Source of the DNA: Deltaproteobacteria bacterium
Lineage (GTDB): Bacteria > Bdellovibrionota > FAC87 > UBA2466
Direction: 5' to 3'
NCBI GenBank assembly: GCA_900299195.1
Contig: OMIX01000090.1
Coordinates: 1 to 34,261, forward strand
DNA length: 34,261 nucleotides
Positions within the stretch are counted from its first letter, which is position 1, and every line of letters starts with the position of its first letter. The position numbers were made by a program, and so were the translations under genes. Below the pieces are notes generated by a model that searched no databases, had not been told where the DNA came from, and worked only from the letters and a program-made list of their open reading frames with translations. This document shows, piece by piece, positions 1 to 34,261 of the stretch.

Positions 1-1
1 A

Positions 2-2257
2 ACTGGGGCCAATACCATTGGCGTCGCTGATGCCGTTAAAACGAGGGTCAAAGAACTGAATGAAAGTCTCAAAGGCAGTGAGGGCAATCCGCAGCTTGAA
101 ATCGTGAGAGATTCCTCAAAGCCCATTCGTGCCAATGTGGATGACGTCACTGAATCCATTTTTATCGGGATAGTATTAACGATTATTGTCGTGTTTTTCT
201 TTTTGGGTTCGGGTCGTTCGACGATTATTACGGGGTTAGCATTACCCAACTCCCTTCTTGGCGCTTTTATTCTCATGGCAGCTGCCGGTTTTACAGTGAA
301 CGTCATGACTTTGTTGGCCCTGTCTTTAGCGGTGGGGCTTCTCATCGATGATGCGATCGTGGTTCGAGAAAATATTTTTAGACACATTGAATTGGGTGCA
401 GATCCCATCAAAGCTTCGTCCGAAGGAACCAAAGAAGTGACCTTGGCGGTCATTGCCACCACTTGTGCGGTGTTAGCGGTGTTTGGTCCCATTGCGTTTC
501 TAAAAGGGGTCGTCGGGCAATTTTTTAAAGAGTTTGGATTGACCATTTGTTTCGCCATGGCAATCAGTTTGTTTGACGCTCTTACGGTGGCTCCGATGCT
601 TTCAGCCTATTTTGCTGGAAAGAGCCATGGATTTCCTGAAGGAGGCATTCTGGGTTCGACTTTAGGAAAAGCCCTAAAAAGTTTCAATCGATTGCAGGAT
701 AGGCTTGAGAATTATTATGAAGAACTTCTTCAAAAAACATTGAAGACTCCTTGGAAGACCTTTGCTTTTACTGGATTGGTTTTGGTGATAAGCGGAGTTG
801 CTATCAAGTTCACTCCGAAAACATTCTTGGGTGCGCAGGATTATGGCGAGTTTTCCGTCGGTTTAGACATGCCACCTGGAACTAATCTCAATGAAATGTC
901 CGAAGTGGCTCACAAAGTGGATGAGGTCATTCGAGCCAATGGGGAAGTGAAGTCCTCCGTTTTAATGGTAGGGAGCCGTGACTTAGAAAGTAACGTAGCC
1001 ACTTTCTTTGTAGAGTTAGTTCCGGCCAAGAAGCGTTCTGTCAATACAACTCAATTCAAAGATAAGTTGAGAGCGCAGTTAAAGCCGTTCGCTTTTGCCA
1101 ACCCCACCGTCAAAGACGTGGATATGGTAGGGGCAGGGTCCCGTCCGTTTAATGTGAACATTATTGGAAGTGATTTGAGCATTGTGGAGAAAGTTGCTGG
1201 GGAACTGTATCAAAAACTTAAAGTGATGCCCGATTTGAAAGATGTCGATACGAGTGTCCGTCCTGGAAAACCTGAATTTCAAGTAGTTCTTGATAATCGC
1301 CAAGCTGAAAGAATGGGAGTCTCGAGTAGCATTGTGGGGGCAGAGTTAAGAAATCAGATTGAAGGATCAACTCCGGCCGTTTTCCGCGAGGAAGGTAGGG
1401 AGTACGATATTCGAGTTCGTCTTCAAGAAGAGGATCGAAATCTTAAAGATAATTTTAATATCACTTATGTTCCCAATATCAATTTCAGGCAGATTCCTCT
1501 AAAAAATATTGCCAAGGGAACTGAGGCTACAGGCCCTGCAAATATTTTAAGGCAAGATCGCGGAAGGTATGTTCAAATCGCAGCTGATCTTACACCCGGT
1601 GGTAAAGGTATGGGTGGAGTGATGTCCGATATCAATCGTATTTTAAAAAGTGAAATTACGCTTCCTCCGGGAGTGACTTACGCTTTTGTGGGACAAGCTG
1701 AAAACTTTAAAGAGTTGATGGAGAGTATGGTGACTGCTGCGATTTTAGCGGTAGTGTTTATTTATTTGGTTTTAGCCAGTCTTTATGAATCTTTTATCAC
1801 TCCGCTTACTATTATGTTGGTGCTGCCCTTAGCGGCTTGCGGAGCTTTTATTGCTCTTTTTGTCAGTCGACAATCGTTAGACATCAATTCGATGATTGGT
1901 TGTATTTTGTTGTTGGGGGTAGCAACAAAAAATTCGATTCTGTTGGTGGACACCACGAATCAGTTGATAGCTGAGGGGATGGAAAGATCTCAGGCTCTTG
2001 TTAAATCCGGGAAAATGAGATTACGCCCCATTTTAATGACCACCTTTGCTCTGATTGCAGGGATGTTGCCCGTGGCTATTGGTCTCAATGAAGCCTCCAA
2101 ACAAAGAACCAGTATGGGAATTGCCATTATTGGTGGGCTCATTAGCTCGACCCTCTTGAGCCTTGTGGTGATTCCTGCAGCGTACACTTACATCGACACC
2201 TTTAGAATTTGGATGAAGAAAAAGCTCGCTTTTCTAAAGCCTGCAGAACAGGTTTAA
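2..2257 (+). CDS. RND-family multidrug efflux transporter, inner-membrane subunit (5' partial)
   Basis: This is the last ~751 residues of an HAE1/AcrB-type proton-driven RND pump. The frame is open to the left edge, so about 290 N-terminal residues are missing compared with the usual ~1040. Visible parts are the end of the first periplasmic loop, the TM2-TM6 bundle, the second large periplasmic domain and the final TM bundle. The proton-relay residues are present: the Asp pair in GLLIDDAIVV (about 340-360) and the TM10 lysine in GVATKNSILLVD (about 1920-1950). The family works with a periplasmic adaptor and an outer-membrane channel, and neither is in the window, though they may lie upstream. 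The substrate cannot be told. The next gene starts 5 bases after the stop. Confidence 0.93.
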   Translation, partial: TGANTIGVADAVKTRVKELNESLKGSEGNPQLEIVRDSSKPIRANVDDVTESIFIGIVLTIIVVFFFLGSGRSTIITGLALPNSLLGAFILMAAAGFTVNVMTLLALSLAVGLLIDDAIVVRENIFRHIELGADPIKASSEGTKEVTLAVIATTCAVLAVFGPIAFLKGVVGQFFKEFGLTICFAMAISLFDALTVAPMLSAYFAGKSHGFPEGGILGSTLGKALKSFNRLQDRLENYYEELLQKTLKTPWKTFAFTGLVLVISGVAIKFTPKTFLGAQDYGEFSVGLDMPPGTNLNEMSEVAHKVDEVIRANGEVKSSVLMVGSRDLESNVATFFVELVPAKKRSVNTTQFKDKLRAQLKPFAFANPTVKDVDMVGAGSRPFNVNIIGSDLSIVEKVAGELYQKLKVMPDLKDVDTSVRPGKPEFQVVLDNRQAERMGVSSSIVGAELRNQIEGSTPAVFREEGREYDIRVRLQEEDRNLKDNFNITYVPNINFRQIPLKNIAKGTEATGPANILRQDRGRYVQIAADLTPGGKGMGGVMSDINRILKSEITLPPGVTYAFVGQAENFKELMESMVTAAILAVVFIYLVLASLYESFITPLTIMLVLPLAACGAFIALFVSRQSLDINSMIGCILLLGVATKNSILLVDTTNQLIAEGMERSQALVKSGKMRLRPILMTTFALIAGMLPVAIGLNEASKQRTSMGIAIIGGLISSTLLSLVVIPAAYTYIDTFRIWMKKKLAFLKPAEQV

Positions 2258-2262
2258 ATCAA

Positions 2263-2883
2263 ATGAAGTTAATCCCTTTTTTTATGGTTCTGGGAGCTCT
2301 TGTTCTCCCCTTAAGTTCAACTGGGACGGCTTCTACGACTGAGCTCATAGATGCTAAGAAGTATGATTTTAGCTTAGTGTTAGATATCAAATACGCCACC
2401 CAAGACAACTTTACCCACCAAGTAGTTTATCCTGAGTCTCGGTGTCTTTTGAGAAGAGCGGTTGCGGAGGCTTTGGCAAGAGTTCAGTCCTCGTTAAGAG
2501 TCCAGGGATTTAAACTCAAAGTGTTTGATTGCTATCGGCCGTTGTCCGTTCAAAAGAAATTTTGGCAACTCGTTCCTGATGAACGATATGTGGCCGATCC
2601 GAAAAAAGGGTCTCGCCACAATCGTGGAGCTGCGGTGGATTTGACTCTTCTCGATTTAGAGGGGAGAGAAGTTGAAATGCCAACCGCTTACGATAACTTT
2701 ACTGAGAAAGCCCATCGAAATTATAAAAAACTTCCCAAAAAAGCGATTCAAAATCGAACCCTCTTAGAAAAAGCGATGGAAAAAGAGGGGTTTTCTGGAC
2801 TTGATACTGAGTGGTGGCACTTCGATTTTAAAGGCTGGGAGGCTTATCCTATTGAGGATATTCAGTTCTCCGAAGTCCCCTAG
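2263..2883 (+). CDS. Periplasmic D-alanyl-D-alanine dipeptidase, VanX/DdpX family
   Basis: This zinc dipeptidase-family protein of 206 residues would hydrolyse free D-Ala-D-Ala, a peptidoglycan-derived dipeptide. The N-terminus (residues 1-24) is a typical signal peptide, placing it in the periplasm. The VanX metal-site motif SxHxxGxAxD is present as S117-H119-G122-A124-D126. The second motif ExxH is present as E183-W-W-H186. The ATG at 2263 was preferred over an upstream in-frame ATG at 2209 because only 2263 places the signal peptide at the N-terminus, and because it follows the RND stop by 5 bases. The spacing suggests co-transcription with the pump. A periplasmic form fits recycling or nutrition rather than cytoplasmic vancomycin resistance, which is inference. 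Confidence 0.88.
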   Translation: MKLIPFFMVLGALVLPLSSTGTASTTELIDAKKYDFSLVLDIKYATQDNFTHQVVYPESRCLLRRAVAEALARVQSSLRVQGFKLKVFDCYRPLSVQKKFWQLVPDERYVADPKKGSRHNRGAAVDLTLLDLEGREVEMPTAYDNFTEKAHRNYKKLPKKAIQNRTLLEKAMEKEGFSGLDTEWWHFDFKGWEAYPIEDIQFSEVP

Positions 2884-2970
2884 ACTTACCTTCAATTGTG
2901 AAAAGAAGAACATGAAAACTTCACCATTATGATCTGTGGCTCGTAGTGTAATTCTTCCGAAACTAAGTTG

Positions 2971-3630
2971 ATGAATCGTCGAATGGCTTTTCGGTATGGG
3001 TTGATTTTTCTTTGGGTGGCCCTAGGGGGGCTTTGTGCGCCTTCTTGGGGTAAAACGAAAAGAGAGATTCAGCTAAAGCCCTTTCTTTTTTATGGAGCCA
3101 TTAATTTAGGTTTAGCCTCTCCTGCTTCTGATAAAGTTTTGGGGGCTTCTTACACTCAAAATATGAGAACCCCCATCCTAGGAACTCTAGGGCTTGGATA
3201 TTTTGCTTTAAAACCTCTGTGGATTGGAATTCGTTATGAGTTTTGGGTGGCTCAGAGAAAAATGAGCTTAGCCGGAGTGAATTCTATCGATAAGTTAAAT
3301 TTGCAGTTGCTTGGTCCTGAAGTAGCCTATGTGAGAGGAAACCCGAGAGTCAGTTATCTCTTTGCGGCAGGGGGAACCTTTCCTCTTAAACAACAGATAG
3401 ACTCGAGTGCGAACGGAGTTTTTCAGACGGGGGCGACGTTTTGGAATTATCACTTAAGGACTTCACTGGAATTACGATTTAATACTCAGCTCGCTCTTCA
3501 TTTAGAGGGCGGCTATCGTTGGGTTAAGGTGAGGGGGTTGAGTTCCTCTTCTGGATCTTTCCTTGCGAACGGGGGGGATGTCGACCTTTCTGGGCCGTTT
3601 GTGGGTATAGGGCTTGGATTTTTATTTTAA
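2971..3630 (+). CDS. Small outer-membrane beta-barrel protein, function unknown
   Basis: This protein of about 219 residues has a signal peptide (cleavage probably near PSWG-KTKR). Alternating hydrophobic/polar strands rich in Gly, Tyr and Phe follow, and the C-terminus ends in a phenylalanine (IGLGFLF), typical of outer-membrane barrels of 8-10 strands. I do not recognise a named family. The ATG at 2971 directly follows an in-frame TTG. No good Shine-Dalgarno is visible, and a later ATG six codons in is an alternative start. It follows vanX after an 87-base gap in which I see no convincing promoter, and it precedes the peroxiredoxin-like gene by 13 bases, so the two are probably co-transcribed. 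Confidence 0.75.
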   Translation: MNRRMAFRYGLIFLWVALGGLCAPSWGKTKREIQLKPFLFYGAINLGLASPASDKVLGASYTQNMRTPILGTLGLGYFALKPLWIGIRYEFWVAQRKMSLAGVNSIDKLNLQLLGPEVAYVRGNPRVSYLFAAGGTFPLKQQIDSSANGVFQTGATFWNYHLRTSLELRFNTQLALHLEGGYRWVKVRGLSSSSGSFLANGGDVDLSGPFVGIGLGFLF

Positions 3631-3643
3631 AAAAGGGCTTAGG

Positions 3644-4228
3644 ATGAAAAAGTCGGTTAAAGAGAAAACTCTTAAAGTGGGGGACAAGGCACCTGATTTC
3701 ATTGGAGTGACTTATCGAGGTGAATCCTTTGATATACAAGCGCTTCGCGGAAAATTGATTTGGTTGATTTTTTATCGGTACCCTCAATGCCCTCTGTGCA
3801 ATTTACACCTGAAAGCTTTGGCGCGTAGAATGGAAAAATATCATTCTCAAGAACTTGAAGTGGTCGCCGTGTTTGAGTCAGGGCCGGAAAAGTTTGCGGT
3901 AAAAAACCTCCCACATCCTGGCATTCACATGCTCTCAGACCCTAACAAAGTTTTATATCGGCTTTTTGAGACTGACGTATCTCTAAAGGCTGTCTTTCGA
4001 CCAAGTGTGGTAGGAAACTTGTTTAAAGCGATTTTAAGTGGAAATTCCCAAGGGCCTATCGATGGAGAGCTAGGACAGGTTCCCGCCTCTTTTTTGATCG
4101 CCGAGGATGGTATTATTGAAAAGATCTATTACGGGAAAACCATTGCCGACCATATCCCCTTTTCCGAGGTTGAAAGTTTCATTCAGAATAGGCTTCAGGG
4201 AACTTGGAGAAGCCAAGCTAAGTTTTAA
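3644..4228 (+). CDS. Peroxiredoxin-like (AhpC/TSA, PRX-like2-type) protein
   Basis: A thioredoxin-fold protein of 194 residues. It opens with the GDKAPDF element of AhpC/TSA proteins. Its redox site lies in YRYPQCPLCNLHL, with C49 and C52 in a CxxC arrangement instead of the Txx(S/T)xxC of classical peroxiredoxins. This matches the PRX-like2/SelU-like branch, whose substrates are poorly defined. No signal peptide is seen, so it is probably cytoplasmic. The ATG at 3644 was chosen because GGG and AGG lie just upstream and the family core begins close after it. An in-frame ATG at 3614 would overlap the previous gene. Reduction of peroxide or disulphide is inferred from the fold only. Confidence 0.8.
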   Translation: MKKSVKEKTLKVGDKAPDFIGVTYRGESFDIQALRGKLIWLIFYRYPQCPLCNLHLKALARRMEKYHSQELEVVAVFESGPEKFAVKNLPHPGIHMLSDPNKVLYRLFETDVSLKAVFRPSVVGNLFKAILSGNSQGPIDGELGQVPASFLIAEDGIIEKIYYGKTIADHIPFSEVESFIQNRLQGTWRSQAKF

Positions 4229-4235
4229 TGACAAA

Positions 4236-4259
4236 TTTCCTTCTCAAATCGAAGGGAAA
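4236..4259 (+). repeat. Imperfect hairpin between the peroxiredoxin-like gene and the Omp85-like gene
   Basis: TTTCCTTC and GAAGGGAAA pair with one bulged base around a 7-base loop, 7 bases after the stop at 4228. No T-run follows, so it is not a clear intrinsic terminator. It could be a processing or attenuation stem, or chance. Confidence 0.25.
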
Positions 4260-4277
4260 AGGCCAAAATGTTAAGAG

Positions 4278-5672
4278 ATGGCCGTTTCGTTTAAATTTAT
4301 TGTTTTCATTTCCTGGATTTTTTCTTGGGGGTTGGGTTGTGGAAAAATATCCTATGCGTTGAGTGAACCGCCCCGAATTAAACGAGCCGCCCCTCTACCT
4401 AAAAAGGTAAAGAAAACCTCGCCCGTCCGTGGTCAGGAAATCCCCGAAATTCCTTCTGCGTTAAGAGCCGATGATTTTATTGAGGACGGCCCTCTCAAAA
4501 ATGCTCCAACAAGTCCTGGCATGGGCAAAGAGATTAAATTGTTTGGTGAGGAAGTCGCCAGTCGCATCGACAAAGTGGTGAGTCGAAAGGGATTTCAAAT
4601 GTGGGGAGATCCTTGGACCATTCAAGGAATTCCCTTAATTTTCCCCAGCCCCAATAACGGGTTTCATTTGGGGCTTCATGCCAAACTTGTTAATATTGTT
4701 CGCCAGGATCCCCACAAAGTGGAATTCATGGGGCAAGTATTAACAAGCGACAAAGGTCGATATAAGCATTTTTTCCAAGCAGATTATCCCTACGCGTTTG
4801 GAGGGCTTTATCGATTTACCGGACGAGTTTCCTTCAACCAAGATATCACTCAGAGATACTACGGCATGGGAAACGATACGGTGGTGGATCAGGTAGGTTT
4901 AGAATCTGACAATCCCCTTTATGCGAATACTAGAACCTCGCCCACTGCGACTTTTCAGCTTTTTAGATACATGGGAAGAAAAATTCGAACGGGTCCAGTG
5001 TTGGGATTTAAGTGGATGAAAATTACGGCCCCTGCAGGAAGTCTATTGGAAGCGCAAAAACCCGTGGGTCTGGGAGGAGGCAGAACCCACTATTTGGGTT
5101 GGGCCATCATTCGAGATACTTTAGATTTTGAACCTTATCCGTCAAACGGAACTTTGAATGAACTTTATTTGCAGTGGTATTCCAAGTTTACGGGGAGTAG
5201 TTTCGATTTTTTAAGAACGACATATACTTTTAGGTACTATTATCCTATCCACCGAAGACTTATTTTTGCACACCGAAGTTTGTTCGAGGTTCTTTCAGGA
5301 ACAGTTCCTTTTTATGAACTTTCTGCCATCGGAGGGTCCGATTCTACCATTGGATTTGGTGGCGATAGGTTCATGCGGGGGTATGATGGGAATCGTTTTG
5401 TGGATCATATCAGGACTTCGATTGGCTTTGAACTTCGATGGGATCCTATCTCTTTTGGGTTTGCCGATCAGGAGATAGCCTTAGGGTTTGTTCCTTTTGT
5501 GGATGTGGGAAGAGTGTGGGACAAGCTTCTTCCGGTCAAAATCGGAAATCTCCATGCTTCAACAGGTTGGGGAACTCGTCTGATTTGGGGCAAACGATTG
5601 ATAGTTCGAGGCGATTACGCTCTGACCCCTGAAGGCTCATCTTTCTATATCGAATTAGGAAACTCGTTTTAA
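4278..5672 (+). CDS. Omp85/BamA-TamA-type outer-membrane barrel without POTRA domains
   Basis: This protein of 464 residues has an N-terminal signal peptide (about 1-27), then a Pro/Lys-rich low-complexity linker (about 28-65), then a barrel of the bacterial surface antigen (D15) type. The hallmark loop-6 motif appears as MRGYDGNRF (RGY at about 367-369). The protein ends in a C-terminal phenylalanine, a signal for BAM-dependent insertion. The region before the barrel is too short for the POTRA repeats of BamA or TamA, so assembly-machine function is doubtful. Small POTRA-less members of the superfamily exist with unknown roles. The 3' end overlaps the convergent aminotransferase gene by 18 bases. 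Confidence 0.82.
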   Translation: MAVSFKFIVFISWIFSWGLGCGKISYALSEPPRIKRAAPLPKKVKKTSPVRGQEIPEIPSALRADDFIEDGPLKNAPTSPGMGKEIKLFGEEVASRIDKVVSRKGFQMWGDPWTIQGIPLIFPSPNNGFHLGLHAKLVNIVRQDPHKVEFMGQVLTSDKGRYKHFFQADYPYAFGGLYRFTGRVSFNQDITQRYYGMGNDTVVDQVGLESDNPLYANTRTSPTATFQLFRYMGRKIRTGPVLGFKWMKITAPAGSLLEAQKPVGLGGGRTHYLGWAIIRDTLDFEPYPSNGTLNELYLQWYSKFTGSSFDFLRTTYTFRYYYPIHRRLIFAHRSLFEVLSGTVPFYELSAIGGSDSTIGFGGDRFMRGYDGNRFVDHIRTSIGFELRWDPISFGFADQEIALGFVPFVDVGRVWDKLLPVKIGNLHASTGWGTRLIWGKRLIVRGDYALTPEGSSFYIELGNSF

Positions 5673-6842
5673 ATATCCTTCAATTCTATCAAAAGCTTTT
5701 TTCAGATTGTCTAAGTTGGTAGCATAGCTAATTCGGATGGAATGTTCTTTTCCGAATGAAGAACCAGGAACAACACCGACGAATTCTTTGTCGAGTAATT
5801 CTTTACAAAATTCTAAGTCGGTCATTTTGTGAGCGGTTAGCCACTTTGAAAGATTAATGAAGATGTAAAAGGCTCCAGTGGGTCGTGTGTAGGTTAAGAA
5901 AGGAGAAAGTGAGTCCAGTCTTTCCATGCAATATCTTCGACGATTATCAAACTCAGAAACCATGGATTGAGCCACAGAGCTGGGTAACTGACACGCAGTC
6001 ATCGCTGCCCATTGGACAAAACTGGTTACATGGCTATTGCTTTGGCTTTGAAGGGCTGCCATTTTGGAAACAAAAGGTTTCTCGGCAATAGCCCAACCAA
6101 ATCGCCAACCCGTCATGGCATAACTTTTTGAAAATCCGCTGATAGTGATGGTGGCTTTTTTGGCCTCAGGTCCCAAAGCGGCGACGCTAGTATGGCTCAA
6201 ATGATCGTAAATAATCTTTTCGTAGATTTCGTCAGAAATGATCCAAAGATTTCTTTGGAGTGCCCAGCCCGTGAGTTTTACAAGCTCTTCTCGACTGTAC
6301 ACCACTCCCGTGGGGTTATTCGGGCTATTGATAATGATCCCCTTCGCATTGGGGGGAATGGCCATTCCTTTCCAGCGCTCTATGTTCGGTCGATATCCAT
6401 CTTCTTCATAAAGAGGCAGAGGAATCACCGAGGCTCCCGCGAGCTCAATCATCGGGCGATAACTTACCCAGGCAGGAGTCGGAATTAAAATGGCTTCTCC
6501 CGGATCCACTAAACATTGTAGCGCTAGATACAATCCGTGTTTGGCTCCACTTGTGACCAAAACCTCTTCTGGATCTACTGGGAATCCATTTTCTTGAGTC
6601 ACTTTTTTGGCAATCGCTTCTCTTAGGGCCTGAAATCCGGGAGCTGGCGTGTACTTTGTGATTCCCTCTTTCATGGCTAAAGTCGCTGCAGCTTGAATGG
6701 CCTCGGGAGTGTTAAAGTCGGGCTCACCCGCAGCTAAACTAATCACTTCGTGACCTTGGGCTTTTAGTTGAGCCGCTTTGGCTGAGATTTCCATGATGCT
6801 GCTAGATTTTAGAGAACTCACTCGGTTTGCAATTTTTAACAT
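5655..6842 (-). CDS. Class I PLP-dependent aminotransferase (aspartate/prephenate aminotransferase type)
   Basis: A fold-type I aminotransferase of 395 residues, the usual length. The PLP lysine is K239 in SGFSKSYAMTGWRFGWA. The substrate/PLP loop SPNNPTG is at 173-179, and the pyridine-nitrogen aspartate is D204 in SDEIYEK. The sequence resembles the Ib-type aspartate aminotransferases, some of which also transaminate prephenate, so the exact substrate is uncertain. It would act in the cytoplasm in amino-acid interconversion. It is the last gene of the secA-zinc ribbon-rsmD-coaD chain and its start overlaps the coaD stop by 7 bases, so translational coupling is likely. Confidence 0.9.
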   Translation of the reverse strand: MLKIANRVSSLKSSSIMEISAKAAQLKAQGHEVISLAAGEPDFNTPEAIQAAATLAMKEGITKYTPAPGFQALREAIAKKVTQENGFPVDPEEVLVTSGAKHGLYLALQCLVDPGEAILIPTPAWVSYRPMIELAGASVIPLPLYEEDGYRPNIERWKGMAIPPNAKGIIINSPNNPTGVVYSREELVKLTGWALQRNLWIISDEIYEKIIYDHLSHTSVAALGPEAKKATITISGFSKSYAMTGWRFGWAIAEKPFVSKMAALQSQSNSHVTSFVQWAAMTACQLPSSVAQSMVSEFDNRRRYCMERLDSLSPFLTYTRPTGAFYIFINLSKWLTAHKMTDLEFCKELLDKEFVGVVPGSSFGKEHSIRISYATNLDNLKKAFDRIEGYLKRVS

Positions 6843-7348
6843 AGTTTTTCCTTTAGAGCTTTTTCAACGTGGGGAGGTACCAACGTCGAAATATCTCCTC
6901 CATGGGAGATGACCTCTTTGACTAAAGTTGAATTCACGAAAAAGTTGTTTTCAGAAGCCATTAAGAAGAAAGTTTCAAGTCCTGGATGTAAACGCTTATT
7001 CATCGTGGCCATTTGAAATTCATATTCAAAATCAGAAATAGCTCTCAGCCCACGCAAAATCACATTAACCTTCATTTTTTTTGCATAGTCGGCCAAAAGT
7101 CCTTCGACCTTTTCCACTTTAATTCGAGGGTCTTTTTTAAAACACCCTTGAATGAGATCTTTTCTTTCTTCTTGGGTAAAAATGGGGTTCTTACTTGAGT
7201 GCGCGATAAGAATAATCACTTCATCAAATATCGATAAAGCGCGTGTGATAAGGTCCACATGGCCGTTGGTGATAGGATCAAAAGTGCCAGGGTAAATAGC
7301 TCGGTGAGCTTTCGAAGGAGAACTCGTATCTTTAAGGGTTTTCTTCAT
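6836..7348 (-). CDS. coaD: Pantetheine-phosphate adenylyltransferase
   Basis: This enzyme of 170 residues carries out the fourth step of coenzyme A synthesis: 4'-phosphopantetheine plus ATP gives dephospho-CoA plus pyrophosphate. The nucleotidyltransferase signature is present as YPGTFDPITNGH (19-30, with the TxGH-type motif). The family blocks ISDFEYEFQMATMN (104-117) and NSTLVKE (139-145) follow. The ATG at 7348 was chosen because the catalytic core begins about 17 residues later. An upstream in-frame ATG at 7378 would add an unconserved extension. It overlaps the end of rsmD by 17 bases, and the rsmD-coaD pairing is common across bacteria, which supports both calls. Confidence 0.95.
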   Translation of the reverse strand: MKKTLKDTSSPSKAHRAIYPGTFDPITNGHVDLITRALSIFDEVIILIAHSSKNPIFTQEERKDLIQGCFKKDPRIKVEKVEGLLADYAKKMKVNVILRGLRAISDFEYEFQMATMNKRLHPGLETFFLMASENNFFVNSTLVKEVISHGGDISTLVPPHVEKALKEKLC

Positions 7349-7877
7349 AATTAAAATAAAGCAATTCAGATTCTCCAAACTCAGTCTGTTTGGTGAGTTT
7401 CCAAGCGTCTGTCAGAGGGAAAAGTAACACCCGAGATGGGTGTTTCACAAGAAAAATAGAATCTGCCTTTAACACTTTAGACACAGCGGAGAATAGCTTC
7501 TCCTGGAACTCAGAATTCCAAATAGGAAAGGGGGGATCGGCAAAGACAATATCAAACTTTTGTGAGGTGTCTTTTAAGAAGGATAAGGTATCCTGGCAAA
7601 CGACCCGGGCTTGAACGGTTTTTGGAAAAGAGGGGGCCTGGATTTGCTTGGAAAGAAGGCTCGCGGTGGTTCGACTCTTTTCTACAAAGGTCACTGAAGA
7701 AATCCCTTCTGCTGATGCAGTGATTCCAAATCTCCCTTGACCTGCAAACAAATCTAAAAGTTCGGCTTCAAATAAGTAGGGTCGAAGGGAATCGATCGCA
7801 CTTTTGAGTGCTCTGGCGCCAATAGGGCGGACTTCGTCGTCCGTTGTTTGGTTCTTATTTATCCGATTTTTCGACAT
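7332..7877 (-). CDS. rsmD: RsmD-like 16S rRNA (guanine-966 N2) methyltransferase
   Basis: A Rossmann-fold methyltransferase of 181 residues. The SAM-binding motif I is DLFAGQGRFG (42-51) and the catalytic motif IV is ADPPF (113-117). Both match RsmD, which methylates G966 of 16S rRNA in the 30S subunit. The N-terminal stretch VRPIGARALKSAIDSL takes the place of the usual RPTxxRVRExLF element, so the protein is a divergent member. Adjacency to coaD strengthens the call. The ATG at 7877 was selected because an earlier ATG at 7931 would overlap most of the upstream gene's tail. Even so it overlaps that gene by 19 bases. Confidence 0.78.
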   Translation of the reverse strand: MSKNRINKNQTTDDEVRPIGARALKSAIDSLRPYLFEAELLDLFAGQGRFGITASAEGISSVTFVEKSRTTASLLSKQIQAPSFPKTVQARVVCQDTLSFLKDTSQKFDIVFADPPFPIWNSEFQEKLFSAVSKVLKADSIFLVKHPSRVLLFPLTDAWKLTKQTEFGESELLYFNYEENP

Positions 7878-8491
7878 TTCACGGGGGTTCCAGTGAGTAA
7901 AATTCGCGAGCCATCCGGGGTAAATGACCAACGAACAGAAATCACTCCGTTCGCTCCCGCCTTCTGGGCCTTTTCGGATAGAGTTTTGTAGGCCTGCTGA
8001 AGAGGATCTTCACTCTCCAAAGCCGAATGGGACCAAATAGAGATTGGGTTCAAAAAAACATCAATCTGATAACCTGAAATAGTATCGCCAGCGCTGAACA
8101 TAGTGTCGCAAGTAGAGAGAGAGGAGGGCGCAGCAGGAATAGGAGTTGCCTCTGCCAAGGGCATTGACGGGGGCACCTGGTTTTTTTGAAGTTGTTCGGG
8201 GGGAAGATTTTTCTGTTCAGAATCGCTGAGAACCTCATTACCCAGCCCCTCACCAAAATTTCTCAGTTCTGCAAAAGCTGCTTCACTCTCTGAGTAATCC
8301 GCAAACGTAGGAACCCCTGCCGAAACATCATTTTCTACTGAAAAGGGGGGAGCAACAGATAATCGTTCATCAGGTGCCGTAGCAGCCATTTCAAGAAAAG
8401 GGCTAAATTTTTCCCCACATTCACAATTTAATTGGCTCACTCCATCATCGTGAAGAATTTGATTGAGACAACTGGGACATGTCGATAACAC
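7859..8491 (-). CDS. Zinc-ribbon protein with a YbjQ-like C-terminal domain, function unknown
   Basis: This protein has 210 residues. The N-terminus has a probable zinc ribbon with C5-x2-C8 and C23-x-C25. A Pro/Ala/Glu-rich, probably disordered linker follows (about 35-125). The C-terminal part (about 135-210) contains AGANGVISVRW followed by a Gly-rich turn and LTGTPVKC, resembling the end of YbjQ/UPF0145 domains. I infer this similarity from pattern only. The start is a GTG (8491) three bases after the secA stop. It is supported by a strong Shine-Dalgarno GGAGG seven bases upstream, inside the secA tail. Its place between secA and rsmD suggests a housekeeping or envelope-related role, but none can be assigned. 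Confidence 0.72.
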   Translation of the reverse strand: MLSTCPSCLNQILHDDGVSQLNCECGEKFSPFLEMAATAPDERLSVAPPFSVENDVSAGVPTFADYSESEAAFAELRNFGEGLGNEVLSDSEQKNLPPEQLQKNQVPPSMPLAEATPIPAAPSSLSTCDTMFSAGDTISGYQIDVFLNPISIWSHSALESEDPLQQAYKTLSEKAQKAGANGVISVRWSFTPDGSRILLTGTPVKCRKIG

Positions 8492-8494
8492 CGG

Positions 8495-11017
8495 TTACCC
8501 TCCGTGACATTTTTTGTATTTTTTCCCGCTGCCACAAGGACAGGGATCATTTCGCCCAACCTTATCTTCTTTTCGCAAAGTGGGTTCCAATTGGCTTTCC
8601 TCTTGCGCTCCATGCATGAAATGCATGGGCTGAGCTTTGGGCTGCAATTCTTGAACCTCTTCTTCTCGCGTGACTTGGACTCGATAGAGTTTCGTGATGA
8701 CATCCATTTTAACTTGGTCGTCCATCAGCTTAAATAGGGTAAAGCCCTCTTTTTTGTATTCGACTAACGGATCTTTCTGACCATAACCCCGCAGACCCAC
8801 CCCCTCTTTGAGATGATCCATGTTGAGAAGATGATCCTTCCACAATTGGTCGATAGAGCCTAAATAGATCATTTGTTCCAATTGGCGAACAACTTCAGGA
8901 GTCATCGCTTTTTCGCGTTCATCGTAAAAAACTTGGGCTCTTTTGCAGATCTCCTCGGTGAGCGCTTCTTTGGTTTCAAAGGTTCTAATCGTATCTTCAG
9001 TAAAACCCAGAGATTTGTCGAACATGGTGAGGATCGACTCTAATATGGAGCGCGTATCCCAATCGCTAGTCAGCTTAACGGAAGCGAAGGTATTACAAAC
9101 AGTATCGACCTGTTCTTTGACGATGTCGGAGATTAAATCTTTTGTGTTTTCTCCTTTAAGAATAAGTCTTCTTAATTCGTAAACGACCTCTCTTTGTTTG
9201 TTAAGAACGTCGTCATATTCTAAAAGATGTTTACGAATGTCATAGTTGTGCCCTTCTACTTTTTTCTGGGCATTGTCGATAGCCTTAGTAATAAGCTTCG
9301 ATTCAATGGGAACCTCTTCTTCCATTTTGAATCGATCCATGTAGGCTTTAATTTTTTCCCCTTGGAAAATTCGCAAAAGGTCATCTTCTAACGAGAGGTA
9401 AAAGCGGCTAGAACCGGGATCTCCCTGACGACCGGCTCGACCACGAAGCTGATTGTCAATTCGACGAGATTCGTGCCTTTCGGTCCCAATAATGTGGAGT
9501 CCTCCCATTTCTTTGACCCCGGGACCTAGAACGATGTCAGTTCCTCGGCCTGCCATGTTGGTCGCAATAGTGATAGCACCAGGTTGACCTGCTTGAGCTA
9601 CAATTTCCGCTTCTCGTTCATGTTGTTTAGCATTGAGAACGTTGTGGGGAACTCCCCGCTTTTTGAGGAGCTGACTTAAGTATTCCGATTTCTCGATGGA
9701 GATCGTGCCCACCAAGACAGGTTTTTTCTTTTGAAACATTTCCTCGATATCATCGCAAACCGCTTTGTATTTTGCTTTGGCCGTTTTGTAGATCACATCC
9801 TGCTTGTCATCGCGCACCATGGGGCGGTTGGTGGGTATAACACAAACCTCTAGTTTATAAATATTATTAAACTCGGTGGCTTCGGTATCGGCTGTTCCTG
9901 TCATCCCGGCCAGTTTTTTATACATCCTGAAATAATTTTGGAAAGTCACAGTAGCTAGAGTTTGATTTTCATTTTCAATATTAACACCCTCTTTAGCTTC
10001 AAGGGCCTGGTGAAGCCCGTCGCTATATCTGCGGCCTGGCATTAATCTTCCCGTGAATTCGTCGACAATAATCACTTCGCCTTCTTTAACCACATAATCC
10101 ACATCTCGTTTAAAAATGGCGTGAGCTTTTAACCCTTGATGCACATGATGAACCAATTCCATGTGTTCCGGAGCGTAGAGATTGTTGACTCGAAGGGCTT
10201 TTTCGATCTTATTGACCCCAGACTCGGTCAGAGCCACACTTCGAGACTTCTCTTCAATGGTGTAGTCCTCCACATTTTGAAGAATGGGAATAACTGAGTT
10301 GATTAAATAATATTTATCGGTGGAATCATCGGTAGGTCCGCTGATGATAAGAGGAGTTCGTGCTTCGTCGATTAAAATAGAATCCACTTCGTCCACAATG
10401 GCAAAATTCAGAGGTCGCTGAACGAAATCCTCCAACCTGAATTTCATGTTATCTCTTAAATAGTCGAAGCCAAATTCGTTGTTAGTTCCGTAAGTGATAT
10501 CGGCCGAATAGGATTCGTGCCTCTCGCGGTCGTTTAACCCGTGAACGATTGTTCCCACACTTAATCCTAAAAAGCGGTACAGCTGGCCCATCCATTCAGA
10601 GTCACGTTTGGCTAAGTAATCGTTGACCGTGACGACATGAACCCCTTTTCCTTCTAAAGCATTGAGATAAACGGGAAGGGTAGCGACGAGCGTTTTTCCT
10701 TCTCCAGTTCTCATCTCAGCTACTTTGCCGCTGTGGAGGACCATCCCCCCAATGAGTTGGACGTCGAAGTGGCGCATGTTGAGGACTCGCTTACCAGCTT
10801 CTCTGGTGACAGCAAAAGCTTCCGCTAGAATGTCGTTGAGAGTGGCTCCCCGTGAGAGTTTTTCTCTAAACTCTGCAGTTTTATTTCTAAGTCCTTCATC
10901 GGTCAGTTTAGAAATTTGGGCCTCTAACGCATTCACTTCCAATACTTTAGGAACCAGCCGTTTAATTTCTCGTTCGTTTGCACTTCCAAATATTTTTTTT
11001 GCAATAGATCCAATCAT
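8495..11017 (-). CDS. secA: Protein translocase ATPase SecA
   Basis: The motor of the Sec pathway pushes unfolded preproteins through SecYEG at the inner membrane. The protein has 840 residues, close to typical. Walker A is MRTGEGKT (102-109) and the DEAD-type box is DEVD in [16 protein letters not shown]. The C-terminal zinc-binding, SecB-interacting tail [17 protein letters not shown] is complete. The preprotein-crosslinking and helical-scaffold regions follow the usual order. It is the first gene of a minus-strand chain of five, with a good promoter about 50 bases upstream. It is followed after 3 bases by the zinc-ribbon gene. Confidence 0.98.
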
Positions 11018-11064
11018 ATGAGCGCTTTCATTGGGTGTTGACGCACTAGTCGAAAATAAGGGTC

Positions 11065-11093
11065 AGTATATGTTAAGGATGGGCTTATGACAA
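11065..11093 (-). promoter_or_regulatory. Sigma70-type promoter for secA
   Basis: On the minus strand, TTGTCA (11088-11093) is followed by a 17-base spacer and TATACT (11065-11070). This is 5/6 and 5/6 to consensus with ideal spacing. The predicted start site near 11058 leaves a ~40-base leader before the secA ATG at 11017. Confidence 0.65.
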
Positions 11094-11136
11094 AGTCTTG
11101 ATCAAAAAAATTGCAAAAAAATGCATAGCGTTATCG

Positions 11137-12213
11137 TTAGATTCCAAAAGCGTCGTCTTCTAAGGGGGCTCGTCCTATCCAGTGGCGTAACATGGGAATA
11201 GCTTTTCCTACGTCATTATACTCGACTCGAACATAAGTTAGGCGAGAGCGACGAGCGAAGTTTTCTAGATCCATGGTAATGATGTCGGTCCAACTGCCAG
11301 TATTAAGGTACTGTTTTTCATCGCCGATGGGGGTTTGTTTATAAACATGGGTGTGACCAAACACTACGGTATGAACCTCAGGGCTTCTCAAGATTCTTTT
11401 TGCAGCATCACTTAAATCGGGAAAAACCGAGGCCTCAAACAGGATTTTGAAAGTCTGCTTTAGGCTAGATTGGCGGTAACGAACTTTACTAAAGCGAGTT
11501 GAGATGAAGTAGAAGAAGAGTTTTGTCCCCTGAATGAGCGACATCCAAGTGTCGTGGAAAATGCTCCACCAAATAAAATGGCGGAAAGGTCTCACTTTAT
11601 CCACGGCGGGTCTAACCAGTTTGAGACGGACGATAAATTGAATCGTAAATAAGGTTCCCCAAGGAAGATTAAGAATGGGCTCGGGCAGACCTTCCGTAAG
11701 AAAAAGGCGGGTAGGGTCAACCCGGTTGACCGATTCATACTGGTGTCCATGTTCAATATGGATTCCATCAATGTGATAATAGGAATTTTTCCAATTTACT
11801 TCTTTGCCAACCGCATTCTCAAAGAGTGAACGAGCGGAGGTCCAAAGCATTTCTTGGTCATGATTTCCAATCACATAAGTCAAACTTCGTTTGGGATGGT
11901 TTAAAAATCCTCTCAGGCTGTTAAAAAATACGGGGTGTCCTTCGATAATGTGTTGCAGTTTGTGATTAGACACACTTTCTGTGATGACGGTGGTGAAATG
12001 GCCGTGATAATCGATTTGAATCAAGTTTAAAATGTCACCGTTAAGAATCGACTCAATTTCATAATCCTCGAAAGGTCCTTGAGTATAGTGCTCAAGAAAT
12101 TCTTTGAATCTATGGTCGTGAAAAAAATCTTCGAGCGGATTCATAGCCCCATTAGGCAAACGTTTCCCTTTACCTAGATGAAAATCGGATAAGATCAGCT
12201 TTAGCTTAGCCAT
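11137..12213 (-). CDS. Calcineurin-like metallophosphoesterase (LpxH-like superfamily)
   Basis: This protein of 358 residues has the full dimetal phosphoesterase motif set: SDFHLG (D10, H12), NGD (58-60), GNHD (116-119), HGH (155-157) and GHTH (286-289). This pattern is shared by UDP-2,3-diacylglucosamine hydrolases, but the protein is about 100 residues longer than LpxH. The extra length is an aromatic and basic insert (about 185-265) that could contact membrane. The substrate is unknown. The ATG at 12213 gives an N-terminus that begins right at the first motif, and it overlaps the diguanylate cyclase stop by 8 bases (ATGGCTAA), indicating coupled translation. It is the last gene of its operon, and 43 bases separate its stop from the secA promoter. 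Confidence 0.85.
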   Translation of the reverse strand: MAKLKLILSDFHLGKGKRLPNGAMNPLEDFFHDHRFKEFLEHYTQGPFEDYEIESILNGDILNLIQIDYHGHFTTVITESVSNHKLQHIIEGHPVFFNSLRGFLNHPKRSLTYVIGNHDQEMLWTSARSLFENAVGKEVNWKNSYYHIDGIHIEHGHQYESVNRVDPTRLFLTEGLPEPILNLPWGTLFTIQFIVRLKLVRPAVDKVRPFRHFIWWSIFHDTWMSLIQGTKLFFYFISTRFSKVRYRQSSLKQTFKILFEASVFPDLSDAAKRILRSPEVHTVVFGHTHVYKQTPIGDEKQYLNTGSWTDIITMDLENFARRSRLTYVRVEYNDVGKAIPMLRHWIGRAPLEDDAFGI

Positions 12214-13642
12214 GGATTTCGGGTTGAGCCACAATGACTTGGTTTCGACCGCTCTTTTTGCTGGCGTACATAGCTGTGTCAGCCATCGAAATTACGGTTT
12301 CTTTGTTATTTCCGTGATCGGGAAAGCGCGCGATGCCGATGGACAAAGTGATTTTAATGTGGGCCATTGGAAACCTAAAAGTTCTGGCTTCAGCGGATTT
12401 TCTGACCCTTTCAGCGATTTCTTTAGCGGTTGACAGTTCTGTATCGTAAAGAATGGCAATAAATTCATCTCCCCCGTACCGAAACACTTGATCATTTTTT
12501 CTCAGGCTGCTTCTTATCAGTTTACCAATATGCGTAAGCATTTGACTTCCCACCAAGTGACCGTATTGATCATTGACCTGCTTGAACTTATCGATGTCGA
12601 TAAAAAGAACACAGAATCCTTGGTTCTTTTTATTCAAACTGTCCATGGCTATATTGAGGGCCTGTTCTAAAAAACGTGGGTTATAGAGCCCCGTAAGGTC
12701 ATCAATATAAGTGAGTTGTTTAGCTTCAATATAGCGCTGATGATTTTCTAACGAAACTTCGAGACTTCGAATGAGGAACTCGGTTCGAGTTTTGAGAAGT
12801 TCAGAAGGGACCCCAGATAATCCAAAGAGGAGAATTCCACCCATGGATGAGTTTTTAAGTGGAATCCAAGCACAGTCCCCTCGAAACCAATGCTCCGGGT
12901 GAGAAGTCAAATGGGTGAAAAAGGAATCTCTCATTAACAAGGGAAATTTGTTTTGGAAACTGGTTAATTCTTCTTGGGCCTCTTGCGAAGAATGACATCC
13001 CCAGTATTCTACGAAAAAGGCTGTCCCGTCGATGGTCTGTGTCAAAGACGAACTGGAACGAGGAGTGTTGGAGCTTGGGCATAGCCAAATAGCTCCTCCG
13101 GCTCCGGTTTGATGGATTAAATGATTGATCGCTAATTCCCGCATTTTATAATCTGATTCTGCGATATTAATATGATGGGTAACGCTGAACATCTCTAGGT
13201 CGGCTTGTAGAGTCGGGTCATGGGGTAATAAATTTTTTGTGCTAATCAGTTTTTGCAAAGCATACCAGAGGGTCTCGGGGTTCGTAGGCTTTAGGTAGTA
13301 ATCTGAAATGCCTGCTTTAAAAGCCGATATTGCAATATGAACATCGTCGGTGTGAGAGAGAACGATGATTTCAGTTCCGGGCGAAATTGATTTCATTTCA
13401 TGCAAAGATTGTATGGGATTCTCCGAAACTACACTTAAATCGAGAATAAGGTAGTGGGGTTTGAGTTTTCTTAAAAGTAATTTCCAGTTTTTGGGTGAAA
13501 GCTCCCAATGACATTCGATGGGGTATTGGTTGAAAAGCGGAAGGTAGAGTTCTTTAAAAAAGGGGTCACTATACCAAATGTCGACTCGGGTTTTAGGCTC
13601 GGATAAAACGCTTAATCTCAAATCTTTAACAGAGATGCTCAT
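12206..13642 (-). CDS. REC-GGDEF response regulator, probable diguanylate cyclase
   Basis: This protein of 478 residues has three parts. Residues ~18-135 form a receiver-like domain with the likely phospho-acceptor D68 (LILDLS), S96/T98 and K118 (YYLKP). Residues ~150-300 form a GAF-like region. Residues ~308-475 form a GGDEF domain. The active site is intact (GGDEF at 390-394), and an RxxD inhibitory site (R381-D384) sits five residues before it, so the enzyme should make c-di-GMP from two GTP and be product-inhibited. The receiver domain lacks the usual acidic pair right after strand 1, so phosphorylation is uncertain. It follows the coiled-coil gene by 6 bases and overlaps the phosphoesterase gene by 8. 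No histidine kinase is nearby. Confidence 0.88.
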   Translation of the reverse strand: MSISVKDLRLSVLSEPKTRVDIWYSDPFFKELYLPLFNQYPIECHWELSPKNWKLLLRKLKPHYLILDLSVVSENPIQSLHEMKSISPGTEIIVLSHTDDVHIAISAFKAGISDYYLKPTNPETLWYALQKLISTKNLLPHDPTLQADLEMFSVTHHINIAESDYKMRELAINHLIHQTGAGGAIWLCPSSNTPRSSSSLTQTIDGTAFFVEYWGCHSSQEAQEELTSFQNKFPLLMRDSFFTHLTSHPEHWFRGDCAWIPLKNSSMGGILLFGLSGVPSELLKTRTEFLIRSLEVSLENHQRYIEAKQLTYIDDLTGLYNPRFLEQALNIAMDSLNKKNQGFCVLFIDIDKFKQVNDQYGHLVGSQMLTHIGKLIRSSLRKNDQVFRYGGDEFIAILYDTELSTAKEIAERVRKSAEARTFRFPMAHIKITLSIGIARFPDHGNNKETVISMADTAMYASKKSGRNQVIVAQPEIHG

Positions 13643-13648
13643 AGAGAT

Positions 13649-14683
13649 TTAACCTGTTTTTCGCGCGTCATTGACGTCGTTTTGAGTGTCAATTTGTTCG
13701 AGCAAAGAAATAGCTAGTTTTAATGTTTCAATCAGCCTTCTCTTTTTACTCTCAATACTATTAAGAATGGCGTGTTCATTGAGCAGTCTTTCCTCAAGCG
13801 ATTCTAGCTCGAGTTCTAGGGCGTCATTCTTTTTTCGGAACTCTAAAATCTGTTGGTCCTTGGAGTCGAGCAAAGTTTCAGTGTCTTTTTTGAGAAGTTC
13901 ATATTTATTTTCAAGCTCTTTTTCTTTTAATTTTATCTTCTTTAGGTCGTCCGAAATTTTGTCCTTCCAAACGGTCTTTTGTCGAGAGAGCTCGGCCAAT
14001 TGCTCTTCGAATGAACCTGACTGAAGTTTTTGTTGTTCGAAGTCATTCTTGAGTATAGCGATTTCGCTTTCGTGTTTTTCCCTAAGCGTATGAGCTTCTT
14101 TTTTTAAAAGTGATTCGTTCGATTTAGCAGTGTCTAAGTCTCTTTGAAGCTCTAAGTTAATTCGGTTTAAGTCTTCCTGGGAACGCTTTAATTTTAAAAG
14201 GACATTCTGATATTGACGTTGTTGTTCTTTGAGATCTGACACCTCTTTTTCTTTTAATGAAATATAGTTTCGGAGTGTCTCCACGTTTTCAGACGATGGA
14301 CTCATTGGGCTCGAAGAAGGGATCATTGAATCGAGATTACTCACATCTTGAGCTACCAGGTTCGATTTGGATATTTCAGTTAAGAAAGACTCTTGGAGCT
14401 CTTCGTCTTCAGCTTTGATTTCGAAATGAGGTTCTTCCTGTCTGGATTCATCATCGCTCTGTGGTGCCAATGATTCCTGCTCCCGATTCTGCGATTCTGC
14501 AAAGGTTTCTTCGTGGGAAACTTCAGTTGGGGAATCTTTTAGCTGATCGGAATTTTCTTCACTTAACCGATTGGGTTCTATTCCGGGGTTAGTATCGGAG
14601 GTTTGGCGCGTGGTTTCCGAGATTTCCCCTTGAGTGTTAATGCGGAAAAACTTTTTATCCTTTTTTTTCTTATCTTCAGGCAT
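13649..14683 (-). CDS. Coiled-coil protein, function unknown
   Basis: This protein of 344 residues has a Lys-rich start followed by an acidic, Glu/Ser/Gln-rich and probably disordered region (about 1-125). A long, almost unbroken heptad-type coiled coil follows (about 130-335). There is no signal peptide and no TM segment, so it is cytoplasmic. I recognise no family. Such proteins often scaffold polar or cytoskeletal complexes, and here it may localise or regulate the co-encoded cyclase and phosphoesterase, which is inference from position. The ATG at 14683 has a good Shine-Dalgarno (AGGTGAGGG) upstream. It is the first gene of a three-gene minus-strand operon. Confidence 0.8.
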   Translation of the reverse strand: MPEDKKKKDKKFFRINTQGEISETTRQTSDTNPGIEPNRLSEENSDQLKDSPTEVSHEETFAESQNREQESLAPQSDDESRQEEPHFEIKAEDEELQESFLTEISKSNLVAQDVSNLDSMIPSSSPMSPSSENVETLRNYISLKEKEVSDLKEQQRQYQNVLLKLKRSQEDLNRINLELQRDLDTAKSNESLLKKEAHTLREKHESEIAILKNDFEQQKLQSGSFEEQLAELSRQKTVWKDKISDDLKKIKLKEKELENKYELLKKDTETLLDSKDQQILEFRKKNDALELELESLEERLLNEHAILNSIESKKRRLIETLKLAISLLEQIDTQNDVNDARKTG

Positions 14684-14733
14684 GAGAGTCCCTCACCTAG
14701 TTATCGGTAGAAAAGTGAAAATTCCTTAAAGAA

Positions 14734-14761
14734 ATAATGCGCCGCAATCAATAGTTGTAAA
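14734..14761 (-). promoter_or_regulatory. Possible promoter of the coiled-coil/GGDEF/phosphoesterase operon
   Basis: On the minus strand TTTACA (14756-14761), a 16-base spacer and CATTAT (14734-14739) lie about 50 bases upstream of the coiled-coil gene's ATG. The match is 5/6 and 4/6 with short spacing, so this is only a candidate. Confidence 0.3.
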
Positions 14762-14817
14762 GAAAGGGTGGCAATTTTAGGTATTAGGTTCAAAATATTG
14801 TTTTATTGGGAAAAAAT

Positions 14818-16476
14818 ATGATCAAACTGATGGTTTCTTTAATCCTCTGGTCGGGGGCCTGTTTGGGGCTAGGCCTCATGGTGCAGTTTAGATTTTGGAG
14901 CGAACGTCAAAAGAACAATCCACTATCAGGTTTAGGGGCTTTGCTCCTGTTTGGGTTTTGGGGAGTCGCCCTAGGAACGCAGGTGGTTCACTTTTTTCTT
15001 CCTGTTTCTAACGCGGTTTCAACAGTGATTGTGGTAGTGGGGTGGGGTGGGCTTATTCACTATCGCAAGGTAGTGAGTGATTATATTTCCTTTCGAGACA
15101 TTCTTTTGGGCTTTGTTCTCATTCTAGGGTTTGGGCTTCTCGCCACAGTTTGCTTTTTCAATATTGATACCGGCTATTATCACCTGCCCACTGTCGCACT
15201 GTTAAAAGGACATCCCATTCTACCTGGCATTGCTAATGTGTTTGGTCCTTATGGGCATAATTCGGTTTGGTTTTTAGTGGAAGCCGCCTTTGGGTTACCG
15301 TATTTGGGTTTAGCTTCCCAATTTTCTGCAAACGCTCTCATGGCTGTCGCTTTCGTTTTTGTATTAAGAGATCTTTACCGACTGTCGTCTATTTCACTCG
15401 GTGCGTTTATCATTTGGGTGTTGTTGGGATTTAACCATTTTGGTCTGGGACTAGGAGGAGTCACTCCTGACTTTCCAAGCCTTACTCTTAGCTGTTTGGT
15501 TTGGGCCTCTTTTTTAGGCTTAGTCTTTAAAGATTTTGATTCTGAACCTTGGTGGGTGTTGATGCTGTTTTCGGTGGCGTTGGCCATTTCCACCAAAGTA
15601 TCCAACTTGGTTTTGTGGGTTCCCTTGGGCTTTGTGCTTTTTTACAACAAGACGACTCTACAATCTGCAGTGATTAAAAAAGCCCTTAAGTGGAATATAG
15701 GATTTGGGAGTGTTTGGTTAGTTCGAGGTGTTTTGACTTCCGGGTGCTTGCTTTATCCCCAATCTACGACATGTGGATTTGGACTTCCTTGGGCAATGCC
15801 GAAAGAAGTAGTGGCCCGTTGGTACGCTGATGTAAAGAAACATCTTTGTGGAACGGCGATTTCAGAGAATGTTTTTTCCAACCCCGATTGTCTAAGGGAG
15901 TGGTGGCAACGATTGCTTCACGAACCTGTTTGGAAAAGTGTTGGGGTGGGGCTTGGAGTTGTTTTGGGGGTGGCTCTATTTCAAAAGATTCGTTCGCGTT
16001 ATCATTCAAGAGCTTCATGTGGAAAAAATATTCAGATGAGTAAGCCTGCGATGGCAGTTTTATTGGGGGTGACCCTCATTTGGTTGTTTTCAGCGCCCAA
16101 TCTAAGGTTTGCTCTGTGGTTAGTTTTTGCTTGGTGTGGCTTGTTGACATCCGCACTACTGCAGTGGGGCGAAATTAAATGGACGGCAAAACCGTTCTAC
16201 TTTTATGCGGGCTTGGTCATTGCCTTAGGGCTTACCTTGCGAAGCGCTCTATTAACTCGTCCTTTTCCCGTTCGGTGGATCGATTGGCCAACCGTGCCCA
16301 TGAGAAGTGCGACCCCAGTCATGATTTTTGAGGGACTAAAAATTTCTACTCCCAATCATGATTTTCGCTGCTGGGAAGTCGATCCCCCATGTACTCCCGA
16401 AATAAACAGTATTAAGATTCATTCTAATCAAGGAGTCCGTTTTTGGTTTAGCGCTGAAGGGGATAAGTCACGATGA
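14818..16476 (+). CDS. Polytopic membrane protein, LIC_10190-like (GT-C-like fold)
   Basis: This protein of about 552 residues has roughly ten or more hydrophobic segments across almost its full length. A conserved-looking loop after the third segment reads DTGYYHLPT (D117-H122), followed by GPYGHNSVWF. This arrangement resembles LIC_10190-family membrane proteins and GT-C glycosyltransferases, where an acidic residue in the first large loop is functional. The family match is from memory of its pattern. A soluble tail of ~60 residues ends the protein. The ATG at 14818 was chosen over an in-frame TTG at 14806. The stop overlaps the ATP-grasp start by 4 bases (ATGA), so the two are translationally coupled. 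Confidence 0.72.
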   Translation: MIKLMVSLILWSGACLGLGLMVQFRFWSERQKNNPLSGLGALLLFGFWGVALGTQVVHFFLPVSNAVSTVIVVVGWGGLIHYRKVVSDYISFRDILLGFVLILGFGLLATVCFFNIDTGYYHLPTVALLKGHPILPGIANVFGPYGHNSVWFLVEAAFGLPYLGLASQFSANALMAVAFVFVLRDLYRLSSISLGAFIIWVLLGFNHFGLGLGGVTPDFPSLTLSCLVWASFLGLVFKDFDSEPWWVLMLFSVALAISTKVSNLVLWVPLGFVLFYNKTTLQSAVIKKALKWNIGFGSVWLVRGVLTSGCLLYPQSTTCGFGLPWAMPKEVVARWYADVKKHLCGTAISENVFSNPDCLREWWQRLLHEPVWKSVGVGLGVVLGVALFQKIRSRYHSRASCGKNIQMSKPAMAVLLGVTLIWLFSAPNLRFALWLVFAWCGLLTSALLQWGEIKWTAKPFYFYAGLVIALGLTLRSALLTRPFPVRWIDWPTVPMRSATPVMIFEGLKISTPNHDFRCWEVDPPCTPEINSIKIHSNQGVRFWFSAEGDKSR

Positions 16477-17447
16477 AAATATTAATAGCGGGTGAGCCCA
16501 CTTCCACTATGCAGGTCGGGTTAGACACTGGAGTTGTTTTGGCTGCTGAAATGATGAGCAGAGGATTTTGGGTTGACTACGTCAATTTAGAATCCGTCGA
16601 TTGGCGACTGTCTCAGCAGGAATATTTCAGAAAACTCCCCATCCAAAGAATCCATCAAGTTAAGCCATTACAAAAAGAACCTTTTGAACTCGAGGGGCAT
16701 CGAGAAGAGGAAGTAACCTCTTATGATGTGATTTGGCAGCGGCTTGATCCTCCTGTGGACGAACGTTACATCGGACATATGAAGCAGTTTGCTCAATTAC
16801 CCAAGAGTATTTTGCAGATTAATAATCCCAACTGGAATTGGAAGTTGAGTGAGCATTTACTGCCTCAAAACTACCCAGAGTTTTCTATTCCTACCTATGA
16901 GTGCTGTTCGTTAGAAGAAATGAAGAAAAAGATCAGAGATTCCAAGGGAGACATGGTAGCTAAACCCCTTCATTTGTACTCGGGACAAGGGATTGAGTTT
17001 TTCAATTCGAGCACTTCGGATTTTCAATTAAGGGATTATTGGGAAAAGTGGAAACCCAAAATTGCGTTGCAACCTTACATTCCTGAAGTCACTACCCAAG
17101 GAGATTTGAGAATTGTGGTCATGAATTGCAAGGTGATGGGAAGTGTGTTGCGAAGACCCAAACCGGGGAGCCGTTTAGCGAATTTGCATCAAGGCGGAAG
17201 CGCCCATTTTTTTAGTCCTACCGAACGGCAACTGAAAGCCTGTGATGTGATTTCTAGGGATCTGATTTCAAAAGGGCTCTATTTGTTGGGACTGGATTTT
17301 ATCGGAGATTATCTCACTGAAGTTAACATAACCTGCCCCTCTGCAATCCCGCAGATCAATCAGGTCATGGGAATTCGAGCTGAGAAAGGGATGGTGGATG
17401 AAATGGTCACTTTGGCTCATTTAGGCCCTAAGTTAGGTATTGACTAG
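16473..17447 (+). CDS. ATP-grasp ligase, glutathione synthetase (GshB)-like
   Basis: This protein of 324 residues resembles the GshB fold throughout. It has IWQRLDPPVD (87-96), where GshB has its RxDPPxD element. The ATP-grasp lysine region is VAKPLHLYSGQGI (K164, 162-174). The segment GDLRIVVM (210-217) precedes the glycine-rich LHQGGSAH (238-245). The metal-binding ExN is in LTEVNITCP (E283, N285). Authentic GshB joins gamma-glutamylcysteine to glycine. No gshA is present here and the partner gene is a membrane protein, so a different amino-acid or peptide ligation is possible. It overlaps the upstream gene by ATGA, and its stop codon shares the CTAG tetramer with the convergent kinase gene. 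Confidence 0.82.
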   Translation: MKILIAGEPTSTMQVGLDTGVVLAAEMMSRGFWVDYVNLESVDWRLSQQEYFRKLPIQRIHQVKPLQKEPFELEGHREEEVTSYDVIWQRLDPPVDERYIGHMKQFAQLPKSILQINNPNWNWKLSEHLLPQNYPEFSIPTYECCSLEEMKKKIRDSKGDMVAKPLHLYSGQGIEFFNSSTSDFQLRDYWEKWKPKIALQPYIPEVTTQGDLRIVVMNCKVMGSVLRRPKPGSRLANLHQGGSAHFFSPTERQLKACDVISRDLISKGLYLLGLDFIGDYLTEVNITCPSAIPQINQVMGIRAEKGMVDEMVTLAHLGPKLGID

Positions 17448-18790
17448 AGTTTCAGTATAGTTCGGAAGGGCTCCTTCAATAGTTCTTCGCGGATAGCAAT
17501 TTGGCTTTTGAGTTCACTCAGATGAACGTAAATTCCTCCGAGTTTTCTATTGAGAGAAAGCATTTCTTTGGGCGGAATCCTAAATTTTAATTGAGGAATG
17601 ATCTTCATGGAAAGACTTGCCGTCCTTTTGGGAAGGTCACTCCCCGCCCAATGATACGGTTTCAAAGTCATCACAGGCTCTGCGGACAGATAGGCCAAAT
17701 CGACAAACCCCTGCCGTGCTTGTGGGGAATCTTCTTTTGAAACTAAACCCATTTCTTCTCCAGCTCTCAGTATCTCTTCTGGTTTTTCGGTGAGAACTCC
17801 TCTTGCTAGCGTGATATAGGACGATTTGAATTCTTCTGAAAATGATCTGAGTGCTCCAAAATCAAAGAGGACCCAACGATCGTTCTCCCCTTTGGGATCG
17901 ATTTTAATTAAATAATTTCCAAAGTGGGGGTCGGTTTGAACCAAATTCCATTCGTAAAACTCCATCAGAAAAAGCTGAGCGAAGCTACGAGATAGCTTAT
18001 CCCTGCGATTTTGGGATAGAGCGTGAACCTCTTGGGAATCGATACGTACTCCAGTCTCAAATGAAGTGCACAGCACGCTTGGCGTGCAGAAATCCTCAAT
18101 GGCTTCAGGGATAACAAATCTGGTATCTTCTTTCAGGTGTTCTCGATATTTTTTTAAAAGCTGGAGCTCTTGTTTGTAATTCACTTCCTGATACAGCATG
18201 TGTCTTGCTTCATCAAAAATACCATCCCAACGTTCTTTGGGAATATCAGCTGGAAAAAATTTCCCAGCATTTAGAAAAAATCGAAGTAGCTTAAGGTCGG
18301 TATCGATGGCTCTTTCAATCCCTGGGTATCTCACCTTAAGAGCGACTTTCTTGCCAGAGTTTTTGATCGTAGCTTGATGAACCTGGCCTAACGAAGCCGC
18401 CCCAAGTGGGGCTGGGGCGATTTCTAGCTGGTGAAATTTTTCAAGCCCCAGTCGTTTTTTTAAAAGGGACTCGATCGTTTCAAAGGGAAGGGGTTCCACT
18501 TCGTTTTGGAGTTTTTTAAGATGATTAGCCACTTCTTTGGGAAAAAAAGAATCCCCATACATGGATAGAATTTGTCCCGCCTTAACTAAGGTTCCTCGGA
18601 GTTGATTCGCTTCGCCCACTAACTGTTTGGCTTGAGCTTCAAGAATCTTTTTTCCCTTCTCTAAGTGTTGGATCGGCTCTGAAAACCACCCTTCTACTGT
18701 GTGTTTGGCCAGTCGTCCCCCAGCTGAGGCAGTCAGTTTGGCTAAGCTCATGGACCTAGCCCACATTCCTGTTTTGGGTTTCTTAGGCAT
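17444..18790 (-). CDS. ABC1/UbiB/AarF-family atypical kinase
   Basis: This protein of 448 residues has the diagnostic UbiB/COQ8 features. The KxGQ motif is LVKAGQ (K70-Q73). The Ala-rich nucleotide loop is PLGAASLGQ (128-136). The catalytic lysine is in ALKVRYPG (K152). The catalytic loop is TDPHFGNYL (D287, N292) and the metal site is DFG (310-312). Family members are ATPase/kinase-like proteins linked to isoprenoid quinone synthesis, acting at the membrane. No quinone-synthesis gene is adjacent, so the pathway assignment is by family only. No clear Shine-Dalgarno is seen before 18790. The gene ends tail-to-tail with the ATP-grasp gene, overlapping by 4 bases. Confidence 0.9.
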   Translation of the reverse strand: MPKKPKTGMWARSMSLAKLTASAGGRLAKHTVEGWFSEPIQHLEKGKKILEAQAKQLVGEANQLRGTLVKAGQILSMYGDSFFPKEVANHLKKLQNEVEPLPFETIESLLKKRLGLEKFHQLEIAPAPLGAASLGQVHQATIKNSGKKVALKVRYPGIERAIDTDLKLLRFFLNAGKFFPADIPKERWDGIFDEARHMLYQEVNYKQELQLLKKYREHLKEDTRFVIPEAIEDFCTPSVLCTSFETGVRIDSQEVHALSQNRRDKLSRSFAQLFLMEFYEWNLVQTDPHFGNYLIKIDPKGENDRWVLFDFGALRSFSEEFKSSYITLARGVLTEKPEEILRAGEEMGLVSKEDSPQARQGFVDLAYLSAEPVMTLKPYHWAGSDLPKRTASLSMKIIPQLKFRIPPKEMLSLNRKLGGIYVHLSELKSQIAIREELLKEPFRTILKL

Positions 18791-18885
18791 ATGGGGAGAG
18801 TTTAACTTAAATTGATGAAATAGGAATCTGATACTCTTGTTTGTCTCTTTATCTCAAAGAGCAGTCGGGTCCCTTTAAATCAGGA

Positions 18886-18915
18886 TTGACTAAAAGCGTT
18901 AAAATCCAGTAGATT
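18886..18915 (+). promoter_or_regulatory. Possible promoter of the TrhO-RluA fusion gene
   Basis: TTGACT (18886-18891), an 18-base spacer and TAGATT (18910-18915). The predicted start site at about 18922 lies only ~3 bases before the ATG at 18925, and no Shine-Dalgarno is seen. A leaderless or near-leaderless mRNA is suggested if the promoter is real. Confidence 0.35.
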
Positions 18916-18924
18916 CGTCCCTTC

Positions 18925-20706
18925 ATGTCCCTAATGACCAACATTTCAACTTACCGGTTTGCTCCTCTTTCCGGACTCAAGCCGCTCAGGGAACGTCTTT
19001 TAACTCAGTGTAAAGAATGGAAGCTCAAAGGGACCATTTTGTTGAGCCCTGAAGGTATTAATATGTTTGTCGCAGGTTCTCGCGACAAGATTGATCTGCT
19101 CATGCAGGAAATTTGGAAAATTCCCGGGTTAGAGGGTTTAGAGCCCAAGTACAGTGAGAGTGAACATCAACCCTTTACCCGCATGTTGGTCAGAATTAAA
19201 AAAGAGATTATCGCCTTTGGTGTTGAGGGAATCGATCCGTCTAAGCGAACTTCTCCTAAATTAAAAGCTGCGGAATTGAAAAAGTGGCTCGATGAGGGTC
19301 GACCGCTTACTCTCTTTGACACTCGCAATGATTACGAAATTAAACTTGGGACATTTCAGGGCGCTTTGCCTGCCGGGATTAATCATTTTAGAGATTTTCC
19401 TTTGGCCGTTTCGAAGCTGCCTGAAAAAATGAAGGATGAACCAGTTGTCATGTTTTGTACGGGGGGAATTCGTTGCGAAAAGGCTGGCCCTTACATGGAG
19501 TCGGTCGGGTTTAAACATATTTTTCAGCTAGACGGTGGCATTTTAAAATATTTTGAAGAGGTGGGAGGGAATCATTATCAAGGGGATTGTTTCGTTTTTG
19601 ATCAAAGAGTAGGGGTGGATCCTTCTCTGGCCGAAACTCCTGATTCTCAGTGCTTCGCTTGCCTTTCTCCGTTAACTTCAGAAGAACAAAAAGATAATCG
19701 CTACGTTTTAGGAAAATCTTGTTTGTATTGTTATGTTTCTCCGCAAGAAAAAAGACTGGAATCGATGAAAAAGCATCAGGCTGCGTTTGATGTTTTTAAA
19801 GAAAAATTACCCGGAAGTGAGCCCTACGAAAATTTTCGTCCCGTGAAAGTGCCCAAGGAATTCGATGGACAAACCATTCTCGATTTTCTTTCAAGGATAC
19901 TAAGTCATATTAGCCAATCCGAATGGGAAAAGGAGATTCAAGAGGGGAAGATTTTGACCCATCATAAGGTTAGGGTAGAAAAGAACCATGTTATAAAAGC
20001 TGGGGAACGATATCTTCATAAATTGCCCATGGCCTCAGAGCCCTCTGTCAGTGCGGATGTTAAGATTCTCTTCGAAGATGAAATGGTGATCGTGATCGAT
20101 AAACCGGCACCCTTACCCGTTCATGCCGGTGGACGATTTAATCGCAATACGCTTCAATATTTTTTAAATGAGGTTTATGCGCCGCAAAGACCGAGACCCG
20201 CCCATCGGTTAGATGCTAACACAAGCGGAGTTATGGTGATTGCACGAAGCCGCCATTCGGCTGGCCACTTACAGTCGCAATTTGCCCAAGGGAAAGTGGA
20301 AAAGGTTTATCACGCCAAGGTTGTGGGACACCCGAAAGTAGATCATTTTTCTTGCTCAGCCCCCATTTCTTCCGAGCCCGACGAATGTGGCTCCAGAACG
20401 GTAGATACCCATGAAGGGTTAGAGGCGCTAACTGAATTTAAAGTACTGCAAAGAAATTCCGATGGCACTAGCTTAGTTGAGGCGAAACCCATTACGGGCA
20501 GAACTAATCAAATTCGGGTGCATTTGTGGCATTTGGGTTTCCCTATAGTAGGTGACTTACTGTACTTGGCGAATCAAAAGCTGGGTAAAACTCAGACCCA
20601 ATCCATGCATGATGAACCGTTGTGTCTACGCTCGGTTAAAGTGAGTTTTGTTCACCCTTTGAGTAGAGAACTTCTTTCTTTTGAGAATGTTTCAAATAGA
20701 TTTTGA
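18925..20706 (+). CDS. Fusion of TrhO-like tRNA uridine hydroxylase (rhodanese type) with RluA-type pseudouridine synthase
   Basis: This protein of 593 residues contains two RNA-modification enzymes in one frame. Residues ~1-275 match TrhO/YceA: an N-terminal acylphosphatase-like domain, then a rhodanese domain with catalytic-loop C178 in FCTGGIRC, then a zinc-type CxxC...CxxC (243/246 and 266/269). TrhO makes 5-hydroxyuridine at tRNA position 34. Residues ~305-365 resemble an S4-like RNA-binding domain. Residues ~378-590 are an RluA-family synthase with the catalytic aspartate in HRLDANTSG (D430) and the later GRTNQIRVH block (525-533). Both active sites look intact. It stands alone between divergent and convergent neighbours. 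Standalone forms are the rule in most bacteria that I know. Confidence 0.9.
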   Translation: MSLMTNISTYRFAPLSGLKPLRERLLTQCKEWKLKGTILLSPEGINMFVAGSRDKIDLLMQEIWKIPGLEGLEPKYSESEHQPFTRMLVRIKKEIIAFGVEGIDPSKRTSPKLKAAELKKWLDEGRPLTLFDTRNDYEIKLGTFQGALPAGINHFRDFPLAVSKLPEKMKDEPVVMFCTGGIRCEKAGPYMESVGFKHIFQLDGGILKYFEEVGGNHYQGDCFVFDQRVGVDPSLAETPDSQCFACLSPLTSEEQKDNRYVLGKSCLYCYVSPQEKRLESMKKHQAAFDVFKEKLPGSEPYENFRPVKVPKEFDGQTILDFLSRILSHISQSEWEKEIQEGKILTHHKVRVEKNHVIKAGERYLHKLPMASEPSVSADVKILFEDEMVIVIDKPAPLPVHAGGRFNRNTLQYFLNEVYAPQRPRPAHRLDANTSGVMVIARSRHSAGHLQSQFAQGKVEKVYHAKVVGHPKVDHFSCSAPISSEPDECGSRTVDTHEGLEALTEFKVLQRNSDGTSLVEAKPITGRTNQIRVHLWHLGFPIVGDLLYLANQKLGKTQTQSMHDEPLCLRSVKVSFVHPLSRELLSFENVSNRF

Positions 20707-20743
20707 TATTGTTGATTGGGTTCGGGTTCTGCTGAACCATTAA

Positions 20744-22102
20744 CTATCTTATGGCTTGATTATAAATTTCAGTGTCTTTAAATGTCAGAGATTGTTGATT
20801 TTGACTAGAGTTTCTAGTTACTAAGGGGTTCCTTTTAGGGCTGTTCTTCAGCGATTTGGCAATATGAGGGACCATGTGCATGGCGATAAAAGCAGAAAAT
20901 TCAGGGCTATAATGGCAATCATCCACGATTGCTTTTTTGTCACCCCATCTTGAAAACAAGTCTAAAAGGTCGATGCTGTCAGTTTGAGATTTTATAGCTC
21001 TGTAAAACTCAGTCTTAATCTGTTTACGTTCTTCTGTGTAAAATGTGGGGAGGGGATTTCGTAAAAGGTGGTGGGGATAGTTGTATAAAACATCAGGTTG
21101 CAGAAAAAACAGGGTTTTAATGCCTAATTTCTCTGTAATTCCCAAGATTGTATTCTTGTTTAGAAGATAACTCTGAGCCATTTTTGCCCCGACCACCGAG
21201 GGAGGTTCAGGTAGAGGAGGTTTTTCTAGGGTAATTATTGCCTCGTCAGATTCGGGAGCTAATTGTCGTTTTAGGCTTTGGGAAAGATGGTATAGGCCGG
21301 AATCTCTAATCAATGGAAGGTCACTGAATTGAGCTCGAATCGGCTTAAATGACTGGTCGATCAATTTCTTAATATCTGCTTGCCCAAAATTATTGTGATT
21401 ATAGCTTCGCGACCCGTTAAGGCCATCGAGGAAAATAACGATATCAGGTTTGTGACCAAACTGAATAAGAGTTAGTAAAAGTGCGAGCTCATCAAAAACA
21501 TCGGCACCAGGGCGGCCATAATTGAATACCGAATATTTAGGCTGTGATAAATTCTTGTTAAGCATCAGATCTAGATGACTGGGCCAGGTATCATTGTCTC
21601 CAATCAGGTTTCCAAACGTAGTGCTGCCACCCAATGCAAATATTTTTATTGTTTTATTGTTTGAGCTTCGAGAAATCGCTGGAGTCCATCTGAGGTTTAC
21701 CCCCATCTTATCTGGAATTACATTCAGATGCTTGCCTTTATATGTGGCTAGCTCAATGATTCCCATTCCAAGATAAGATTTTGGAAGATGCCAGTAATCA
21801 TGCATCTCATCCAGTATTTCGCCAATCTCTTGGTCTGTGTGAGTTATCCCATAAGCATTTCGGTCAAAAAAAGCATCATGAACAAAAGTTCGTTTTCCAT
21901 TTTTTACTGCCGTACCATCGGGGTTAAACTTGGAGGAGAGCTCTGGATAAAATTGTCTTGGTGCAAAATATTTATCTTTTACCTGATAGGCAGTTTTGAC
22001 AGAGAAGTCTAACACCAAAAGAAATACGATTGTATTCAGACAAACACACGCAATCGTCTTGTAAAACCGTAAAAATATTTTTGGTTTTGCGTTAAGATTC
22101 AT
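20744..22102 (-). CDS. Membrane-anchored SGNH-hydrolase-like protein
   Basis: This protein of 452 residues has one N-terminal TM anchor (about 15-34), followed by a periplasmic-type soluble domain. The SGNH blocks are recognisable: block I FALGGSTTFG with nucleophile S160, block II NYGRPGADV (G199), block III FLDGLN (D226-N229), and block V DDCH (D394...H397). The family includes esterases and the O-acetyl-transfer partners of cell-envelope polysaccharides, and the substrate here is unknown. The sequence looks somewhat more AT-rich than its neighbours, which may hint at transfer, but that is a visual impression. It is a single-gene unit, convergent with the fusion gene and divergent from the exporter gene. 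The 209-base upstream gap shows no clear promoter. Confidence 0.75.
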   Translation of the reverse strand: MNLNAKPKIFLRFYKTIACVCLNTIVFLLVLDFSVKTAYQVKDKYFAPRQFYPELSSKFNPDGTAVKNGKRTFVHDAFFDRNAYGITHTDQEIGEILDEMHDYWHLPKSYLGMGIIELATYKGKHLNVIPDKMGVNLRWTPAISRSSNNKTIKIFALGGSTTFGNLIGDNDTWPSHLDLMLNKNLSQPKYSVFNYGRPGADVFDELALLLTLIQFGHKPDIVIFLDGLNGSRSYNHNNFGQADIKKLIDQSFKPIRAQFSDLPLIRDSGLYHLSQSLKRQLAPESDEAIITLEKPPLPEPPSVVGAKMAQSYLLNKNTILGITEKLGIKTLFFLQPDVLYNYPHHLLRNPLPTFYTEERKQIKTEFYRAIKSQTDSIDLLDLFSRWGDKKAIVDDCHYSPEFSAFIAMHMVPHIAKSLKNSPKRNPLVTRNSSQNQQSLTFKDTEIYNQAIR

Positions 22103-22311
22103 AGATTAAGATGAAGTGGCTTCTTAAATTTTAAATAGGGAACAATGGTAGTTTATCCTAACTGACCTCAAATTGAAATCGCTAGTGGCCTGAGGACACA
22201 AGTCAAAATGTAACATTGATTCTTCTAAAAACGGGGCCAAAGACGCTTATCGTCACTGGACATGACGTTGCATTAATGAGATATTAAAAACCCTTTTTTC
22301 AAGAGAGATTT

Positions 22312-24786
22312 ATGAAAAAAAACAACACACAACGACATCAGCTCCACCCCGCCTCAAAATGGGTCATTCGAAATGCTAAAAAAATCGCGGTAGGGGGATT
22401 GATTTTATCTCTGATTGGGGCTTGGTTTTCTGCGCTGCTCTATCAGAATTTAAAAACTGATATTGAGGAGCTTCTTCCTCAAACAGCTCGTAGTGGAAAA
22501 GATCTCAATGTGCTCACTTCCCGAATGGAGTCCATTGATAGTATCGCTTTAGTTATTTTTAGTAAGGACTCTCAAACGGGGCAAAAGGTCGTTGATGCGC
22601 TAGCTCAGAGATTGAATAAAATTCCAAAAAATATTGCAGCGCTTGTGGAATATAAAGTTGCGGATGAAATGGCCTTTTTTAAGAAGAGGGCGGGGCTTTT
22701 CCTTTCGGTGGAAGACTTAGAGAAGGTCAAAACCTACATTCGAGATCGGATTCGGTACGAAAAAGAAATGTACAATCCGTTTAATATTTTCCCTGTAGAC
22801 GATTGGCTCAAAAAGCCTGAATTGGATTTTAAAGCTCTTCAAGCCAAATATCAGCGAAATGGCGCTTATGATACTTTTCCCAATGGCTACTATGCGAACC
22901 CTGAAGGAACCCAAAGAATTATTTTGGTTTATATGGCGGGTAAACATTCTGACATCCACACGGCACATTTATTAAGAGCAGAAGTGGACCAAGCCATTGC
23001 CGATGTGAATCCCAAATCCATTAGCCCTGAGATAGAAATTCACTTTACGGGTGGCGTGCAAAATTTCTTGGAAGAACATGGGGCCTTAATCGCAGACTTA
23101 GAACTTTCTACATTGATTGTGACCCTTTTAGTGACTCTTTCGATGTATCTTTTCTATCGAGATGCAGTAGGGACCTTCGCTGTGTTAGCTGCTCTTTTTG
23201 CGGGCACATTGGTTGCCTTTGGCATTTCCTATTTCGCTGTGGGTTACCTTAATGCCAACTCGGCTTTTCTGGGCAGTATTGTGATTGGGAATGGGATTAA
23301 TTTTGGAATCATCATGTTGGCTCGATATGTGGAGGAACGCCGATTGGGAAGAAGCAAATTTAGAGCTGTGGATATCGCCATGAGAACCACCTCAGGCGCT
23401 ACGATGACAGCAGCTTTAGCGGCAGGACTTTCTTATGGATCCTTGATGCTCACTCGGTTTCGGGGGTTTCAGCAGTTTGGAGTGATAGGGCTCATTGGAA
23501 TGGTTATTTGCTGGATTGCTGCTTTTACTATTCTTCCTGCTTTGCTCATTATTTTTGACCGAAAGGGCAATCGCGGTGAAAAAACTTTTAAGCCCGCCTT
23601 TACTTTCGGTGCAAATCAAGTCGCCTCTTTTGTATCAAATCGAGCGAAATCTATCGTTTTGGGTTCAGCCCTGATTACGCTAGCGGCTTTGATGACTTTT
23701 CCTACTTTCTCTCGTGACATCATAGAAACTAATTTGGGGAAATTGAGATCGAAAGAAAGTATGGAGAAAGGTTCTGGCTATTATGACCGTTATCTCATGG
23801 ACATCTTTAAGCGGTATCTAACTCCCATCGTTATTTTATCGAACTCGAGAGAGGAATCGAAAAAAATTGCTGAACTTCTCAGAGAAAAGAAAGAAAAAGA
23901 GGGTCCTGATAGCCCCATCGCTTCGGTTCAAATTTTTGATGATTTCATCCCTGATAATCAAGAAGCTAAAATCAAGGTTTTGAAGGAAATAAAAAAAATA
24001 CTCACTCCTAAGATTATGGATTTTCTTGATGAAGAGGATAAAAAATTGGCTGCCGATTTTCTTCATGATGAGGCTTTTACCCCGTTCACTGAAAAAGATA
24101 TTCCTCAGTTGATTGTGACTAAATTTAGTGAAAAAGACGGAGCTGTAGGAAAAATGGTTTATGTGGAACCGCCTCTTAAGGGAAACTCCGAAGTCGCTTG
24201 GAACGGAAGGGTTTTAATAGACTTTATTAAGGATTTACGACTTATCTCTGATTCAGTTTCTCCAGGAATTCCAGTGGCGGGGCAATTACCTATCAGTGCC
24301 GATTTGGTCGAATCCATTTCAGTCGATGGCCCTAGAGCTACTTTGTTTGCTCTTTTGGCAGTTATCTTGTTAGTCGTAGTGTTGTTTCGACATATCAAAA
24401 CGGTGGGACTGATTCTTTTTGCTCTCTTTGTTGGAATGACTTGGTTGGCGGGGTTTATCCTGGCGACTAAATCAAAAATTAACTTTCTTAATTTTATCGC
24501 TTTACCCATCACCTTTGGAATTGGCGTCGATTACGGCGTGAATGTATTTCAAAGATACCGACAAGAAGGGGCTGCCAACATTTTGCAAGTGATTCGCCAG
24601 ACTGGGGGGGCAGTCATTTTAGCTAGTCTAACCACCATCATTGGTTACAGCTCTTTGGTGATTGCTTCTAACCAAGCGTTTGTGAGTTTTGGAAATCTCG
24701 CCGTTTTTGGAGAAATGACTTGTTTAATTGCGGCGGTAGTCTCTTTGCCCGCCTATCTAGTATTCAAGTCCCAGCGGCAAAGCTAA
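22312..24786 (+). CDS. MMPL/RND-superfamily exporter
   Basis: This protein of 824 residues has the two-fold architecture of small RND exporters (MMPL/HpnN-like, COG1033-type). TM1 is at ~25-47, followed by a ~215-residue periplasmic domain and a five-helix bundle (~265-420). A second TM, a second periplasmic domain and a final bundle (~680-820) follow. The transport-helix equivalents read GNGINFGIIMLARY and GIGVDYGVNVFQRY, and the aspartate in the latter may be the proton-relay residue. Family members move lipids or hydrophobic compounds, often hopanoids or fatty acyl products, to the outer membrane. The cargo here is unknown. The start is supported by an AAGAGAG Shine-Dalgarno. The lack of the long periplasmic funnel separates it from the pump at the left edge. 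Confidence 0.88.
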   Translation: MKKNNTQRHQLHPASKWVIRNAKKIAVGGLILSLIGAWFSALLYQNLKTDIEELLPQTARSGKDLNVLTSRMESIDSIALVIFSKDSQTGQKVVDALAQRLNKIPKNIAALVEYKVADEMAFFKKRAGLFLSVEDLEKVKTYIRDRIRYEKEMYNPFNIFPVDDWLKKPELDFKALQAKYQRNGAYDTFPNGYYANPEGTQRIILVYMAGKHSDIHTAHLLRAEVDQAIADVNPKSISPEIEIHFTGGVQNFLEEHGALIADLELSTLIVTLLVTLSMYLFYRDAVGTFAVLAALFAGTLVAFGISYFAVGYLNANSAFLGSIVIGNGINFGIIMLARYVEERRLGRSKFRAVDIAMRTTSGATMTAALAAGLSYGSLMLTRFRGFQQFGVIGLIGMVICWIAAFTILPALLIIFDRKGNRGEKTFKPAFTFGANQVASFVSNRAKSIVLGSALITLAALMTFPTFSRDIIETNLGKLRSKESMEKGSGYYDRYLMDIFKRYLTPIVILSNSREESKKIAELLREKKEKEGPDSPIASVQIFDDFIPDNQEAKIKVLKEIKKILTPKIMDFLDEEDKKLAADFLHDEAFTPFTEKDIPQLIVTKFSEKDGAVGKMVYVEPPLKGNSEVAWNGRVLIDFIKDLRLISDSVSPGIPVAGQLPISADLVESISVDGPRATLFALLAVILLVVVLFRHIKTVGLILFALFVGMTWLAGFILATKSKINFLNFIALPITFGIGVDYGVNVFQRYRQEGAANILQVIRQTGGAVILASLTTIIGYSSLVIASNQAFVSFGNLAVFGEMTCLIAAVVSLPAYLVFKSQRQS

Positions 24787-24870
24787 AGCGCGAAAGTCAC
24801 AATTAGGTAGGCGGGACCATTCTTTTTGCTATCCAGGTTCTCATTTCGGCGAACAGGCATCTTGAGGTAG

Positions 24871-27800
24871 TCATGACGATCGGAGTGAAGCCATTTGGCC
24901 TACTTCAGAGCGAGAGGTGGGTAAAAGCGGATAAGCGCTATCCACAATCACATGAGTTACTTTGGTTCCTCGGGCTTTTTGAAGAGTTCCTTCGACCATT
25001 AGAAAAGAGCTCTTAAACAAAAGCTCTTTGTGTTGCTGATAGGTCGCATTCCAAACGACAAGATTTATAAAACCATATTCATCCTCTAGCGTAATAAAAA
25101 GAACTCCATTAGCTGTTGGGGGCATTTGCCTTGAAACAACTAGCCCTGCCACAAGTACTTTGCATCCATGGGACTTTTTAGCAATTTCTTTGGAATTTAC
25201 TAATTTCTTAAAGTTAAATTCCTTGCGTAAAAATTTCATCGGATGGCAAAAAAGTGAGACTCCAAAAGCATCATAATCTAAGGCGATGGTTTCCCAGGAC
25301 TCTTCCAGAGGAAGAAGTGTTTGGTCTTTTTCTGACCAAAGTAGAGGACTGTCCTGAATGTTTAATGATTGGATCTTCCAAAAAACTTCCCGACGACTTA
25401 AGCCTAGAGAGTTAAAGGCATCACTTGCAGCAAGATGAAAAAGCTCTCTTTTAGTCAGAACCGAAGGTTGTAATTTGTCTCTAAGAGACTCTAGAAAGAA
25501 TTCAAAGGTTGGAAAAGGTCTTTTTAGAGCTTCTATTGCCTTGCCTGTTTTTAGTTGTAAGGAGTGGATTTGTCGAAATCCCAATCTCATTTCTTTGGGG
25601 CGTTCAAGATGATTGTCATATCTACTGAAGTTGATATCGATAGGCAAAATAGTCACCCCATGTCTTTGGGCGTCATGAATCAGCGTATGACTTTGATAAA
25701 AGCCCATAGGTTGTGAGTTGAGTAGGGCTGTTAAATAAACGTCAGGGTAGTAGTATTTTAAATAAGCTGTAGCGTAGGCGAGAAGTGCAAAAGAGGCTGC
25801 ATGAGATTCTGGAAACCCATACTCTGCAAAACCTTCAATTTGTTTAAAAACTTGAGCCGCATATTCTTTGGAGAGGCCATTAGCTATGAGCCCTTGTTGA
25901 AATTTCTGCGCAATCTCTGAAAGGGTCTTTCGATCTCTTCTCCATGTTCCCATGGCACGTCTTAAAGTGTCGGCCTCTCCACCAGTAAATCCAGCAACCT
26001 CCATAGCCATTTTCATGATCTGCTCTTGAAAAATAGGAACCCCATACGTTTTTTTAAGAATCGGTTCTAACTTAGGGTGAGGGTACTCAATTGTTTCTAA
26101 GCCTTGCCTGCGTTTTAAATAAGGATGAACCATTTCTCCTTGGATGGGGCCCGGTCTGACAATCGAGATCTCAACAACAAGGTCAAAGAAATTTCTGGGC
26201 TTAAGTCTTGGCAGCATGTTCATTTGGGCTCGTGATTCAATTTGAAAAACTCCTAGAGTGTCTCCTTGTGAGATGGCTTGGTAAACTTTAGGATCTTCAG
26301 AAGGCAAAGTGGCTAGAGTCATCTCTTTGCCATAGGTAGATTTTAAATAATGAAAAGATTTTCTTAGGCAAGTTAGTATGCCTAATCCTAATATATCTAC
26401 GCGGGTAAAACCTAAAGCATCAAGGTCATTTTTGTCCCATTGAACTACCGTCCGATCTTCCATGGCAGCAGACTCAATAGGGATGCTTCTTGTGAGTTTG
26501 TCTTGAGAGAGAACAAACCCGCCCACGTGTGTTCCTAAGTGCCTTGGGAAAGTGAGAATAGAGGCTGTGATTGAAAGAAATTGCTTTAAAAGTCTTTGGG
26601 GGATGTCAGGAGCGACCGCTTCCCATTCTTCAAAAGGGATTTCGTTGATATTTCGTTTGTGGCTTAAGGCTAAGAGGCGATCAGTAGTGTGATTAGGGAA
26701 GTCAAAAACTTTCGCTACTTCTCTTAAGCTTGATTTTCTTCTAAAACAAATATGTGTTGCGGTGAGAGCCGCTCTGTCTCTCCCATAACGCTGATAAATA
26801 TATTGAATCACCTCTTCTCTGCGCTCGTGCTCGAAGTCGATGTCAATATCCGGAGGCTCTTTTCTCTCTCTAGAAATAAATCTCTCAAAAAGAAGATTCA
26901 TGCGCACAGGATCAATAGCTGTTATTTCTAAAACATAACACACGATAGAATTGGCTGCAGATCCACGACCTTGATAGAGAATGTCTTTTGATTTAGCAAA
27001 TTGAACGATATCCCAAATGGTGAGAAAGTAATCACTGTAGGATAGTTCTCGAATTAGGGAAAGCTCATGTTGGATTTGTTTTTGAACGGTTTCCGGAACG
27101 CCTTTGGGGTATCTTTTTTTAGCTCCCTCTAAAGTTAAGTGTCTTAAATAAGAATCCCCTGTCTCTCCTTTAGGAAGCCATTCAGTCGGGTAACGGTAGT
27201 GAAGTTCATTGAGAGAAAAATGACACCTCTCGGCTACTTCTAAGGTTCGAGTCATCCATTCAGGGGTGTGAGTGAAAAGTTTTGTCAGTTCCTCGATAGA
27301 TTTTAAATGGCGTTCAAGATTGGGAAGCAGTTTGAATCCTGCGGTCTTTAATGTGCAGGTGTGTCGAATACAAGTTAAGACATCTTGGAGCGGTTTTTTA
27401 TGGGGATGATGAAAAAGAGGGCGATTGCTCGCTACTACAGGAAGCTGAAGCCGTTTTGAAGCTTCTTTAGCCCAGAGGAGAGTTTCTTTTCCATCATGAA
27501 AGTGGCTTGCTAAAAGATAAAGAGAACCTTGGAAACGTTCTTTAAGCTGGGCAAGCAAAGAGGGGGTTTCTGTGATGACGGGAAATAGCAAAATAAGATC
27601 TGAAAAGAGAACGGAGTAGAGGTCGGGAGTTTTTTGTTGGTGAATCAGGGTTAAGAGTTCACACAAATTCCCATACCCGTTTCTGTTTTGACAGAGCAGA
27701 ACTAACGGCGAGTTGGAAAGGGTAATTTCAGCCCCTACCATAAAATTAAATTGGTGTTTTTGGGCCGCTAAATGCGCTCGGGCGGCACCATAGACGCCGT

Positions 27801-27951
27801 TGATATCGGTGATGGCTAATCCACGATAACCTAAAGAAGAAGCTTGCTCAATTAACTCTTCAGGATGAGAAGCCCCTTCAAGAAATGAATAGTTGCTTTT
27901 TGCATTCAGTTCGCAAAAAGATATTTTTTTAGTCGAACGTTCCGTGAGCAT
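24871..27951 (-). CDS. dnaE2: Error-prone DNA polymerase III alpha subunit DnaE2 (ImuC)
   Basis: This C-family polymerase of 1026 residues (usual for DnaE2) performs damage-induced translesion synthesis with ImuA and ImuB. An N-terminal PHP domain is followed by palm and fingers, with catalytic aspartates in PDIDIDFE (D368/D370/D372) and a later RVDILGL. HhH and OB-fold regions end the protein. In the PHP domain the first metal-ligand segment reads ELNAKSNYSFL, so the usual histidine is Asn and nuclease activity is unlikely. The ATG at 27951 is preferred to the upstream in-frame TTG at 27969. It overlaps the end of imuB by 23 bases, so translation is probably coupled. Confidence 0.95.
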   Translation of the reverse strand: MLTERSTKKISFCELNAKSNYSFLEGASHPEELIEQASSLGYRGLAITDINGVYGAARAHLAAQKHQFNFMVGAEITLSNSPLVLLCQNRNGYGNLCELLTLIHQQKTPDLYSVLFSDLILLFPVITETPSLLAQLKERFQGSLYLLASHFHDGKETLLWAKEASKRLQLPVVASNRPLFHHPHKKPLQDVLTCIRHTCTLKTAGFKLLPNLERHLKSIEELTKLFTHTPEWMTRTLEVAERCHFSLNELHYRYPTEWLPKGETGDSYLRHLTLEGAKKRYPKGVPETVQKQIQHELSLIRELSYSDYFLTIWDIVQFAKSKDILYQGRGSAANSIVCYVLEITAIDPVRMNLLFERFISRERKEPPDIDIDFEHERREEVIQYIYQRYGRDRAALTATHICFRRKSSLREVAKVFDFPNHTTDRLLALSHKRNINEIPFEEWEAVAPDIPQRLLKQFLSITASILTFPRHLGTHVGGFVLSQDKLTRSIPIESAAMEDRTVVQWDKNDLDALGFTRVDILGLGILTCLRKSFHYLKSTYGKEMTLATLPSEDPKVYQAISQGDTLGVFQIESRAQMNMLPRLKPRNFFDLVVEISIVRPGPIQGEMVHPYLKRRQGLETIEYPHPKLEPILKKTYGVPIFQEQIMKMAMEVAGFTGGEADTLRRAMGTWRRDRKTLSEIAQKFQQGLIANGLSKEYAAQVFKQIEGFAEYGFPESHAASFALLAYATAYLKYYYPDVYLTALLNSQPMGFYQSHTLIHDAQRHGVTILPIDINFSRYDNHLERPKEMRLGFRQIHSLQLKTGKAIEALKRPFPTFEFFLESLRDKLQPSVLTKRELFHLAASDAFNSLGLSRREVFWKIQSLNIQDSPLLWSEKDQTLLPLEESWETIALDYDAFGVSLFCHPMKFLRKEFNFKKLVNSKEIAKKSHGCKVLVAGLVVSRQMPPTANGVLFITLEDEYGFINLVVWNATYQQHKELLFKSSFLMVEGTLQKARGTKVTHVIVDSAYPLLPTSRSEVGQMASLRSS

Positions 27952-29155
27952 ACCAAGTTTTTTCTTCAAGATCCCAATAAAGCCATAATCGGCTTCCTTT
28001 GGGGGGAATAGCTATGAAATATCTCCGAACTCCATGAGAACTCCACCATTCTGTCATTAGATTTTCCGATGGAATCAGTTTCCAAGAAGGTAAAGGATGG
28101 CAAGGTTTGGGTGGGGCAAAAATAAAAAGTGGGCGATGGGAGGTAGCGTGAGTTTGAGATTTTGTTGAGGGGGGCCAACTAGGTGCCCAAGATTTTTCCG
28201 GAAGATAACTTTCTTGGAGAATGGGAAACCCTACTTGAGTATCTCCAAATTTATTTCTAAGACGAGTTAAATATTGAGACAAATCTGAAAAAACACTTTC
28301 TCCGGTGTCGAAAAGAGAAAGTTGCCCAGCAACATAAGGAACAGTTTCTTTAATCGTGATATCTAACGATTGCAGAGGAGAATCCCAAGAGAGATCTTTT
28401 AAGAACTCTTTTAATAGTTGTAAAAGAGTTTCACTGCTTTGAGTGGGATCAGAAAGATGAAAAAGTTTTTGTATTTTATTTCGAGACTCTAAATGAAACA
28501 TGAGTTCTATGCTTTTCGCCATTTGAGCTCTGCCTTTAAGACGAGACTCTAATTTATGAAATATTGGGGGAAGGCCATAAAATAAGGCTTCAAGAGAGGT
28601 GAGTTCTTCTGTGTTGAGACTTTCTTGAATTAAGCCTTCGGGGACAAAAGTAGGAAGAATTAATTCTTTGTTTCCCAATATCCAATCTAAAAGGGAAACC
28701 CCCATTTTCCCAAAACGTCTTCCAATCGCTGTGGCGCTTAATTGGGTGAAATCGGCAATCGTTTTTAATCCCACTCTTTTCATGAATCGAACTAATTCGT
28801 TTCGTTCCTTTTTTTCGTTCTCGATTTGATTAGGATCTCCAAGCACTTCTAAACGAGAAATATCAAGTTTTAAAAGAACGGTGCTGCTTTTCCCTGGAGG
28901 GATAAAAACCTCCTGGTGGTTTGAGAAAGCTTTGGCCCACTCAGGTCTGTCGGTTAAGACAAAGGGGCTGCTCACCCCAAAATGGCTGCATAACTGACCA
29001 GCTTTAAGAAGAATATTTTCCTCTCCTTTAAAGTATTTCAAAGTGGGCTCGATATCTAAATAGAGCCCCCCCTTCACTAGAGACACTTTAGGGGTAAGTG
29101 AAAGTGCACTTTCCGTAAATGCGGGATTAGATTCTGCGAAAAATAGGATTCTCAT
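27929..29155 (-). CDS. imuB: ImuB, Y-family polymerase-like mutagenesis adaptor (N-terminally short)
   Basis: ImuB is a catalytically inactive Y-family relative that brings DnaE2 to the sliding clamp. This copy has 408 residues, about 100 fewer than the usual ~500. It starts almost directly at TPKVSLVKGGLYLDIEPT (21-38), which in typical ImuB lies far into the palm, so the first part of the palm/fingers is absent. HhH-like (MKRVGLKTIADF, 125-136) and little-finger-like regions follow. The clamp-binding motif QLSLFD is at 278-283. No ATG or frame upstream can supply the missing part: imuA ends only 25 bases before. It overlaps dnaE2 by 23 bases. Confidence 0.88.
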   Translation of the reverse strand: MRILFFAESNPAFTESALSLTPKVSLVKGGLYLDIEPTLKYFKGEENILLKAGQLCSHFGVSSPFVLTDRPEWAKAFSNHQEVFIPPGKSSTVLLKLDISRLEVLGDPNQIENEKKERNELVRFMKRVGLKTIADFTQLSATAIGRRFGKMGVSLLDWILGNKELILPTFVPEGLIQESLNTEELTSLEALFYGLPPIFHKLESRLKGRAQMAKSIELMFHLESRNKIQKLFHLSDPTQSSETLLQLLKEFLKDLSWDSPLQSLDITIKETVPYVAGQLSLFDTGESVFSDLSQYLTRLRNKFGDTQVGFPILQESYLPEKSWAPSWPPSTKSQTHATSHRPLFIFAPPKPCHPLPSWKLIPSENLMTEWWSSHGVRRYFIAIPPKGSRLWLYWDLEEKTWYAHGTFD

Positions 29156-29180
29156 AAGCTAAAAAAAGTGAAAGGGGTTT

Positions 29181-29675
29181 CTACTCAGGTTGTAAAAAAC
29201 GAAGAGTCCCTTTTCTTTTGAACATCCAATGGGGAAGTTTGTGATCGCTTAACACAAAAACTTTTATCTTTTTTCTTTCAGACCAAAGTTGCAGTTTTCT
29301 TAAAACCACTGTGGAACAAGGTTTGGAGGGGCGTAAAAACACAAATGAAAAGAGTCCAGTTTGGATAGCTTCAAGACCCGTTCTCCAAACCTGTTCTGAG
29401 GTTTCAGTTTTTACTGAGAGAACCCGAGAGAGGGGGACTCCTAAAGCATTCAAGGATGGGGGATAAATCGTTCCTTCGTCAGAAATAAAGATAAAGTAAG
29501 TAAGAGAGTTTTCTAAATTTGAGGGGGCGGGAGGATCCGCTTTCAGGGAAACTGATAAGCATTCAAACGCCAGATGCGTTTTGGATCCCCCCGGAAGGGC
29601 TGTCACTTGGGCTAAGCCATAAAAACTGTTTAGGGCCTCAGAATTAATGAATGGACTAGACAAAACAGCTCTCAT
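29181..29675 (-). CDS. imuA: ImuA, RecA-like mutagenesis accessory protein (short)
   Basis: This protein of 164 residues is shorter than typical ImuA (about 200-270). A degenerate Walker A-like turn, ALPGGSKTHLAF, precedes the ImuA-type stretch IYPPSLNALGVPLSRVLSV and then VWRTGLEAIQTGLFSFVF, which matches the order in known ImuA proteins. ImuA is thought to modulate RecA and support ImuB. The ATG at 29675 was chosen over one at 29729 because 29729 lies inside lexA and would read through the operator. The chosen ATG lies 3 bases from the 24-bp palindrome, and there is no Shine-Dalgarno. It is the first gene of the imuA-imuB-dnaE2 operon, divergent from lexA. Confidence 0.82.
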   Translation of the reverse strand: MRAVLSSPFINSEALNSFYGLAQVTALPGGSKTHLAFECLSVSLKADPPAPSNLENSLTYFIFISDEGTIYPPSLNALGVPLSRVLSVKTETSEQVWRTGLEAIQTGLFSFVFLRPSKPCSTVVLRKLQLWSERKKIKVFVLSDHKLPHWMFKRKGTLRFLQPE

Positions 29676-29678
29676 AGG

Positions 29679-29702
29679 TATACCATACAATTGTATGGTA
29701 TA
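29679..29702. promoter_or_regulatory. Shared LexA operator candidate between imuA and lexA (perfect 24-bp palindrome)
   Basis: The half-site TATACCATACAA (29679-29690) is followed without a spacer by its exact reverse complement. The palindrome starts 3 bases upstream of the imuA ATG and contains the lexA ATG (29695-29697). A nested palindrome GGTATACC lies at 29677-29684, and GGTATA recurs 20 bases later, about two helical turns. On the plus strand TAGACA (29657-29662), 16 bases, TATACC (29679-29684) is a possible promoter for lexA. On the minus strand TTGTTG (29719-29724), 16 bases, TATACC is the weaker mirror. It differs from the E. coli CTGT-N8-ACAG box. Binding by LexA is inferred from position and symmetry. 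Confidence 0.78.
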
Positions 29703-30330
29703 TAGATCAACCAAAAAACAACAACTCACAGAGTCTCAATCTTCGGTACTAGAGTTCATAAAAAGTTTTATTCGAAGCCAAGGGCTGGCCCCATCTTATC
29801 GTGAGATCCAATCTCACTTTGGATATAAAGGTGTGGGAACTGTTCAAGACCATCTTCGGGCTTTAATCGAAAAGGGGTATTTAGAAAAAAGTGAACTTAA
29901 CACTAAAAAACGAGCCGCCCGAGGGTTAATGCCTAGAGGGATGAGTTTAGCAGGGGTTCGAAAAATTCCGGTGTATGGTGAAATTGCAGCGGGAGGACCC
30001 AGGGGGGCGGAGCAGTTAGAACTTGGGGAAGTGGTTATCAGTGAGGAGTTGGTTCGCGGAGAATGTTTTGCTCTTAGAGTTGTGGGTGACAGTATGATCG
30101 ATGTGGGAATTTATGAAGGAGACCATGTGATTGTGGAACAGAAATCGCAAATCAAAGAAGGGGATATTGTCGTGGCTCTTTTAGATGGCGAAACGACCCT
30201 AAAAAAATATTCGGTAAAACAGGGAGAGGTTTTTCTTGTCCCCGAAAATCGAATGATGAAACCTATCTCTACCCGAGGCAAAAAACTCGAAATTCAGGGC
30301 CGAGTGGTAAGTCTGCAAAGAAAGCTCTAA
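29695..30330 (+). CDS. lexA: SOS repressor LexA
   Basis: This protein of 211 residues has an N-terminal winged helix-turn-helix (LTESQSSVLEFI through GVGTVQDHLRALIEKGYLE, about 11-64). The self-cleavage site is A99-G100 in GEIAAGGP. The peptidase dyad is S133 (GDSM) and K170 (TTLKK), in the S24 fold. RecA-stimulated autocleavage would derepress the SOS genes. The start at 29695 is the only ATG that puts LT-x-x-Q in its usual position near the N-terminus. An ATG at 29647 would add 16 unconserved residues and lie inside imuA. No Shine-Dalgarno exists, and the start codon lies inside the operator, so a very short or absent leader is implied. It ends 23 bases from the convergent maeB stop. Confidence 0.93.
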   Translation: MVYRSTKKQQLTESQSSVLEFIKSFIRSQGLAPSYREIQSHFGYKGVGTVQDHLRALIEKGYLEKSELNTKKRAARGLMPRGMSLAGVRKIPVYGEIAAGGPRGAEQLELGEVVISEELVRGECFALRVVGDSMIDVGIYEGDHVIVEQKSQIKEGDIVVALLDGETTLKKYSVKQGEVFLVPENRMMKPISTRGKKLEIQGRVVSLQRKL

Positions 30331-30353
30331 ATTGTCGTTGGGGAAGCCGCCAA

Positions 30354-32663
30354 CTAATAAAACATGTTCTGTATTTCAAGAACGGTGATGATCGCCATGT
30401 TGACGATTTCATCAACGTCCGCAGAACGTTGAAGCACATTGATGGGCTTATTCATTCCGATGAGAATGGGCCCTATCGCTTCTACACCCGCCAACCGTTG
30501 CATTAATTTATAACAGATATTGGCTGATTGAAGATCTGGGAAAATTAAAACGTTCGCTCCCCCTTTGATCTGACAAAAAGGAAATGTCTCTGCCATGATC
30601 TCTGGATTGACCGCCGTATCAGCTTGCATTTCACCATCAATCAGAATGTCCGGACGTCGTTCACGAACAATTTCAGTGGCTCTTCTTACTTTTTCAGAGA
30701 GCGGATGATTGTTACTTCCGAAATTACTGAAGGAAAGCATCGCTACTTTGGGTTCAATGTCGAAAAATCTCGCCTCTTCAGCGCAACAGATCGCAATGTC
30801 TGCCAAATGCTCCGCAGTAGGCTCGATGTTGACGGTGGTGTCTCCAAAGAAAAGAATTTTGTCCTTGAACAACATCATGTAGACACCTGCGATAGTCATC
30901 CCTTCGCGAGCTCCTACCGTTTGCAAGAAAGGACGAATGGTATCAGGGTAGCTCTGAGTGACCCCGCTTAAGATCCCATCAGCATCCCCTTTTTTAACCA
31001 TCATCGAGCCAAAATAGTTTTCATTTTTCATGAGCGAAAAACACTGCTCTCGTGTCAAACCTTTTCTCTGGCGAAGCTGCCAAAATTCATTGGAATAAGC
31101 TTCCCGCTTATCTGAAGCCGAGGGTTGGACCATGGTGGCTCCTTTGACGGCTTCCAGACCCAATTTATCAATGGCTTCATTAATTCGTTGAACATTCCCT
31201 AAAAGAATCGGTTCTGCGATTCCTTCTTGAATGATTCTTTCGCAAGCCCGAAGAATTTTGGAATTGTATCCTTCAGGGAAAACAATCTTGGGAAGGGTTT
31301 GAGGAGAATCTCCCTCAGCTCTAGAAATTTTATCTTTAATAGAGCGGACAAAACTAGCCCTGACACCCAGTCGTTTTTCAAGATCAGCACGGTATTGATC
31401 CAGATCAATTGTAGTTTGGGCTACTCCCGATTTCATCGCTGCTTCAGCGACTGCCGGAGTGACCCAAAGGAGAACTCTCGAATCAAAAGGTTTAGGAATG
31501 ATATATTCAGGGCCGAAAGTGAACCGCTTGCCACCGTAGGCTTTGATCACCTGGTCAGTTACGTCCTCTTTAGCTAATTTAGCGAGTGCTTTTACCGCAG
31601 CAATTTTCATCTCTTCATTGATAGCTTTGGCTCTCACATCTAGAGCCCCTCGGAAAATAAAGGGAAAACCGAGCACATTATTTACTTGATTGGGAAAGTC
31701 GGACCTGCCCGTTGCCATGATAATGTCATTTCTTACAGAAATCGCGTCGGGATAACTGATTTCAGGATCGGGATTAGCCATTGCAAAAACAATGGGGTTC
31801 TTCGCCATGGAGGCAATCATATCTTTCGTGACGGCCCCAGCCACTGAAACTCCCACAAAAACATCGGCTCCGTTTAAAGCTTCAGCTAACGTTCGTGCTT
31901 TGTTTCGGGTGGCAAAAAAGGCTTTGTACTTATTCATCCCTTTTTCGCGACCTTCGTAAATCACACCATTGGAATCACACATGATGAGATTTTCTTTTTT
32001 TACTCCCAATTCTAGGTAAAGCTTCGCACATGAAATAGCCGCAGCACCTCCACCGCTAAAAACAATTTTCACTTGGTCAGCTTTCTTCCCCGTTAACTCC
32101 AACGCATTGAGAAAGGCAGCTCCCGAAATGATAGCCGTTCCATGTTGATCATCATGAAACACAGGAATGTCCATCACCTCTTTGAGGGTTTCTTCAATAT
32201 AAAAGCATTCGGGCGCTTTAATATCTTCTAAATTGATTCCGCCGAAAGTGGGCCCCAGTAGTTTGACACAATTGATAAATTCATCTGGATTTTCGGTGGC
32301 TACCTCAATGTCAAAGACATCAATATCGGCAAACTGCTTAAAGAGAACGCCTTTTCCTTCCATGACGGGTTTGGCGGCTTGGGCTCCTAAATTTCCCAAA
32401 CCTAAAACAGCTGTTCCGTTGGAGATCACTGCCACCAAATTTCCTTTCGTGGTGTACTTGTAAGCATCGCCGGGGTTTTTTGCGATTTCAATACAGGGTT
32501 GAGCGACTCCCGGAGAATAGGCGAGAGCAAGATCCCTTGAGGTTTTAACCGACTTCGTACTCACGACTTCGATTTTTCCAGGGCGACCAGAGGAATGGTA
32601 ATCTAAAGCTTCTTTGCGGTTATCTTTTTGAGACTCTTTTTGTGTGTCTTTTGTAGTTGTCAT
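30354..32663 (-). CDS. maeB: NADP-dependent malic enzyme with C-terminal phosphotransacetylase-like domain
   Basis: This protein of 769 residues, a typical MaeB length, has two domains. Residues ~20-430 are malic enzyme: YSPGVAQPC (~49-57), then [23 protein letters not shown] with the catalytic lysine and metal ligands, FHDDQHGTA, and the Rossmann [13 protein letters not shown]. Residues ~445-769 are a phosphotransacetylase-like domain ([10 protein letters not shown] and later blocks), usually regulatory, responding to acetyl-CoA in characterised relatives. The reaction is malate plus NADP to pyruvate, CO2 and NADPH. A likely promoter has its start site almost at the ATG. A 13-bp palindrome lies in the promoter spacer. 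It is convergent with lexA. Confidence 0.95.
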
Positions 32664-32670
32664 GGCCCAA

Positions 32671-32699
32671 AATATAAACCAACAGGCCCGGCCTGACTA
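32671..32699 (-). promoter_or_regulatory. Possible maeB promoter with a palindrome in its spacer
   Basis: On the minus strand TAGTCA (32694-32699), a 17-base spacer and TATATT (32671-32676), 4/6 and 5/6 to consensus. CAGGCC-C-GGCCTG, a perfect 13-bp palindrome, lies at 32683-32695, overlapping the spacer, and could be an operator. The predicted start site coincides with the ATG at 32663. Confidence 0.4.
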
Positions 32700-32731
32700 G
32701 GTCGTATTCAAGAAAAGTGGATCGAGGCTTT

Positions 32732-33277
32732 TTAAGAGTTTTCAGAGATGTCAATGACCAAACGGCCTTCATGGGTGAGAGGCTGGTGAGAATAAAAGGG
32801 ATAAGAGTCCTTTAGAATCATTTCGATAGCCAAATCCCCATCTTCAATAGGCGGATATGAAATGACTTCTTTCACTAGGTTACTTTTTTGAGCTAGCTTT
32901 TCTAACATGGGACGAGTGAGAAGGTTTTTTGAGACCCCTTTCAGAGAAATGATGATTTTTGCGGGTTCTAAAGTCACATGGCCACCCTCGGGTTTGGCCA
33001 TTTTTCCCGCTTTGACGTAGCGGATGCGAAATTGAGGAGCCACCGATCCGATGGTTTGTGTGGTAGCATCTGAAAAATCAAAAACCCACCGTTCAAACTT
33101 TTCGCGTTTGTGCTTTGAAAAACGTAACCCCTCGATGTTAGCTCGAACCGCTTTACCCCCGTCAAAAATACCGTCACTCAGGTAACGACGGGAAGCATCC
33201 CTTGGAATTGACATAGAAGGGGCGATAGCCCCTAAAGCCAGTGAGCTTAAAGCTAGAATGGTTGCGGTCAGTTGCAT
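32732..33277 (-). CDS. Small secreted protein of unknown function, possibly AMIN-like
   Basis: This protein of 181 residues has a signal peptide (MQLTATILALSSLALGAIA...). The mature part is beta-rich. The segment FERWVFDFSD (about 61-70) and the C-terminal GRLVIDIS resemble the strand ends of AMIN-type or AMIN-like envelope domains, but the similarity is weak and I do not claim the family. It is probably periplasmic. It starts 9 bases after the mutY stop, so it is likely read from the same transcript. Maturation or binding of cell wall would be a guess. Confidence 0.65.
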   Translation of the reverse strand: MQLTATILALSSLALGAIAPSMSIPRDASRRYLSDGIFDGGKAVRANIEGLRFSKHKREKFERWVFDFSDATTQTIGSVAPQFRIRYVKAGKMAKPEGGHVTLEPAKIIISLKGVSKNLLTRPMLEKLAQKSNLVKEVISYPPIEDGDLAIEMILKDSYPFYSHQPLTHEGRLVIDISENS

Positions 33278-33286
33278 AAAAAAATA

Positions 33287-34247
33287 CTAACACAAGGGCA
33301 ACTGACGAAAAATCTTTTTTGCAAGAGCTGAAAGGGGAAGAGTTTCGATTTGAGCTAAAGAAAGCCATTTTCCGTCGATTGACAAGTCTAATGATTTTCC
33401 CTCTACGAGAAAGGGAGCGACCTGGATTCGATGGTGAGTCACGGAATGCCGCGCGTGGTTAAGAGGAGAAATTCGAATATCTTCTCCAAACTTCTCTCGA
33501 ATCAATAGAGAGGCAAGCGTCCATTGGGCATCCAGGGGCTTGTTCAAAGAAGGGAAATCCCAAAGCCCATCCCACCAAGCCGTATTGATATTTTGTTTGA
33601 TGAAGTAGACGGTTTTGCCGTTTTTGAGTCTCTTACAAAAAATCGGGCTCACCCAGTGCACTTCCTGGGTGGGTTTACGGGGTTTTGATAGAGGAAGCTC
33701 CATTTGCCAGTTTTTTTTGTAGGCGATGCAGGTTGATTGAAGAGGGCATTTTTCACAAAGAGGAGTTCCCTTTTTACAAACCAGAGAACCTAATTCCATT
33801 AAAGCTTGATTGTGGATTCTCGGTGATTGGGCCTTAGCCACCCACGTTTCGGCCTTTTGCCAAAATAATTTTTGGGCTTTAGAAGATTGAATGGCCTCGC
33901 GGATTCCAAAATAGCGAGCAAAAACTCGCTGAACATTTCCGTCGACCAAGGGGACAGGCAAATCAAAAGCAATGCTTAAAATAGCTCCTGCGGTGTAGGG
34001 GCCAATACCTGGGACTTCGAGCATTTCGATTTTTGTTTTTGGGAATTTTCCCTCTTGTTTGATCAAATATTGCGCTCCCAAGCGCATGTTTTTGGCTCTT
34101 CGGTAATAACCCAATCCCGCCCACAGAGTTAAAACCTCCTGTTCAGTCGATTTCGCTAATGAGGCCAGTGTCGGAAACTTTTCTAAAAAACGATGATAAT
34201 AGGGAATGACCGTTTCCACTTGGGTTTGTTGAAGCATAATTTCAGAA
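33287..34247 (-). CDS. mutY: Adenine DNA glycosylase MutY (5' partial at the contig edge)
   Basis: MutY removes adenine mispaired with 8-oxoguanine. About 320 residues remain and the N-terminal ~35 are lost. The catalytic glutamate is encoded at 34241-34243, in SEIMLQQTQV, matching the SEVMLQQTQV of E. coli. The HhH motif is LEVPGIGPYTAGAI, with the catalytic aspartate in VDGNVQRV (D99 counting from the ATG at 34237). A [4Fe-4S] cluster is shown by C154-x6-C161-x2-C164-x5-C170. The C-terminal half is the NUDIX-like 8-oxoG-recognition domain. The ATG at 34237 is internal, not the true start. Codons beyond 34247 come from adapter sequence. Confidence 0.94.
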
Positions 34248-34261
34248 CTGTCTCTTATACA
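34248..34261. other. Untrimmed Tn5/Nextera mosaic-end adapter remnant
   Basis: The last 14 bases, CTGTCTCTTATACA, are identical to the beginning of the reverse-complemented Tn5 mosaic end used in Nextera libraries. The match lies exactly at the contig edge and breaks MutY similarity there. It is a library artefact, not genome sequence. Confidence 0.92.

Follow-up and report, generated by a model that had tools for sequence, protein, structure and literature searches.

LexA repressors as a family control their own genes as a rule, and their binding motifs vary between clades and widely between phyla. The canonical SOS genes of Bdellovibrio bacteriovorus are reportedly outside LexA control, to judge by the title of the Campoy study of 2005. 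Several systems come close to the locus considered here. The LexA box is TTAC-N3-GTAA in B. bacteriovorus (PMC8565304, PMC3323433, citing Campoy 2005) and GAAC-N4-GTTC in Gram-positive bacteria (PMC3323433). In Pseudomonas putida, lexA2-imuABC is a cassette of the lexA-imuA-imuB-dnaE2 (imuC) type transcribed as one operon (PMC3901139). The lexA gene of Mycobacterium tuberculosis is leaderless, with translation beginning at the transcription start (PMC2897130), and the acuR operon of Rhodobacter sphaeroides combines an autoregulated repressor with an mRNA that has no leader and with an inverted repeat that overlaps the promoter as its operator (PMC3017554).

The window, the whole stretch of 34,261 nucleotides analysed here, comes from Deltaproteobacteria bacterium (Bdellovibrionota; FAC87; UBA2466; assembly GCA_900299195.1, contig OMIX01000090.1, positions 1 to 34,261, forward strand). 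In it imuA-imuB-dnaE2 diverge from lexA, and a palindrome lies where the two transcription units meet:

29679..29702, no strand: putative LexA operator, a perfect 24-bp palindrome, TATACCATACAA/TTGTATGGTATA (repeat search, simulation, conservation in relatives)
29682..29699, no strand: conserved operator core ACCATACANNTGTATGGT (highest information content in the position weight matrix, PWM; 24 lexA loci with at most 2 mismatches)
29695..30330, + strand: lexA, LexA repressor, 211 aa (domain and family profile matches, alignment)
29181..29675, - strand: imuA, 164 aa (weak NCBIfam ImuA match, position, homology to ImuA of relatives)
27929..29155, - strand: imuB, Y-family polymerase-like, 408 aa (profile matches)
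24871..27969, - strand: dnaE2, error-prone DNA polymerase (NF004225 at 1214 bits, cut-off 939)

The LexA protein contains both the LexA-type helix-turn-helix (PF01726) and the S24 peptidase domain (PF00717), matches TIGR00498 at 168 bits (cut-off 111), and keeps an intact Ala-Gly cleavage site and Ser-Lys dyad, its IAAGGP, GDSM and TLKKY segments aligning with the E. coli sites. ImuB is matched by the Pfam model IMS_C just above its cut-off. The ImuA model was matched at 28 bits, far below its cut-off of 150, and the gene order agrees with an ImuA-ImuB-DnaE2 mutasome.

The arms of the palindrome, TATACCATACAA (29679-29690) and TTGTATGGTATA (29691-29702), abut without a gap and form the only inverted repeat of the window with 12-nt arms, 100% complementarity and zero gap; the longest perfect arms measured 6-10 nt when the window was simulated 60 times under a first-order Markov model. 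In the whole 2.83-Mb genome this palindrome is the one place with the pattern CCATAC-N4-GTATGG. An earlier note, made from the letters of this DNA, had drawn attention to the repeat and had located the ATG of lexA (29695) within it and that of imuA (29675) three bases beyond, with the start codons 19 bases apart. Sequence check and repeat search agree on the palindrome, the coordinates bear out both positions, and 19 bases indeed separate the A's of the two ATGs. Start codons and predicted promoter elements are interleaved with the arms as follows:

29695..29697, + strand: lexA start codon, in the right arm (no other start codon before the helix-turn-helix; in frame at 18 of 24 loci)
29657..29662, + strand: predicted lexA -35, TAGACA, replaced by TGGACA in the majority of the family's other genera (promoter scan; conserved in relatives)
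29681..29686, + strand: predicted lexA -10, TACCAT, within the left arm (promoter scan)
29705..29710, - strand: predicted imuA -35, TTGATC, TTGACT in genus g6 (sequence geometry, relatives)
29682..29687, - strand: predicted imuA -10, TATGGT, with a 17-nt spacer to the -35 (sequence geometry)
29672..29686, - strand: mirror-image ATG in the left arm, opening a four-codon ORF, MVYL*, whose TGA overlaps the imuA ATG as ATGA (four of four genus members with the locus)

TAGACA-18-TACCAT was the only promoter-like match of the region in a consensus scan, in which shuffled sequences averaged 0.6. It places the predicted lexA transcript start at about 29693, 0-2 nt upstream of the ATG, so that the lexA mRNA is predicted to be leaderless or nearly so. 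The -35 is kept as TAGACA or TGGACA across the family of the window, and over 25 genomes the -35-like signal is strongest at 19-20 nt before the core. On the opposite strand, TTGATC-17-TATGGT puts the predicted imuA transcript start on the A of the imuA ATG, and the start is thus predicted at or just beside that codon; this promoter, weaker by consensus than that of lexA, was not returned by the consensus scan. An in-frame ATG at 29647 was rejected as the lexA start, as the gene would then cross the promoter and the codon is not conserved in relatives. The absence of a Shine-Dalgarno sequence from both genes, also remarked earlier, holds (matches of at most 2 of 6 before lexA and 3 of 6 before imuA), but such matches are weak (1-4 of 6) for most window genes checked, which makes this weak evidence for, and no proof of, leaderless mRNAs. 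The four-codon ORFs of the genus read MVYL, MVSI or MVLR, with the TGA overlapping the imuA ATG in all four genomes, and may reflect translation coupling or be the remnant of a start that imuA used ancestrally.

The palindrome thus overlaps the predicted promoters on both strands, in keeping with the shared operator proposed in the earlier note, and it is conserved among lexA orthologues, as a LexA operator would be. It is very probably the operator of the neighbouring LexA, at which one bound dimer would silence both lexA and imuA-imuB-dnaE2 until DNA damage opens the switch. The dimer would cover the -10 region and start point of lexA and, on the opposite strand, those of imuA-imuB-dnaE2, and both genes would therefore be silenced together. 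Once damage had activated RecA, self-cleavage of LexA at the Ala-Gly bond would open the two promoters at the same time, and fresh LexA would shut the switch again. That LexA binds here, where exactly the mRNAs begin, that they are translated without a leader and that damage induces them are our inferences. That the repeat works at the RNA level, by folding into a hairpin that masks the start codon or terminates transcription, has a next to negligible probability: a perfect 12-bp inverted repeat could fold if it were wholly transcribed, but the predicted transcripts begin within it, so that neither mRNA would carry both arms. The arms are also AT-rich, with no loop and no T-run, a terminator search found none here, and symmetry without a spacer suits a site for a DNA-bound dimer.

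The site is retained well beyond the genus. The exact 14-base pattern CCATACANNTGTATGG has 26 copies in 369 genomes of the phylum against one for the reversed control; lexA accounts for 21 of these, a separate imuA in G043 has one, another precedes a dnaE2 operon in G019, and the remaining three lie elsewhere. Allowing up to 2 mismatches, ACCATACA-NN-TGTATGGT (ACCATACANNTGTATGGT) was found at the lexA locus of 24 genomes from families f1, f2, f7, f8 and f10, in relatives whose LexA identity ranges from 80% down to about 34%. The mutasome cassette adjoins the site in most of these 24 loci. Its divergent order is kept around the site in f1 and f2, and likewise in f10 and part of f8, where ImuA and ImuB are more diverged. 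The check proposed earlier, of whether relatives keep palindrome and gene order together, thus came out in favour of co-retention in several families; G009, a member of the clade with lexA beside imuA, has no such palindrome in the intervening gap. Several GTACA/TGTAC repeats occur there instead (L159, near 6850-6900), a possible motif shift. In G013 (L163) the operator is intact and lexA is split over two overlapping frames, owing to a frameshift or an assembly error.

The start codons travel with the site. At the 18 loci mentioned above, the right-arm ATG, part of TGTATGGT, is in frame with LexA and followed by no stop, which extends to relatives the earlier placement of the lexA start inside the palindrome; the linkers span 12-72 nt, with ten distinct lengths listed, one of which (36 nt) comes from G011, whose degenerate site is outside the 24 loci. 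Where lexA starts elsewhere, the mirror ATG of the left arm opens imuA in five of six loci (G014, G049, G346, G351 and G364), with ORFs of 177-217 codons. It opens ImuA in ten genomes altogether, and in five (G022, G029, G036, G347 and G361) lexA and imuA both begin within the palindrome. For G014, G347, G351, G361 and G364 the homology of these mirror ORFs to the ImuA of the window was direct; for the others it is drawn from their similarity to one another and their position. In both f7 genomes with an imuA-like gene before lexA (G019 and G040), it is this leading gene whose start codon is the ATG of a site. The sole exception, with neither gene starting in the site, is G007.

This pattern could be read as nothing more than a symmetric core promoter firing both ways, with a start signal pointing outward on each strand, conserved as such and not as a LexA site, since both arms contain a hexamer resembling a -10 (TACCAT or TATGGT) together with an outward ATG, and both genes start inside the palindrome in those five genomes. 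We regard this as quite improbable. The palindrome persists in G014, G049 and G351, where its ATG lies 68-104 nt before the LexA helix-turn-helix and lexA starts well downstream. It persists also in G007 as CGTACA-TA-TGTACG, with both arms changed symmetrically, both ATGs lost and the symmetry kept, which favours a dimeric protein site and is not predicted by start codons alone. Moreover, the CC/GG pairs and the C of CATAC, needed for neither the -10 nor the ATG, carry about 1.5-1.8 bits in the PWM, and among the lexA loci compared the palindrome is confined to one LexA clade.

That confinement emerged from a maximum-likelihood tree of 63 LexA proteins, in which all 24 rows with the palindrome fall within one clade of 27 (support 100/100) and none of the 36 proteins outside it has the palindrome. 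The recognition helix is mostly AVGTVQDH or AVGSAQDV in this clade and mostly SLGTVQNY in its sister clade. As the site follows one clade and the recognition helix differs, operator and repressor have changed together. Of the 36 loci outside the clade, 23 carry upstream of lexA the direct repeats TTACGC-N5-TTACGC (period 11, with 10 or more of the 12 letters matching), among them L257, L282, L299, L289, L298 and L283, with the variants TTACAC and TTACGG. Inverted and direct layouts of the LexA box thus occur within one phylum, and G361 has both LexA types, the palindrome type beside imuB-dnaE2 and a second of the sister clade (L287 and L268).

In the genome of the window, further sites (C95, C7, C37 and other contigs), sought by pattern search alone, score 7.6-12 bits, against 23-37 bits for all but one lexA site; they were rejected as operators because of these low scores and their location within genes or in a convergent gap. 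The recA loci of 15 genomes reach at most 3.2 bits on the same PWM scale. With up to 3 mismatches allowed, 22 genomes gave 89 matches against 74 for the controls, an excess no larger than the lexA sites themselves. The missing recA site and the lack of further sites point to essentially one operator per genome, a one-operator circuit. The search of this genome and its relatives suggested in the earlier note was thus rewarded at lexA, imuA and dnaE2, which hold 23 of the 26 exact sites, and drew a blank at recA. An operator at recA and other repair genes, as in a canonical SOS regulon, was not found in these searches. Sites at G007:C113, G127, G240 and G317 were rejected as regulon members, their neighbours being neither lexA nor mutasome genes. 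That of G317 (L307:6028-6051) is the identical 24-bp palindrome inside a longer one, before an HTH-nucleotidyltransferase/HEPN-like (MNT-HEPN-like) gene pair.

The G317 copy, before an unrelated gene pair in a genome whose own lexA has no palindrome, would be consistent with a different regulator that binds the site and controls lexA and imuA, and LexA binding is itself our inference. Such a regulator is nonetheless highly improbable: the motif tracks the LexA lineage and its recognition-helix changes, autoregulation is the rule for LexA, and nearly all exact sites lie at lexA or mutasome genes.

A LexA serving a single operator would also fit the one conspicuous loss. G003, of the same genus and 98% complete, keeps recA, and its lexA, imuB, dnaE2 and site were not found. 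Its maeB-like neighbour gene is present (L331) and the contig ends 178 bp away, so that loss of the cassette is likely, not certain. An assembly gap was rejected as the sole reason, since the 178 bp past the maeB-like gene hold no LexA end and ImuB and DnaE2 are absent too. The joint loss of lexA, imuB, dnaE2 and site is as expected if LexA serves this cassette only.

Computed directly are the site and its conservation, the conserved in-frame ATGs, the inheritance of the site together with a single LexA clade, the occurrence of one strong site in each genome, and the intact cleavage site and dyad. Building on these, we lean, with moderate confidence, towards a broader reading: a single 18-24 bp element would, in this branch of the Bdellovibrionota, be at once the LexA operator, the -10 boxes and the start codons for lexA and imuA, both genes would ancestrally have been leaderless from opposite ATGs, and LexA would have been reduced to a one-operator switch of mutagenic repair. 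With both ATGs in one palindrome, the recognition sequence of the repressor would be coupled to the start codon, which offers a tangible explanation of why a LexA motif may stay fixed. The circuit suggests an SOS response shrunk to one shared operator, with only the repressor and the mutagenic polymerase set under control, so that one could examine inducible mutagenesis separately from DNA repair in general. The locus also offers a testable case of leaderless mRNAs facing outward from a single palindrome.

The motif ACCATACA-NN-TGTATGGT matches none of CTGT-N8-ACAG, GAAC-N4-GTTC, GTTC-N7-GTTC, TTAC-N3-GTAA, GGTT-N10-AACC, CTAA-N5-TTAG and GGA-N5-TCC, the seven compared out of 17 published LexA motifs, and the literature search returned no match in the sources covered. 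Since LexA motifs vary between clades, this mismatch concerns the type of box and not its status as a LexA operator. The likeness to the B. bacteriovorus box noted earlier, in the same phylum, stands for the TAC/GTA half-site, but the spacing, the rest of the half-site and the LexA clade differ. The spacing instead matches that of the Gram-positive boxes, also dimer sites in the lexA promoter, with an identical AC-N4-GT (here ATAC-N4-GTAT), whereas here the half-site is CCATAC/GTATGG, the start codon lies inside and there is essentially one site per genome. As in P. putida, lexA adjoins its mutasome target genes, which here diverge from one shared operator with start codons inside it and do not form a single operon. 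Like the M. tuberculosis lexA, the gene is predicted to be leaderless, with a different motif; no start codon inside a palindromic operator was found for the former in the available part of PMC2897130. The acuR operon shares the autoregulated repressor, leaderless mRNA and inverted-repeat operator on the promoter, but belongs to the TetR family, runs in a single direction and has its operator upstream of the ATG. That LexA regulates itself and can control a mutasome is already known. What sets this locus apart, against the sources compared, are its motif, the start codons embedded in it and a regulon with essentially one operator, and on present sequence evidence the locus is best read as a new type of LexA operator, in which the site of the repressor would merge with the -10 box and the start codon to form a switch for mutagenesis with a single operator.
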